Below are positions 1-64,000 of a stretch of 64,000 bases of DNA, in pieces. Location of the stretch: NCBI GenBank assembly GCA_024697405.1, contig JAILFU010000180.1, positions 1 through 64,000 on the forward strand, read 5' to 3'. The translations under genes were made by a program, and so were the position numbers. The notes beneath the pieces are model-generated. The model was given only the letters and a program-made list of their open reading frames with translations. It had not been told where the DNA came from and made no database searches. The stretch comes from Prevotella sp. (GTDB lineage: Bacteria > Bacteroidota > Bacteroidia > Bacteroidales > Bacteroidaceae). Every line of letters starts with the position of its first letter. Within the stretch, counting starts at the first letter, position 1.

Positions 1-1
1 G

Positions 2-1435
2 ATTGACAATGCCTCTGAAAGCGACCCCGCATACGGGAAGACCACCAACGACGTGAAGTCTGGCTTAGAGAGAAAATACTGGTTGCTGACTAAAGCTGCT
101 GAAGGTCAGAACCCGCGCCAGGTGTTGGTGCAGCTGGCACCTGATGGTGAATGGATTACCTCTGAAGGAGACGCTGTTGATTATCAGAATCCTAACTACG
201 TGGCCCCAGGCGACGGTGACCCGGAACCCACTGAACCAGCGACGCTACAATTCTATCCCCACGCTGTCGTAGCTCCCGGACAGGGATTCTTCGTGCAGGC
301 TACCGGCATTAGCGACGACCTCACCGTCACCTTTAACAGGGATATGCAGGCTCAGTCGCGCTTCGGAATGAAGGACAATGAACACGGCACACCCTATACA
401 ATTGTTGTAGGCCAAGCACAGGTAATGGAACCATTGTATATTGATGTAGACCAGGATGGCGATGGCGTTTATGATAGTAGGGAACAAGTGTTTGTCGATG
501 TTGACCTGAATGGCAATGGCATCTATGGAGAAAGCAATGTAACAATAGAAGTAGACGGCCAAACAGTAACACGTGATGAGAAGGAGCCTGCGATGGTCGC
601 TTCTTACCAAAAAGATGCAACTACAGGTGAATTTAAAACGGACGAAGAAGGCAATAAGATTCCCGAACTTACTGACATCGAGGAAGAAGTGGTCATCTAC
701 AAGTACGTGCCTGAGACGATGAAGCGTACCGACAACACTACCTTCGACAAGGAGTACCCGCTGCTGTCTCGTCAAACCCGTGGCGGACATTCGTCAAGCC
801 AGCCCGGCATGGTCATCACGGCCAAGCGCGGTGCCGACGTGAGCAGTGCCTTAGTGATGAGGCGTGAGGACGCCAGCAACGACTTCCTGCCCTCAGAAGA
901 CACGGAGTCCTTCATCAACAGCGACCTGAAGCTGGTGCCGACCGTATATACACTCTGCGGGCGACTGGCCACGACCATCAACAGCATCCAGGACTTCACC
1001 TGCCTGCCGCTCGGCGTGGAGAGCGCCAGCGACGCACCGTGCACGCTGACCTTCGAGGGTGTGGAGCAGCTGGGCGACTCAGTGGCTTTCTACGACGCCG
1101 TGGAGAAGAAGCTCGTTCCGCTGGAGTCGGGCATGAAGATTGTCGTCAGCGGACAGACGCAGAACCGTTACTACCTGGTGCGCAGCCTGATACAGGAGGA
1201 GGCCGCCGCAGAGACGCACCTGCAGATATTCACCGAGGGGCTGACGGTAACGGTCATCGCCTCTACCGAGGAGCCTATCGACAACGTGCGCTGCTACGAC
1301 ACTGCCGGACGACTGGTGCATACGGCCAAGCCGCAGACGAGGGAGTACAGCTTCACGCTGCCACAAGCTGGAGTGTACATCATAGACGCTCAGACGGAAA
1401 ACGACCGGAAGACGAAGAAGGTGATGGCGAAGTAG
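2..1435 (+). CDS. Secreted/surface protein, 5'-truncated by window edge, with T9SS-type C-terminal sorting-like domain
   Basis: Frame stays open upstream of the listed start to the window edge; C-terminus '..DNVRCYDTAGRLVHTAK...AGVYIIDAQTENDRKTKKVMAK' resembles Por secretion tails. Confidence 0.75.
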   Translation: MDNASESDPAYGKTTNDVKSGLERKYWLLTKAAEGQNPRQVLVQLAPDGEWITSEGDAVDYQNPNYVAPGDGDPEPTEPATLQFYPHAVVAPGQGFFVQATGISDDLTVTFNRDMQAQSRFGMKDNEHGTPYTIVVGQAQVMEPLYIDVDQDGDGVYDSREQVFVDVDLNGNGIYGESNVTIEVDGQTVTRDEKEPAMVASYQKDATTGEFKTDEEGNKIPELTDIEEEVVIYKYVPETMKRTDNTTFDKEYPLLSRQTRGGHSSSQPGMVITAKRGADVSSALVMRREDASNDFLPSEDTESFINSDLKLVPTVYTLCGRLATTINSIQDFTCLPLGVESASDAPCTLTFEGVEQLGDSVAFYDAVEKKLVPLESGMKIVVSGQTQNRYYLVRSLIQEEAAAETHLQIFTEGLTVTVIASTEEPIDNVRCYDTAGRLVHTAKPQTREYSFTLPQAGVYIIDAQTENDRKTKKVMAK

Positions 1436-1485
1436 CTGCTCCGTGACATAGAATAGAGACGAATGACACGAAAGAAAAAAGACGA

Positions 1486-2034
1486 ATGAAACGGTTTACA
1501 CGGATGAAGCACCTGTCGGTACTTACTGCTTGCTTCCTGCTGATGACCCTGGCTGCCGGCTGTAGCTCCGTCAACGATGATAAGGACGAGAAGGGGGCTG
1601 ACGTGAAGGTGGGCGACCGCGTGCCGCTGTTCACGGTGGAGACGGTGACGGAGAACGGAACGAAATCGGTGTTCTCCACGGAACGGCTGACGGGCGAGAC
1701 GGTGATCGTGCTCTTCCATACCTCGTGCGGCGACTGCCAGCGCGAGCTGCCGCGACTGAATGCCTACTATCTGCAGCATTGCAAGGACAATGGCTTCCAG
1801 ATGGTGGCTATCAGCCGCGAGGAGAACGCAGAGAGCGTGGCTGCCTTCTGGAAGGAGAAGAAACTGTCGATTCCCTATTCGGCGCAGACCGACCGCCGCA
1901 TCTACAACCTCTTTGCCTCGACCTATATCCCCCGCGTGTATTTCTGCAGGGCTGACGGGATAGTGACGAAGATTTGCGTGGAACAGGTGGACATTGACAT
2001 CGAGCAAGGGGGGACGGTGATACCGCTAGACTAG
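1486..2034 (+). CDS. TlpA/AhpC-TSA-like thioredoxin-fold lipoprotein
   Basis: Lipobox-like 'LLMTLAAGCSS', redox motif 'HTSCGDCQRELPRLNAYY'. Confidence 0.8.
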   Translation: MKRFTRMKHLSVLTACFLLMTLAAGCSSVNDDKDEKGADVKVGDRVPLFTVETVTENGTKSVFSTERLTGETVIVLFHTSCGDCQRELPRLNAYYLQHCKDNGFQMVAISREENAESVAAFWKEKKLSIPYSAQTDRRIYNLFASTYIPRVYFCRADGIVTKICVEQVDIDIEQGGTVIPLD

Positions 2035-2209
2035 TAGAGATGTTGTTTCCTGCGCGAATATCCGCGAAGGGGGGCACAAATGGCTGCGCGTTCAGAAACA
2101 AATGATACAAGCGGACTGCAGCGCTTTTTACGCGAATTGCCACGAATATAACACTAATTTGACACAAATGGCTGCGGGGGGAAAATTAATGAAAAATCAC
2201 ATGGCAATT

Positions 2210-2460
2210 ATATGTTGATTAGTACACTAATGGAACACGAATGGAACACGAATGGAACACAAATGGAACACAAATTGGGGAAAATTTGATGGAAAATTTG
2301 ATGGAAAATATATGTTGATTAATAACACGAATATAACACGAATTTGACGCGAATGGCTACGGGTGGATAATTAATGAAAAATTACATGGCAATTATATGT
2401 TGATTAGTACACGAATTGCTTCGCTTGGAAAATTGATGAAAAAAATATATGAAAAATATA
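2210..2460. repeat. Degenerate AT-rich intergenic repeats (acacgaatggaacacgaat / aaaatttgatggaaaatatatgttgatta)
   Basis: Same strings recur at 2698-2815; noncoding. Confidence 0.8.
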
Positions 2461-2685
2461 GGCAACAATATAGCAGTTGAGCTGAATTTACTTTTCCGCA
2501 TGGCGCTCCCCTCCCCTCAAGGGGAGGGGTAGGGGTGGGGTCTCTAATATCCTTCAGCGAATATGTTAACGTCTGTGTTTTCTCCGTGGAAAAAGTTAGA
2601 GACCCCACCCCTGCCCCTCCCCTTGAGGGGAGGGGAGCGGCTACCGCCGGAGAAGAATTCCGGGGTCAACTGCTTTATTATTGCC
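2461..2685 (-). mobile_element. MITE-like palindromic element family 1, copy A
   Basis: Ends ggcaacaatatagcagttg ... caactgctttattattgcc; internal ccctcccctcaaggggaggg arms and ggtggggtctcta...tagagaccccacc. Confidence 0.8.
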
Positions 2686-2697
2686 CAAAGATGTATT

Positions 2698-2815
2698 GAT
2701 TAATACACGAATGGAACACGAATGGAACACAAATTGGGGAAAATTTGATGGATAATTTGATGGAAAATATATGTTGATTAATACACGAATATAACACGAA
2801 TTTGACGCGAATGGC
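2698..2815. repeat. Second block of acacgaat / ggaaaatttgatgg intergenic repeats
   Basis: Near-identical to 2220-2360. Confidence 0.75.
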
Positions 2816-2865
2816 TGCGTGTTAAATATTTTAGGAGAACCATTTAAAAACAATATCTTTATTTC

Positions 2866-4149
2866 ATGGAAAAGAAACTACGTCAAGGCACGCTGTGCGT
2901 GCAAGCAGGCTACAAGGCCAAGAACGGAGAACCGATAGAGCTTCCCATCATCCAGTCGACGACCTTTAAGTACGATGACTCCGACGAGATGGCTAAGCTG
3001 TTCGACCTGGAGAAGGAAGGCTATTTCTACACCCGACTGCAGAACCCGACGAACGACGCGGTGGCAGCGAAGATTGCTACGCTGGAGGGCGGCGTCGGTG
3101 CCGTGCTGACTTCATCGGGGCAGGCTGCCAACTTCTATGCCATCTTTAATATCTGTCAGGCCGGCGACCACTTCATCACCTCGAACGAGATTTACGGCGG
3201 CACGTATAACCTCTTCGGCGTGACGCTGAAGAAACTCGGCATCGACTGTACGTTTATCTCGCAGGAGGCATCCGACGAGGAGATACAGGCGGCTTTCCGT
3301 CCAAACACGAAGGCACTCTTCGGAGAGACTATCTCTAATCCGGGCTGCGCCGTGTTCGACATTGAGCGCTTTGCCAGGATAGCCCATCGGAACGGGGTGC
3401 CCCTCATCGTGGATAACACGTTTGCCACACCGATGAACTGCCGTCCTTTCGAGTGGGGGGCTGATATCGTCACACACAGCACCACGAAATACATGGACGG
3501 CATGGCTACTCAGGTGGGCGGCTGCGTGGTGGACAGCGGCAACTTCGACTGGATGGCCAATGCCGAGAAGTTCCCCGGCCTCTGCACGCCTGATGAGTCG
3601 TACCACGGCCTGACCTATGTGAAAGCCTTCGGCAGGATGGGCTTCACCACGAAGCTGGTGGCACAGCTGATGCGCGACCTCGGCTCCATCCCCGCCCCGC
3701 AGAACTCGTTCCTGCTGAACCTCGGCCTGCAGACGCTGCATCTGCGCATGGCACGGCACTGCCAGAACGCACAGCGGGTGGCTGAGTTCCTGAACGACAA
3801 CGAGAAGGTGGCATGGGTGCACTACTGTGGGTTGCCCAGCGACAAGTACTATGCTCTCGGACAGAAATACCTGCCCAATGGCTCGTGCGGCGTCATCGCC
3901 TTCGGACTGAAGGGCACACGCGAGACGGCCATCAAATGGATGGACTCGCTGAAGATGATCAACATCGTGACCCATGTGGCAGATGCACGCACCTGTGTGC
4001 TGCACCCTGCATCGCATACCCACCGTCAGCTCTCTGACGAGCAGCTGCGTGAGGCCGGCGTGGCCCCTGACCTCATCCGCCTGAGTGTGGGCATTGAGGA
4101 TGTGGAGGATATTCTCGACGATATCAAGCAGGCACTGGGGAGAATTTAG
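2866..4149 (+). CDS. metY: O-acetylhomoserine aminocarboxypropyltransferase / cysteine synthase (Cys/Met metabolism PLP enzyme)
   Basis: 'LRQGTLCVQAGYKAKNGEPIELPIIQSTTFKYDD', 'ATLEGGVGAVLTSSGQAA', PLP region 'THSTTKYMDGM'. Confidence 0.9.
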   Translation: MEKKLRQGTLCVQAGYKAKNGEPIELPIIQSTTFKYDDSDEMAKLFDLEKEGYFYTRLQNPTNDAVAAKIATLEGGVGAVLTSSGQAANFYAIFNICQAGDHFITSNEIYGGTYNLFGVTLKKLGIDCTFISQEASDEEIQAAFRPNTKALFGETISNPGCAVFDIERFARIAHRNGVPLIVDNTFATPMNCRPFEWGADIVTHSTTKYMDGMATQVGGCVVDSGNFDWMANAEKFPGLCTPDESYHGLTYVKAFGRMGFTTKLVAQLMRDLGSIPAPQNSFLLNLGLQTLHLRMARHCQNAQRVAEFLNDNEKVAWVHYCGLPSDKYYALGQKYLPNGSCGVIAFGLKGTRETAIKWMDSLKMINIVTHVADARTCVLHPASHTHRQLSDEQLREAGVAPDLIRLSVGIEDVEDILDDIKQALGRI

Positions 4150-4219
4150 AGGTGAGAACTGAGAGGTGAGAACTGAGAGGTGAGAGTTGAGAGGTGAGAG
4201 GTGAGCACTGAGAGGTGAA
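4150..4219. repeat. Short tandem microrepeat (gaggtgagaactgaga)n
   Basis: Direct reading of gaggtgagaactgagaggtgagaactgagaggtgagagttgag. Confidence 0.85.
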
Positions 4220-5122
4220 ATGAAAAAATTATCATTTGTCATTTATCATTTATCATTTAGCGCAGCGCTATTCGTAGCGCTCCAGCCCGTGTCGGCACAG
4301 GAAATGACGACCGACGGCTACGAGCTGGTGTGGCACGATGAGTTTGACAACGACGGACCGCTGAACGCTGCCGACTGGACCTTTGAGCATGGCTTCGTGC
4401 GCAATGAGGAGGCGCAGTGGTATCAGGAGGATAATGCCTTTTGTAAGGATGGGCTGCTGGTGATAGAGGGACGGCGCGAGCATTTCCCCAACCCTCAGCA
4501 TGGCCGTGCCAGGGGCTGGCGCAACCGTGAGTTCGTGGATTATACCTCGGCATGTGTCACCACAAATGGCCTTCACTCATGGACTTACGGACGGTTTGTC
4601 GTCAGTGCGCGCATCCCGGCTTTCACTGGCTGCTGGCCTGCCATTTGGACGCTGGGTCAGGAGGATAAGGGCATCTACGGCTGGCCCAACAACGGCGAGA
4701 TAGACCTGATGGAGTTCTATCAGGTGAACGGGAAGCCGCATATCCTGGCTAATGCCTGCTGGGGAGGGACCAGGACGAAATATGACGGTACTTGGAGCAC
4801 CACCCGCACACCCTTCACCCACTTCCTGGAAAAAGACCCGGAGTGGGGGAATCGGTTCCACGTGTGGCGCATGGACTGGACGGAGGAGCACATCAGCCTC
4901 TATCTGGACGATGAGCTGCTGAATCAGGTGCCGCTGTCGAAGACGGTCAATCCGCAGACTGACTTCTTCCCCGTGGAGGGCTATAATCCCTTCACCAAGC
5001 CCCATTACCTGCTGCTCAACCTGGCGCTGGGCGGCATCAACGGCGGTTCGCTGGCCGACACGCCCTTCCCCTGCCGTTATGAGATAGACTACGTCAGGGT
5101 GTATCAACAAGCTCCCAGGTAA
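4220..5122 (+). CDS. Glycoside hydrolase family 16 (beta-glucanase-like)
   Basis: 'ELVWHDEFD', catalytic motif 'GEIDLMEFY', signal peptide. Confidence 0.9.
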   Translation: MKKLSFVIYHLSFSAALFVALQPVSAQEMTTDGYELVWHDEFDNDGPLNAADWTFEHGFVRNEEAQWYQEDNAFCKDGLLVIEGRREHFPNPQHGRARGWRNREFVDYTSACVTTNGLHSWTYGRFVVSARIPAFTGCWPAIWTLGQEDKGIYGWPNNGEIDLMEFYQVNGKPHILANACWGGTRTKYDGTWSTTRTPFTHFLEKDPEWGNRFHVWRMDWTEEHISLYLDDELLNQVPLSKTVNPQTDFFPVEGYNPFTKPHYLLLNLALGGINGGSLADTPFPCRYEIDYVRVYQQAPR

Positions 5123-7256
5123 GCACGGCACCGTTGCGGCGGGCTGGGTCGGGGCCGGTGAAGTCCATGGAGTAGGGGCTGCCGGTGGTGGGACTCTTGC
5201 CGAGGTAGCGGTGGTTCGTCAGGGAGAGAAGCATGAAGTCGTGGTCGAGGTAGTCCTGCCAGAGGAAATCAGTACTGTTGATGTCGTCGGTGGTGCGGAC
5301 GGTTGTCGAGTCTGACGTGTCGGTGAAACGCACGTCGCCGGGCAGGCCGTTGCCATAGACTTTCACATAGCGGCCGTCGGCACACTGTAGAGCTACCCGT
5401 CCCATTCCACGGTCGATGACAAGGAAGTGCGTCAGCTGGCTCTTGTCGCCGGCATGGGTGTCGTAGAGCACGCCGTGCTTCAGGGCGATGGCAGGGCGGC
5501 CTGTGGCCTTGTTGATGATGCGGATGGTCTTGCCGTAGGGGATGTTTGCGCTGCGGTCGGCACAGGGCTCCTCAACGGTGAAGTTGTCGAACTCGGCGTA
5601 GCCGCCCGTCTTGCCTTTGATGTTGAAGGCGAAGAGGGCGTGGCGGGAGCCTTGGAAGGTGATGAGCTGATAGGAGAGGGGCATCATGCGGCCGACGGGC
5701 TGGAAGGTGACGCCATCGGTGCTGTAGGCATACTGTGCCTGGTCGTGGTCGTAGTCGCCAATCATGCGGAGCCAGATTTTCCCGTCGGGCAAACCGACGG
5801 GCACGGACACGGTATCGTTGGTGAGCTGCTCGAAGCAACGGAGGGTGAGGTTCTTGCCCTCCTTTACGATGCCTATCCACGAACAGGGCACGTTGATGTT
5901 GCCCAGACCGCAGACGTCGCCGTCCTTCATGGCTTTGGTGTAGAGTTCGACAGTGGCTACCGACCTGGGGCCGATGACGCGCTGGGTGAGCGTGTTGCGG
6001 GCCCACATCAGCTGTTCGGCGGGCATGGCGTTGAGGCGCAGACGGCCGTTCTTCAGGCTCCACATCTTTTCCTCGGGGTTATGGTTCCACTGCCAGATGG
6101 GGGTGAGAGGGGTGGAGGGGGAGTTCTTGTAGTCGAAGTTGTCGCTGCGGAGGTAGGGGGCGTGGGGGGCTTGTTGGGCTTGTTGCTGTGGTACAGCAAC
6201 AGACGGGACGCCGGGCTTGAACCATGTGCGGGGGGCGCGTCCCAGGTTGCCTTTCAGGCCTACCATCGGCCAGCCGTCCTCCCATGTCATCGGCATGAGG
6301 CAGACGGTGCGGCCGATGGAGTGGAAGTCCTGCATGAAGAGTGCCCACCATGAGCCGTCGGTGGCCTGGACGATGCCGCCCTGATGGGCGTTGGTGCAGG
6401 CGGTGGCATCCTTGTCGAGGGAGCCGAGGCCGAACTTCGTGCCGTCCTCGCCGATGCGGTACTTCGTGCCACGGGGCACCTGCGTCAGCGATGCTGCGTG
6501 ATAGCCGTAGGTCTCGTCGGCGGTGATGACGCGCGTCTCGTAGGGGCCCCAGATGCTCTTCGAGCGCGAGCAGAGCGTGCGGCCGTTGGGTGAGTAGTCG
6601 GTGGAGATGAGGTAGTACATGCCGCCAATCTTATACATGTGATGACCCTCTCCCACGCCATTGCCGTCGGGGATAATCACGCGTTCCGTGCCTTCAATGG
6701 GACCGCTCATGTCGGCCTTCAGCTCCGTACATTTCACTGTGCCGTAGCCGTGGATGGCGTAGATTTTGCCATCGTCGTCGAAGAGCACGCCCAGGTCGTA
6801 GATATTGCCTTGCATGTTGTGGTGGGTCCACGGGCCTTCAATCTTCTCGCTGGTGTAGCACTGCAGGCCTTTGCCGTTGACGTTGGAGAAGATGTAGAAC
6901 TGGCCGTTGGCATAGCGGATGCACGGTGCCCAGATGCCCTGGCCGTAGATCTCCTGATGGTTCTTCAGCGCGAAGCGGTCTTCGGGGAAGTCGAAGCGGT
7001 CGAAGCAGTAGGAGGCGAACTCCCAGTTCACCAAGTCCTTTGAATGGAGCACGACCAGTCCCGGCACGGAGTGCATCGTCGTGCCGGCGAGGTAGTAGTC
7101 GTCGCCCACGCGGATGACATCGGGGTCGCTGAACTCGTCGTAGAACAAGGGGTTGGTAAACGTGCCGTTGCCGTTGTCGGCTGTCCACGACGTTGTCTGT
7201 GCTGTTGTGCCCGTGAAGCTGGCGGCCAGCAGGGCTGCGAAGAGTAGTTTTTTCAT
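5094..7256 (-). CDS. Glycoside hydrolase family 43 (beta-xylosidase/arabinofuranosidase-like) with C-terminal beta-sandwich domain
   Basis: 'NGTFTNPLFYDEFSDPDVIRVGDDYYLAGTTMHSVPGLVVLHSKDLVNW'; signal peptide. Confidence 0.9.
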   Translation of the reverse strand: MKKLLFAALLAASFTGTTAQTTSWTADNGNGTFTNPLFYDEFSDPDVIRVGDDYYLAGTTMHSVPGLVVLHSKDLVNWEFASYCFDRFDFPEDRFALKNHQEIYGQGIWAPCIRYANGQFYIFSNVNGKGLQCYTSEKIEGPWTHHNMQGNIYDLGVLFDDDGKIYAIHGYGTVKCTELKADMSGPIEGTERVIIPDGNGVGEGHHMYKIGGMYYLISTDYSPNGRTLCSRSKSIWGPYETRVITADETYGYHAASLTQVPRGTKYRIGEDGTKFGLGSLDKDATACTNAHQGGIVQATDGSWWALFMQDFHSIGRTVCLMPMTWEDGWPMVGLKGNLGRAPRTWFKPGVPSVAVPQQQAQQAPHAPYLRSDNFDYKNSPSTPLTPIWQWNHNPEEKMWSLKNGRLRLNAMPAEQLMWARNTLTQRVIGPRSVATVELYTKAMKDGDVCGLGNINVPCSWIGIVKEGKNLTLRCFEQLTNDTVSVPVGLPDGKIWLRMIGDYDHDQAQYAYSTDGVTFQPVGRMMPLSYQLITFQGSRHALFAFNIKGKTGGYAEFDNFTVEEPCADRSANIPYGKTIRIINKATGRPAIALKHGVLYDTHAGDKSQLTHFLVIDRGMGRVALQCADGRYVKVYGNGLPGDVRFTDTSDSTTVRTTDDINSTDFLWQDYLDHDFMLLSLTNHRYLGKSPTTGSPYSMDFTGPDPARRNGAVLTWELVDTP

Positions 7257-7263
7257 ACGTTTG

Positions 7264-8535
7264 TTATTTGACGGATTGATTCATATTCCTGTCGAGGAAG
7301 AACTGGCGGGTGGCTGTGAAGAACAGCAGCACGCCGGCGGCATTGACGGCAGCCATTGTCCAGAAGGCACAGCCGTAGCCCAGGTGCTCGGCAATGATGC
7401 CCCCGAGCAGCACGCCCAGCCCCATGCCGGCATCCCATGAGACGAGAATGGTGGAGTTGGCTGTGCCCCGCTGGCTGTTGGGTGCCACGCAGATGGTCAT
7501 GTTCTGGAAGGCCGGCCACATGTGGCCGTTGCCGAGGCCGATGAGCAGGGCGGAGCCGTAGTAGCCGAGGAGAATGACGGACGAAGCGTCGAGCGCAGGG
7601 AAGAGCTGTGCCAGCGTGGGCATCAAGATAAACAATGTGTAGCCGACAAGCGAGATGAGCATGCCTGTGGCGGCGTTGTGGGTCACCCGTCCCTGGCGCA
7701 GGGCATGCGCTCCTTGCAGGCGGCTCAGCATCAGGCCGATGGAGCAGAGCATGAAATAGGTGCCCGTGCCGCCGGTGATGCCCAGCGTTTCCTTGCTGTA
7801 GATGGCCAGGTAGTTGCTCAGCACGCCGAAGCAGAAGCCGAAGGCCACCATGTTCAGGCCCAGCAGCCAGCCACGGACGAGGAAGAAACGGTCGAAACTC
7901 AGTTTGGCGTGCAGCGTGTTGCGTGTGGCGTTTGCTGCCGCTCTCCCTGCCTGCTCCGCTCTGCCCTTTTCGCCGACCGCGATTGTCGCGTCCACGCACC
8001 ATCCCAGGAGCGCTACTGCCAGTGCCAGCCAGAACAGCAGCTCGAAGTTGTGTGTCAGCTGGTAGAGCCAGATACCCGCAGTAGGTGCCAGGGCCATGGC
8101 CAGGTTGTTAGACAGGCCGTAGTAGCCGATGCCCTCCGTGCGACGGCTGGATGGCAGCACATCGATGGCCACCGTGGAGTTGGCCACCGTCAGCGCCCCG
8201 AAAGGGCCGCCGTGCAGGGTCCGCACGATGGTGAAGAGGAGTAGGGTGGAGGCTGCCAGATAGCCTGCGAAGAAGATGGTGAAGGCGGCGAAGCTGATCA
8301 TGAGCACCGTCTTTCGTGGAAAGCTGTCGACGAAGAAGCCGCTGAAAGGGCGGAAGACGAGGGCCGTGACGGTATAGCCCGACAGCACCAGCCCGATGAC
8401 GTCCTTCGTGGCTCCGAAGTGCTCGCTCAGATAGAGCGGCAGCAGCGGCGTCAGCACATAGAAGGCGAAGAACAGCGCAAAGTTGGCAGTCATCACCTTG
8501 CAGTAGTTACGGTTCCAGAGGCGTTCGTTTGGCAT
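7264..8535 (-). CDS. Major facilitator superfamily transporter
   Basis: Hydrophobic, 'FRPFSGFFVDSFPRK' MFS loop; start chosen at MPNERLWNRNY (ORF opens at 8571). Confidence 0.85.
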   Translation of the reverse strand: MPNERLWNRNYCKVMTANFALFFAFYVLTPLLPLYLSEHFGATKDVIGLVLSGYTVTALVFRPFSGFFVDSFPRKTVLMISFAAFTIFFAGYLAASTLLLFTIVRTLHGGPFGALTVANSTVAIDVLPSSRRTEGIGYYGLSNNLAMALAPTAGIWLYQLTHNFELLFWLALAVALLGWCVDATIAVGEKGRAEQAGRAAANATRNTLHAKLSFDRFFLVRGWLLGLNMVAFGFCFGVLSNYLAIYSKETLGITGGTGTYFMLCSIGLMLSRLQGAHALRQGRVTHNAATGMLISLVGYTLFILMPTLAQLFPALDASSVILLGYYGSALLIGLGNGHMWPAFQNMTICVAPNSQRGTANSTILVSWDAGMGLGVLLGGIIAEHLGYGCAFWTMAAVNAAGVLLFFTATRQFFLDRNMNQSVK

Positions 8536-8595
8536 TGTGAGTGCAAAGTTACGAAATAATTTGCAATTCATCGTTCATAATTCATAATATTTTTG

Positions 8596-8603
8596 TACCT
8601 TTG
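8596..8603 (+). promoter_or_regulatory. Bacteroidota -7 promoter element TAnnTTTG (tacctttg)
   Basis: ttttgTACCTTTGtg upstream of the 8632 start. Confidence 0.6.
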
Positions 8604-8631
8604 TGCCCAGATTAACGAAACTATTCTACTT

Positions 8632-11190
8632 ATGAGAAAACATCTTGCCCTAGGGCTGTTGGCTTTACTGGCCATGACGGTGCAGGCACAGACTGCCCGC
8701 AAATTCTTGGTGAACATTACCCCTGACGGGGAGTCGCAGATGACTGCCTATCTGCCTGAGCAGTCTTCGGGGCGTGCCGTGGTCATCCTGCCGGGTGGCG
8801 GCTACAGCCATCTGGCCATGGATCATGAGGGCCACGACTGGGCACCCTACTTCAACGGGCAGGGTATCGCCTGCTTCGTGCTGAAATACCGTATGCCCAA
8901 GGGCGACCGCAACATCCCCTTGAGTGATGCCCGCCAGGCCATCCGTACCGTGCGCGACTCGGCGCAGGCCTGGGCTGTCAATCCGCTCGACGTGGGCATT
9001 ATGGGCTCTTCGGCCGGTGGCCATCTGGCCAGCAGCGTCTCCACGCACAGCGAGTTCGACGCCCGTCCCGACTTCAGCATCCTGTTCTATCCCGTCATCT
9101 CCATGAATCAGCGTGACTCGCATAAAGGCTCGTGCGTGAACTTCCTAGGAGAGGAGGGGGCCAAGGACGAGCAGCTCATCAAGGAGTGGAGCAACCAGAA
9201 TGCCGTGCGCAGCCACCTCACGCCGCCCGCCATCATCCTGACGGCCAACGACGACGGTGTGGTGCCGCCCGTGACGAACGGCATAGCCTACTACTCGGCC
9301 ATGCGCCGCGCCGGCAACCACTGCTCGCTGCATGTCTATCCTTCTGGCGGCCACGGCTTCGGCTTCCGCACGACGTTCAAATACCACGACCAGCTGCTGG
9401 CCGACCTCACGGCCTGGCTGCAGTCGCTGCCCAGCCATCCGCGTGGAGCCGTGCGCGTGGCCTGCATCGGCAACAGCATCACCCACGGGTCGGGCATCGA
9501 CATGCAGGAGCAGAAGGGCTACCCCGCACAGCTGCAGCAGCTGCTGGGCAAAAACTATGTGGTGAAGAACTACGGCGTGGGCGCCCGCTGCATGATGAGC
9601 ACCAGCGACCATCCCTATATGCAGGAGCAGGCCTGGCGCGATGCCAAGGCTTTCTGCCCCGGCATCGTGCTTATCAAGCTGGGCACGAACGACTCGAAGG
9701 ACTACCAGTGGAACCAGCAGCAGTATGAGCAGGACTATCAGGCCATGATCGACACGCTCTCGGCACTGCCCTCGAAGCCTGCCATCTATCTGTGTACGCC
9801 CATCCGCGCCTTCAGCGACAAGTGGGGCATCACGGAGAAGACCATCACCGACGGCGTCATCCCTTCCATCCGCAAGCTGGCAGAGAAGAACCGTCTGCAG
9901 GTGATTGACCTGCACAGTGCCGTGACCGACGAGAAGCTGATGACCGCCGACAAGATTCACCCCAACGACCGGGGCGCACGGCGGATGGCCGAGGTAATAC
10001 GCGATGTCCTCAAGCCTCAGAAGCAAGTTTACATCCCCCATGACCTGCGGGGCATGGACTTGCAGAGCGACACCTCGCTGTGGAGCATGAAGCGCAGCCT
10101 GCAGACCGACGACCTCATCCTGATGTGGCAGCGCGGCTTCGGCAATGACCTGAGCAATCCGCCGGCACTGGATGGAAAGCCCATGAAGTTCGACCTTTAC
10201 CAGCTGCGCGACCGTGTGCAGGAATTCTATGATTATTTCCGCGACACGCTGCAGTTTGTGAAGCCCGGGTCGAAGGCTGAGCGCTACAAGATGATGGTCA
10301 TGGTGAACTACTCGCTCGACGGTACTGCCTACGGCGGCACCTACGACGACTTCATCGGCGCGCTGTGGGTGGCCCCCAACCGCATCCAGGACAAGACGAT
10401 GAACTGTATGGCCCATGAGCTGGGACATTCTTTCCAGCTGCAGAACATGGCCGACTCGGTCAGCGACTGCTGGGGCGGCACGGGCTTCTTCGAGATGACC
10501 TCGCAGTGGATGCTCTGGCAGGTGAACCCTAACTGGCTGCGCGACGAGAACTACCACTTCGAGGCTTTCAAGAAGCTGACACACAAGGCATACCTCGCCG
10601 GGGAGAATATCTATCATTCACCCTACGTCATTCAGTGGTGGAGCGACCTGCACGGGAAGCCCTCCATCGGCAACCTCTACCACAACGGCAAGCGGGGTGA
10701 GGATCCTGTCATCACCTATAAGCGGCTCTACAACATGAGCCAGCAGCAGTTCTGCAATGAGATGTTCCAGGGGTACCAGCATCTGCTGAACCTCGATTTC
10801 AACCATGCCCGCCGGGAGACACGTCCCTACGCCTGCACCTTCGCCTCGGAGGTTGAAGACCTGGCCGACGGCTGGCAGCAGCCCAAGGACACGCTTGAAG
10901 AATACGGCTTCCATGCCATCCGCCTCGACCATCTTCTGGACAAGCCCCTGAAGAAGGTCAGCGTGAAGCTGAAAGGCAAGCAGCTGTTGCAAGGCTTCGT
11001 GGCTGTCACCCGCGACGGCAGGAGCATCTACAGTCCGGTGGGAGCAACGTCCTTCGCCCTGCCCAAGGACGAGCCTCTGGCACACCTCTACCTGCTCATT
11101 ATGGGTGCACCCGCCAAGCACGAGATGCTCTCGTGGAACGGGAAGCCCGCGCAGTTCCCCTGCCGATACAAGGTGAACACGGTTTTTTAA
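8632..11190 (+). CDS. Three-part secreted protein: alpha/beta-hydrolase esterase + SGNH/GDSL esterase + HExxH zincin-like domain
   Basis: 'GSSAGGHLASS'; 'VACIGNSITHGSG...LGTNDSKD...DKIHPNDRG'; 'MAHELGHSFQLQNMAD'. Start chosen at MRKHLALGLL signal peptide. Confidence 0.8.
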   Translation: MRKHLALGLLALLAMTVQAQTARKFLVNITPDGESQMTAYLPEQSSGRAVVILPGGGYSHLAMDHEGHDWAPYFNGQGIACFVLKYRMPKGDRNIPLSDARQAIRTVRDSAQAWAVNPLDVGIMGSSAGGHLASSVSTHSEFDARPDFSILFYPVISMNQRDSHKGSCVNFLGEEGAKDEQLIKEWSNQNAVRSHLTPPAIILTANDDGVVPPVTNGIAYYSAMRRAGNHCSLHVYPSGGHGFGFRTTFKYHDQLLADLTAWLQSLPSHPRGAVRVACIGNSITHGSGIDMQEQKGYPAQLQQLLGKNYVVKNYGVGARCMMSTSDHPYMQEQAWRDAKAFCPGIVLIKLGTNDSKDYQWNQQQYEQDYQAMIDTLSALPSKPAIYLCTPIRAFSDKWGITEKTITDGVIPSIRKLAEKNRLQVIDLHSAVTDEKLMTADKIHPNDRGARRMAEVIRDVLKPQKQVYIPHDLRGMDLQSDTSLWSMKRSLQTDDLILMWQRGFGNDLSNPPALDGKPMKFDLYQLRDRVQEFYDYFRDTLQFVKPGSKAERYKMMVMVNYSLDGTAYGGTYDDFIGALWVAPNRIQDKTMNCMAHELGHSFQLQNMADSVSDCWGGTGFFEMTSQWMLWQVNPNWLRDENYHFEAFKKLTHKAYLAGENIYHSPYVIQWWSDLHGKPSIGNLYHNGKRGEDPVITYKRLYNMSQQQFCNEMFQGYQHLLNLDFNHARRETRPYACTFASEVEDLADGWQQPKDTLEEYGFHAIRLDHLLDKPLKKVSVKLKGKQLLQGFVAVTRDGRSIYSPVGATSFALPKDEPLAHLYLLIMGAPAKHEMLSWNGKPAQFPCRYKVNTVF

Positions 11191-11311
11191 GTCGTTCGGG
11201 TCTTTCTTCCCACGTGCCGCTTGTGCGTGGAAACGGACTTTGGTATTCTGCTTTTTTACGTATTACATTATCTTTGGAACATACAGAAAAGAAAAATGCG
11301 TGAAAAAGCAG

Positions 11312-11319
11312 TACCTTTG
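11312..11319 (+). promoter_or_regulatory. TAnnTTTG promoter element
   Basis: gTACCTTTGtgg 26 bp upstream of 11345. Confidence 0.6.
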
Positions 11320-11344
11320 TGGCCAAAAAAAACGACAAGAAACA

Positions 11345-14300
11345 ATGAAACGTTACCTTACAAGCATCTTACAGGCTCTTTGCCTCTCGTTTGTCATTTG
11401 CCATTTCTCGTTCACCCCCGCCGGGGCGCAAACGCGCCGTCCCATCGACAGCCAGCATCCTTTGTGGTTTATTCATGTGGACGTGTGGTACAAGTCTGAC
11501 CCGCAGAAGATCATCGACCTGATTCCCGAGGACATCCGGCCTTACGTCTGTTTCAACCTCTCCCTCTCCTGCCAGTATGACACGGAGCAGAATGTCTACA
11601 AGATGCCGCAGTATGCCTTCCAGACCTACAAGTCATGGGGCACGGTATGCCAGCAGAACGGCGTATGGTTCACCACCCAGCCAGCCAGCGGCGGCCATAC
11701 CCATATACAGGATGACGACCTGGTGACGTTTGAGTATTTCTTCAAGCAGTTTCCCAACTTCCTGGGCTGGAACTATGCCGAGCAGTTCTGGGGTTTCGAC
11801 GAGTCGGGCGACAAGAGCAGCAGCACGCAGACCACCCGCTGGGCCTTGTTCGGCAAGCTGGTGGAGATGTCCCACAAATATGGCGGCTTCCTCACCGTCT
11901 CTTTCTGCGGCAACATCTGGAGCCACTCGTTGAACCCGCTCGGCGAGCTGAAGCGCGACAAGGGGTTCATGGATGCCTGCAAGCAATATCCTGAGAACAT
12001 CCTCTTCCTCTATAAGTACACCACCAGCTCATGCTTCTACAACAATGAGAGTGTCACCTTCGGCCCCTTCATCAGTGGTTTGACGAAGAACTACGGCGTG
12101 CGCTATGACAACTGCGGCTGGAACGGGGCGCTGGATGACATCCTGGGCAAGAACCACGGAAAGAAATATCCTGCCGCTGCCGGTATTGGCACGGTGATGG
12201 AGCAGACGGCCGTCAACGGCGGTGCCGTGTGGGACGGTCCTGAGCTGACCTGGCGCGAAGAGTGTATACACGAGGTGGGGCAGACCACCGTCGACGGCTA
12301 CAGGCGCCGCAACTGGCAGCGTTTCGCCAATATGAACGGCGTGTGGATTGACATGTTCCGCAAGGTGATTGACGGCACCATCTACATCCCTACCCGCGAG
12401 GAGGTGGTAGGCAAGACGAAGATTGTGATTATCAACGATAAAAACAGCGGCAGCGACGAGGACAAGTATGCCACCTGGAGCAACCTCTATGACGGCCTCT
12501 ACAAGCAGACCGACCCCTTCAACAGGAACAACGGCCAGTGGATGGACAACTACTGCTACTTCAAAAAAACAGGACGCTACGGGGCCATCCCCATGGTGAC
12601 AGGTCTCTACGACGATGTTGCCAAGGCCATCCCCGTGCAGGTGAAGAAGTCGGGCTACGCTTCCCGCTGGAGTTCCCAGACCAAGAAGGTGAACGATTTC
12701 AACGCCCAATACCCCGAAGTGAGCAAGGGCGACCTCTACGTGAACCGTTACCGCAACCAGCTGGTCACCTATACCCCCTATTCCTACCTGAACAAGAAGA
12801 AGTCGGCCTCGGCTGCCATCCCCTTGCAGTATAACACCTGCGACACGCTGGAGCTGCAATACGACAAGCTGTCGAGCGGACTGATACGCGAGTATGAAGA
12901 CCATATCGATTTCTACCTGAACAACTACCGCAGCGACAGCACGTCGCAGCGCACGGACTTAATCACGATCAAAGGCGTGGTTGCCGAGCCTTCGTTCTCG
13001 TTCACCAAGCACGCTACAGGCTCAGGAAGCGCTGCCGGCAGTTATGATGCTGAGACGGGGACCTATACCGTCACCGTGAAGCACTGCGGCGGTGTAGACC
13101 TCACCATCAGCTGTACAGGTCAGAATGACCGCTCGTCCAAGGGTGACGGCGCTCCCGTCGCCGATGCCATCCCCGTCGCCACTCCGCTCCCGCTCCCCCA
13201 GCAGCCCGCACTCTGGCGCGGCGAGATTCTCATCGAGGGCGAGGACATGGACTTCAAGAACGTCAAAAACTGTTGTACAGACCCCTACGGCCAGTATAAC
13301 AGCGAACGCGGCCATGCCGGCAACGGTTTTGTGGATATGGGTACTAATGCCAGCGGCGCCCTGCGCCACCAGCTGAACCTGAAGGCCGGCCAGGAGGGCG
13401 ACTATGTCATCGGCGTGCGCTATACCTGCGCCTCGAAGGCCGGTAACATCACTCTCACCGTGAACGGCGTGAAGCAGACAGTGCGCTGCGAGAAGACGGC
13501 CACCAACGAATGGCGCTGGGTCACGGTGGAGGGAACGCTGAACGAAGGCAAGAACAACCTCATCATCACCAATAGCGGGGCACTGCCCATGTATATCGAC
13601 CAGGTGAGCTATCGTCCGGCAGACGTGGCCCCGATGCAGTACGCCGTCGTTATCCGTGACGCGGAAAACGGAACCGTCACTGCCGACAAGGCCGAGGCCG
13701 CCGAGGGTGACACCATCACCTTGAGCGTCGTGCCCGCCGAGGGCTTCAAGCTGAAGCAGCTGCGTGTAGTGAACTCCGTGTTCTACTCCATGGAGAAGAC
13801 CATCGCCGTCAATGACGGGGGCGACATCACCTTCGTCATGCCCAACGACAATGTGACGCTGGTGCCTGTCTTTGCCGACATGTCGTCTGTCTATAAGCTC
13901 GACTTCTCCAGCGTGGATTCCGGCACCATACCCCCGGGCTGGCGCTGTGTGCAGGAGAACAATGATGTGCATGAATATCCCAACAGCTTCGGACAGGGAG
14001 CACGCACCTTCAACGGCTTCACCGGCTATCAGGGCAAGGCGCTCTACTGGCGCAACGACCGTGCGGAGTATGGCCGCCAGAATGCTTATTCGCTGACGCT
14101 GGAGCCAGGGTCTTACAGCCTGACTTTCGCCATGGCTGCCTGGAAGGAGAGTCCGAAATTCAAGGTTCAGGTGCTGTCGGCCGCCAGTGGCTCTGCCGTT
14201 GCAGCCAGCCCTGTCTATACCGCCACGCCGAATGCCAATGGCAGTATGGCGGCCAATGTCTCTTCTGCCAAGGCGTATAAGCTGGAGTTCACCGTCGCTG

Positions 14301-14542
14301 AGAAAGGAAAATATGTCATCAGCTTCACCGACCAGACAACGGGTGGCAGCTTCCATGAGTTCCTGCTGCTGGAGTGCCAGCTCAACACTACCACGCCGAG
14401 CGACATACAGCTGGTGGATGCCACGGGCAGCGAGCGAGTGAATATCTACGATGCGTCCGGTCGCCAGCGTCAGGAGATGGGCAAGGGGCTGAACATCGTG
14501 CGCACAGCCGACGGGAAGACGAGGAAAGTCGTAAAAAGGTAA
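11345..14542 (+). CDS. Glycoside hydrolase family 98-like enzyme with CBM6/35-like domain and T9SS-type C-terminus
   Basis: 'HPLWFIHVDVWYKSDPQKIIDLIPEDIRPYVCFNLSLS', 'FLGWNYAEQFWGFDE'; CBM-like 'ILIEGEDMDF...'; C-term 'VNIYDASGRQRQEMGKGLNIVRTADGKTRKVVKR'. Confidence 0.8.
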   Translation: MKRYLTSILQALCLSFVICHFSFTPAGAQTRRPIDSQHPLWFIHVDVWYKSDPQKIIDLIPEDIRPYVCFNLSLSCQYDTEQNVYKMPQYAFQTYKSWGTVCQQNGVWFTTQPASGGHTHIQDDDLVTFEYFFKQFPNFLGWNYAEQFWGFDESGDKSSSTQTTRWALFGKLVEMSHKYGGFLTVSFCGNIWSHSLNPLGELKRDKGFMDACKQYPENILFLYKYTTSSCFYNNESVTFGPFISGLTKNYGVRYDNCGWNGALDDILGKNHGKKYPAAAGIGTVMEQTAVNGGAVWDGPELTWREECIHEVGQTTVDGYRRRNWQRFANMNGVWIDMFRKVIDGTIYIPTREEVVGKTKIVIINDKNSGSDEDKYATWSNLYDGLYKQTDPFNRNNGQWMDNYCYFKKTGRYGAIPMVTGLYDDVAKAIPVQVKKSGYASRWSSQTKKVNDFNAQYPEVSKGDLYVNRYRNQLVTYTPYSYLNKKKSASAAIPLQYNTCDTLELQYDKLSSGLIREYEDHIDFYLNNYRSDSTSQRTDLITIKGVVAEPSFSFTKHATGSGSAAGSYDAETGTYTVTVKHCGGVDLTISCTGQNDRSSKGDGAPVADAIPVATPLPLPQQPALWRGEILIEGEDMDFKNVKNCCTDPYGQYNSERGHAGNGFVDMGTNASGALRHQLNLKAGQEGDYVIGVRYTCASKAGNITLTVNGVKQTVRCEKTATNEWRWVTVEGTLNEGKNNLIITNSGALPMYIDQVSYRPADVAPMQYAVVIRDAENGTVTADKAEAAEGDTITLSVVPAEGFKLKQLRVVNSVFYSMEKTIAVNDGGDITFVMPNDNVTLVPVFADMSSVYKLDFSSVDSGTIPPGWRCVQENNDVHEYPNSFGQGARTFNGFTGYQGKALYWRNDRAEYGRQNAYSLTLEPGSYSLTFAMAAWKESPKFKVQVLSAASGSAVAASPVYTATPNANGSMAANVSSAKAYKLEFTVAEKGKYVISFTDQTTGGSFHEFLLLECQLNTTTPSDIQLVDATGSERVNIYDASGRQRQEMGKGLNIVRTADGKTRKVVKR

Positions 14543-14565
14543 ATAAAGTAAAAAGATAAGATAGT

Positions 14566-15987
14566 ATGAAAAAGCTGCTGTTAAGTTTATCATTCATCAT
14601 TTGTCATTTGTCATTTAGCGTAGCGCAGAATCCCTTTGTGCAGACGTGGTTCACCAGCGACCCAGCGCCGATGGTATATGGTGACAAGGTGTATGTCTAT
14701 ACAGGCCATGACGAAGACCATGCCGACTTCTTTTGGATGTACGAGTGGCGTGTCTATTCAAGCAGTGACATGGTGAACTGGACCGACCACGGACCGCTGC
14801 TCAGCCTGGCCAGTTTCAGCTGGGCCGACGACCGTGCCTGGGCTTCGCAGTGCATCGAGCGCAATGGTAAGTTCTACTGGTATATCTGTGCCCACTCCAA
14901 GCTGTCGGGCGGTATGGCTGTCGGCGTGGCAGTGGCCGACTCACCCACAGGTCCTTTCAAGGATGCCCTCGGCAAGCCGCTCTTCGACAACGGCAGCTGG
15001 GACAACATCGACCCCACCGTCTTCATTGACAACGACGGACAGGCCTGGCTCTTTTGGGGCAATCCCACCATCAACTATGGCAGGCTGAACAGCGACATGC
15101 TCTCGTTCGACGGCGAGGTGAAGCAGGTCAACCAGACCGTAGAGGGCTTCGGCGCCCCTAATATGAAAGAGCGCCAGAAGGACGTGAAATACAAGGATAC
15201 CTATACCGAAGGGCCGTGGATCCTGCGCCGTGATGTCTTCCCCCTCACCAAGAAAGGGAAGCCCGCCAAGAAGGCGCAGCCTCTCTACTATCTGCTCTAT
15301 GCTGCCGGCGGCGTGCCCGAACATATTGCCTACTCTACGGCTCCGTCGTTTGAAGGCCCATGGACTTATCGCGGCGAGATTATGCCGTTGGAAGATACCA
15401 AGTCGTTTACTAATCACTGTGGCGTGGCCGACTTCAAAGGTCACAGCTATTTTTTCTATCATACCGGCAAGCTGCCCGGCGGCGGTGGCTTTGGCCGCTC
15501 TGTCGCTGTGGAGGAATTCAAGTACAATGACGACGGCTCCTTCCCCATCATCCACCATACTGAAGAGGGCGTCGCGCCCGTTGGCACGCTCAGTCCCTAT
15601 CAGCGGGTAGAGGCTGAGACGATGGCTTTCTCCCTGGGCGTGAAAGCTGAGAACAGCGACGCAACGGGCGTCTTTGTCAGCGATATCCAGAACGGCGACT
15701 ATATCAAGGTGCGCGAGGTGGACTTCGGAGCACAGTCGCCCCGCAGCTTCACGGCCACCGCAGCCTCTGCTTTGCAGGGTGGCAGCATCGAGGTACATCT
15801 CGACAGCCTAAGAGGACAGCGGATAGCCCGCTTGCAGGTGCCCCGCACAGGCGGATGGGAAGCCTGGCAGACGCTGAAGACCGACGTGCAGCCCGCCGTG
15901 ACAGGTAAGCACGACGTGTATTTCACTTTCAGAGGCAACAAGGGTGCCAAGCTGATGAATTTCGACTGGTGGAAGTTTGAAAGGTAA
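14566..15987 (+). CDS. Glycoside hydrolase family 43 (arabinoxylan arabinofuranohydrolase-like) with C-terminal CBM6-like domain
   Basis: 'NPFVQTWFTSDPAPMVYGDKVYVYTGHDE', 'DPTVFIDNDGQAWLFWG'; 'RVEAETMAFSLGVKAE'. Confidence 0.88.
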   Translation: MKKLLLSLSFIICHLSFSVAQNPFVQTWFTSDPAPMVYGDKVYVYTGHDEDHADFFWMYEWRVYSSSDMVNWTDHGPLLSLASFSWADDRAWASQCIERNGKFYWYICAHSKLSGGMAVGVAVADSPTGPFKDALGKPLFDNGSWDNIDPTVFIDNDGQAWLFWGNPTINYGRLNSDMLSFDGEVKQVNQTVEGFGAPNMKERQKDVKYKDTYTEGPWILRRDVFPLTKKGKPAKKAQPLYYLLYAAGGVPEHIAYSTAPSFEGPWTYRGEIMPLEDTKSFTNHCGVADFKGHSYFFYHTGKLPGGGGFGRSVAVEEFKYNDDGSFPIIHHTEEGVAPVGTLSPYQRVEAETMAFSLGVKAENSDATGVFVSDIQNGDYIKVREVDFGAQSPRSFTATAASALQGGSIEVHLDSLRGQRIARLQVPRTGGWEAWQTLKTDVQPAVTGKHDVYFTFRGNKGAKLMNFDWWKFER

Positions 15988-16039
15988 GAAATGACTGAGT
16001 AGTTAAGGTGAAAAGGTAAGAAAGTAAAAAAGTAAAGAT

Positions 16040-18535
16040 ATGAAAAGACTGCTGTTAAGTTTGTTGTTTATCACTTGTCATTTGTCGTTTAGCAGTGTAG
16101 CTGCGCAGGATCACAAGCTGTGGTACAGCCATCCTGCCAACCATTGGCTAGAAGCACTGCCCATTGGCAATTCCCAACTGGGAGCGATGGTCTATGGCGG
16201 TACTGACACGGAGGAGATTCAGTTGAATGAGGAAACTTTCTGGAGCGGGTCGCCCCACGACAACAACTCCAAGGAGTCGCTGCAGTATCTGCCCGAGGTG
16301 CGTCGCCTTATCTTCGAGGGTAAGGAGGAAGAGGCTGCCAAGCTGCTTGACCAGCATTTCGTGAAAGGCCCTCATGGCATGAGATACCTGCCTTTGGGCT
16401 CGTTGAAGCTGAAGTTTGGCCATACTGACGTGACCGACTATTACCGCGACCTGAACCTGGGCAGTGCAGTCGCCACTACACATTATTTATATAACGGTGT
16501 GAAGTACGAGCGTACTTCCTTTGCCTCTCAGGCCGACAATGTCATCGTCGTCCGGCTGAAGGCCGATAAGAAAGGCGCTTTGTCGTTTAGCGTTGGCTTT
16601 GACAGTCAGCTACAGTCGAATGTGTTCACGGTATCCTCCCACGAAGGCATTCCGTCGACGGTCTACGAGCTTGCAGCCGTTATCGATGGTCAGGATCACG
16701 AAGGTATCAAAGCCGGACTGAAGGCCGAGTGCCGTGTGTTGGTGGAGGCTGATGGTAAGCTGGAACGTGGTGTCAATTCGTTGAGCGTGGCCGATGCCAC
16801 CATCGCAACGCTCTATATCACCGCTGCCACTAACTATGTGAACTACAACGATATCAGCGGCACTCCTGTGAAGAAGAACAATCAGGCACTTGCCAGCGTG
16901 AAGGGCAAGAGCTTCGACAAGCTGCTGAAGGCACATCTGAAAAAATATCAGGAGCAGTACAGCCGTGTCGTGCTTTCTTTGCCTAAGTCGGAGAATTCCA
17001 GTTTAGAAACCGACAAGCGCGTGGTAGCTTTCGAGAAAGACGCCAGCGACCTCGACCTGGTGGCGCTGATGATGCAGTATGGGCGATACCTGCTCATTTC
17101 TTCGTCGCAGCCTGGCGGACAGCCTGCCAACCTGCAGGGCGTATGGAACGACAAGGTGAACGCCCCGTGGGACTCGAAGTACACCATCAACATCAATGCT
17201 GAGATGAACTACTGGCCTGCCCTCGTCGGCAATCTGGCCGAGACGCAGGAGCCGCTGTTCTCCATGACCCGGGACCTGAGTGAGACAGGAGCCAAGACGG
17301 CGAAGGAGATGTATGGTTGCAGGGGATGGGTGGCTCACCACAATACTGACCTGTGGCGTATCGCCGGGCCAGTGGATGCCACTCCCTGGGGCATGTTCCC
17401 CACAGGTGGCGCCTGGCTCACCACTCACATCTGGCAACATTATCTCTATACGGGCGACAAGCAGTTCCTTGCAGAGTACTATCCTGTGATGAAGGGCGCT
17501 GCCGACTTCCTGCTCGACTATATGCAGACCTATCCTGCCACGGGTGAGGTGAAGCAGGCCGCAGGCTGGCTCGTCACCGTGCCTACTGTCTCTCCAGAAC
17601 ATGGACCGGTGGGAAAGAGAACCAATGTCTGCGCCGGTTCTACGATGGACAACCAGATTGCCTTTGATGTACTCAGTCAGACCTTGAAGGCCGCTCAGGT
17701 GTTGGGCGACAACTCTCAGTTCTCAATTCTCAATTCTCAATTAGAAAAGCTTGCCCCGATGCAGATCGGCCGTCATGGCCAGCTGCAGGAGTGGCTCATC
17801 GACGGTGACGACCCGAAGGACGAGCACCGCCATATCTCCCACCTCTATGGCCTCTATCCCTCCAACCAGATTTCTCCCTATAGCCATCCCGACCTGTTCA
17901 CCGCCGCCGCCAACACCCTGAAGCAGCGCGGCGACATGGCCACTGGCTGGAGCCTGGGCTGGAAGACCAACTTCTGGGCTCGCATGCTCGACGGCAACCA
18001 CGCCTTCACCATCATCAAGAACATGCTCCATCTGCTGCCCGACGACCGGTCGATGCGTCAGCATCCTGCAGGACGTACCTATCCCAACCTGTTCGATGCC
18101 CATCCGCCGTTCCAGATTGATGGCAATTTTGGCGTGTCGGCAGGCATCTGCGAGATGCTCGTGCAGAGCCACGACGGTGCCGTCCATCTGCTGCCGGCCC
18201 TGCCCGACAGCTGGAATGAGGGCGAGGTGAAGGGACTGCGCGCCCGTGGCGGCTTCATCGTCGATGAGGCCTGGCAAGGAGGGAAGCTCCGTTCCGTCGT
18301 GGTGCGCTCCACCATCGGCGGCACGCTGCGCCTGCGCTCCTACTGGCCGTTGCAAGGCAAGGGCGTGAAGCCCGCCTCTGGTCAGTGCCCCAACCCGCTG
18401 TTTGCCCCTGCCGACATCCGCCAGCCCCTGCATTCGCCGGAGCTGAAGGATTTCAGCACCTTGGCCATCCGCCCTGTGTATGAGTATGACATCGACACAA
18501 AGGCTGGAGGCTCCTATACCTTTAAGTTTGACTAA
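16040..18535 (+). CDS. Glycoside hydrolase family 95 (alpha-L-fucosidase / alpha-L-galactosidase-like)
   Basis: '[46 protein letters not shown]'. Confidence 0.92.
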
Positions 18536-18545
18536 TCAATAAAAG

Positions 18546-20552
18546 ATGAATATGAAAACCAACAGACGAGCAGTTGTGGCTGCTTTATTCATGGCTACCA
18601 TGATGGCCAGTACGGCCCAGGCCGAGGAAAAACAATTCAACAGTCCGGACGGGAAGATCAGTGTGACGGTGAACGACGAGGGCGGCAAGCCCACCTACGC
18701 CGTGAAATTCGACGGCGCATCCATGCTGGAGCGCTCTCCGCTGGGCGTGAAGGCTAATTACGCTGACCTTACCCAGCAGCTAACCCTGAAAAGCTGCGAC
18801 TTAAAGACAGTCACCGACCAGTATGACCTGAAGACATGGAAGCAAAGCCATGTCAGCTATCAGGCCACCGAGGCCGTCTGCCAGTTCAACCAGGGAGAAT
18901 GGCATGCCCTCGACATCATCTTCCGTGTCAGCAACCGCGACGTGGCCTTCTCCTATAAATTGTACCCGAAGCGGGCGCGTGGTGGCGAGACGCTCGTCGC
19001 GGTCGTTGAGAACGAGGCCAGCGGTTTCGTCCTCCCTGACGGCACCACGACGTTCCTCTGTCCGCAGTCCAGGCCCATGGGCGGTTTCGCCCGCACTTCG
19101 CCCAGCTACGAGACAGGTTACTCCTACGATGACGAGATGGGTAAGAACGGCTGGGGCGAAGGCTACTCGTTCCCCTGCCTGTTTAAGGTTCCCTATGCTG
19201 CGACACCGTCGCAGCAAAGCACAACGGGGTGGGTGCTTATCAGCGAGACCGGCACCGACGGCGACTACGTGGCCTGCCGCCTGCTGAACGACGGTGGGGC
19301 AAAGTACAAGATTGGCTTCCCCCAGCCGGGTGAGCTGAACGGTCATGGCTCTACCTCTGCCGCTGTCAGTCTGCCTTGCCAGACGCCCTGGCGCACCATC
19401 ACCCTTGGTGCGTCGCTGGCTCCCATCGTCGAGAGCACCGTGGCCAACGACCTCGTACAGCCGAAGTACAAGGCCTCGAAGGACTACACCTACGGCAAGG
19501 GCTCCTGGTCGTGGATTATCGGCATGGACGGCAGCTGCAACTTCGACGAGCAGAAGCGCTACATCGACTTCTCTGCTGCCATGGGCTGGCGCTCCGTATT
19601 GGTAGATGCCCTCTGGGACAAGCAGATAGGCTATGAGAAGATGGAGGAGCTGGCCCGCTATGGCCGCTCGAAGGGCGTAGGTCTCTTCCTCTGGTATAAC
19701 AGCAATGGTGCCTGGAACGACGCCCCGCAGTCGCCGAAGGACAAAATGGACAAGAGTGCTGCCCGTCGCAAGGAGATGGCTTGGATGCAGAAGAACGGCA
19801 TTCTCGGCATCAAGGTCGACTTCTTCGGTGGCGACAAGCAGCCCATGATGCAGCTCTACGAGGATATCCTCACCGACGCCAACGACTTCGGCCTGCAGGT
19901 CATCTTCCACGGATGCACCCTGCCTCGAGGCTGGGAGCGCATGTACCCCAACTATGTTGCTAGTGAGGCCGTGCTTGCCAGTGAGAACCTCCATTTCGGA
20001 CAGGGCGCCTGCGATGCCGAGGCCCAGAATGCCTGCACTCACGTCTTCATCCGCAATGTCGTGGCCTCTATGGATTTCGGCGGTTCCACGCTGAACAAGC
20101 ATTACAATGCCGACAACCAGCATGGCACCACCCGCCGCACCAGCGATGTCTTCGCCCTGGCTACCGCCGTGCTCTTCCAGAGCAGTGTCCAGCATTTCGC
20201 CATGGCTCCCAACAACCTGACCGATGCCCCCGACTGGGCCGTGCAGTTCATGAAAGACGTGCCGACGCAGTGGGACGAGGTGAAGTTTATCGACGGCTAT
20301 CCCGGCAAGTATGCCATTATCGCTCGTCGCAGTGGGCAGAAATGGTATGTTGCCGCTATTTGTGCCCAGGCTGATCCTGTGAAGATGAAGCTCGACCTCA
20401 GCCCCTTCTTTGCCAAGGGCACGGCAGTCACTGCCTATACCGACGATGCCCAGCTCAAAGGCAAGTCGCAGACGCTGACCTTGAAGAACCTCTCCTTCAA
20501 GGCTGAGATTCCCCAGAACGGTGCCCTCCTCATCGTTGGTGATGCGAAATAA
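18546..20552 (+). CDS. Glycoside hydrolase family 97-like
   Basis: 'QFNSPDGKISVTVNDEGGKPTYAVKFDGASMLERSPLGVK', 'LWYNSNGAWND', 'GIKVDFFGGDKQ'. Confidence 0.9.
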   Translation: MNMKTNRRAVVAALFMATMMASTAQAEEKQFNSPDGKISVTVNDEGGKPTYAVKFDGASMLERSPLGVKANYADLTQQLTLKSCDLKTVTDQYDLKTWKQSHVSYQATEAVCQFNQGEWHALDIIFRVSNRDVAFSYKLYPKRARGGETLVAVVENEASGFVLPDGTTTFLCPQSRPMGGFARTSPSYETGYSYDDEMGKNGWGEGYSFPCLFKVPYAATPSQQSTTGWVLISETGTDGDYVACRLLNDGGAKYKIGFPQPGELNGHGSTSAAVSLPCQTPWRTITLGASLAPIVESTVANDLVQPKYKASKDYTYGKGSWSWIIGMDGSCNFDEQKRYIDFSAAMGWRSVLVDALWDKQIGYEKMEELARYGRSKGVGLFLWYNSNGAWNDAPQSPKDKMDKSAARRKEMAWMQKNGILGIKVDFFGGDKQPMMQLYEDILTDANDFGLQVIFHGCTLPRGWERMYPNYVASEAVLASENLHFGQGACDAEAQNACTHVFIRNVVASMDFGGSTLNKHYNADNQHGTTRRTSDVFALATAVLFQSSVQHFAMAPNNLTDAPDWAVQFMKDVPTQWDEVKFIDGYPGKYAIIARRSGQKWYVAAICAQADPVKMKLDLSPFFAKGTAVTAYTDDAQLKGKSQTLTLKNLSFKAEIPQNGALLIVGDAK

Positions 20553-20615
20553 GAAATAAGGAGTAAGTAATTAGGAATAAAAGGAATAAGGAGTAAGTAA
20601 TAATAAGTAAGAAGT

Positions 20616-22670
20616 ATGAAAAAGCTGTTTTTAAGTTTGTCATTTTTCATTTTCCATTTTTCATTTAGCGTAGCGCAAAACCCCTATCTGCCCCTGTGGG
20701 AGCATGTGCCCGACGGCGAGCCCCGCGTGTTTGAAGACCCCGATAATCCCGGTAAGCTGCGTGCCTATATCATCGGCTCTCACGACGTGAACTACTCCGC
20801 CTACTGCGGCCCCGACATCCGCATGTGGTCGGCCCCTGTAGAAGACCTCAGCCAGTGGCGCGACGAAGGTCCCATCTTCACCTGGTATGTCGACGGCCAG
20901 TGGGACACGATGTATGCCCCCGACCTTGTCTGCACCACCGACCGTGCCACAGGCAAGAAGACCTACTGGCTCTATCCCCACAGCCGTGGCTGGCGGCGTA
21001 CGCCGATGGTGTGTAAGGGCGACCGTCCCAATGGCCCCTTCACCCCTGTCAACCTCACGGATGACGGTCGTCAGTGCCTCCCCGGCTCGCTCATCGACTT
21101 CGACCCCTCGGTGTTCATCGAGACCATCACCGACAAGAAGGACAAGGACTATGACATCGGCTACCGTGCCTACGTGTTCTACGGCTTCCAGCATTCCACT
21201 GCCGTTGAACTCGACCAGAAGACGATGTACTCCAAGCGGGAGGGCACAGAGCCTATTGACCCCTTCATCCCCGCCAGCAGTGCCGACGGCCGTCTGCTCG
21301 ACAAGGCTGGCAGTGAGTACAAGGCCCTCTATGAAGGACAGAACCCGCTTGACTTCAACTTCTTCGAGGCAAGCAGCATCCGTCAGGTGGGCAATAAGTA
21401 CGTGATGGTGTTCTCCGGCTATAGCGGCAAGGAATACGGCCTGGGCAATACCAACTCCGCCCTGCGCTATGCCTTCGGCGACTCACCCCTCGGCCCCTGG
21501 CGCTCCGGCGGCGTGCTGGTTGACTCCCGTGGCGTCGTGCTCAACGAGGATGGCTCGAAGCTCATCACCACCAATTTCGGCCACAACACCCACGGCTCGC
21601 TTCAGGAGATCAACGGCCAGTGGTATGTCTTCTACCATCGTCCTCCCCGTGGCTTCGGCAATGCCCGTCAGGCCATGGTGGCTCCCGTGAAGATTACATG
21701 GGACAAGAAGCCTGTGGCCAAGGGTGGGGTAGTGAAGATTACGGGCTACGACCCCTACGCCAAGGATAATGTGTGGACAGCCAAGGCCAGCGATGGCAAT
21801 GAATATACCGGTGCCGAGGTTACCAGCGAGGGCTTCCAGATTTTCGGTCTGCCTCCCTATGCCTACTATAGCGCCGGCTACGCCTGTTTCGTCTATGGCC
21901 CCAACGCCAACAACTGGATGCAGGACAACCACGACGTGTGGAACAACTCGATGGACCTGGCCGGTATCCAGAACGGCGGCATCGTCGGCTTTAAGTACTT
22001 CGGTTTCGGCGGTCTGGCTCAGGACACCAAGGGCTGCAAGGCATTCGAGGGCACGAAGAAGGGCGACGGTGTCTATCTGAACCTCTACCTGACACCCAGC
22101 AACAAGGGCGACTTCAAGATTCATGTCATGCTCGACGACCCCTGGAAGGGTCAGGAAATTGCCGTTGAAACCATGGCTGGCAGTAACAACATGGCCAGGA
22201 TGGTAGCCATCCCCGTTCCCGCCGTCGAGGGTCTTACCGGCAAGCACGCCATCTACCTCGTCGTGGAAGGCCCCGAGGTGCAGCAGCCCCAGCAGCCGCA
22301 GGGCCGTCCGCAGTTCGGTCGTGGTCCTCAGCAGCCGCAGCGTCCGCAGGGTCTGTTCGACCTCCACGGCATCGGCTTCTCCAAGGGAGCCACCTCCATC
22401 ACAGCATTCGTTCCCAAAGTGCCGCAGGTCACCATCACCGCCGACGGCCAGAAGCTGAACATCCCCACGACACCCGTGCGCTTCAACGCCCAGAACGGTT
22501 TCTCTGAGCAGAACCGCTATCAGGTGTATGGCCGCCTGTTGAAAGGCAGCAAGCTGGAGGCTACGTCCGATGTGCCTGGCGTGAAGTTCGACATCAGCCC
22601 CGTCGTAGAGGGTCGTGCCACCATCAAGGCCACCTATCAGGGAAATACGAAGATATTCTTAATTAACTAA
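20616..22670 (+). CDS. Glycoside hydrolase family 43-like enzyme with extra C-terminal domain containing Q/P-rich segment
   Basis: 'DPDNPGKLRAYIIGSHD...IRMWSAPVEDLSQWRDEG', 'MYAPDLVC'; 'QQPQQPQGRPQFGRGPQQPQRPQG'. Confidence 0.75.
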   Translation: MKKLFLSLSFFIFHFSFSVAQNPYLPLWEHVPDGEPRVFEDPDNPGKLRAYIIGSHDVNYSAYCGPDIRMWSAPVEDLSQWRDEGPIFTWYVDGQWDTMYAPDLVCTTDRATGKKTYWLYPHSRGWRRTPMVCKGDRPNGPFTPVNLTDDGRQCLPGSLIDFDPSVFIETITDKKDKDYDIGYRAYVFYGFQHSTAVELDQKTMYSKREGTEPIDPFIPASSADGRLLDKAGSEYKALYEGQNPLDFNFFEASSIRQVGNKYVMVFSGYSGKEYGLGNTNSALRYAFGDSPLGPWRSGGVLVDSRGVVLNEDGSKLITTNFGHNTHGSLQEINGQWYVFYHRPPRGFGNARQAMVAPVKITWDKKPVAKGGVVKITGYDPYAKDNVWTAKASDGNEYTGAEVTSEGFQIFGLPPYAYYSAGYACFVYGPNANNWMQDNHDVWNNSMDLAGIQNGGIVGFKYFGFGGLAQDTKGCKAFEGTKKGDGVYLNLYLTPSNKGDFKIHVMLDDPWKGQEIAVETMAGSNNMARMVAIPVPAVEGLTGKHAIYLVVEGPEVQQPQQPQGRPQFGRGPQQPQRPQGLFDLHGIGFSKGATSITAFVPKVPQVTITADGQKLNIPTTPVRFNAQNGFSEQNRYQVYGRLLKGSKLEATSDVPGVKFDISPVVEGRATIKATYQGNTKIFLIN

Positions 22671-22681
22671 TAATTAACTAA

Positions 22682-24824
<2,143 letters not shown>

Positions 24825-24946
24825 TATCTTTTAGAAGTAGATTCCTTTCCCTCCTTACTCCACCGCTCGACCTTGGTCGCTTGCCTAAGCAAGAACTCCT
24901 TACTCCACAACTCCTTTCCCTCTTCACCTCCTTTACTCCTATAATT

Positions 24947-27427
24947 ATGAGAAAATCTTTGTCAATCCTATTGCTCACCGCCTTCGCTCTTGCTACGCAG
25001 GCGGCTGAGTCTTTTGTGTCCTTTGAGCCTGTGGCCGACGGTTTAGAGCTTACTGCCGGCACCATCAGCTACAGCGAGCAGGACTACGATGGCGTGAAGA
25101 TTGCCATCGGCAATCTGAAGACCGACATGCAGCGTACCATCGGCCACGAGGCCGCCGTGCTCGTGGGCACCGTGGGCAAGAATGCCGACATCGACCGTCT
25201 GCTGAAGCAGGGCGTGCTGCCCGACCTGAAGGGGCGCCGCGAGAAATATGTCATCACCGTGGCCGACGGCCGTCTGGTCATTGCTGGCAGCGACCGCCGT
25301 GGCACCATCTACGGCATCTACGAGCTCAGCCGCCAGCTGGGTGTCTCGCCGTGGTACTGGTGGGCCGACGTGCCCGTGCAGTCGCATGCCCGTGCCTTTG
25401 TGAAGCGCGGTATCTACACCGACGGCGAGCCCTCAGTGGAGTTCCGTGGCATCTTCCTCAACGACGAGGCCCCCTGCCTCACCTCGTGGGTGAAGAACAC
25501 CTGGGGCACCGACTACGGCGACCACCGCTTCTATGAGAAAGTCTTCGAGCTCATCCTCCGGCTGAAGGGCAACATGATGTGGCCCGCCATGTGGGGATGG
25601 GCCTTCTATGCCGACGACCCGGAGAACGGCAAGACCGCCGACCGCATGGGTGTGATGATGGGCACCAGCCACCACGAGCCTATGGCCCGCAACCATCAGG
25701 AGTATGCCCGCCGCCGCAGCGAGTGGGGCGCATGGAACTACCAGACCAACCAGGAGAAGCTCGACCAGTTCTTCCGTGAGGGCATAGAGCGCATGAAAGG
25801 CACCGAGGACATCGTCACCATCGGCATGCGTGGCGACGGCGACGAGGCCATGAGCGACCAGGCCGACACCGGGCTGATGGAGCGCATCATCAACAACCAG
25901 CGCCGCATCATCAAGGACGTGACCAAGAAGCCCGCCGAGAAGACCACGCAGGTGTGGGCACTCTATAAAGAGGTGCAGGACTACTACGACGCTGGCCTCC
26001 GTGTGCCCGACGACGTGATGATTCTCATCAGCGACGACAACTGGGGCGACATCCGCCGCGTGCCCGTCAACGCGAAGGAGCGCAGCCGCAAGGGCGGCTG
26101 GGGCATCTACTACCACGTGGACTACGTAGGTGCTCCCCGCAACACGAAGTGGCTCAATGTCACCCAGACCCAGCAGATGTTCGAACAGCTCTCACTGGCC
26201 TACGACTTCGGCATTCAGCGCATGTGGATTCTCAACGTCGGCGACCTGAAGCCCATGGAGTACCCCATCCAGCTCTTCATGGACATGGCCTGGAACCCCA
26301 AGGAATACACGCTCCAGACCGTCACCGACCACACCCGCCGCTTCTTTGCCACGGCTCTCAGTGGGGAAACAGCCCAGGAGGCCGCCTCTATCTACAACCA
26401 GAACTGCCAGTACATGGCCCGCGTCACTCCAGAGATGCTCGATGCCCGCACCTACAGTCTCCCGTCGGGCGAGTGGCGACAGGTGGCCGACGACTACCAG
26501 CGCCTGGAGCTGCGCGCGCTGCGCCTCTACGACGACATCCCCGTCCAGGCCCGCGACTTCTACCGCCAGCTCGTCCTCTTCCCCGTGCAGGCCATGGCCA
26601 ACCTCTACGACATGTACTACGCCCAGGCCATGAACCAGCAGCTGGCTAAGGACGGCAACCCCGACGCCAACCTCTGGGCAGTCCGCGTGGCCCAGTGCTT
26701 CCGCCGCGACTCCCTGCTCTGTCTCTCCTACAACAAGGACATTGCCGGAGGCAAGTGGAACGGCATGATGACCCAGAAGCACATCGGCTACCGCTCGTGG
26801 AACGACAACTTCCGCGCCGACACCATGCCGCGCACCACGCAGGTGACCACCGAAGGGCCATCGCCTGCCGGAGGCTACACCTTCACACCCAGTGCCGGAT
26901 ATGTCTCCATGGAGGCCGAGCACTTCTTCTCTGCCCAGGCCACCGAGGGCACTGCGTGGACCGTCTACCCCTACTACGGACGCACCCGCAGCGCCGTCGC
27001 CCTCACGCCCTACACCCAGCCCGTAGGCGATGCTGTCCTGACCTACCGCTTCTCCCTCCCCCAGAACGTCCCAACCTCCGTGAAGGTGCACGTCGTAGTG
27101 AAGTCTACACTCGACTTCCTTAACGTCGGCGGCTTTGAGTATTCCGTCAGCCTCGACGGCGGGGAGCCTCAGACGGTCAACTTCAACAAGACGCTCGTCG
27201 ACCGTCAGCCCTACATGTACTCCGACTACTATCCCGCCGTGGCCCGTCGCATCGTCGAGAAGACGGTAGAGCTGCCCGTCGCGCAGGCCGACATCCACGA
27301 GCTGACCATCCGCCCACGCCATCCCGGCATCGTCTTCGAGAAGATTGTCGTCGACTTCGGCGGCTACCAGCCTTCCTACCTCTTCATGCCGGAGTCGCCC
27401 TGCCAGCGAAGTCTGGCCGCAGAGTAG
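24947..27427 (+). CDS. Glycoside hydrolase family 115 (alpha-glucuronidase-like)
   Basis: 'GRREKYVITVADGRLVIAGSDRRGTIYGIYELSRQLGVSPWYWWADVPV'; start chosen at signal peptide MRKSLSILLLTAFALATQA. Confidence 0.9.
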   Translation: MRKSLSILLLTAFALATQAAESFVSFEPVADGLELTAGTISYSEQDYDGVKIAIGNLKTDMQRTIGHEAAVLVGTVGKNADIDRLLKQGVLPDLKGRREKYVITVADGRLVIAGSDRRGTIYGIYELSRQLGVSPWYWWADVPVQSHARAFVKRGIYTDGEPSVEFRGIFLNDEAPCLTSWVKNTWGTDYGDHRFYEKVFELILRLKGNMMWPAMWGWAFYADDPENGKTADRMGVMMGTSHHEPMARNHQEYARRRSEWGAWNYQTNQEKLDQFFREGIERMKGTEDIVTIGMRGDGDEAMSDQADTGLMERIINNQRRIIKDVTKKPAEKTTQVWALYKEVQDYYDAGLRVPDDVMILISDDNWGDIRRVPVNAKERSRKGGWGIYYHVDYVGAPRNTKWLNVTQTQQMFEQLSLAYDFGIQRMWILNVGDLKPMEYPIQLFMDMAWNPKEYTLQTVTDHTRRFFATALSGETAQEAASIYNQNCQYMARVTPEMLDARTYSLPSGEWRQVADDYQRLELRALRLYDDIPVQARDFYRQLVLFPVQAMANLYDMYYAQAMNQQLAKDGNPDANLWAVRVAQCFRRDSLLCLSYNKDIAGGKWNGMMTQKHIGYRSWNDNFRADTMPRTTQVTTEGPSPAGGYTFTPSAGYVSMEAEHFFSAQATEGTAWTVYPYYGRTRSAVALTPYTQPVGDAVLTYRFSLPQNVPTSVKVHVVVKSTLDFLNVGGFEYSVSLDGGEPQTVNFNKTLVDRQPYMYSDYYPAVARRIVEKTVELPVAQADIHELTIRPRHPGIVFEKIVVDFGGYQPSYLFMPESPCQRSLAAE

Positions 27428-27648
27428 CAGGCCATTGTCAAGCCATTCTCTGCCCAGGGTTTACACTTAACGATAGAAAAGGCTATGTCGGTTTGAACGA
27501 CAGGTTTTTAGCAAATGATTATCCGCCGTCAGGTGGCTCGCCTTCTCCGGGGGGTGCTTCACACCGCCCGGCTATTGAGAGCCGACTCCTTCGCGGTCAC
27601 ACAAAAGTTCAACCGTACCAGGTCGAAATATCGTAATTTCGTTGGGGG

Positions 27649-28090
27649 CTCGCGCGTGTGCATATTATACGCGCGAGAAAAAGGTGCTACAGGCACTACA
27701 GGAGCATCTAACAAGTTGGTTTATAAACATTTGTTGGTAGCTACAAGGCTTTAAATGGAGCTACCGAAGTAGCTACAGGCCGATTTCTCAATTTTGCGGT
27801 ATGTAACATGCCGGATGTTACATACTGCAAAGTATTGGGAGAGAGAAACTGAGAAATGGCGTTCGCGTTTTTTCGTCCCAAGCCTTGGGACGAAAAAATA
27901 GCGTTCGTATTTTTTCAAACGGCGTTCGTATTTTTTCAAACGGCGTTCGTTTTTTCCCAAACGGAGACTCCGTTAGTGAGAAGGTTGACTGTAGCTACTA
28001 CGGTAGCTCCATTTAAAGTCCTGTAGCTACCAACAACGAATTAAATGTCAGCTGGTTAAGTGGCAAAGTAGCTCCTGTAGCGCCTTTTTT
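27649..28090. repeat. Large GTAGCTAC-rich palindromic element, family 2, copy 1
   Basis: ctcgcgcgtgtgcatattatacgcgcgag end; 40-bp inverted repeats 27737-27776 / 27991-28030; core tandem caaacggcgttcgtattttttc; hairpin ttttttcgtcccaagccttgggacgaaaaaa. Confidence 0.8.
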
Positions 28091-28146
28091 CTACTATTAG
28101 GATAATCATATTTAGCAAAATCCTTGGATGGTTGCCAGAAAATGCT

Positions 28147-28154
28147 TACCTTTG
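28147..28154 (+). promoter_or_regulatory. TAnnTTTG promoter element
   Basis: tTACCTTTGcacc upstream of the 28176 small ORF. Confidence 0.5.
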
Positions 28155-28175
28155 CACCGTCATAGAGTAATTTGT

Positions 28176-28340
28176 ATGGAACAGGCGAAAAACTATCCGA
28201 CAGTCGAGTCGATACGCTCAGACATAAAGGCCCTGCCTGAGAAGGATTTCCTGAACGTGCTTTCCAAGTTGTTCGGTGAGTCACCATTGCCAGCCGCGCT
28301 AACCTCGTTTGAAAGCAAGTTCCTGTATGCTGACGGCTAA
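28176..28340 (+). CDS. 54-aa small protein of unknown function
   Basis: MEQAKNYPTVESIRSDIKALPEKDFLNVLSKLFGESPLPAALTSFESKFLYADG; promoter-like element 22 bp upstream. Confidence 0.45.
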   Translation: MEQAKNYPTVESIRSDIKALPEKDFLNVLSKLFGESPLPAALTSFESKFLYADG

Positions 28341-28343
28341 TCG

Positions 28344-28459
28344 TCGAGCTGACTTTCCGCCCGAGCCATCCCGGCATCGTCTTCGAGAAGATTGTTGTCG
28401 ACTTCGGCGGCTGCCAGCCCTCCTGCCTCTTCATGCCTGAGTTGCCCTGCCGGCGAAGC
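28344..28459 (+). pseudogene. Duplicated 3'-terminal fragment of the GH115 gene
   Basis: About 90% identical by eye to ~27300-27412; encodes ELTFRPSHPGIVFEKIVVDFGGCQPSCLFMPELPCRRS vs ELTIRPRHPGIVFEKIVVDFGGYQPSYLFMPESPCQRS. Confidence 0.9.
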
Positions 28460-28497
28460 ATGAATCCCTCTAATACTAAACTTAATTTGACCATGAT

Positions 28498-31400
28498 ATG
28501 AAAAAGTATTTGTCTTTACTGCCATCAGTCTTGCTGCTGATAGGGACGCTGGCCGCCTACGGACAATCCACGGGTGTAGCTGAGCGTGATGTAACCATTC
28601 TGGAGTCCATCAAGTCTACGGGACTGCAGGCTTTCAACACGGGCTATACCCACAAGGCCAACACCCGCGTGGTGATGGACTGCGAGGCGACGCAGAACAC
28701 GCAGAGAAACTGGGAGGCGCTGCTGGGCGCCCGCCTGTCAGACTACATTTCCAATGCCTTCTGCTTCTTCTCGCGCCACTATAACTATTCCGCTTCCGCA
28801 GTGCAGGATTCACCCTGCTTCAACCGTTCGGGCAATGTGAAAAGCGGTTCAGGCTTTGTCTATGGCGAGCGCATCCTGCTGAGTTGCGAAGGACAGACGG
28901 CCACTTGGTTTCGCTATTCCGACCAAAGCACGGCTGTAGGCAGCGTGACCACTACTGGAACGGCCGACGACGGCAAGACCCCCATGTTTCTGTTTGACCT
29001 AAACACCTCGGCCACCGAGGGCGGCCTGAAGCAGGACAACTCGAAGTCGGTGATGACGCTCTATGGCTGCAGGATTTACGAGGGCGAGACGCTGAAGTGC
29101 GACTTCGTGCCTGCCCGATACAACGGTAAGGCTGGCCTCTACGACCGTGTGAACCACACGTTCAGCGGTTCCCTCACCGACACACCCTTTTTTGCTCCAG
29201 ATCTCGCCAATTATGAGCGTGCCCTCAACGCCATTGTAGACGGCCATAAATACCGCGTGTTTACCGAGGTAGGCGGCCTGAAGTACTATGTCACTGCCGA
29301 CGGCTATCTGACGACCGACATGGCCAGTGCACCTGCGTTCCAGATCAACAAAGTTGCTGGCTATGAGTATGCATACGGCTTCCAGCTCAAGAACGGCAAT
29401 ATCTGTTTCACCAATCCCAGAACTTATTCCGTGGCAGCTTTGACGGAGGGTCATCTGAACACAGCGGACAGGACGGATGGCCCCCGCAGCGATTGGGAAG
29501 CGCAAGTGTTCTTCCTCAACGAGCAGGGCAAGTATGCCATCCGTTCTACGAATGCCCGGAGCGGTGATACTGAATGGAGCTGGATAGGCTGTGCCTACTG
29601 GACGGTCAACGAAGGCCCCTTGGCTGAATATGGCTTCGACATGAACTACGTCTGGCAGCTGGAGGATGGCAGCGTACCTGTCACCGTCACTGAGACGACC
29701 ACTGTCTTAGGGGGTGACTTGACCTACAAGGTGACCGGCGTCGTGAACCTTGACACCCGACTCCGGGTAAACGGCAGACCCACGCTCGTCCTCGACAAGG
29801 GCGCCACGCTCAACGCCCCGATGGGTATTGAAGTGTCTTACAGCCCGGAAGAATGTACCCTCACCATCGAGGGCAGCGGTGCATTGAACGCCTTCGCCGA
29901 AAATGGCGATGCTGCCATCGGCGGTAGCAGAGGTAATCGCTGCGGCACAGTTATCATCCATGGTGGCCAGATAACGGTTAACAGTGGCGATAACAGTGTC
30001 GGTATTGGCCCGGGCCAGTGGGGAGATGTCCATTTTGGCTATCTCACACTCGGCTGGACCAATCCCAGCGACTTCGTATCCGTCAATAGCGTTAAATTCT
30101 ATAATACTGATAGAATCAGTTTTGCCGAGGGCAAGAAATTCCTGGTCGACGGCACCGATACCGAGGCCACTACCGACAACATTGCAGGCCAAAAGCTGTT
30201 ACCCATGACCAGCGACGTCATCACCGAGAGCACCACGCTGCTGGGCGACGGCTGCACGTACTACGTGAACACCGACGTGACCAACGCCAACCGCATCAGG
30301 GTGATGGGCTCGGCTGTGCTGCATCTGGGCGAGGGCGCCACGCTCACCGCCACGAAGGGCTTCCAGGTGGAAGATGACAACACGCTCACCATCGAGGGCG
30401 ACGGCGTGCTGATAGCTACTGCCAGCACCCATGACGCTGCCATCGGCGGCGGCGATGGCAGCGGTAGCGTCCGTGATGTTCCCTACGGACACATCATCAT
30501 TAACGGCGGCAACGTCACCGCCACAGGCGGAGAGGATGGCGCTGGCATCGGCGGCGGCGTGATGAACAGGCCGGGAACCGGCAGCATCACCATCAATGGC
30601 GGCGTGGTCAACGCCACGGGTGGAAAGGAGGCCGCTGGCATCGGCGGCGGTGCTAATTTCTGGTACTCCTCGCCCGATTATGCGGAATGTGGTACGGCTG
30701 GTACCATTATCATCAATGGCGGACAGGTGACGGCCACCGGTGGAACTGACGATAGCAATGCGCTTTATGCGGGCATAGGCCGGGGACTAAACGGCCCGGA
30801 CGACGGCCAGCTGACGCTCGGCTGGACCTTGGAGTCCGACTACCTCCAGGCCAACAGCTACGACGCAGGCACCGTCACCTTTGCCCAGGGCAAGTTCTTC
30901 GCCGTCTATACCGAGGGCACCAAGATTACCCCCGAGAACATCGCCACGGCCAACGGGAAGAAGCTGGTTCCCTGGTTCGAGCCGGGCACCATCGACCTCT
31001 CCGCACTGACCAGCGACCGCAAGGCCAGGAATGGCGACCTGGTGACGGGACGGCTGTCTGGCAACTACAAGATCTCGATTGCCGATGGCGCCACCGTCAC
31101 ACTGCGCGATGTGACCATCAACGGCGTGAGTGAGTTTGATGATGACTACTCTCGCCTCTATGAATGGGCAGGCATCAGCTGCGAGGGCGACGCCACCATC
31201 ATCCTCGAGGGCGAGAACACGGTGAAGGGATTCTTCGCCTACTATCCCGGCATCCACGTGCCTGAGGGCAAGACGCTCACCATCAAGGGCGACGGATCGC
31301 TCGACGCCAGCAGCAACGAATTTGCGGTCAGCATCGACGGAGCGATTGACATCGGCGGAGCGGCAGGCATCGGCGGAGGCTACATGCTCAGCTGTGGCAA

Positions 31401-32868
31401 CATCGTCATCGAGGGCGGCACCATCACCGCAACGGGCGGTGAGCTGGCTGCAGGCATCGGCAGCGGTTGCTCAGCCGGAGAGACTGTCAGCGCATGTGGC
31501 AACATCACCATCACCGGCGGAACGGTCACCGCCTCATCTACGAAAGAGGCCGCCGGCATCGGCTGCGGCTCCGGAGAAACGGGCGATATACACTCTCGGT
31601 GTGGCGACATCACCATCACCGACCAGGTGAACTGCGTCACGGCCATCAGCCCCGACCGCCCCTTTGCCCTCGGCAACTCTATCAATGGCAATTGTGGCAA
31701 GGTGACCATTGGCGGCATAGAGACGGGTAGCATCATGATGTATAAATTCGTCTATAATCCCAACAGCGTGGCAGAGGGCGTGGTCAACCTGCTGACACTC
31801 AACAACGACTACGTGGCGCAGAACGGCGACATCCTCTACGGCATACTGCTAGCCGATGTCAGGATCAAGATTGCCGACGGAGCCACCGTCACCCTGCGCG
31901 ACGCCAGCATCAATAGCAAGCAAAGCCGCAATTTCACGTGGGAAGCCATCGAATGTCTGGGCGATGCCACCATCATCCTCGAAGGCGAGAACGAAGTGGT
32001 GGGTGGCGACTCAAAAGCCGGCATCTACGTGCCTGCCAACAAGACGCTCACCATCAAGGGTACTGGTTCGCTCAATGCGTCAAATGGCAACTATTTTGCA
32101 GCAGCCATCGGTGGCAGCAAAAACACTGACTGTGGCAACATCGTCATCGAGGGCGGCAACATCCATGCTGTTGGCGGACAGGGTGCTGCGGGCATAGGAG
32201 GACCCTCTGGTGGAAGGTGTGGCGACATCACCATCACTGGAGGCACCATCTATGCCGAGAGCGAAAGGTTTGGTGCCGGCATAGGCAGTGGCCGGTCAGG
32301 CTCGTGCGGAAACATCACCATCACCGGAGGCGACATCTATGCTAAGGGTGGAGAGATTGCCGCTGGCATAGGTACTGCTGCTGCCTTTAATGAAGGAGAA
32401 TCTAGCCGCTGTGGCGATATCACCATCACCGACGGAATCACCAGCGTCGTCGCAGTGGGGCCGAACGGCCTCCTTTATGGAACGAACGCACAGCTTCCCA
32501 TTGGCGCTGGTGACGGCGGCACCTGCGGCACCGTCACCATCAGCCAGAACCTGGACGACGTGATAGAGGACTACGAGGTAGATGATTACAATAAAGGTAA
32601 AAAGCGCACCCTCACCCGGAGAATCATTCCTGGTGACGTGAACGGCGACAACAAGGTGACGCCCGCCGATGCCATCATGATTCTCTACTACTACTTCGGG
32701 GTGAACCAGAATGGATTCGTCCTCGGCGCTGCCGACCTCAACGGCGACACGAAGATTACACCCGCCGACGCCATAGAGGCCCTCTACAAGTACTTCGGTG
32801 TCGGCACGGGTAACAGCAATGCACGCGCCAACCGACCGACGGCGAATGACAGCCGCGACCCGGAGTGA
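28498..32868 (+). CDS. Large secreted repeat protein (LamG-like N-terminal region, GGxxxAAGIGGG-type beta repeats, dockerin-like C-terminus)
   Basis: Repeats such as 'ITINGGVVNATGGKEAAGIGGG'; C-term 'GDVNGDNKVTPADAIMILYYYFG...ADLNGDTKITPADAIEALYKYFG'. Confidence 0.8.
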   Translation: MKKYLSLLPSVLLLIGTLAAYGQSTGVAERDVTILESIKSTGLQAFNTGYTHKANTRVVMDCEATQNTQRNWEALLGARLSDYISNAFCFFSRHYNYSASAVQDSPCFNRSGNVKSGSGFVYGERILLSCEGQTATWFRYSDQSTAVGSVTTTGTADDGKTPMFLFDLNTSATEGGLKQDNSKSVMTLYGCRIYEGETLKCDFVPARYNGKAGLYDRVNHTFSGSLTDTPFFAPDLANYERALNAIVDGHKYRVFTEVGGLKYYVTADGYLTTDMASAPAFQINKVAGYEYAYGFQLKNGNICFTNPRTYSVAALTEGHLNTADRTDGPRSDWEAQVFFLNEQGKYAIRSTNARSGDTEWSWIGCAYWTVNEGPLAEYGFDMNYVWQLEDGSVPVTVTETTTVLGGDLTYKVTGVVNLDTRLRVNGRPTLVLDKGATLNAPMGIEVSYSPEECTLTIEGSGALNAFAENGDAAIGGSRGNRCGTVIIHGGQITVNSGDNSVGIGPGQWGDVHFGYLTLGWTNPSDFVSVNSVKFYNTDRISFAEGKKFLVDGTDTEATTDNIAGQKLLPMTSDVITESTTLLGDGCTYYVNTDVTNANRIRVMGSAVLHLGEGATLTATKGFQVEDDNTLTIEGDGVLIATASTHDAAIGGGDGSGSVRDVPYGHIIINGGNVTATGGEDGAGIGGGVMNRPGTGSITINGGVVNATGGKEAAGIGGGANFWYSSPDYAECGTAGTIIINGGQVTATGGTDDSNALYAGIGRGLNGPDDGQLTLGWTLESDYLQANSYDAGTVTFAQGKFFAVYTEGTKITPENIATANGKKLVPWFEPGTIDLSALTSDRKARNGDLVTGRLSGNYKISIADGATVTLRDVTINGVSEFDDDYSRLYEWAGISCEGDATIILEGENTVKGFFAYYPGIHVPEGKTLTIKGDGSLDASSNEFAVSIDGAIDIGGAAGIGGGYMLSCGNIVIEGGTITATGGELAAGIGSGCSAGETVSACGNITITGGTVTASSTKEAAGIGCGSGETGDIHSRCGDITITDQVNCVTAISPDRPFALGNSINGNCGKVTIGGIETGSIMMYKFVYNPNSVAEGVVNLLTLNNDYVAQNGDILYGILLADVRIKIADGATVTLRDASINSKQSRNFTWEAIECLGDATIILEGENEVVGGDSKAGIYVPANKTLTIKGTGSLNASNGNYFAAAIGGSKNTDCGNIVIEGGNIHAVGGQGAAGIGGPSGGRCGDITITGGTIYAESERFGAGIGSGRSGSCGNITITGGDIYAKGGEIAAGIGTAAAFNEGESSRCGDITITDGITSVVAVGPNGLLYGTNAQLPIGAGDGGTCGTVTISQNLDDVIEDYEVDDYNKGKKRTLTRRIIPGDVNGDNKVTPADAIMILYYYFGVNQNGFVLGAADLNGDTKITPADAIEALYKYFGVGTGNSNARANRPTANDSRDPE

Positions 32869-32917
32869 ACGTAAGGGGGGCTAACCCATCCTGCTCTACA
32901 TAGGAAAAACGAAAAAC

Positions 32918-32961
32918 AGGGTGACAGAACGCCGATAAACACAGGCTTCTGTCACCCTTTT
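32918..32961 (+). terminator. Rho-independent-like terminator
   Basis: agggtgacagaa...ttctgtcacccttttc. Confidence 0.65.
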
Positions 32962-33072
32962 CGATGGTGACAGGAGGGTGACAGGAAACAATTATCAACG
33001 AATAAAGATTTCCGTCCTTTCCGAAACAACGAACACGAACACTCATGAACTCGAATTGTCGTAAGATTTTGG

Positions 33073-33230
33073 GACACAAATTGTGGAAAATTGTTGGAAA
33101 ATTTGGGGAAAGTCTTTGAACACGAATTGTGGAAAATTGTTGGAAAATTTGGGAAAAGTCTTTGAACACGAATTGTGGAAAATTGTGGGAAAATTAGGGG
33201 AAAATCTTTGGACACGAATTGTGGAAAAAT
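33073..33230. repeat. Tandem ~46-bp repeats (acacgaattgtggaaaattgttggaaaatttggggaaagtctttga)
   Basis: About 3.5 consecutive copies read directly. Confidence 0.85.
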
Positions 33231-33233
33231 CCG

Positions 33234-33480
33234 AGCTGTACCGTTGACCCAGGACTTCTCCAGCGGTAGCCACTCCCCTCCCTTCAAGGGGAGGGGCAGG
33301 GGTGGGGTCTCTAACTTTTTCCAAGGAGAAGAACAGACGATAACAGATTCGTTGAAGGGTGGGGTCTCTAACTCTTTCCAAGGAGAAGAACAGACGATAA
33401 CAGAATCGTTGAAGGGTGGGGTCTCTTACTTTTCCGAGGAGAAAACACAAACGATAACAGATTCGTTGAAAGGATATTAG
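33234..33480 (+). mobile_element. Family 1 element, copy D (truncated; internal 57-bp unit present three times)
   Basis: ccactcccctcccttcaaggggaggggcaggggtggggtctctaac plus three 57-bp units starting 33301, 33358, 33415. Confidence 0.75.
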
Positions 33481-33501
33481 TGCCCCTGCCCCGTCTTCGC
33501 C

Positions 33502-33671
33502 CCACCGTCGCTTCGTTCCCCCATTGCTTCGGCCCCCGTCGCTTCGCTCCCCAATCGCTCCGGCCCCCGTCGCATCGCTCCCCAATCGCTCCGGCCCCCG
33601 TCGCTTCGCTCCCCAATCGCTCCCTCCTCGCGATTGCCTCGCGATTGCCTCGCGATTGCCTCGCAATTACC
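33502..33671. repeat. Two adjacent tandem arrays: 31-bp unit x4, then 11-bp unit (ctcgcgattgc) x4
   Basis: ccccgtcgcttcgctccccaatcgctccgg at 31-bp spacing; ctcgcgattgc at 33627, 33638, 33649, 33660. Confidence 0.85.
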
Positions 33672-33894
33672 CTTGCGGGTAGGTGAGCACCATTCGGAGA
33701 AGTTCTTGGAGCCAAGCGGCCGCTTGGCCTTTGGCCGCTGGCAAGGCCAGAAAAGCCGAGCGAATCGTGGTGAGTTCGTTCATGGTCAGTTAATTTTGGG
33801 TTCACTCGTATGCCGTTGTCCTTTTTTTTTTGTTAATTTCTTGTCGGAAAGCAAAAAAAATACTCCTTTTGCATGCTCAAGACAAAAGAGCTAG

Positions 33895-36800
33895 ATGAAG
33901 CCCTATCCGCTGCTACAATCCCAGCTTGGTGTGCTGCTTCAGAGTATGCAGCACCCTGATTCCACGCAGTATAATCTGCCGTCCTATATTTTCATGCCCT
34001 TGTCGCTGTCGCTGCCGCGCGTTGTCCGTGCCGTTGAGACCGATGATGGGCAGCATAGCCGAGCTTCACACACGCTTTGTGGTGGGCGCCCAGGGTGAGT
34101 TGCGCCAGTGGTGCGACCTGTCGATGACTATCCCCGTGGTGAGCCGCCATTGCTCGGAAGCCGAGCTGCAAGCCTATATCAGCCGTGGCTTTGTCCGTCC
34201 GTTCCGTCTGTTCAGCGGCGAGCCGCTGTTCCGTGTGGAAGTGGTTGAGACGGAGCAGCGTCTCTGCCTGCTCTCCGACGGTCATCATGCCATCGTCGAC
34301 GGGATGTCGTTTGCCCCTATTCTGACGAGTGCTTTCGCCAGGGCTATGGAGGGCGAGGTGTTGGAACCTCAGCCGTATGGCATGTATCAGGCCGCCGAGG
34401 CCGAGGCAGCGTCGTTCGCCACGGAGTCCTACCAGCGTGCCAAGGCATACTATGCGGAGAAGTTCGCGGGGCTGAAGCTGGCCACGCTCAGCAGTCAGCG
34501 CCATGGCAGCATGGGGAAGATGGGCCGCCGCAGCGCGCTCGTCAGCCGGAGGCTGTGCGACGAGTGGTGCCAGCGGCAGGGGGTGGCCGTGAACCTCCTT
34601 TTCCAGGCCGCCTTCAGCCACGCTGTCGGTGTCCTCACCCGGCAGGAGCGCGTGGCCTATTTCACCGTGAACCACGGCCGCATGGACAAGCGCCTGCGCA
34701 GCAGTGTGGGCATGTTCGTCAGGTCGGTGCCCTTCCTGGCCGACGGCTCCGGTGACCCTACCGTCGCCGACTATATCCGTCGGCTACGCACAGAGCTGAT
34801 GAGCACCATCCGCCACGGCATATACCCCTTTACCCATTTCTGCATGGATCTCGACATGACGCCGGGCGTGATGTTCAACTTCCAGGCCATGGCCAGCATG
34901 GAGGAGCGCCTCCTGCTGGGCGACATGGAGCTGGAGGTGGTGCAGCCCGTGCGTGAGGAGATGGATGGCGACGCCGGTGTGCTGATTTTCTGCAAGGGCG
35001 ACAGCTACGAGATACGTGTGGAGTCGGGCCTTGCCATGAACAGCGAGCCGACACTGCAGATGCTGGCCGACGCCATCGGCTGCGTGGCAGGCCAGATGAT
35101 GGCCCGTCCTGACGCCCCGCTCAGCCAGATAGGCCTCATCACGCCTGAGCAGCAGCAGGCGCTGGTGCGCCTGGGGGCGGGCAAGCGCCTGCCAGTAGAC
35201 AGGGGGAAGACCTTCGTCGCGGCTTTCGAGGACTGTGCCAGGCAGATGCCCGACCGCCTGGCCGTGGCCGACGGGACAAGGAGCATGACCTACGGCGAGC
35301 TGTCGCACCGCTCCGACGTGCTGGCACACCGGCTTTCTGTCTGTGGCGTTCGTCCCAATGATTTCGTAGCCGTGATGCTCGACCGCACCGTTGACTTCCC
35401 CCTCGCCGTCATCGCCATTCACAAGGCCGGTGCCGCCTACGTGCCCATCGACCTGGAATATCCTGAGGAACGGCGGCAATACATGCTGCGCGACTGCGGG
35501 GCCAAAGTGGTCGTCGACCGTCAGTTCATCGCCGATACCGACTTTGCAGCCGAGGCATCCCCCATGAACCTGAGCACCCCCGACGGCCTGGCCTACATGA
35601 TCTACACCTCAGGCTCCACGGGCCGTCCCAAGGGTGCCGTGCTCCATCAGGCAGGACTCAGGAATGCCATCGCGTCCTTCATCCATACGATAGGGCTGAC
35701 GGCTGCCGACCGTATGGCCGCCCATCGTTCCTTCTCGTTCGATGCTCATGTGGATGATGTCTTTCCCATACTGACGCTGGGCGGCACTGTCTATATCATG
35801 CCCGAGCAGATACGCCGTGACCTCGGTGCCATCCGGCAGTTCCTGTACTCCAACCAGATTACCGTTATGGGATTAACCACGTCGCTGGCCGTGCTCCTGC
35901 TCAACGCCTACCAAGATCTGCCACTGCGCATACTGGCAGCAGGCGGAGAAAAACTGCACGACGTGTACAGCGACCACATCACCATTGTCAACAGCTACGG
36001 GCCGACAGAATGTTCGAACGACGTGTCATATTATATCATAGAGCCTGGCGAGCGACCTGACTGCTTCCCCATAGGCCGACCTGGCCCGAACAGCTGGTTC
36101 TTCTTGGTTGACCGTGACGGACGGCTGGTGCCGAGGGGAGCCGTCGGCGAGCTGTGCTTTGCCGGCATACAGGTAGGCCGTGGCTACTGGCAACAGCCAG
36201 AGCTGACGGAGGCGGCATTTACCATCTGCCCCTTCCTGCCCGTCAATGACGACGGGACACCCGTCCCCATGTATCGTACGGGCGACCTGGGCTGTTGGGA
36301 TGATGACGGCCAGATGTTATTCCTGGGCCGCAAGGACGATCAGGTGAAGGTGCACGGCTACCGCATCGAGCTGGGCGAGATAGAAGCCTGTGCCACCCGC
36401 TACGAAGGCATCAGCCAGGCAGTAGCCGTCATCACACAGGTTGGCGGCAACAACGTGCTTTGCTTATATTATACTGCCGACCGTCCCATCGACAAGACGG
36501 CATTGCGCGACCACCTCTCCGGCTCACTCGCGGAGTACATGGTGCCCATGGCCTATATGCAGCTCGACAGCTTTCCCCAAACGCCGAACGGCAAGACAGA
36601 CCGCCGCCACCTGCCTGAACCCGAGTTCATGCAGCATATCGAGAACGTGGCTCCCGCTACGGAGAAGGAATCTCTGCTGCTCCTCATTGCCCGGCAGGTG
36701 CTGGAACGTAGTGACTTCGGCACCACCGACGACCTGATAGCCTTGGGACTGACGAGCATCGGTGTCATCCGACTGGCTGTCATGGCTTCTGCCAGCGGAG

Positions 36801-37636
36801 TGAAGGTGAGCGTCAACGACCTGATGCGACAGCGCACGATAGCCCGGACGGTCAGCAGCTCAGCAGCGCCGGGATGCTGGTATAACGGCTATAGCCCCGA
36901 CAAGCCGGTGCTCGTAGTCCCCCACGGCATTGTCTATGCCATCAATATGGCGGGCAAGCTGAGCCGGTGGCAGAAGCGTTTCTCCATCTACACCATCGAA
37001 CCGACGGACGAGCATGCCGACCGGCTCTTCCACGATGCTGATTTCTGCGAAATGATCGACGCGTATGCCCAGATGCTCGACCATGACATCCCCCGTGAGG
37101 CAAGCGTCTTCGGCTTCATAGGCTACTCATGGGGAGGCGAGCAGGCTTACTGGCTGGCCCAGCGCTGGCATGAGCTGCGTGGAGCATGTCCGAACATTTA
37201 CCTTGGCGACTCCCAGATGCACGACGAGAACTACGTCAAGATGAGCGATGAGGACATCGTCAAGGAAGCAACCACTTTCGCCACCCAGCATCATATAGAC
37301 CTTAAGAAGATGGATGAGCATGCGTTGCAGGCCGCTCTGCAGCTGGCCATCAAGAAAGTCGGCACGGCCGCACAACTGCATTGCAGCCAGCCGTTCCCGA
37401 CGTACGACGGCCACGTGACGCTCTTCCAGGCGCTGAGGGGAAACTCCGACTGGGAGAGCAACCAGAAGAAGTGGCGCCGTGTGGCGCCTATGCTGAAGGT
37501 GGTGGATGTAGATGACCGCCACCTGGACTTTGTGCTTGGCGACCAGTACATAGACTTGGTGACAGAAGAGCTGTTTGGCGACTTGGACAACGAACAACAG
37601 GCCGCAGACCCGAAAACGATGAACAAGGAAGTATGA
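33895..37636 (+). CDS. Single-module nonribosomal peptide synthetase (condensation-adenylation-carrier-thioesterase), apparent frameshift at ~34036-34043
   Basis: C motif 'HHAIVDG'; A motifs 'YTSGSTGRPKGAV', 'NSYGPTE', 'YRTGDLG', 'GRKDDQVKVHGYRIELGEIE', 'NGKTDRRHLP'; carrier 'LGLTSIGVIRLA'; TE 'GYSWGGEQA'. Confidence 0.85.
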
Positions 37637-40089
37637 GGGAGATATTGGCCGAGGTCTTTGCCGTGATGAAGGGCAACAAGATGCGCATTGCGCTGACAGG
37701 ATTTTCCATTGCCTGGGGAATCTTCATCTTCATTGTGCTCATCAGCGCAGGCCGTGGCCTCATCAACGGAATGAACCTCAACTTCAAAGCTTACAACATT
37801 GGCATAGTGACGCTGACTCCCAAGGAGACGTCGCAGCCCTTCGAGGGCCGCAACCGGGGCAGCGCCGTCCGGCTCTATGAAGAGGATGCCGCAGCGTTGA
37901 AAACGCTGCTGGGCGACACGGTGGCACAGGTCATCCCCGTCGTGAGCCATGTCATTCAGGCTCGCCGTGGCAAGGAATATACGAACACCATTGTTGACGG
38001 CTATGCCCCCGGCTATGCCGTGGCACCCAACACACAGATTGTGGAGGGCCGCGACATCAACGACCTGGACATGCGTAAGCAACGTAAGGTGTGCGTCATT
38101 CCCAAAGGGCTGCGCGATGCGTTCTTCAGGGGCGACACCACATCGGTGGTGGGAAACAGCCTGCAGCTGGACGGAATCAACTTCCAGATTATCGGAGTCT
38201 ATGAACCCGTCCTGGCGTCGAATCCCTCCCGGGTCATCGTGGCCCCGCTGACCACGGTGAAGAAAATATGGTGCCCGGAGGGAGAGCTGAGCCGGCTCTG
38301 CCTGCAGACGGCCCACCTGACTACCGCTGCGCTGAACAGACAGTTCAACGACCATGTGCTCGCCCATCTGGCCGCGCTCAAGGGCTTCTCTCCGAGGGAT
38401 AAGAATGCAGTGAAGATCTACAATCTTTACGAGCTGCCCGTGCTCGTCAGCAACGTTCTGGTCGCCCTCACCATCTTCGTCGTTGTGGTGGGGCTGGCCA
38501 CGCTCCTCTCCGGCATTGTAGGCGTGTCGAACATCATGCTCATCGCCGTCAGGGAGCGTACACAGGAGATAGGCATCCGGCGGGCTATCGGTGCGAAGGC
38601 TCCCCAGATTGTGGTGCTTGTGCTTACGGAGTCGGTCATTATCTGCCTCCTGTTCGGCTATGTGGGTATGTTCTTTGGTATCGAACTGATGGAGCTGGTG
38701 TCGAAGGTGATAAGCATGACAGGCAACAGCGAGGTGTTCTACAATCCCACCGTCAGCCTGATGTACGTGCTGGCCGTGACCGGCATCATGGTCGTGGCGG
38801 GCCTCGTGGCGGGATATGTGCCAGCCAAGCAAGCCATCGCCACCAAGACCGTCGACGCGATGGCGTCGCGCCAGACCGTCAGGGTGCGCCGAGGGCAGCG
38901 TCTGATGACGGCCTTCGGCGTGTTCTGGGGCATTGTCATCCTCATGCTGCTCATAGGCAGCGGCATAGGTCTCGACCGAGGCATCATAGACAAGGTCAGG
39001 AGCTTGCCTCCCAACGAGATGTGGGTAAAGCCCCACGAGACCTCTATGGCCTACAGAGGCTTCGGGCGTGACCGCACGTGGCTGCTCAACTCGCATGACG
39101 AGGAGCTGATTCGTGAGCACTTTGGAAAGCGTGTGCTGTCATTCAGTGCCGTCAACTTTGCCGGCTACCAGAATGTGGTCAGAGGCAAGCAGACCTACCA
39201 GTACAAGGTGACGGGCGTGATGCCCGACTTTGTCAACGAGCTGCCGCAACGAGTGGCGGCAGGGCGCTTCATCAACGACATCGACATGAACGAGAAGCGC
39301 AAGGTGTGTGTCATTGGCAATCATGTGGCCGACGTGCTCTTCGAAAGCCAGGAAGCGGCTGTGGGGCAGGGGATTGAAGTGAACGGCATGGCGTTGACCG
39401 TGGTGGGCGTCACCCATTGCACCAACCGCCAGGTGAACATCGGCATCGATCTGTCGGAAAGCGTGCTGATGCCCTTGCCCACCCAGCAGGCGGCATACGG
39501 CCGAGGGAATGACATAGACCTCTGCTCAGTCATCATGGACGAAACAATTCCCGTCGAAGAGGAGAGAGAGCAGCTCGCCTCGGTCATCAAGAAGAACCAC
39601 GCCATACACCCTGATGACCAGCTGGCCATGACGCTGCTGACGGTGAACGACCAGACGCAAATGTTCGAGAACCTGTTTACCGGCACGCACATCCTCATTT
39701 GGATTGTCGGGCTGGGAACGCTGATAGCCGGTCTGATAGGCATCAGCAACATCATGCTCGTCACCGTCAGGGAACGTACGCAGGAGATTGGCATACGGCG
39801 GGCCATCGGCGCCAAGCCTCTTGACATCTGTAAGGATGTGATGCTGGAAAGTTTCATCCTGACGCTCAGCGCAGGACTGATGGGGCTATGTACAGCTGTG
39901 TGGCTGCTGGATGTCGTGGCGGGGTTTCTGCCCCAGGGCGACGATGCCGTCTTCACCCGTCCAACCATACCCTTCTGGACAGCCATCGGGTCGTTGTTTA
40001 TCTTAGTGGCAGGCGCATTGCTGGCAGGATGGATGCCCGTCCGCAGAGCGCTCGCCGTCAAGCCTATTGAGGCACTCAGGGAAGAATGA
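37633..40089 (+). CDS. Fused tandem MacB/FtsX-type ABC transporter permease
   Basis: Two copies of 'SNIML(I/V)(A/T)VRERTQEIGIRRAIGAK' in one ORF. Confidence 0.88.
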   Translation: MREILAEVFAVMKGNKMRIALTGFSIAWGIFIFIVLISAGRGLINGMNLNFKAYNIGIVTLTPKETSQPFEGRNRGSAVRLYEEDAAALKTLLGDTVAQVIPVVSHVIQARRGKEYTNTIVDGYAPGYAVAPNTQIVEGRDINDLDMRKQRKVCVIPKGLRDAFFRGDTTSVVGNSLQLDGINFQIIGVYEPVLASNPSRVIVAPLTTVKKIWCPEGELSRLCLQTAHLTTAALNRQFNDHVLAHLAALKGFSPRDKNAVKIYNLYELPVLVSNVLVALTIFVVVVGLATLLSGIVGVSNIMLIAVRERTQEIGIRRAIGAKAPQIVVLVLTESVIICLLFGYVGMFFGIELMELVSKVISMTGNSEVFYNPTVSLMYVLAVTGIMVVAGLVAGYVPAKQAIATKTVDAMASRQTVRVRRGQRLMTAFGVFWGIVILMLLIGSGIGLDRGIIDKVRSLPPNEMWVKPHETSMAYRGFGRDRTWLLNSHDEELIREHFGKRVLSFSAVNFAGYQNVVRGKQTYQYKVTGVMPDFVNELPQRVAAGRFINDIDMNEKRKVCVIGNHVADVLFESQEAAVGQGIEVNGMALTVVGVTHCTNRQVNIGIDLSESVLMPLPTQQAAYGRGNDIDLCSVIMDETIPVEEEREQLASVIKKNHAIHPDDQLAMTLLTVNDQTQMFENLFTGTHILIWIVGLGTLIAGLIGISNIMLVTVRERTQEIGIRRAIGAKPLDICKDVMLESFILTLSAGLMGLCTAVWLLDVVAGFLPQGDDAVFTRPTIPFWTAIGSLFILVAGALLAGWMPVRRALAVKPIEALREE

Positions 40090-41231
40090 ATATGAAGAAG
40101 ATACTCAAAATAATTGGTTTGTGCCTCTTGGCACTCTACGTGGGCTACACGCTCTATTATCTCTGGCAACAGTCACAGCCTGTGCCTATTGTCTATGAAC
40201 TAGTCAGTCCCGAACAGCGCACCCTGGTGAAACGCACTACCGTGGCCGGCAACATGGAAGCCCGGCGGCAGGTGGCCATCAAGCCTCAGGCCACAGGCGT
40301 CATCAGCTCGCTGCTGGTGGAACCCGGCGACAAGGTGAAGGCTGGCGACTTGATTGCCACCGTGAAGATTATCCCCGACATGGCACAGCTCAACGAGGCG
40401 AACAACGGGGTGGCATCGGCACGCATCAATCTGGCCGAGGCACAGCGTGAGTTCGACCGCACGCAGGCACTCTTCCAGGACGGAGTGGTGAGCCGTGAGG
40501 AGTATGAGAAGATGAGTACCCGTCTGGCATCGGCCCGTGAGAATGTCACCGCCGCAGAGTCGCAGGTGCAGGTCGTCACCCGAGGTCAGTCCTCACGCTC
40601 CGGAGGCGTCAGCGTCACCGACCTCCGCTCCACCATCACAGGCGTAGTTCTCAGCGTACCCGTCAAGGAGGGGGCGTCGGTCTCTGGCACCAGCGCCTTC
40701 AACGAGGGCTCGACAGTGGCGAAGATTGCCGACATGACCGACATCATCTTCCACGGCTACATCGACGAGACCGAGGTGGCACAGTTGCGCGTAGGCACCG
40801 ACATAGAGCTACACCTTGGCTCAATGGAGGATGTGACTTTCCCTGCCAGGCTCGACTACATAGCTCCTGAGGGCGTCATGCAGAACGGAGCGAAGATGTT
40901 CGAGCTGAAAGCCACGGCCATCATCCCCGACAGCGTGACCATCCGCTCGGGCTACAGCGCCAATGCCAGCATTGTGCTCGGTGCCGTGAACGATGTCCTG
41001 GCATGCGACGAGAAGGCCATCTCCTTCGAGGACGGACAACCCTACGTCTATGTGCTCACGTCTTCGCCCGACGACATCGACCACCAGCAGTTTGAACGCA
41101 GAGCCGTCACCATCGGCCTCTCCGACGGCCTGTCCGTCGAGCTGAAAAGCGGCGTGAAGAAGAGCGACCTGCTCAGAGGCAACCAAATCAAGGAGCAGTC
41201 AAAGGGTGTGGGTATAAAAATCGTCAAATAA
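40086..41231 (+). CDS. MacA/HlyD-type efflux periplasmic adaptor subunit
   Basis: 'RRQVAIKPQATGVISSLLVEPGDKVKAGDLIATVK', coiled-coil region. Confidence 0.88.
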   Translation: MNMKKILKIIGLCLLALYVGYTLYYLWQQSQPVPIVYELVSPEQRTLVKRTTVAGNMEARRQVAIKPQATGVISSLLVEPGDKVKAGDLIATVKIIPDMAQLNEANNGVASARINLAEAQREFDRTQALFQDGVVSREEYEKMSTRLASARENVTAAESQVQVVTRGQSSRSGGVSVTDLRSTITGVVLSVPVKEGASVSGTSAFNEGSTVAKIADMTDIIFHGYIDETEVAQLRVGTDIELHLGSMEDVTFPARLDYIAPEGVMQNGAKMFELKATAIIPDSVTIRSGYSANASIVLGAVNDVLACDEKAISFEDGQPYVYVLTSSPDDIDHQQFERRAVTIGLSDGLSVELKSGVKKSDLLRGNQIKEQSKGVGIKIVK

Positions 41232-41282
41232 GAGGATAATATATTGTTTCACCCAGATATGAACAGTAACAGATTTGCAGGT

Positions 41283-42692
41283 ATGAAAACAACCCTGACC
41301 CTGGCACTCGCCGTCTTGCTCCTCCTGTCCCCCGCTGCCGCCAGAGGGCAGCGGGCGTGGACACTCGACGAATGCACGGACTATGCCATAGCACATAACA
41401 CCGAGATGAAACACCTCCAAAACGAGCAGAAGCGGCGCGAGGTGAAGGTACAGGCCGACAGGGATGCCCGCCTGCCCCGCTTCTATGGTGACCTCGGAGG
41501 CTATGTCGGCACACTACGCCACTCAGGCCGCATTAATTCCCTTTTCGGCAAGGATGACACCTCCAAGAACCGGTTCGATGCCAACGAGTCGCTCCTGAGC
41601 ATGGGACTGACCGGCGTCCTGCCCCTCTACACCGGCAGCCGGCTGTCCAGTCAGGTCAAGGCCGACAAGTATTCGCTGCTGGCGGCAGAGCAGGATGTAC
41701 GCTCGGCCCGTAAAAACCTTAAGATTCAGGTGGCGGCAGCTTTCCTGCAGGTGCTCTTCGACAAGGGCGAAGAGAAGATAGCCCGGGAGCGCCTCGATGT
41801 CTCACGGATGCTGCTGACGCGTGCCCAATCTCTCTACGACAAGGGCCGACGGCCGGAGAGCGACGTGGCAGAAGCCACAGCCATGGTAAGCCGCGACGAG
41901 GCACTGCTCACGGCAGCAGAGGGCAACGTCGCAATGGCCATCCTCGACCTCCGGCTGCTCATCAACCTGACAGACTCCGCAGACTTCGACATCTGCGAGA
42001 CAACAAGCCAGCTCTCCGACTCCCTCCCCCCTCGGGGGACTGAGGGGGGCGCTCACCCCGCCGTGCATTCGGCAGGCTACACCATCCTGCAGGCAGAACA
42101 GGCCGTGAAGACGGCGCGCAGCGGCTACTATCCCACGCTCTCCCTGGTGGGAGGCCTCAGCACGCTCTGGGGCAGCCTCTCCACCGACGCGTCCTACAGG
42201 GGGCAGCTGCCATTGCTCATCCCCTTCGACCAGTCCAGGGCATTCGGCTACGCCCTCAGCAGCGATGCCAAATGGAAGCGCACCAGCTTCCTCAATGCCA
42301 TGGTTGGGCTGAAACTTACCATCCCCCTCTTCGATGCCTTCGAGACCAAAGCCCGCATCCGCACCGCTAAAATAAACCTGGAGGATGCCAGACTGGCTTA
42401 CGACGACGCCCGGCAGCGTGTAGAGAAAGACATCAGCCAGGCTTGGCAGGGCGCTGTCACCGCCCGCAAACGCTATGAGGCAGAAGTCAAGGCCGAAGAG
42501 GCTGGCGCGCTGGCCTATCGCTACGCCCTCAAACGCTATGATGCAGGTATGGCCACCCTTTTCGACCTCAGCCAGAGCCGACAGCAGTGGTTCGCAGCTT
42601 CGGAAAATGCGTTACGCATGAAGTACGAATACCTCATCAGAGAGAGAATACTGGACATACACACCCGGGATGAGCCCCCTTTAGCCCCCTAA
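41283..42692 (+). CDS. TolC-family outer membrane efflux protein
   Basis: 'AWTLDECTDYAIAHN...', TolC-like helical repeats; signal peptide MKTTLTLALAVLLLL. Confidence 0.85.
   Translation: MKTTLTLALAVLLLLSPAAARGQRAWTLDECTDYAIAHNTEMKHLQNEQKRREVKVQADRDARLPRFYGDLGGYVGTLRHSGRINSLFGKDDTSKNRFDANESLLSMGLTGVLPLYTGSRLSSQVKADKYSLLAAEQDVRSARKNLKIQVAAAFLQVLFDKGEEKIARERLDVSRMLLTRAQSLYDKGRRPESDVAEATAMVSRDEALLTAAEGNVAMAILDLRLLINLTDSADFDICETTSQLSDSLPPRGTEGGAHPAVHSAGYTILQAEQAVKTARSGYYPTLSLVGGLSTLWGSLSTDASYRGQLPLLIPFDQSRAFGYALSSDAKWKRTSFLNAMVGLKLTIPLFDAFETKARIRTAKINLEDARLAYDDARQRVEKDISQAWQGAVTARKRYEAEVKAEEAGALAYRYALKRYDAGMATLFDLSQSRQQWFAASENALRMKYEYLIRERILDIHTRDEPPLAP
42021..42056 (+). repeat. In-frame GC-rich palindromic repeat inside the TolC-family CDS
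   Basis: tccctcccccctcgggggactgaggggggcgctcac encodes SLPPRGTEGGAH. Confidence 0.65.
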
Positions 42693-42809
42693 GTTTTTTT
42701 TGCAGCGCAAAGCCAACTAATAATGGCATGTGCTTTGTGAAAAAAGCCTAAATATGAAGGGGGAACGTGCTTTATTGCGTATATAATTATTATATTTGCA
42801 ATAAAAAAG

Positions 42810-43104
42810 GGCAATAATATAGCAGTTGGCACAGGAATTCTTCTCCGGCGGTAGCCTTTCCCCTCCCCTCAAGGGGAGGGGCAGGGGTGGGGTCTGTAAC
42901 TATTTCCACTGAGAGTACACAGACGATATCAAACTCGCTGGAAGTTAGAGACCCCACCCCTACCCCTCCCCTTGAGTGGAGGGGAAAGGCTACGGGTAGG
43001 CGACCGCAGGTCGGGCGCTCGACCTCCGGTCGCTTGCTACCAAAGGGACGCAAGAATGTGCCATGCGGAATAATTGATTAAGTGACAACTGCTATATCGT
43101 TGCC
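42810..43104 (+). mobile_element. MITE-like element family 1, copy C
   Basis: ggcaataatatagcagttg ... caactgctatatcgttgcc, flanked by perfect 8-bp direct repeat taaaaaag (42802-42809 / 43105-43112). Confidence 0.9.
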
Positions 43105-43149
43105 TAAAAAAGCGTATATAATGTAACGACTACAAAACGTGAAAACAAG

Positions 43150-43956
43150 ATGAACAGAAAATTATTTTCTCTATGGCTCTGCTTGCTGGTGGCGCTTCCT
43201 GCCCTGCCGCAGATGCTGGTGAGCCACCCCTGGCAGGGGAAGCGTGTGGCCTATCTGGGCGACAGCATCACCGACCCGCGCAACAACGGGTCGAAGAAGA
43301 AGTACTGGGGATTCCTGCAGGACTGGCTGGAGATAGTGCCCTATGTGTATGGCGTCAGCGGACGGCAGTGGGATGACATCCCGCGCCAGGCTGGGCAGCT
43401 GAAGGAAGAGCACGGCCAGGACTTCGATGCCATGATCATCTTCTGCGGCACCAACGACTATAACAACGGCGTGGCGCTGGGAGAATGGTGGGACGAGCGA
43501 GTGACAGAGGTGGAGTATGGCCATGGCCAGCCGAAGCAGATGGTGACGCGGCGCCAGCGCATGCCGTCGATGGACCGCACTACGTTCCGGGGGCGCATCA
43601 ACATTGCCCTGGACTCGCTGAAGCGCACCTTCCCCACCAAGCAGATTGTGCTGCTGACACCCATCCACCGCTCCGACTTCCATGCCAACGAGAAGAACTG
43701 GCAGTGCGACGAGTCGTACACCAACCAGTGTGGCGAATACCTCGACGCCTACGTGGAGGCGGTGAAGGAGGCTGGCAACGTGTGGGCCGTGCCGGTCATC
43801 GACTGGGCGGCCAGCAGCGGCCTCTTCCCCATGCTCAGCGAGTATGGGCAGTATTTCAAGAGTGACAGCGACCTGCTTCATCCCAACGACAGGGGGCATG
43901 AGCGGCTGGCACGCACGCTGATGATGCAGCTGACGGCCCTGCCCTGCACATTCTGA
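43150..43956 (+). CDS. SGNH/GDSL-family hydrolase
   Basis: 'YLGDSITDP', 'FCGTNDYNNG', 'LHPNDRGHERLA'; signal peptide. Confidence 0.85.
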   Translation: MNRKLFSLWLCLLVALPALPQMLVSHPWQGKRVAYLGDSITDPRNNGSKKKYWGFLQDWLEIVPYVYGVSGRQWDDIPRQAGQLKEEHGQDFDAMIIFCGTNDYNNGVALGEWWDERVTEVEYGHGQPKQMVTRRQRMPSMDRTTFRGRINIALDSLKRTFPTKQIVLLTPIHRSDFHANEKNWQCDESYTNQCGEYLDAYVEAVKEAGNVWAVPVIDWAASSGLFPMLSEYGQYFKSDSDLLHPNDRGHERLARTLMMQLTALPCTF

Positions 43957-43988
43957 ACAGTTTCCTTTGCTGTTTGCAGGAAAAGTCG

Positions 43989-43996
43989 TACCTTTG
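43989..43996 (+). promoter_or_regulatory. TAnnTTTG promoter element
   Basis: cgTACCTTTGcagcc upstream of 44034. Confidence 0.65.
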
Positions 43997-44033
43997 CAGC
44001 CAATATTTCGAATCATCGAAAACAACGAAGAAT

Positions 44034-45857
44034 ATGCAGGCAATCATTTTGGCGGCAGGCATGGGCCGCAGGCTGGGCGAGCTGACGCGGGAGAACACCA
44101 AGTGCATGGTCGAGGTGAACGGCGTGAGCCTGATAGACCGTCTGCTGGGTCAGCTTAGCCGCGAGCGGCTGGAGCGCGTCGTCATTGTCGTGGGCTATAA
44201 GGGACAGGAGCTGAAGGACTTTATTGGCCACCGCTATGACGGCCGCCTGAAGATAGAATATGTAGAGAACCCCGTCTACGACCGCACGAACAACATCTAT
44301 TCGCTGGCGCTGGCCAAGGAGCAGTTGCAGGAGGACGACACGCTGCTCATAGAGAGCGACCTCATCTTCAGCGACCGCCTCATCCCCATGATTCTGGAGA
44401 ACCCGCAGCCCAACCTGGCGCTGGTGGCGAAGTACGAGAGCTGGATGGACGGCACGATGGTGACCGTCGACAAGGAGGGAAACATCGTCAGCTTCGTGCC
44501 GAAGAAGGCTTTCAACTACGACAACATCGGCCTGTACTACAAGACGGTGAACCTCTACAAGTTCTCGCGGGAGTTCAGCCGCCAGAAGTATGTCCCCTTC
44601 CTCGATGCTTACTCGCGGGCCATGGGTAACAACGAATACTACGAGCAGGTGCTGCGCGTCATCACCCTCATCGATGACTCGGGGCTGAAGGCCCTGCCCG
44701 TCGGGGGAGAGAAATGGTACGAGATAGACGATGTGCAGGACTTGGACATCGCCGAGACCATCTTTGCCGAGGGCGACGAGATGCTGCACCGCTTCAACTA
44801 CCGCTACGGCGGCCACTGGCGCTTTCCCAAGATGCTGGACTACTGCTATCTGGTGAATCCCTATTTCCCCACGCCGCACATGAAGGATGAGCTGCGCGCC
44901 AACTTCGACACGTTGCTGACGGAATATCCCTCGGGTATGATGGTGATGCAGCTGCTGGCCGGAAAGTATTTCGGCGTGAAGCGGGAGTACACTGTGGTGG
45001 GCAACGGCGCCGCTGAACTGATTAAGAGCCTGATGGCCTGCTCATCGCTGTCCTCCGTCGGCGTGATCTATCCCACCTTCGAGGAGTATCCCCACCGTCT
45101 GAAGCCTGAGCAGATTGTCTCGTACTTCCCCGACAACCGTGACTTGAAATACACCGCCGAAGACCTGATGGCGTTCTTCGACGACAAGGACATACAGACG
45201 CTGCTGCTCATCAACCCCGACAACCCCTCGGGCAACTTCATCCCCAAGACGGGACTGCTGCAGCTGGCGGCATGGAGCCGGCAGAAGGGCATCCGCCTGG
45301 TGGTGGACGAGTCGTTCGTAGACTTCAGCGACCATTTCGAGCAGAACTCCATGATCAGCAATGAGGTGCTGGAGCAGAACCCGCAGCTGGTGGTGATGAA
45401 GAGCATCTCGAAGAGCTACGGCGTGCCTGGGCTCAGGCTGGGCGTGATGGTGAGCGCCGACGTGCAGCTCATAGACCGGGTGAAGCGCGACGTGGCCATC
45501 TGGAACATCAACTCCTTTGCTGAGTTCTACCTGCAGATCTTCGGCAAGTATGAGGACGACTACCGCCGTGCCTGCCACCGGTTCATTGCCGAGCGGCGGC
45601 GCTTCGGCCAGCTGTTGCGGCAGATACCCTATCTGCGTGTCATCCCCTCGCAGGCCAACTACTTCTGCATGGAGGTGACCGGGCGTTTCACCAGCGAGGA
45701 GCTGACCCGGCGGCTGCTGGCCGACTATGAGATTATGATCAAGGACTGCGACTCGAAAACTTTTCTGAAAGGAAAGAACTATGTCCGCGTGTCTGTACGC
45801 AACAGCGAGGATAACGACCGGCTCATTGCCGCGCTGAAAGAACTGGGAGAGGTATGA
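44034..45857 (+). CDS. Bifunctional protein: N-terminal nucleotidyltransferase + C-terminal PLP-dependent aminotransferase/decarboxylase
   Basis: 'MQAIILAAGMGRRLGELTRENTKCMVEVNG' and PLP fold-type I 'INPDNPSGNF', 'MKSISKSYGVPGLRLG'. Confidence 0.85.
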   Translation: MQAIILAAGMGRRLGELTRENTKCMVEVNGVSLIDRLLGQLSRERLERVVIVVGYKGQELKDFIGHRYDGRLKIEYVENPVYDRTNNIYSLALAKEQLQEDDTLLIESDLIFSDRLIPMILENPQPNLALVAKYESWMDGTMVTVDKEGNIVSFVPKKAFNYDNIGLYYKTVNLYKFSREFSRQKYVPFLDAYSRAMGNNEYYEQVLRVITLIDDSGLKALPVGGEKWYEIDDVQDLDIAETIFAEGDEMLHRFNYRYGGHWRFPKMLDYCYLVNPYFPTPHMKDELRANFDTLLTEYPSGMMVMQLLAGKYFGVKREYTVVGNGAAELIKSLMACSSLSSVGVIYPTFEEYPHRLKPEQIVSYFPDNRDLKYTAEDLMAFFDDKDIQTLLLINPDNPSGNFIPKTGLLQLAAWSRQKGIRLVVDESFVDFSDHFEQNSMISNEVLEQNPQLVVMKSISKSYGVPGLRLGVMVSADVQLIDRVKRDVAIWNINSFAEFYLQIFGKYEDDYRRACHRFIAERRRFGQLLRQIPYLRVIPSQANYFCMEVTGRFTSEELTRRLLADYEIMIKDCDSKTFLKGKNYVRVSVRNSEDNDRLIAALKELGEV

Positions 45858-46942
45858 AGATCTGTATCTGTGGAGGCGGCAATCTGGGACACGTCATCGC
45901 GGGCTTCACGGCGGCGCGGGGCTTTGAGGTGAATGTTCTGACCAGTCAGCCGGAGCGGTGGCACAAAAGTATCACGGTGAAGCGGCCGGACCACTGGCTG
46001 CCCCTCATCGGACAGCTTTCCTGTGTGAGCAGCCGGCCGGAGGAGGTGGTGGCGGGAGCCGACATCGTGCTGCTCTGCCTGCCGGGATATGCCATCCGCA
46101 ATACCTTGCTGAAAATAAAGGATTACCTGCGTCAAGGCTATGTCGACGGCACGGCCGTGGGCAGTGTGGTCAGCTCTACGGGCTTTTTCTTTCAGGCCAT
46201 GGAAGTGCTGCCGCCCAAGGTTCCTCTGTTCGGACTGCAGCGCGTGCCGTTCATAGCCCGCACCCTGGAGTATGGCCATGTGGCCAGGCTCATGGGCTAT
46301 AAGGACAGCCTGCGCTTGGCCGTGGAGAACGCAGGGGCAGGGGGAAAGGAGGTGCTGCGTCAGACGATGGAGAGAATGTTCCGCACACCGACATGCCTGA
46401 TGGATAATTTCTACGAGGTGAGCCTGTCGAACAGCAATCCGCTGCTGCACCCGGCACGCCTCTACGACCTGTGGAGCAACTGGCAGGAGGGGCAGGTCTA
46501 CGCGCGCGTACCTTTATTCTATGAGGAATGGACGGAGCAGGCGGCACAGCTCTATCTGGACATGGACAACGAGCTGCAGCAGCTGCTGGACGTGCTGCCT
46601 GTGAGGAAGGGCAGCATCCCGTCTGTGTTGAAATACTATGAGAGTACGGATGTGCCGTCGTTGGCAAGGAAGCTGCGCTCCATCGAGGCGTTCAAGGGCA
46701 TCCCGGCGCCGATGAAAGAGACGGCAGGCGGCTATGTCCCCGACTTCCAGAGCCGTTATTTCACGGAGGACTTCCCCTATGGCCTGGCCATCGTTCAGCG
46801 ACTGGCCCACGAAAAGGGAGTGAGCACGCCTGTCATTGACCGCGTCTGTCAGTGGAGGGAAACCCCTCCAAACCTCCACGAAGGAAAACCCCTCCAAACC
46901 TCCCCGAAGGGGAGGAACTTTTCTTCGCTTCGGGGGGATTGA
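45854..46942 (+). CDS. NAD/NADP octopine/nopaline (opine) dehydrogenase-family-like protein
   Basis: 'MKICICGGGNLGHVIAGFTAARGFEVNVLT', 'ADIVLLCLPGYAIRNTL', 'NPLLHPARLYDLW'. Confidence 0.7.
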   Translation: MKICICGGGNLGHVIAGFTAARGFEVNVLTSQPERWHKSITVKRPDHWLPLIGQLSCVSSRPEEVVAGADIVLLCLPGYAIRNTLLKIKDYLRQGYVDGTAVGSVVSSTGFFFQAMEVLPPKVPLFGLQRVPFIARTLEYGHVARLMGYKDSLRLAVENAGAGGKEVLRQTMERMFRTPTCLMDNFYEVSLSNSNPLLHPARLYDLWSNWQEGQVYARVPLFYEEWTEQAAQLYLDMDNELQQLLDVLPVRKGSIPSVLKYYESTDVPSLARKLRSIEAFKGIPAPMKETAGGYVPDFQSRYFTEDFPYGLAIVQRLAHEKGVSTPVIDRVCQWRETPPNLHEGKPLQTSPKGRNFSSLRGD

Positions 46943-46959
46943 GGGGTAAATGGTGAGTT

Positions 46960-48213
46960 ATGAGCATACTGTCTAAAACCCTGAATTACCTGTGGCTGCA
47001 CGGCTGGAAATACCGTGCTATGGAGCGGCGTCATGCCCGTCTGGAACAGCAGCTGCGCGGCAAGCGTCCGCTGAACGTGGTGTTTATGGCCATCGACCTG
47101 TCGCTGTGGCGCTATCAGCACATCTATGAGCTGATGGCCGAGGACGACCGCTTCCTGCCCACCATCGTGCTGTCGCCATGCATCGGGCGTCTCCAGCCAG
47201 AGGAGGATGCGGCCAGCCTGCGCCGCTATTTCGATCAGCGCGGCATTCCCTACATCGACTACCATGAGGGTGAGCCGCCCTACGACATTCGTGGCCGGCT
47301 GAACCCCGACATCATCTTCTACGCCCAGCCCTATGAGCATCTGCTCTGTAAGGAGCACGACTGTTTGGCTTTCTACAACAAGCTGCTTTGCTACATGCCT
47401 TACGGCTTCTGGAGCAGCACGGGCAAGCTGAGCTACGACCTGCACTTCCACAACATGGCGTGGCGCCTCTATTACTCCACCAACCTTCACCTGCAGGAAG
47501 CACAGAAGATTGCCACGAACAAGGGGCGGAACGTGCGTGTGGTGGGCTATGCCAATGCTGACGACTATCTGCGTGCGGAGCATCCTTCGCCGTGGAAGGA
47601 GATGGGCGACGGACGGCAGAGGAAGCGTATCATCTGGGCACCTCACTTCTCCATCAAACATAACACGGGATTCATGCCCCGGAGCAATTTCCTGTGGATG
47701 GCCAGTCTGATGGTGGAGTTGGCGAAGGCATACAAAGACCAGGTGCAGATAGCTTTCAAACCCCATCCCGCCTTGCTGACGCAGCTCTACGAGGATGCCG
47801 GCTGGGGTAAGGAACGGGCCGATGCGTATTATGAGCAGTGGCGCACCATGGAGAATGCGCAGCTGGAGACGGGGCAGTTCATTGACCTCTTCATGACCAG
47901 CGACGCGATGGTGCACGACAGCGGCTCTTTTGCCGTGGAGTATCACTATTCGCAGAAGCCCGTCATGTTCGTGTCGAAGGATATGGACGCCATCCTCTCC
48001 ACGCAGAGCGACTTCGGCAAGAAGGCATACGGCCTTCACTATCTAGGGAAGGACGAGGCCGACATCCGCCGCTTCATCGACGAGGTGGTGCTAGGTGATA
48101 ACGACCCCATGCGGCCGCAGCGGGAGCAGTTCTTCCGCGACTACCTGCTGCCGCCAGGAGGGAAGAGCGTGGCCCAGAACATGCTGGAGGACATAACCCA
48201 ATCATTCTTTTAG
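46960..48213 (+). CDS. CDP-glycerol glycerophosphotransferase-family-like protein
   Basis: 'WAPHFSIKHNTGF', 'IAFKPHPALLTQLY', 'FMTSDAMVHDSGSFAVEYHYSQKPVMFV'. Confidence 0.75.
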   Translation: MSILSKTLNYLWLHGWKYRAMERRHARLEQQLRGKRPLNVVFMAIDLSLWRYQHIYELMAEDDRFLPTIVLSPCIGRLQPEEDAASLRRYFDQRGIPYIDYHEGEPPYDIRGRLNPDIIFYAQPYEHLLCKEHDCLAFYNKLLCYMPYGFWSSTGKLSYDLHFHNMAWRLYYSTNLHLQEAQKIATNKGRNVRVVGYANADDYLRAEHPSPWKEMGDGRQRKRIIWAPHFSIKHNTGFMPRSNFLWMASLMVELAKAYKDQVQIAFKPHPALLTQLYEDAGWGKERADAYYEQWRTMENAQLETGQFIDLFMTSDAMVHDSGSFAVEYHYSQKPVMFVSKDMDAILSTQSDFGKKAYGLHYLGKDEADIRRFIDEVVLGDNDPMRPQREQFFRDYLLPPGGKSVAQNMLEDITQSFF

Positions 48214-48218
48214 TTTTT

Positions 48219-49005
48219 GACATAGAGACATAAGGACATAAGGGCATAGGGATATAAGGACATAGGAACATAAAGACATAGGAACATAAAGACATAAGAA
48301 CATAAGAACATAAGGACATAAGAACATAAGGACATAAAGACAAAAGGACATAGAGACAAAAGGACATAGAGACAAAAGGACATAAGGACATAAGGACATA
48401 AAGACATAAGGACATAAAGACATAAGGACATAAGAACATAAGGACAAAAGAACATAAAGACATAAAGACATAAAGACATAAGGATAGATGAATAGACATA
48501 AGAACATAAAAACAGATTTATTTGGCAGAATGGCAGAAGGCATAATAACTCATGCGGAGCTTTTTGTCCTTATGTTCTTCTGTCAAAAAAATATACCCTT
48601 GTGTTCTTCTGTCAAAAATATGTCCTTATGTTCTTCTGTCAAAAAAATATACCCTTGTGTTCTTCTGTCAAAAAAATATACCTTTGTGTTCTTCTGTCAA
48701 AAATATGTCCTTATGTTCTTCTGTCAAAAAAATATACCCTTGTGTTCTTCTGTCAAAAATATGTCCTTATGTTCTTATGTCAAAAAAATATACCCTTGTG
48801 TTCTTCTGTCAAAAAAATATACCCTTGTGTTCTTCTGTCAAAAATATGTCCTTATGTTCTTATGTCAAAAAATATACCCTTGTGTTCTTCTGTCAAAAAT
48901 ATGTCCTTATGTTCTTATGTCAAAAAAATACACTATTATGTTCTTCTGTCAAAAACACGTCCTTATGTCTTTATGTCAACGACAAGTGCTTATGTCAAAA
49001 AGACG
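48219..49005. repeat. Long low-complexity block: ~8-bp ACATAARR repeats (left arm) facing 27/28-bp repeats of partly complementary sequence (right arm)
   Basis: Left: gacataaggacataagaacataagg...; right: ttatgttcttctgtcaaaaatatgtcc... Confidence 0.9.
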
Positions 49006-49015
49006 GGATTGAGCA

Positions 49016-50455
49016 ATGGAGAGTCTAAAGCAGAAGACGGCGAAAGGGCTGCTATGGGGTGGCTTTAGCAACGGCTTGCAGCAGTTGCTAGGTCTGGCGT
49101 TTGGCGTCATCCTGGCGAGGAAGCTCAGCCAGGAGGACTATGGTCTGGTGGGCATGCTCGCCATCTTCTCGGCCGTCGCCGCCTGCATGCAGGAAGGTGG
49201 CTTTATTGCCGCACTGAACCGGAAGAAGGAGGTGAGCCAGCGCGACTATAACGCTGTGTTCTGGATGAGCATCCTGACCAGCGTCTGCTTCTACCTGCTC
49301 TTCTTTTTCACGGCACCCCTCATTTCCCGCTTCTACGGCGAGCCACGGCTGACGGCACTGGCCCGCTACTCGTTCCTCAGCTTTCTCTTTGTCAGCTTCA
49401 GCATCGCCCCCCGTGCCTACATCTTCAGGAATATGATGGTGCGCCAGAGCAGTATCATCGCCCTGGTGTCGATGGCCCTTTCGGGCGTGGTGGGCGTGGT
49501 GATGGCCTATCAGGGCTATGCCTACTGGGGCCTGGCCACGCAGAATATCGTCTTCACGCTCTCGGTCAGCGTGCTCAACTATTACTTCTCTGGCTGGCGG
49601 CCCACTTTCCGCATAGATCTGCGGCCAGCGAGAGAGCTGCTGGGCTTCAGCAGCAAGCTCATCGTGACGAACATCGTCACGGCGGCTAACGCCAACATCC
49701 TCTCCGTGTTGCTTGGCCGCTACTACAAGGCGTCGGAGGTGGGCGACTTCACGCAGGCCAACAAGTGGAACACCATGGGCCACTCGCTTATCACGAACAT
49801 GCTCTACAGCATTGCGCAGCCTGTGCTGGCGAAGACCGACGATGACCGCCTGCGGCAAAAGCAGGTGTTCCGCAAGCTGCTGCGGTTCACGGCCTTCGTC
49901 AGTTTTCCCGTGATGCTCTGTCTGGCCTTGGTCAGCGAGGAGTTTATCGTCATCCTGATTACGGAGAAGTGGCTGGCCAGTGCTCACATCCTGCGGGTGC
50001 TCTGTCTGGCGGGAGCGGTGATGCCCGTCAGCTATCTCTTTTCCAATTTGCTCATCACTCGTGGTCATTCCTCCACCTATATGTGGTGTTCTCTTGGCCT
50101 TTGTGCTGCCCAGCTGTTGGGCGTGGGGCTGTGCGTGCCGTTCGGCATCGGGCGCATGGTGCAGGTCTACGCATTGCTGAACATCGGCTGGGTGGGCGTG
50201 TGGTTCTGTTTCTCGCATAGGGAGATAGGCCTGCGGCTCAGCGAGGCGTTGAGGGATGTGGCTCCTTATGTGCTGCTCTCCGTGGCTATTGTCTGTGTTG
50301 TCCACTGGCTGACGGCAGACATCGGAAACCTCTACGTCAGCCTGACGGTGAAGGTGCTAGCGGTGGCCGTGGCCTATTGCGCTGCCCTTTGGCTGTTGGG
50401 CTCTGCCATTTTCAGGGAAATGATTATGTTTATCACTAAGCGAAAAATAGAATGA
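49016..50455 (+). CDS. Polysaccharide flippase/exporter (Wzx-like, MATE/MOP superfamily)
   Basis: 'KGLLWGGFSNGLQQLLGLAFGVILARKLSQEDYGLVGMLAIF'. Confidence 0.87.
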   Translation: MESLKQKTAKGLLWGGFSNGLQQLLGLAFGVILARKLSQEDYGLVGMLAIFSAVAACMQEGGFIAALNRKKEVSQRDYNAVFWMSILTSVCFYLLFFFTAPLISRFYGEPRLTALARYSFLSFLFVSFSIAPRAYIFRNMMVRQSSIIALVSMALSGVVGVVMAYQGYAYWGLATQNIVFTLSVSVLNYYFSGWRPTFRIDLRPARELLGFSSKLIVTNIVTAANANILSVLLGRYYKASEVGDFTQANKWNTMGHSLITNMLYSIAQPVLAKTDDDRLRQKQVFRKLLRFTAFVSFPVMLCLALVSEEFIVILITEKWLASAHILRVLCLAGAVMPVSYLFSNLLITRGHSSTYMWCSLGLCAAQLLGVGLCVPFGIGRMVQVYALLNIGWVGVWFCFSHREIGLRLSEALRDVAPYVLLSVAIVCVVHWLTADIGNLYVSLTVKVLAVAVAYCAALWLLGSAIFREMIMFITKRKIE

Positions 50456-51483
50456 AGAAGACTCGCGACAGCAACATGGAGCTGCTGCGCCTGGTGGCGA
50501 TGCTCCTGATCATGGTGGTGCATGCCAACTTCCGTGCGCTGCCCAAGCCCGACGACCTGGCCATCGCCGCCAACCCCTCGTCGGCCTTCCTGCAGTTCCT
50601 GGCTGAGGGTTTCTCCATCGTCGGCGTGAATGTGTTTGTCATGCTCTCTGGCTGGTATGGCATCCGTCCGAGGCTGGTGCGCTTCTCCGAGCTGATTTTC
50701 CAGATACTCTTCTTCGGAGTCCTCTGTCTGGGCGTGGAGTGTGTCGTCACGGGAAAGATGCCTTCGAAAGCATTGCTGACGGTGCTGATGCTCGACACGA
50801 ATGCCTACTGGTTCGTGAAGGTCTATATCGCCCTCTACCTCTTTGCCCCGGTGCTCAACCTCTTTGTGGAGCATGCCACTCGCCGGCAGTTTGAACAGGT
50901 GCTGCTGGCAGTCTTTGCCTTTATGTTCCTCTTCGGCTGGCTGTTCAAGGCCACGACCTGGCTGGGCGAGGGCTACTCCCTGCCGTGGTTTATGAGCCTC
51001 TACCTGCTGGCCCGCTACATGCGGGTACATCGGCCGTGGTTTACGCAGTTCAGCCGGGGCACAGACCTGGCTGTCTATCTGGGCGTGGTGGCGTTTCTTA
51101 CGGTGGCGGTGTTCATCCTGCGCCATTATAATCTGGGTGGCATACTCTATTTCTACTGTTGCCCCGTGGTGGTACTCGGAGCCATGTACCTGCTTCTGTT
51201 CTTTAGCAAGCTCCCCTCTTTCGGAGGGGCCGCAGGAAGTCTTGTCAACTGGCTGGGCATCTCTGCATTGTCCATCTATCTCACCCACAGCAGCAACTTC
51301 CTGGCGAAGTATTACGACGGCTTCATCCGTCAGTGGTTCTACGGCGAGTCGCGCCCGACCTTTATCCTCTACGCCGTCCTCCTCATCGTAGCTGTCTTCT
51401 TCGGCAGCATTCTCCTCGACAAGGTTCGCCTTGCCCTGTGGCATCCTATCCAACGAATAATCGAGAAAAAGCTATATGAATAA
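50452..51483 (+). CDS. Acyltransferase 3 family membrane protein
   Basis: 'RDSNMELLRLVAMLLIMVVHAN', polytopic. Confidence 0.85.
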   Translation: MKKTRDSNMELLRLVAMLLIMVVHANFRALPKPDDLAIAANPSSAFLQFLAEGFSIVGVNVFVMLSGWYGIRPRLVRFSELIFQILFFGVLCLGVECVVTGKMPSKALLTVLMLDTNAYWFVKVYIALYLFAPVLNLFVEHATRRQFEQVLLAVFAFMFLFGWLFKATTWLGEGYSLPWFMSLYLLARYMRVHRPWFTQFSRGTDLAVYLGVVAFLTVAVFILRHYNLGGILYFYCCPVVVLGAMYLLLFFSKLPSFGGAAGSLVNWLGISALSIYLTHSSNFLAKYYDGFIRQWFYGESRPTFILYAVLLIVAVFFGSILLDKVRLALWHPIQRIIEKKLYE

Positions 51484-52501
51484 ATATCCCGCAAAAGTAG
51501 ACGTAGCCGTGCTGCTGCTGTTCTTCACCCGCAGCGACACGTTCCGGCAGGTTTTCGACGAAGTGAAGAAGGCACGCCCCTCGCGGCTGTTCCTCTTTCA
51601 GGACGGCCCTCGCGGCGAACGCGACATGGCAGGCATAGAGGCTTGCCGTGCCATTGTCAGTGACGAAGAGATAGACTGGGAGTGCAAGGTACACCGCAAC
51701 TACCAGGAGCGCAACCTGGGCTGTATGGTGGCCGGCTATACCAGTCACCAGTGGGCTTTCTCGCTGGCGGAGAAATGTATCGTGCTGGAGGACGACGTGG
51801 TGCCCTCGCAGTCGTTCTTCCCCTTCTGCAAGGAGATGCTCGACCGCTATGCCGACGACGAGCGCATCACGATGGTGGCAGGATTCAATGTGGACGAGGT
51901 GACGCCGCAGATGCCCTACGACTATTTCTTTACCTCGGCCTTCAGCATCTGGGGCTGGGCGTCGTGGCGGCGTGTGGTGCAGCAGTGGGACCGTGAATAT
52001 ACGTTCCTCGACGATCCGGAGGCCATGCACCAGCTGGACGCGCTCATCCGCCAGCGGGGATATAGAAAGACCTTCATCAAGATGTGCCGTGACCACCGCG
52101 ACAGCGGACAGCCGCAGTTTGAGAGTGTGTTCTGGGCCACGATGCTCTTCAACAGCGGGTTGGCCATCATGCCGTCGAAGAACATGATAAACAACGTGGG
52201 AGCCTCGGCCGACTCGGCCCATTACTCGGAATTCAAGACCATGCCCCGCCGGCTGAAGCAGCTCTTCACCATGAAGCGTTATGAGCTGGACTTTCCCTTG
52301 CGCCATCCCCGCTATGTCATTGAGGAAGCGGGCTACTGGAAGCGCATGTATAAGGCCAATGGCTGGGGCTATCCGTTGACGAAGGTGGGGCGGTCGATGG
52401 AAGAGCTATGGCTGAACCTGCGCTACGGGAATTTCAAGTTTATCTTCAGCTCTATAGCCCGGCGCTTCCGCATCCTCACGGGTCAGGAGAAGTTCAAGTA
52501 G
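51476..52501 (+). CDS. Glycosyltransferase (GT-A-like)
   Basis: 'VAVLLLFFTRSDTFRQVFDEVKKARPSRLFLFQDGPR', 'CIVLEDDVVPSQSFF'. Confidence 0.75.
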   Translation: MNKYPAKVDVAVLLLFFTRSDTFRQVFDEVKKARPSRLFLFQDGPRGERDMAGIEACRAIVSDEEIDWECKVHRNYQERNLGCMVAGYTSHQWAFSLAEKCIVLEDDVVPSQSFFPFCKEMLDRYADDERITMVAGFNVDEVTPQMPYDYFFTSAFSIWGWASWRRVVQQWDREYTFLDDPEAMHQLDALIRQRGYRKTFIKMCRDHRDSGQPQFESVFWATMLFNSGLAIMPSKNMINNVGASADSAHYSEFKTMPRRLKQLFTMKRYELDFPLRHPRYVIEEAGYWKRMYKANGWGYPLTKVGRSMEELWLNLRYGNFKFIFSSIARRFRILTGQEKFK

Positions 52502-53061
52502 AGCTTTCTGGCCAATGGCTCGATGGCTTTTGGCACCATCGTGCCGACGGGTTCCCCCCGTCGGACGCAGTCCCTGATCTCCGTGCTGCTGACATCAATC
52601 AGCTCCGTGTCGAAGATGCGGACGGAGGAGGGTAGGGTGGTGCGGTCAATATCGCTGCCTCGGCGCGGGTAGACCACAATCTGGTATTCCCGCACGATGT
52701 CGTCGGCACGATACCAGCGGTGGAAGTGCTGCCAGTTGTCGCCACCTATTAATAATAGAAATGTGTGTTGCGGAAAGTCTTGACGCAGCCGCTCCAGTGT
52801 GTTCCAGGTATAGCTGGGCTTGGGCAGGTGCAGCTCGTAGTTGCTGGCCACGATGCCCTCCTCGCCGTGCAGGGCCAGCCGAGCCAGCTGGTAGCGCAGC
52901 TGGTCGTCGAGCAGGTCGCTGCTTCCCTGTTTTAGCGGGTTCTGTGGTGACACCATCAGCCATACCTCGTCCAGCCCAGCCAGCTCCTTCAACTGTCGGG
53001 CCAGGGCGATGTGCCCAATGTGGATGGGGTTGAAGCTCCCCCCGAATAGTCCTATCGTCAT
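52483..53061 (-). CDS. nadD: Nicotinate-nucleotide adenylyltransferase
   Basis: 'MTIGLFGGSFNPIHIGHIALARQ', 'LLIGGDNW', 'SSTEIRD'. Confidence 0.93.
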   Translation of the reverse strand: MTIGLFGGSFNPIHIGHIALARQLKELAGLDEVWLMVSPQNPLKQGSSDLLDDQLRYQLARLALHGEEGIVASNYELHLPKPSYTWNTLERLRQDFPQHTFLLLIGGDNWQHFHRWYRADDIVREYQIVVYPRRGSDIDRTTLPSSVRIFDTELIDVSSTEIRDCVRRGEPVGTMVPKAIEPLARKLYLNFS

Positions 53062-53125
53062 GTTTCTCTTCTGTCTGTTCCTTCTTTGTTCTGTTTGTTG
53101 CGTTAATAACGCAACATACGGGACG

Positions 53126-54124
53126 CTAGGCGAGGAGGAAGGAACGGACGAGGGCTAGCGTCTCCTGTTTGGCAGTTTCCAGGTCGTCGTTGACGATGAC
53201 GTGGTCGAACTGGGGAGCGAACGACAGCTCGTACTCGGCCTTGGCCAGGCGGTTCTCGATGGCTTCAGGGGTGTCGGTGCCTCGGCCTTCCAGCCGGCGG
53301 CGCAACTCCTCTACCGACGGCGGCTGGATGAACAGGCTCAAAGCCCGCTCACCATAGAAATGTTTGATATTGATGCCGCCTTTCACGTCGACGTCGAACA
53401 CCACGTTCTGCCCGGCCTCCAGCTGCCGTTCCACCTGGGCTTTCAAAGTGCCGTAGAAACGACCTTCGTAGACCTCCTCATACTCCAGGAACTCGCCGTT
53501 TTCTATACGTTGGCGGAACTCCTCCGGCGAGAGGAAGAAATACTCCACGCCATCCTGCTCCGTGCCGCGTGGCGGGCGGCTGGTGCAGCTGATGGAGAAA
53601 TAGAGCTTCAGCTCCGGGTGCTCCTGCATGAGCCAGTTCACGATAGTTGATTTTCCGCTACCTGAAGGTGCGCTGAAAATGATGACCCTTCCTCGGTCTC
53701 CCGAAAGCATGGAAGAGACTGGTTCATGATTAGTGCAAATGGTGGATTTGTTGTTCATGACTCTCTTTATTGCTGTTATTACATCATCAATGTTAGATAG
53801 AACTTCTTCGTTGGTGAAACGTATCACTTCAAAACCATACTGGTTTAAGAAATTTGTTCGTTCTTCGTCTGATAAAGGCTGGTTGCCTATGTGGTGATAT
53901 CCACCGTCGACTTCTACGACCAAGCGTTTTTTAAGACAGACAAAGTCTGGGATATATCCAAATATTGGATGTTGGCGGCGAAACTGACAGCCAAGCTGGG
54001 AACCTCTTAAGCACTGCCATAAAACAGATTCTGCTTCGGTCATGTGCTTTCGGTTGTTTTTGGCATTCTGAAGCAACAATTGGTGTGTACTTCCATCTGT
54101 TGTTTCGTAACCATATCGTCCCAT
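53126..54124 (-). CDS. gmk: DUF559/Vsr-like nuclease domain fused to guanylate kinase
   Basis: N-term 'MTEAESVLWQCLRGSQLGCQFRRQHPIFGYIPDFVCLKKRLVVEVDGGYH'; C-term 'VIIFSAPSGSGKSTIVNWLM...YFSISCTSRPPRGTEQDGVEYFF'. Confidence 0.9.
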   Translation of the reverse strand: MGRYGYETTDGSTHQLLLQNAKNNRKHMTEAESVLWQCLRGSQLGCQFRRQHPIFGYIPDFVCLKKRLVVEVDGGYHHIGNQPLSDEERTNFLNQYGFEVIRFTNEEVLSNIDDVITAIKRVMNNKSTICTNHEPVSSMLSGDRGRVIIFSAPSGSGKSTIVNWLMQEHPELKLYFSISCTSRPPRGTEQDGVEYFFLSPEEFRQRIENGEFLEYEEVYEGRFYGTLKAQVERQLEAGQNVVFDVDVKGGINIKHFYGERALSLFIQPPSVEELRRRLEGRGTDTPEAIENRLAKAEYELSFAPQFDHVIVNDDLETAKQETLALVRSFLLA

Positions 54125-54182
54125 TTCTAAAGGTTGTTTTCATCTGGCAGCCTCTTCCCCCCTTCGGGGGGATTGAGGGGGG

Positions 54183-55058
54183 TTACAGTGCATTTAAAAC
54201 TTGTTCCTTGATTTGCTCCAGCTCATCCTTCATCTGGACGACGATGTTCTGCATCTCAGCCTGGTTTGACTTTGAGCCGGTGGTGTTGATTTCGCGGCCC
54301 ATCTCCTGGGCGATGAAGCCTAGCTTCTTGCCCTGTCCGTGGCCGTCGGCCATGGTTTCGCGGAAGTAGCGGAGGTGATTGCTGAGGCGCTGCTTCTCCT
54401 CGCTGATGTCGAGCTTCTCTATGTAGTAGATGAGTTCCTGCTCCAGCCGGTTCTTGTCGTACTCTACACCGGGAATCTGCTGCAGGCCGTCGATGATGCG
54501 CTGGCGTATCTTCTCCACGCGGCTTTTCTCCCACGGCTCTATCTCGGCAAGCAGGCGCTCTATGTTGTCTATCTTCTCCGTGAACTTCTTCTCCAAGGCG
54601 GCACCTTCCTGACGGCGGAAGTCCATCAGGGCATTGATGGCCTGGCTGACAGACTGGCGTGCGGCTTCCCATTCCTCGTCGGTCAGCTCCTCTGTTTCGC
54701 TCTTTGCCAGCACGTCGGGCATACGTGTCAGGGTGAACATCCAGTCTTGGGGTTCAGGTATTCCCACGCGGGCTGCCACTTCCTTCAGCTGGTGGTAGTA
54801 GTTCTCAACCAGTGCGGCGTTGACAGGCGTTGCTTCCACACCGGCTTCCTGCTCTATCCACAGGGCGAAGTCCACCTTGCCACGTTCCAGTTTCGTGGCT
54901 ATCATCTGCCGTATCTCCATCTCCTTCTCACGGTAGAGGGGAGCGATACGGGTAAGCAGATCCAGCTGCTTGGAGTTGAGCGACTTCAGTTCTGCGTGAA
55001 TCTTTTTGTTTTTAAAGGCTACGACAGCTTTTCCGTAGCCTGTCATGGATTGTATCAT
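54183..55058 (-). CDS. yicC: YicC/YloC-family endoribonuclease-like protein
   Basis: 'MIQSMTGYGKAVVAFKNKKIHAELKSLNSKQLDL'. Confidence 0.92.
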   Translation of the reverse strand: MIQSMTGYGKAVVAFKNKKIHAELKSLNSKQLDLLTRIAPLYREKEMEIRQMIATKLERGKVDFALWIEQEAGVEATPVNAALVENYYHQLKEVAARVGIPEPQDWMFTLTRMPDVLAKSETEELTDEEWEAARQSVSQAINALMDFRRQEGAALEKKFTEKIDNIERLLAEIEPWEKSRVEKIRQRIIDGLQQIPGVEYDKNRLEQELIYYIEKLDISEEKQRLSNHLRYFRETMADGHGQGKKLGFIAQEMGREINTTGSKSNQAEMQNIVVQMKDELEQIKEQVLNAL

Positions 55059-55404
55059 AATCTTAAAGGTCTTTTGTTCTCTGATGTCTGTTTTTCTAGC
55101 GGCCCGTCTGGTACGCTCGCAGTGCTGCCGCTTGTCCTTGTTAGCGATATTGGGTACAAAATTACTACTTTTTTTTCAATATCCCACTGTTTTGTCCAAA
55201 AATATGTGGTGCACCTACTTATTATTTCTTTCACGCGGGTACAATCAATCGTGTTCTTCCGTTCGTTTTGACCCGGACGAGTGATCGTCTATATGTAGGC
55301 TATTGTCGATGCCATGTTTGCCTGCTCAGAGATACCTGCCCAAAAGAATCGGTACGTCTGACGATGTTTTTTCTATACTTCGACTTTCTCAAGTTGATGA
55401 AAAG

Positions 55405-55825
55405 ACGCTATACGCGCGCGCGTGAGACGTTTTTTGGCGCTACAAGCGCTACATTGATGCCTAACCTTCTGGTATGTAAACCGTTGCTTGTAGCTACAGC
55501 ACGCTTTTTGGTGCTACTATTGTAGCTACAGTTCCAAACGGCGTTCGTATTCTTCCAAATGGCGGCAGTATTTTCCCAAACGGCGGCAGTATTTTTCCAA
55601 ACGGCGGCAGTATTTTTCCAAACAGCGGCAGTATTTTCCCAAACGGCGGCAGTTTTTTTTCAAACGGCGGCAGTTTTTTCCTCCACCACTTCTCTCTGCC
55701 TGTAGCTACTAGAGTAGCGCGAAAAAGAACGGTGTGGCTACAGACATTTACTTGTCGCTCAGTCGGTTTGGTGCCAAAGTAGCTCGTGTAGCGCGTCTTT
55801 TTCGCGCGTATTATACGCGCGCGAG
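55405..55825. repeat. Large GTAGCTAC-rich palindromic element, family 2, copy 2
   Basis: gctatacgcgcgcgcgtgag ... cgcgcgtattatacgcgcgcgag; ~7 tandem 21-22-bp units (ccaaacggcggcagtatttt) at 55534-55681. Confidence 0.8.
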
Positions 55826-56099
55826 ATCATCCGCCCCATGCTTAACTCGAAAAAGTTCCATTATATAATAATTATTGTTCGCAGGCGCACGAACATTATT
55901 TTATTTAGTAAAGATATAGCAGTTGAACTATTCGTGCGCAGTGCCATTTGTCTTATTCTCCACTTTGCGGAGTTTTTAGTCCAGTGTCTACTGCTTTTTC
56001 CCCCGATATTGTTGTTAAGAGCTTCCTGTCTATGTGTTAAATAATTATAAATATTGATTCTGGAGCTAGGAATATGACCGAAAACTGCGAAAAAAGCAG

Positions 56100-56107
56100 T
56101 ACCTTTG
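56100..56107 (+). promoter_or_regulatory. TAnnTTTG promoter element for rplM-rpsI
   Basis: gTACCTTTGcagtcc, ~150 bp upstream of rplM start. Confidence 0.65.
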
Positions 56108-56257
56108 CAGTCCGATTATTAGGGGAGAGTCTTAGAATCCCCACGGACGTCGTGTAAATAGCGTCTGTCTTTGGCCGGACAGCGTGGTTTGTGAATCGGC
56201 GTTCAACAAGAGAACTTTATAAAGTAAAAGACTGTTTTTTAGTAATTTAACGAAGAA

Positions 56258-56719
56258 ATGAACACTTTGAGTTACAAGACTGTATCCGTGAATAAGGAGA
56301 CAGCCAAGAAGGAGTGGGTTGTCATCGACGCTACCGATCAGGTGGTGGGACGCCTCGCTTCGAAAGTCGCCAAGCTGATTCGTGGCAAATACAAGCCCAG
56401 CTTTACTCCGCACGTCGATTGCGGCGACAACGTCATTATCATCAATGCTGCCAAGGTGAAGTTCACCGGTAAGAAAGAGACCGATAAAGTCTATACCCGC
56501 TATACGGGCTATCCCGGCGGACAGCGTTTCAATACTCCCGCTGAGCTTCGCAAGAAGCCCTTTGGTGTGGAGCGCATCCTGAAGCACGCCGTGAAGGGCA
56601 TGCTGCCTAAAGGTCCCCTCGGACGCAGCCTGCTGAACAATCTCTATGTCTATGACGGTACGGAGCACAAGCATGAGGCCCAGAAGCCCAAGGCTATCGA
56701 TATTAACCAGTATAAGTAA
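56258..56719 (+). CDS. rplM: 50S ribosomal protein L13
   Basis: 'EWVVIDATDQVVGRLASKVAKLIRGKYKPSFTPHVDCGDNVIIINA'. Confidence 0.97.
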   Translation: MNTLSYKTVSVNKETAKKEWVVIDATDQVVGRLASKVAKLIRGKYKPSFTPHVDCGDNVIIINAAKVKFTGKKETDKVYTRYTGYPGGQRFNTPAELRKKPFGVERILKHAVKGMLPKGPLGRSLLNNLYVYDGTEHKHEAQKPKAIDINQYK

Positions 56720-56741
56720 TCAGTAAAAGAAATAAAGGATT

Positions 56742-57128
56742 ATGGAAGTAATCAATGCAATAGGTCGTCGTAAGAGCTCTGTGGCTCGTGTGTATCTGAA
56801 GGAAGGTTCCGGCAAGATTACGATCAACAAGAAAGACTTAACCGAATATTTCCCCTCTGCCATTCTGCAGTATGTGGTGAAGCAGCCGCTGAACCTGCTT
56901 GAGTGCGCCGAGAAGTATGACATCAAGGTTAACCTCGATGGTGGCGGTTTCACAGGACAGAGCCAGGCTCTGCGCATGGCTATTGCCCGCGCACTGGTGA
57001 AGGTGAATGCCGAGGACAAGAAAGCACTGAAGACACAGGGATTCCTGACACGCGACAGCCGTGAGGTGGAGCGCAAGAAGCCCGGTCAGCCCAAGGCACG
57101 TCGCCGCTTCCAGTTCAGTAAGCGTTAA
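56742..57128 (+). CDS. rpsI: 30S ribosomal protein S9
   Basis: 'NAIGRRKSSVARVYLKEGSGKITINKK', C-term 'KKPGQPKARRRFQFSKR'. Confidence 0.97.
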   Translation: MEVINAIGRRKSSVARVYLKEGSGKITINKKDLTEYFPSAILQYVVKQPLNLLECAEKYDIKVNLDGGGFTGQSQALRMAIARALVKVNAEDKKALKTQGFLTRDSREVERKKPGQPKARRRFQFSKR

Positions 57129-57286
57129 TCTGACGGAAGCTGACAGCGTTTAGCATCTAAACCGATTGGACTCTGAGACAACGATAAGGGTATAAGATGA
57201 CTCATTACTTAACTTAGATTACCATTCGGTTGGGTCTAACAAAGATTCAAAAAGAAAGTAAACACAATTAAAGCATTTAAGCAAAA

Positions 57287-58135
57287 ATGGCAAGAACAAA
57301 TTTTGATATGCTGCTACAGGCTGGTTGTCACTTCGGCCACCTGAAGCGTAAGTGGTGCCCCGCTATGGCTCCCTACATCTACACCGAGCGCAACGGCATC
57401 CACATCATCGACCTCCACAAGACCGTCGCCAAGATTGACGACGCTGCCGAGGCCCTGAAAAACATTGCCCGCCAAGGCAAGAAAATCCTCTTCGTAGGAA
57501 CTAAGAAACAGACTAAGGAAGTGATTGCCGAGAAGGCAACCAGCATCAACATGCCATACGTCACTGAGCGTTGGCCGGGCGGCATGCTGACCAATTTCCC
57601 CACCATCCGCAAGGCTGTGAAGAAGATGGCTAACATCGACAAGCTCATGGCCGACGGTACCTTTGGCAACCTGTCGAAGCGCGAGCTGCTGCAGATCACC
57701 CGCCAGCGTGCCAAGCTGGAGAAGAACCTCGGCTCTATCGCAGACCTTGGCCGTCTGCCCAGCGCCCTCTTCGTGGTCGACGTGATGAAGGAAGCCAATG
57801 CCGTGCATGAGGCCAACCGTCTGGGAATCCCCGTGTTTGGCATTGTTGACACCAATAGCGACCCCAGCAACGTTGATTTCGTTATCCCCGCCAACGATGA
57901 TGCCAAGGACAGTGTTGAGGTTATCCTGAACGCCTGCTGTGCTGCCATCGCCGAAGGTTTGGAGGAGCGCAAGGCTGAGAAGGCCGACGAGAAGGCTGCT
58001 GAGGCTCAGGCCGACGCAGAGGTGGAGGAGGTGAAGCCCCGCCGCGCTGCCGGTGCACGCCGTGCACGCAAGGATGAGGCTCCTGCCGCTCCCGCAGAGG
58101 AAGCTCCCGCTGAGGAGGCTCCCGCCGCTGAGTAA
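57287..58135 (+). CDS. rpsB: 30S ribosomal protein S2 with Ala/Glu-rich C-terminal tail
   Basis: 'LLQAGCHFGHLKRKWCPAMAPYIYTERNGIHIIDLHKT'. Confidence 0.97.
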   Translation: MARTNFDMLLQAGCHFGHLKRKWCPAMAPYIYTERNGIHIIDLHKTVAKIDDAAEALKNIARQGKKILFVGTKKQTKEVIAEKATSINMPYVTERWPGGMLTNFPTIRKAVKKMANIDKLMADGTFGNLSKRELLQITRQRAKLEKNLGSIADLGRLPSALFVVDVMKEANAVHEANRLGIPVFGIVDTNSDPSNVDFVIPANDDAKDSVEVILNACCAAIAEGLEERKAEKADEKAAEAQADAEVEEVKPRRAAGARRARKDEAPAAPAEEAPAEEAPAAE

Positions 58136-58138
58136 CCT

Positions 58139-58266
58139 AAGCCCCTAAGTTGGGGGGTTGGAGGTCTGAACAAGCGCAGATGCCAACCCCTAAACTCAAT
58201 TTAATCAAATATTCATTTAATAGGTCTGATTCCGCTTGTTCAGACCCGCAACCCCCTAACCTAGGG
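58139..58266. repeat. Inverted-repeat element between rpsB and tsf
   Basis: cccctaagttggggggttggaggtctgaacaagcg ... cgcttgttcagacccgcaaccccctaacctagggg. Confidence 0.85.
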
Positions 58267-58277
58267 GACTATAAGAA

Positions 58278-59273
58278 ATGGCAATTTCAATTGACGATAT
58301 CAAGAAACTGCGTGCCATGACCGGTGCTGGTCTGGCCGATGTGAAGAAGGCACTGACCGAGGCCGAGGGTGACTTCGACCATGCCAAGGAGCTGCTCCGC
58401 GAGCGTGGACTGGCCATCGCTGCCAAGCGTAGTGACCGCGAGACCTCCAACGGTTGTGTGCTCGTGAAGAAAGTGGAAGGCTTCGCTGCTATGATCGCTC
58501 TGAAGTGCGAGACCGACTTCGTGGCCAATGGCGCCGACTTCATTGCCCTGACACAGAGCATCCTCGACGCTGCTGTCGCTGCAAAGTGCAAGACTCTTGA
58601 CGAGGTCAAGGAACTCGACATCAACGGGCAGAAGGCTCAGGAGGCTGTCACACAGCGTTCGGGCATCACCGGTGAGAAGATGGAGCTTGACGGCTATCTC
58701 ACCCTTGAGGGCGACAACGTGGAAGTCTACGACCACATGGGCAAGCACATGCTTTGCACGATGGTGCAGCTGAACAAGGAGAACGTGGAGGTAGGCCATA
58801 AGCTGGCCATGCAGGTGGCTGCCATGAAGCCCATCGCACTCGACGCCAACAGCATCGACCCGAAGATTCTCGACGAGGAGTACAAGACTGCCGTGGAGAA
58901 GTCGAAGCTCGAGCAGATCCAGAAGTTTGTTGACATGAAGCTCACCAAGGCTGGCATCAACCCCGCTCATGTGGACAGCGAAGACCACATCGAGAGCAAC
59001 ACCGCCAAGGGCTGGATCACGAAGGAGCAGGCCGACGAGGCTCGCAAGATCATTGCCGAGGCAAAGGTCGAAGGCGAGGCTCAGCTGAAGATGCCTATGA
59101 TCGAGGGCATTGCCAAGGGACGTGTGCAGAAGTTCAAGAAAGAGAGCTGCCTGGTGGATCAGGAGTTCCAGTTCGGAGACGGCGACAAGGCAAACGTGGC
59201 CGATTGGCTGAAGAAGCAGGACAAGGAGCTGAAAATCGTTGCTTTCCAGCGTTTCACCCTCGTTGCAGAGTAA
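58278..59273 (+). CDS. tsf: Elongation factor Ts
   Basis: 'ISIDDIKKLRAMTGAGLADVKKALTEAEGDFDHAKELLRERG'. Confidence 0.97.
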   Translation: MAISIDDIKKLRAMTGAGLADVKKALTEAEGDFDHAKELLRERGLAIAAKRSDRETSNGCVLVKKVEGFAAMIALKCETDFVANGADFIALTQSILDAAVAAKCKTLDEVKELDINGQKAQEAVTQRSGITGEKMELDGYLTLEGDNVEVYDHMGKHMLCTMVQLNKENVEVGHKLAMQVAAMKPIALDANSIDPKILDEEYKTAVEKSKLEQIQKFVDMKLTKAGINPAHVDSEDHIESNTAKGWITKEQADEARKIIAEAKVEGEAQLKMPMIEGIAKGRVQKFKKESCLVDQEFQFGDGDKANVADWLKKQDKELKIVAFQRFTLVAE

Positions 59274-59289
59274 TAAAAGAGGAAATATC

Positions 59290-59331
59290 AAAAAAGTTGG
59301 TCTCACCTGCGGGTGATACCAACTTTTTTTT
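59290..59331 (+). terminator. Rho-independent terminator after tsf
   Basis: aaaaaagttggtctcacctgcgggtgataccaactttttttt. Confidence 0.85.
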
Positions 59332-59332
59332 G

Positions 59333-59340
59333 TACCTTTG
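59333..59340 (+). promoter_or_regulatory. TAnnTTTG promoter element
   Basis: tgTACCTTTGcagcagc directly after the tsf terminator T-tract. Confidence 0.65.
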
Positions 59341-59363
59341 CAGCAGCAAAATGCCTGGTCTAA

Positions 59364-59771
59364 ATGAGAAAAGAGATTGAAATCAAAAACAGGGTAGAGG
59401 AACTGGAGCATGTGAACACCTTCGTCGAGCAAATCGCCGACGAGCTAGGACTCGACATGGAACTCCGGATGAACCTTAACCTGGCGATGGAGGAGATGGT
59501 TTCGAACGTCATCTTCTATGCCTATCCTGAGGATACCGAGGGCAGCATAGGGCTGGCGGCGGAATACGACGGGAAACAACTGACCTTCATGCTCAGTGAC
59601 AATGGCGTGGAATTCGACCCTACACTCAAGGCTGACAACGACCTCGATGTCAATCCCGCAGAACGGGAATTGGGAGGAATGGGAATCTACATCGTGAAGA
59701 ACATCATGGATCAAGTGTCCTATCAGCGCCTTAAGGGCAAAAACCTGCTCACGATGAAAAAGAACATCTAA
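59364..59771 (+). CDS. RsbW-like anti-sigma regulatory ATPase (HATPase_c fold)
   Basis: 'LNLAMEEMVSNVIFYAYPED', 'DNGVEFDP', 'GGMGIYIVKNIMDQVSYQR'. Confidence 0.85.
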   Translation: MRKEIEIKNRVEELEHVNTFVEQIADELGLDMELRMNLNLAMEEMVSNVIFYAYPEDTEGSIGLAAEYDGKQLTFMLSDNGVEFDPTLKADNDLDVNPAERELGGMGIYIVKNIMDQVSYQRLKGKNLLTMKKNI

Positions 59772-59825
59772 GCAGGGAAATTCTTATTAATTCACACACA
59801 CAACAACATAATACTCAATACTAAT

Positions 59826-60134
59826 ATGACACAGATTGTAAAAGAAGGTGGAAAGACCATCATCAAAACTGACAAGCGTATTGATACCATGAATGCAGGA
59901 CAGTTTGAGAAAGATATCGAACCCGCACTGCAGGAACAGGGTGTGGACTTGGAGATGGACTGCACAGAGCTGAACTATATGGCCAGCTCGGGCTTGCGCA
60001 TCATCCAGAAAACCATGCGTGCCGTGATGATGAAGAAGGGCAAGTTCAAGATGACTAATGTCAGCCCGGAAATCTACAAGGTACTGGCAATGACTGGTTT
60101 CACTAAGTTCATGCCTATTGAGCAGAAAGCATAG
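59826..60134 (+). CDS. STAS-domain anti-anti-sigma factor-like protein
   Basis: 'LEMDCTELNYMASSGLRIIQKTMRAV'. Confidence 0.88.
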   Translation: MTQIVKEGGKTIIKTDKRIDTMNAGQFEKDIEPALQEQGVDLEMDCTELNYMASSGLRIIQKTMRAVMMKKGKFKMTNVSPEIYKVLAMTGFTKFMPIEQKA

Positions 60135-60137
60135 ACG

Positions 60138-61181
60138 ATGACACCCGAACAGCAAACGGCCGAAGACTACCGCCAGCTACAAGACGAATACCAGCAGCTG
60201 AAGGCGGACTACGAGCAGCTCTGCCTCATGTTCGACAACATGGGGCAGGGCTACGAGGAAGCGTTGAACCTTTACGACAAGGCCGTGGAGTCATCGCGTA
60301 TGAAGACAGACTTCATACAGCAGATCTCTCATGAGATAAGAACGCCGCTGAATATCCTCAGTGGCTTTACGCAAATTCTTACTTCGGGCATGGAGCTGGA
60401 TGATGCCACGAAGACGGAGGTGGGGCAGGGCATTTGCGAGAACACGCAACGCATCACCGGGCTTGTAAATAAAATGCTGGAGCTGGCAGAAGCTGGCAGT
60501 GATGCTGAGATAGAGCGCACCGACGATGTGCTGGCGGTGCAGATAGCTGCCCAGGCTGCCGACGAAAGCCAGATTACTACGGCCCAGCATCTTAACTTTG
60601 ACCTGCAGTTTAGCCCGGAGGCAGAAATGGCCATGATCCATACCAACTTGCAGCAGGCCACACGAGTCCTGGTATTGTTGCTGGACAATGCCATGAAGTT
60701 TACGCACCCTGCCGAAGCTGCCGGCGGCGCTGCTGCCGTCAAGGAAAAAGCCCGTGTCGTCCTCAGCGTAGACATCATCCCCTCATCGCCGAATCCGTCC
60801 TCCTCCTCTTCCCCCTCCTCCTCGTCCCCCTCTTCGTCCCCGTCGTCCCCGTCCTCCCCCTCCCCGTCTCCGTCCTCCCCCTCCCCGTCTCCGTCGTCCC
60901 CCTCCCCGTCTCTGTCGTCCCCCTCCTCGTCTCCGTTTCTCTCTGTCGCGACGTCGTCGCGGCAGCTGTCCTTCACCGTCGAGGACACAGGCATCGGCAT
61001 CCCCCCGGAGGAGGCGGAGCACATCTTCGAAGAGTTCGTCCAGCTGGACCGCTACTACGACGGCACAGGCATCGGGCTCACAGTGGCGCGCAGCATCGCC
61101 CGCCGTCTCGGCGGTGATATCGTGCTCGACACATCATACTCAGGGGGCGCGCGTTTTGTCTATACCCTTCCCCTGGAATGA
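60138..61181 (+). CDS. Sensor histidine kinase with Ser/Pro-rich insertion in the ATPase domain
   Basis: H-box 'FIQQISHEIRTPLNILSGF'; 'DTGIGIPPEEAEHIFEEFVQLD'; 'GTGIGLTVARSIARRLGGD'. Confidence 0.88.
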   Translation: MTPEQQTAEDYRQLQDEYQQLKADYEQLCLMFDNMGQGYEEALNLYDKAVESSRMKTDFIQQISHEIRTPLNILSGFTQILTSGMELDDATKTEVGQGICENTQRITGLVNKMLELAEAGSDAEIERTDDVLAVQIAAQAADESQITTAQHLNFDLQFSPEAEMAMIHTNLQQATRVLVLLLDNAMKFTHPAEAAGGAAAVKEKARVVLSVDIIPSSPNPSSSSSPSSSSPSSSPSSPSSPSPSPSSPSPSPSSPSPSLSSPSSSPFLSVATSSRQLSFTVEDTGIGIPPEEAEHIFEEFVQLDRYYDGTGIGLTVARSIARRLGGDIVLDTSYSGGARFVYTLPLE

Positions 61182-61254
61182 AGAGCGCATCAAGAAATAG
61201 GCTTCAACAACGTTAAAACAACGACATAATGCTTGGAAATTCCGTTTTTTTTAG

Positions 61255-61262
61255 TACTTTTG
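61255..61262 (+). promoter_or_regulatory. TAnnTTTG promoter element for ffh
   Basis: agTACTTTTGcacg. Confidence 0.5.
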
Positions 61263-61316
61263 CACGCTTTATCGAAAATCAGATAATTGAAAAATCCGTA
61301 AAACAAGAATAAATAA

Positions 61317-62672
61317 ATGTTTGAGAACTTATCAGAGAGACTGGAACGCTCGTTCAAAATACTGAAGGGCGAAGGGAAAATCACTGAGATCAACGTCGCC
61401 GAGACGTTGAAGGATGTGCGCCGTGCCCTGCTTGATGCCGATGTCAACTATAAAGTGGCTAAGAATTTCACCGACAAGGTGAAACAGAAAGCACTGGGCA
61501 TGAACGTGCTTACAGCCATCAAGCCTAGCCAGCTTATGGTGAAGATTGTTCACGATGAGCTGACCGAACTGATGGGAGGTAAAGCCGTTGCCATGAAATT
61601 GGAGAACCGCCCAGCCATTATCCTGATGTCGGGACTGCAAGGCTCTGGTAAGACCACCTTCACCGGCAAGCTGGCCAAGATGCTGAAAGACCGTCAGCAC
61701 AAGAAACCGTTGCTCGTGGCCTGCGACATCTACCGTCCTGCTGCCATCGAACAGTTGAAGGTCGTGGCACAGACCGTGGGCGTAGATGTCTATACCGAGC
61801 CAGAAAACAGGGATGTGGTGAGCATTGCCCAGCATGCCATACGCAAGGCCAAGCAGGAAGACTTTAATGTTGTCATCGTCGATACGGCCGGACGACTGGC
61901 CATCGACGAGGAGATGATGGACGAGATTGCCGCCCTGAAATGGGCCATACAGCCCGACGAGACGCTCTTTGTCGTCGATGCCATGACGGGCCAGGATGCC
62001 GTGAACACCGCCAAGGAGTTCAACGACCGCCTGGATTTCGACGGAGTCGTGCTCACCAAGCTCGACGGTGACACCCGTGGCGGTGCGGCCCTGTCCATAC
62101 GCACCGTGGTCACCAAGCCCATCAAATTTGTGGGTACGGGCGAGAAGATGGATGCCATCGACGTGTTCCACCCCGAGCGCATGGCCGACCGTATTCTAGG
62201 CATGGGCGACGTGGTGAGTCTTGTGGAACGGGCACAGATGCAGTTCGACGAGAAGCAGGCCAAGGAGTTGGAGAAGAAAATCCGCAAGAACAAGTTCGAC
62301 TTCAACGACTTCATGTCGCAGATTCAGCAAATAAAGAAGATGGGAAACATCAAGGATCTGGCCTCGATGATTCCCGGCGTGGGAAAGGCACTGAAAGATG
62401 TCGACATCGACGACAACGCTTTCAAAGGCATAGAAGCTATCATCAACTCGATGACACCGAAGGAACGAGCCAATCCCGACATCATCAACCAGAGTAGAAA
62501 AGTGCGCATCGCAAAGGGTAGCGGCACGAAAATCGACGACGTGAACCGTCTCATGAAGCAGTTCGACCAGACACGAAAGATGATGAAGATGGTCACCGGC
62601 ATGGACAAAAGCAAAATGGCGCAGATGGCTGCGGCCATGAAGCAGATGAAGGGGAAAGGCGTACCTCAATAG
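61317..62672 (+). CDS. ffh: Signal recognition particle protein
   Basis: 'ILMSGLQGSGKTTFTGKLAKML', 'VVIVDTAGRLAIDEEMMDEI', 'LTKLDGDTRGGAALS', Met-rich C-term. Confidence 0.97.
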   Translation: MFENLSERLERSFKILKGEGKITEINVAETLKDVRRALLDADVNYKVAKNFTDKVKQKALGMNVLTAIKPSQLMVKIVHDELTELMGGKAVAMKLENRPAIILMSGLQGSGKTTFTGKLAKMLKDRQHKKPLLVACDIYRPAAIEQLKVVAQTVGVDVYTEPENRDVVSIAQHAIRKAKQEDFNVVIVDTAGRLAIDEEMMDEIAALKWAIQPDETLFVVDAMTGQDAVNTAKEFNDRLDFDGVVLTKLDGDTRGGAALSIRTVVTKPIKFVGTGEKMDAIDVFHPERMADRILGMGDVVSLVERAQMQFDEKQAKELEKKIRKNKFDFNDFMSQIQQIKKMGNIKDLASMIPGVGKALKDVDIDDNAFKGIEAIINSMTPKERANPDIINQSRKVRIAKGSGTKIDDVNRLMKQFDQTRKMMKMVTGMDKSKMAQMAAAMKQMKGKGVPQ

Positions 62673-62695
62673 TTTATTCTTTTTATTCCACGGTT

Positions 62696-63328
62696 ATGGC
62701 TATAAGAAATTGGTTTAAGGGCTTCTTCGGAGGCAATGCTACGAAGGAGCAAGCCGACAAGGTGACAGCAGAACGGCAGACACTGCAGCCGTCTGGTCCT
62801 GTGACAATTACTGACGAGTTCCGTAAGACGTTCTCTGCACGGGAGCGCCTCAGCAAGGAGCAGCGGAACAGCTTCATCTTCTCGCTTCTGGTCATGGCGT
62901 CGTATATCGTCATTGCCGACGGACGCGTAGAGGATGCGGAGATAGAATACATCGGCCACTTCATGGGCCGTAACTTCGGTCCCGAAGTGGAGAAGGAGAG
63001 TATGGACGTGCTCAAGAAACTTGTAGCCAAGCATGAGGAGCTGAACCAAACAAAGCCCATGGCTTTCATACAGCTTATCGGCGACTGCGGACAGCAGATG
63101 TCGAAGACCTTGAGTCCCGACTTGCGCTATCAGCTGTTGAGCATGCTCGTTATGATCAGCAAAAGCGACGAATACCTGGACGAAAAAGAGCTGGAGGCAC
63201 TGCACGACGTGTCCATCTATATGGGCTTGAATTCACAGGACGTGGATGCGCTGCTCGACCTTGACCCGGAACTGGCCAAGCAGGGATGGCCGGAGCTGCG
63301 GATGGAAAAAAACGAAGAAAGCCTTTAA
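62696..63328 (+). CDS. TerB-like (tellurite resistance/DjlA-N-type) protein
   Basis: 'SLLVMASYIVIADGRVEDAEIEYIGHFM...', acidic-helix TerB-like pattern. Confidence 0.7.
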   Translation: MAIRNWFKGFFGGNATKEQADKVTAERQTLQPSGPVTITDEFRKTFSARERLSKEQRNSFIFSLLVMASYIVIADGRVEDAEIEYIGHFMGRNFGPEVEKESMDVLKKLVAKHEELNQTKPMAFIQLIGDCGQQMSKTLSPDLRYQLLSMLVMISKSDEYLDEKELEALHDVSIYMGLNSQDVDALLDLDPELAKQGWPELRMEKNEESL

Positions 63329-63340
63329 CCATTATTCAGC

Positions 63341-64000
63341 ATGACACTGATAGACGGAAAACAGACAGCTGCTGCCATTAAGGCGGAAATAGCAGAGGAA
63401 GTGAGGAAAATCATGGCCGAAGGAGGCAAGCAGCCCCATCTGGCTGCTGTGCTTGTGGGCCACGACGGCGGTTCGGAGACTTACGTCAAGAACAAGGTGC
63501 TGGCCTGCGAGGCTTGCGGCTTCAAGAGTACGCTCATCCGCTATGAGGACGACGTCACCGAGGAAGAGCTGCTCAGGTGTGTGGACCGGCTGAACCGTAA
63601 CGGCGACGTCGACGGATTCATCGTCCAGTTGCCGTTGCCTCGCCATATCGACGAGCAGAAGGTCATCGAGGCAATCGATCCCCGAAAGGATGTCGACGGA
63701 TTCCACCCCATCAATGTGGGGCGGATGGCCATCGGGCTGCCCTGCTTCATCTCGGCAACACCGTTGGGCATCCTCACGCTCCTGCGTCGCTATGGCATCA
63801 AGACTTCAGGCAAGAAATGTGTCATACTGGGACGTTCGAATATCGTTGGCAAGCCCATGGCACAGCTGATGATGCAGAAACAATGGGGCGACGCCACTGT
63901 CACCGTGTGCCACTCGCGTTCCACGACGCTCAAGGAGGAGTGCCGTCAGGCCGACATCATCATTGCTGCCATCGGGCAACCGGAATTTGTCACCGCTGAC
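63341..64000 (+). CDS. folD: Methylenetetrahydrofolate dehydrogenase/cyclohydrolase, 3'-truncated by window edge
   Basis: Translation [20 protein letters not shown]...[13 protein letters not shown]...[14 protein letters not shown]...[17 protein letters not shown]. Confidence 0.95.

Follow-up and report, generated by a model that had tools for sequence, protein, structure and literature searches.

Short two-arm elements dispersed in a Prevotella genome share their motif spacing with arms around VapE-type primase-helicase genes

The window, a stretch of 64,000 nucleotides from Prevotella sp., holds two copies of a palindromic element, and both are members of a real, dispersed, non-autonomous element family. 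We consider it probable that they belong, as short MITE-like members without genes, to a Bacteroidota family of mobile elements organised as arm, VapE gene and inverted arm, with putative iterons in the arms and mobilisation in trans. An identical spacing of arm motifs, here called the ruler, and deletion derivatives of gene-bearing elements together point to the family of copies 1 and 2 as a gene-less derivative of a VapE element.

The features of both copies are collected in Table 1. For copy 1, the sequence-only reading had described an outer CG palindrome, two core hairpins and tandem core units; all are present, the units with a period of 21 bp. Its 40-bp inverted repeat (27737-27776 versus 27991-28030) holds exactly at 37/40 but in fact extends to a 113-nt arm pair, matching at 75% (27678-27790 / 27977-28089). 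The same plan had been claimed for copy 2. There the arms recur, as does the minisatellite (seven units); neither of copy 1's two core hairpins was found in copy 2, so the shared plan is limited to arms and minisatellite. The perfect hairpin of copy 1 is also present, beside repeat units (bricks), in CTGCA-type elements.

Table 1 Features of the two elements, in window coordinates
Feature	Position	Strand	Basis or remark
Copy 1, GTAGC-type two-arm element	27648..28091	+	right CG tract degraded
Copy 1, left outer CG-alternating palindrome	27648..27677	.	sequence
Copy 1, left arm with GCTAC iteron-like motifs	27677..27778	+	R1 positions 3-104, 68.9 bits, E 8.5e-19
Copy 1, core hairpin TATGTAACAT, TTTGCGGTATGTAACAT / ATGTTACATACTGCAAA	27793..27831	.	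17-nt arms, 94%
Copy 1, perfect 15-nt core hairpin TTTTTTCGTCCCAAG / CTTGGGACGAAAAAA	27868..27898	.	sequence
Copy 1, 21-bp minisatellite units AAACGGCGTTCGTATTTTTTC	27896..27964 (tandem run 27901-27964)	+	extra unit at 27854-27874
Copy 1, right arm	27989..28091	-	R1 positions 2-104, 83.1 bits, E 3.1e-23
Copy 2, GTAGC-type two-arm element	55408..55825 (or 55405-55830)	+	sequence, BLAST
Copy 2, left arm	55431..55531	+	R1 match, 89.7 bits, E 2.8e-25
Copy 2, seven 21-bp units TTCCAAACGGCGGCAGTATTT	55532..55681	+	repeat analysis
Copy 2, right arm	55700..55801	-	R1 match, 84 bits, E 1.7e-23
Copy 2, right outer CG-alternating palindrome CGCGCGTATTATACGCGCGCGAG	55803..55825	.	sequence

Copy 1 has genes for a glycoside hydrolase 115 and a dockerin/beta-helix protein as neighbours. 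At 28498-32865 the window encodes a beta-helix protein of 1456 aa with a C-terminal dockerin type I, adjoining GH115 and esterase genes (Prevotella). The neighbours of copy 2 are yicC and the rplM operon. At the corresponding site in L369, yicC and rplM are spaced 317 bp apart, without the element, and no arm upstream of rplM was found in the relatives examined. An L13-Bacteroidia ribosomal leader (Rfam RF03127, 70 bits) lies upstream of rplM at window 56122-56197, ~300 bp downstream of copy 2. Big minisatellite arrays at 33074-33668 and 48219-48979 of the window (periods 46, 57, 31; 8/16; 29/56/85 bp) are unrelated.

A genome-wide search with both copies, as the sequence-only reading had advised, revealed dozens of further copies in the same genome, BLAST giving 129 matches with copy 1 and 89 with copy 2, far more than chance would yield. 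The profile R1 was made from 39 arms (37 from this genome and two from G195), which align without indels over 104 columns and have invariant GCTAC or TAGC blocks. It matched at least 150 arms in the assembly (3.55 Mb, 228 contigs). EF-Ts is 94-97% identical to that of rumen Prevotella MAGs, which places the genome among the rumen Prevotella. The fetched part of the genome contains 72 non-redundant complete two-arm elements, whose arms, ~104 bp each, face one another across a core of 21-bp units that in some copies also includes hairpins. The cores differ in length by steps of about 21 bp (127, 148, 169, 190, 211 ...), so that the number of units varies among copies. Most element ends carry outer CG- or TA-alternating tracts, and only 5/72 elements are mostly covered by an ORF longer than 150 aa.

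Being short, devoid of coding capacity, bounded by terminal inverted repeats and present in many copies, the elements have the attributes of MITEs. That they are ordinary MITEs of a DDE transposon, their arms being long terminal repeats moved by a classical (e.g. ISKra4-like) transposase, is nonetheless unlikely. No target-site duplication was detected, words common to the two flanks of one element being no commoner than in shuffled flanks, and the arm ruler is common to VapE genes, not transposases. A candidate parent does exist in one contig (G000:C218), where a 399-aa ORF weakly matching ISKra4/ISLre2 transposase models and a 102-aa ORF lie between GTAGC arms and mirrored 21-bp units. The insert nevertheless has an inverted repeat of its own (CGACCTGTGCAGTTG...CAACTGCACAGGTCG) inside the minisatellite, as a nested IS would; we therefore read the gene pair as a nested IS and rejected it as the parent. 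The ORF pair, bounded by CGACCTGTGCAGTTG inverted repeats and mirrored bricks, occupies L231 1037-3299, and the same junction occurs in L052. No transposase-encoding autonomous element sharing the ends was found; the gene-bearing elements that share the ruler encode VapE.

A second family of two-arm elements in this genome shares the core of hairpin and bricks, its arms being made of CCTGCA motifs. Its members (L009, L014, L016, L020, L024, L025, L027, L030) have GTGTACAC or GTAGTACAC as middle site. One locus, L124 (G000:C122:56441-56700), is a chimera: its left arm is of GTAGC type and its right arm of CTGCA type, which looks like recombination via the shared bricks, or is an assembly artefact. 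A different palindromic repeat (GGCAAYRATATAGCAGTTGACC...) frequently abuts these elements or is nested in them (flanks of L005, L050, L013, L008).

Conservation in the arms is concentrated in the motifs. Across 144 arms, conservation is 97% in motif columns and 67% in the remaining ones. In 28 independent close arm pairs, 16/303 differences fall in motif columns versus 90 expected (p=5.5e-27), a figure that may be inflated since the arm set was collected with a motif-weighted profile. So few differences in motif columns indicate that motifs are kept while spacers drift. The likeness of left to right spacers is 0.580 within one element and 0.563 between elements, which speaks against arm-arm pairing, be it in RNA or in cruciform DNA, as the conserved feature. 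The long inverted repeats and perfect hairpins would suit a structured RNA or regulatory hairpin, one of the options of the sequence-only reading. We regard it as highly improbable: left and right spacers do not covary, the core hairpins are missing in copy 2, a CCCAAG hairpin occurs in 13/72 copies only, and Rfam returned nothing but the unrelated L13 leader.

In the indel-free GTAGC arm consensus, GCTAC motifs stand at offsets 0, 9, 74 and 86, with an inverted one at 51; in full, the offsets of GTAGC elements are 0, 9, inverted 51, 54, 74 and 86. The largest group of VapE arms has offsets of 0, 9, (inverted 53/54), 74 or 75, 85/86 and 96/97, whatever the letters. Arms of G116 follow 0, 9, 74, 86/84 and 96 (51 arms), the CCTGCA elements 0, 8, 74 and 85, and a second VapE group 0, 8, 52, 62 and 72. 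Repeated 7-mers per arm, compared with shuffles, proved too weak a measure for several single arms, and a ruler test was used instead. At VapE loci collected by Pfam only (L281, L295, L296, L307), the inner motif lies at 74/75 in 6/7 arms, versus 0.017 expected from shuffles; the arms have other motifs (CTGCTAT, CCACTAT, CCGCTAT) on the same ruler. These offsets demonstrate one motif ruler (0, 9, inverted ~51-54, 74/75, 85/86, often 96/97) common to arms of the copy 1/2 type and to VapE-flanking arms, with differing motif letters.

R1 itself matches beside genes for a ~700-aa VapE protein in six genomes (G031, G197, G269, G320, G160, G351). In G031, G197 and G269 it matches both arms of an inverted pair, about 2.4-2.6 kb apart. 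Where scanned, the protein has BT4734-like primase, VapE and DUF5906 domains. Its helicase domain has a match in PDB 7pds, an entry named 'Similar to D. nodosus vapE' (E 1.2e-5), and its C-terminal region is winged-helix-like in sequence by eye, in classes that go with motif classes. Motif divergence tracks VapE divergence overall, the C-terminal domain being inseparable from the rest in the correlation test.

We collected 38 VapE loci with their flanks by Pfam PF08800 alone, in genomes chosen mostly for arm or brick matches. Inverted arms exceed shuffles in 20/38 of them, and 17/38 reach an inverted-arm score of at least 25, versus 0/118 control ORFs (control maximum 16.4); about half of the tested loci have no clear arms. 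In the gene-bearing elements, one BT4734/VapE-type primase-helicase gene stands between an arm and its inverted counterpart; the downstream arm usually starts no more than about 20 bp from the VapE stop codon. The repeated motif is particular to each locus (GGGCTACT, GTGCTAC, CTGCTAT, CCACTAT, CCGCTAT, GGGTGACA, GTTGACAC, GGTTGTCA, TGCCACAC and others). Arms are also present in L437, a Bacteroides finegoldii record, and in L439, a contig from human gut. No integrase or transposase was found between VapE arms; integrase, att sites and phage-packaging genes are absent between the arms and from the flanks inspected. VapE is the sole constant partner of the arms. L288, L309, L310, L311 and L436 have, upstream of VapE, a small gene similar to annotated DUF6078 (between the arms in L288, L309 and L311), and a HU-like gene follows the right arm in L290, L291, L300 and L312.

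Short elements can be aligned directly to gene-bearing ones. L241 matches L305, both of G160, over 300 bp (78%, E 9e-64), L240 matches L234, both of G269 (E 3e-30), and L250 (G354) is a third short two-arm element aligning to a VapE element. All three short elements align over an arm and the region upstream of VapE and lack the gene itself. In two genomes (G160, G269), short two-arm elements are shown to be copies, with an internal deletion, of a VapE element of that genome. Deletion is the way in which MITEs arise, yet here it starts from a primase-helicase element. Together with the dispersed copies and their restriction to lineages, such relatives of a gene-bearing element lend good support to the non-autonomous mobile element that the sequence-only reading had listed among its options.

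In L305 the homology ends about 4 bp past the stop codon of a HU gene, which delimits the mobile unit as arm-VapE-arm without HU. The arms could also be binding arrays for the neighbouring HU-type proteins, serving nucleoid organisation, with VapE merely travelling along; in many VapE loci the arms do have an HU-HIG or HU gene as their immediate outer neighbour. We hold this to be quite improbable, because the HU gene is missing or on the other side in several loci, a DUF6078-like gene lies inside the arms elsewhere, and the homology of the deletion derivatives ends at the arm edge, excluding HU. HU proteins beside VapE elements could still be real readers of the motifs.

The sequence-only reading was to be abandoned if related genomes held no further copies; related arms were detected in a further 16 genomes of the genus, R1 matching 17/398 with the copies' own genome included. 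G116 had a separate burst of 91-128 arms with the motif GTGCTAC. The brick pattern is found in 6/398 genomes, its reversed control giving 0 matches, and the exact pattern is absent from the named genomes searched. A brick match in G025 was discarded as a chance occurrence inside an ORF. Likewise dismissed was the sole arm-pattern match in viral contigs, which sits within a long ORF; no VapE relative was found in viral contigs. A further two-arm family, with GGTGCA-motif arms and bricks CAAACGGAGCCGCTATTTTTC, occurs in G266 (L131, L136).

The cognate gene was sought in the arm-rich genomes. No VapE with the GCTAC motif on the ruler was found in the copies' own genome, an assembly 85% complete, whose VapE (C15, L281) is preceded by a CTGCTAT arm with offsets 0, 9 and 75. 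In G116 (76% complete assembly) no VapE gene at all was found, despite its many arms. Added iterons inhibit iteron replicons, and the arms might thus be decoy or incompatibility sites, that is, chromosomal iteron arrays kept by the host to titrate the initiator of invading VapE replicons. The apparent selective maintenance of motif columns in single copies, the number of arms (at least 150 per genome) and the lack of a cognate VapE in the arm-richest genomes would agree with such a role. Deletion derivatives at separate loci and lineage-specific bursts nevertheless fit selfish spread without host benefit, and we find the decoy reading improbable.

The motifs are most likely iterons read by a cognate VapE, by analogy with SaPI Rep, Cch2 and P4 alpha. 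In the mechanism that we propose, the C-terminal winged-helix-like domain of that VapE would bind the arm motifs, and the protein would load at the two inverted arms and copy the DNA between them. The copied product would presumably then be inserted elsewhere. Short gene-less elements would be mobilised by VapE in trans, and their 21-bp core may act as a passive spacer of varying unit number. As neither a transposase between the arms, nor target duplication, nor, in this incomplete genome, a cognate VapE came to light, the VapE mechanism is one that we infer. A replication-associated site, also among the options of the sequence-only reading, is probably right, in that the arms match iteron-like arms around primase-helicase genes.

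To our knowledge, the BOX elements of Streptococcus pneumoniae have no sequence relation to the two-arm elements, for which, unlike BOX, a parent element has been identified. BOX elements are alike in being modular, with ends and a variable number of internal repeats (PMC10969869). Closer in its host is the BrickBuilt MITE of Porphyromonas gingivalis, which is also of Bacteroidales, intergenic and dispersed (about 20 copies), and in which a leader and a tail enclose a tandem minisatellite whose unit number varies (PMC4596501). It has a 23-nt unit AGAYCATARTATCCTCTCRTRTG and 12-bp IS5-type terminal repeats, with ends GAGACCTTTGCA (PMC4596501). In contrast, the present elements have a 21-bp unit of other sequence, ~104-bp iteron-like GCTAC arms, CG-palindrome ends and VapE, not IS5, relatives; repeat unit and ends thus rule out BrickBuilt membership. 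A RAYT/REP origin was set aside, the own genome having a single Y1 transposase.

SaPI, PICI, SCCmec Cch2 and P4 elements also combine a VapE- or D5-type helicase and a primase with element-specific short repeats in two sets beside the gene (PMC6092414, PMC7581432). SaPI Rep and SCCmec Cch2 use their C-terminal domains to bind short iterons that lie downstream of the respective genes (PMC7581432), the origins of Gram-negative PICIs are two iteron sets flanking an AT-rich region (PMC6092414), and a winged-helix domain of P4 alpha binds origin repeats (PMC4234260). A primase-helicase gene beside clustered short repeats, as in SaPI, PICI and P4, is seen in the gene-bearing relatives; the short elements have the repeats only. 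Those systems have one origin region (in P4, ori and crr), an integrase or recombinase, and accessory genes, whereas here two inverted arms enclose the VapE gene, an integrase is lacking, and gene-less copies are scattered. The enclosed gene is a member of the BT4734/BF3469 AEP primases (PF08800), an orphan family in PMC5862659, the passages of which consulted here mention neither arms, repeats nor mobile derivatives. We set the family apart from the known kinds because the defining features of MITEs and of SaPI/PICI/P4 elements that were tested are lacking.

Tentatively, this may be a transposable element without a transposase: a primase-polymerase/helicase would recognise paired inverted origin-like arms, copy the DNA between them and so spread itself and its gene-less derivatives, while lineages change the motif and keep the ruler. 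The family hints at a broader class of iteron-armed primase-helicase elements, apparently undescribed in the open-licence full text searched. It ties an anonymous repeat to the common, unexplained BT4734/VapE gene family, and offers a readable recognition code, in which one fixed spacing ruler accommodates many motif alphabets, and every alphabet seems to have an initiator of its own. Should the arms prove to be origins, there are more than 100 potential sites of initiation on these chromosomes; should replication alone move the elements, theirs would be a mode of transposition not described in the same literature. In both cases, what BT4734/VapE proteins do can now be tested directly.
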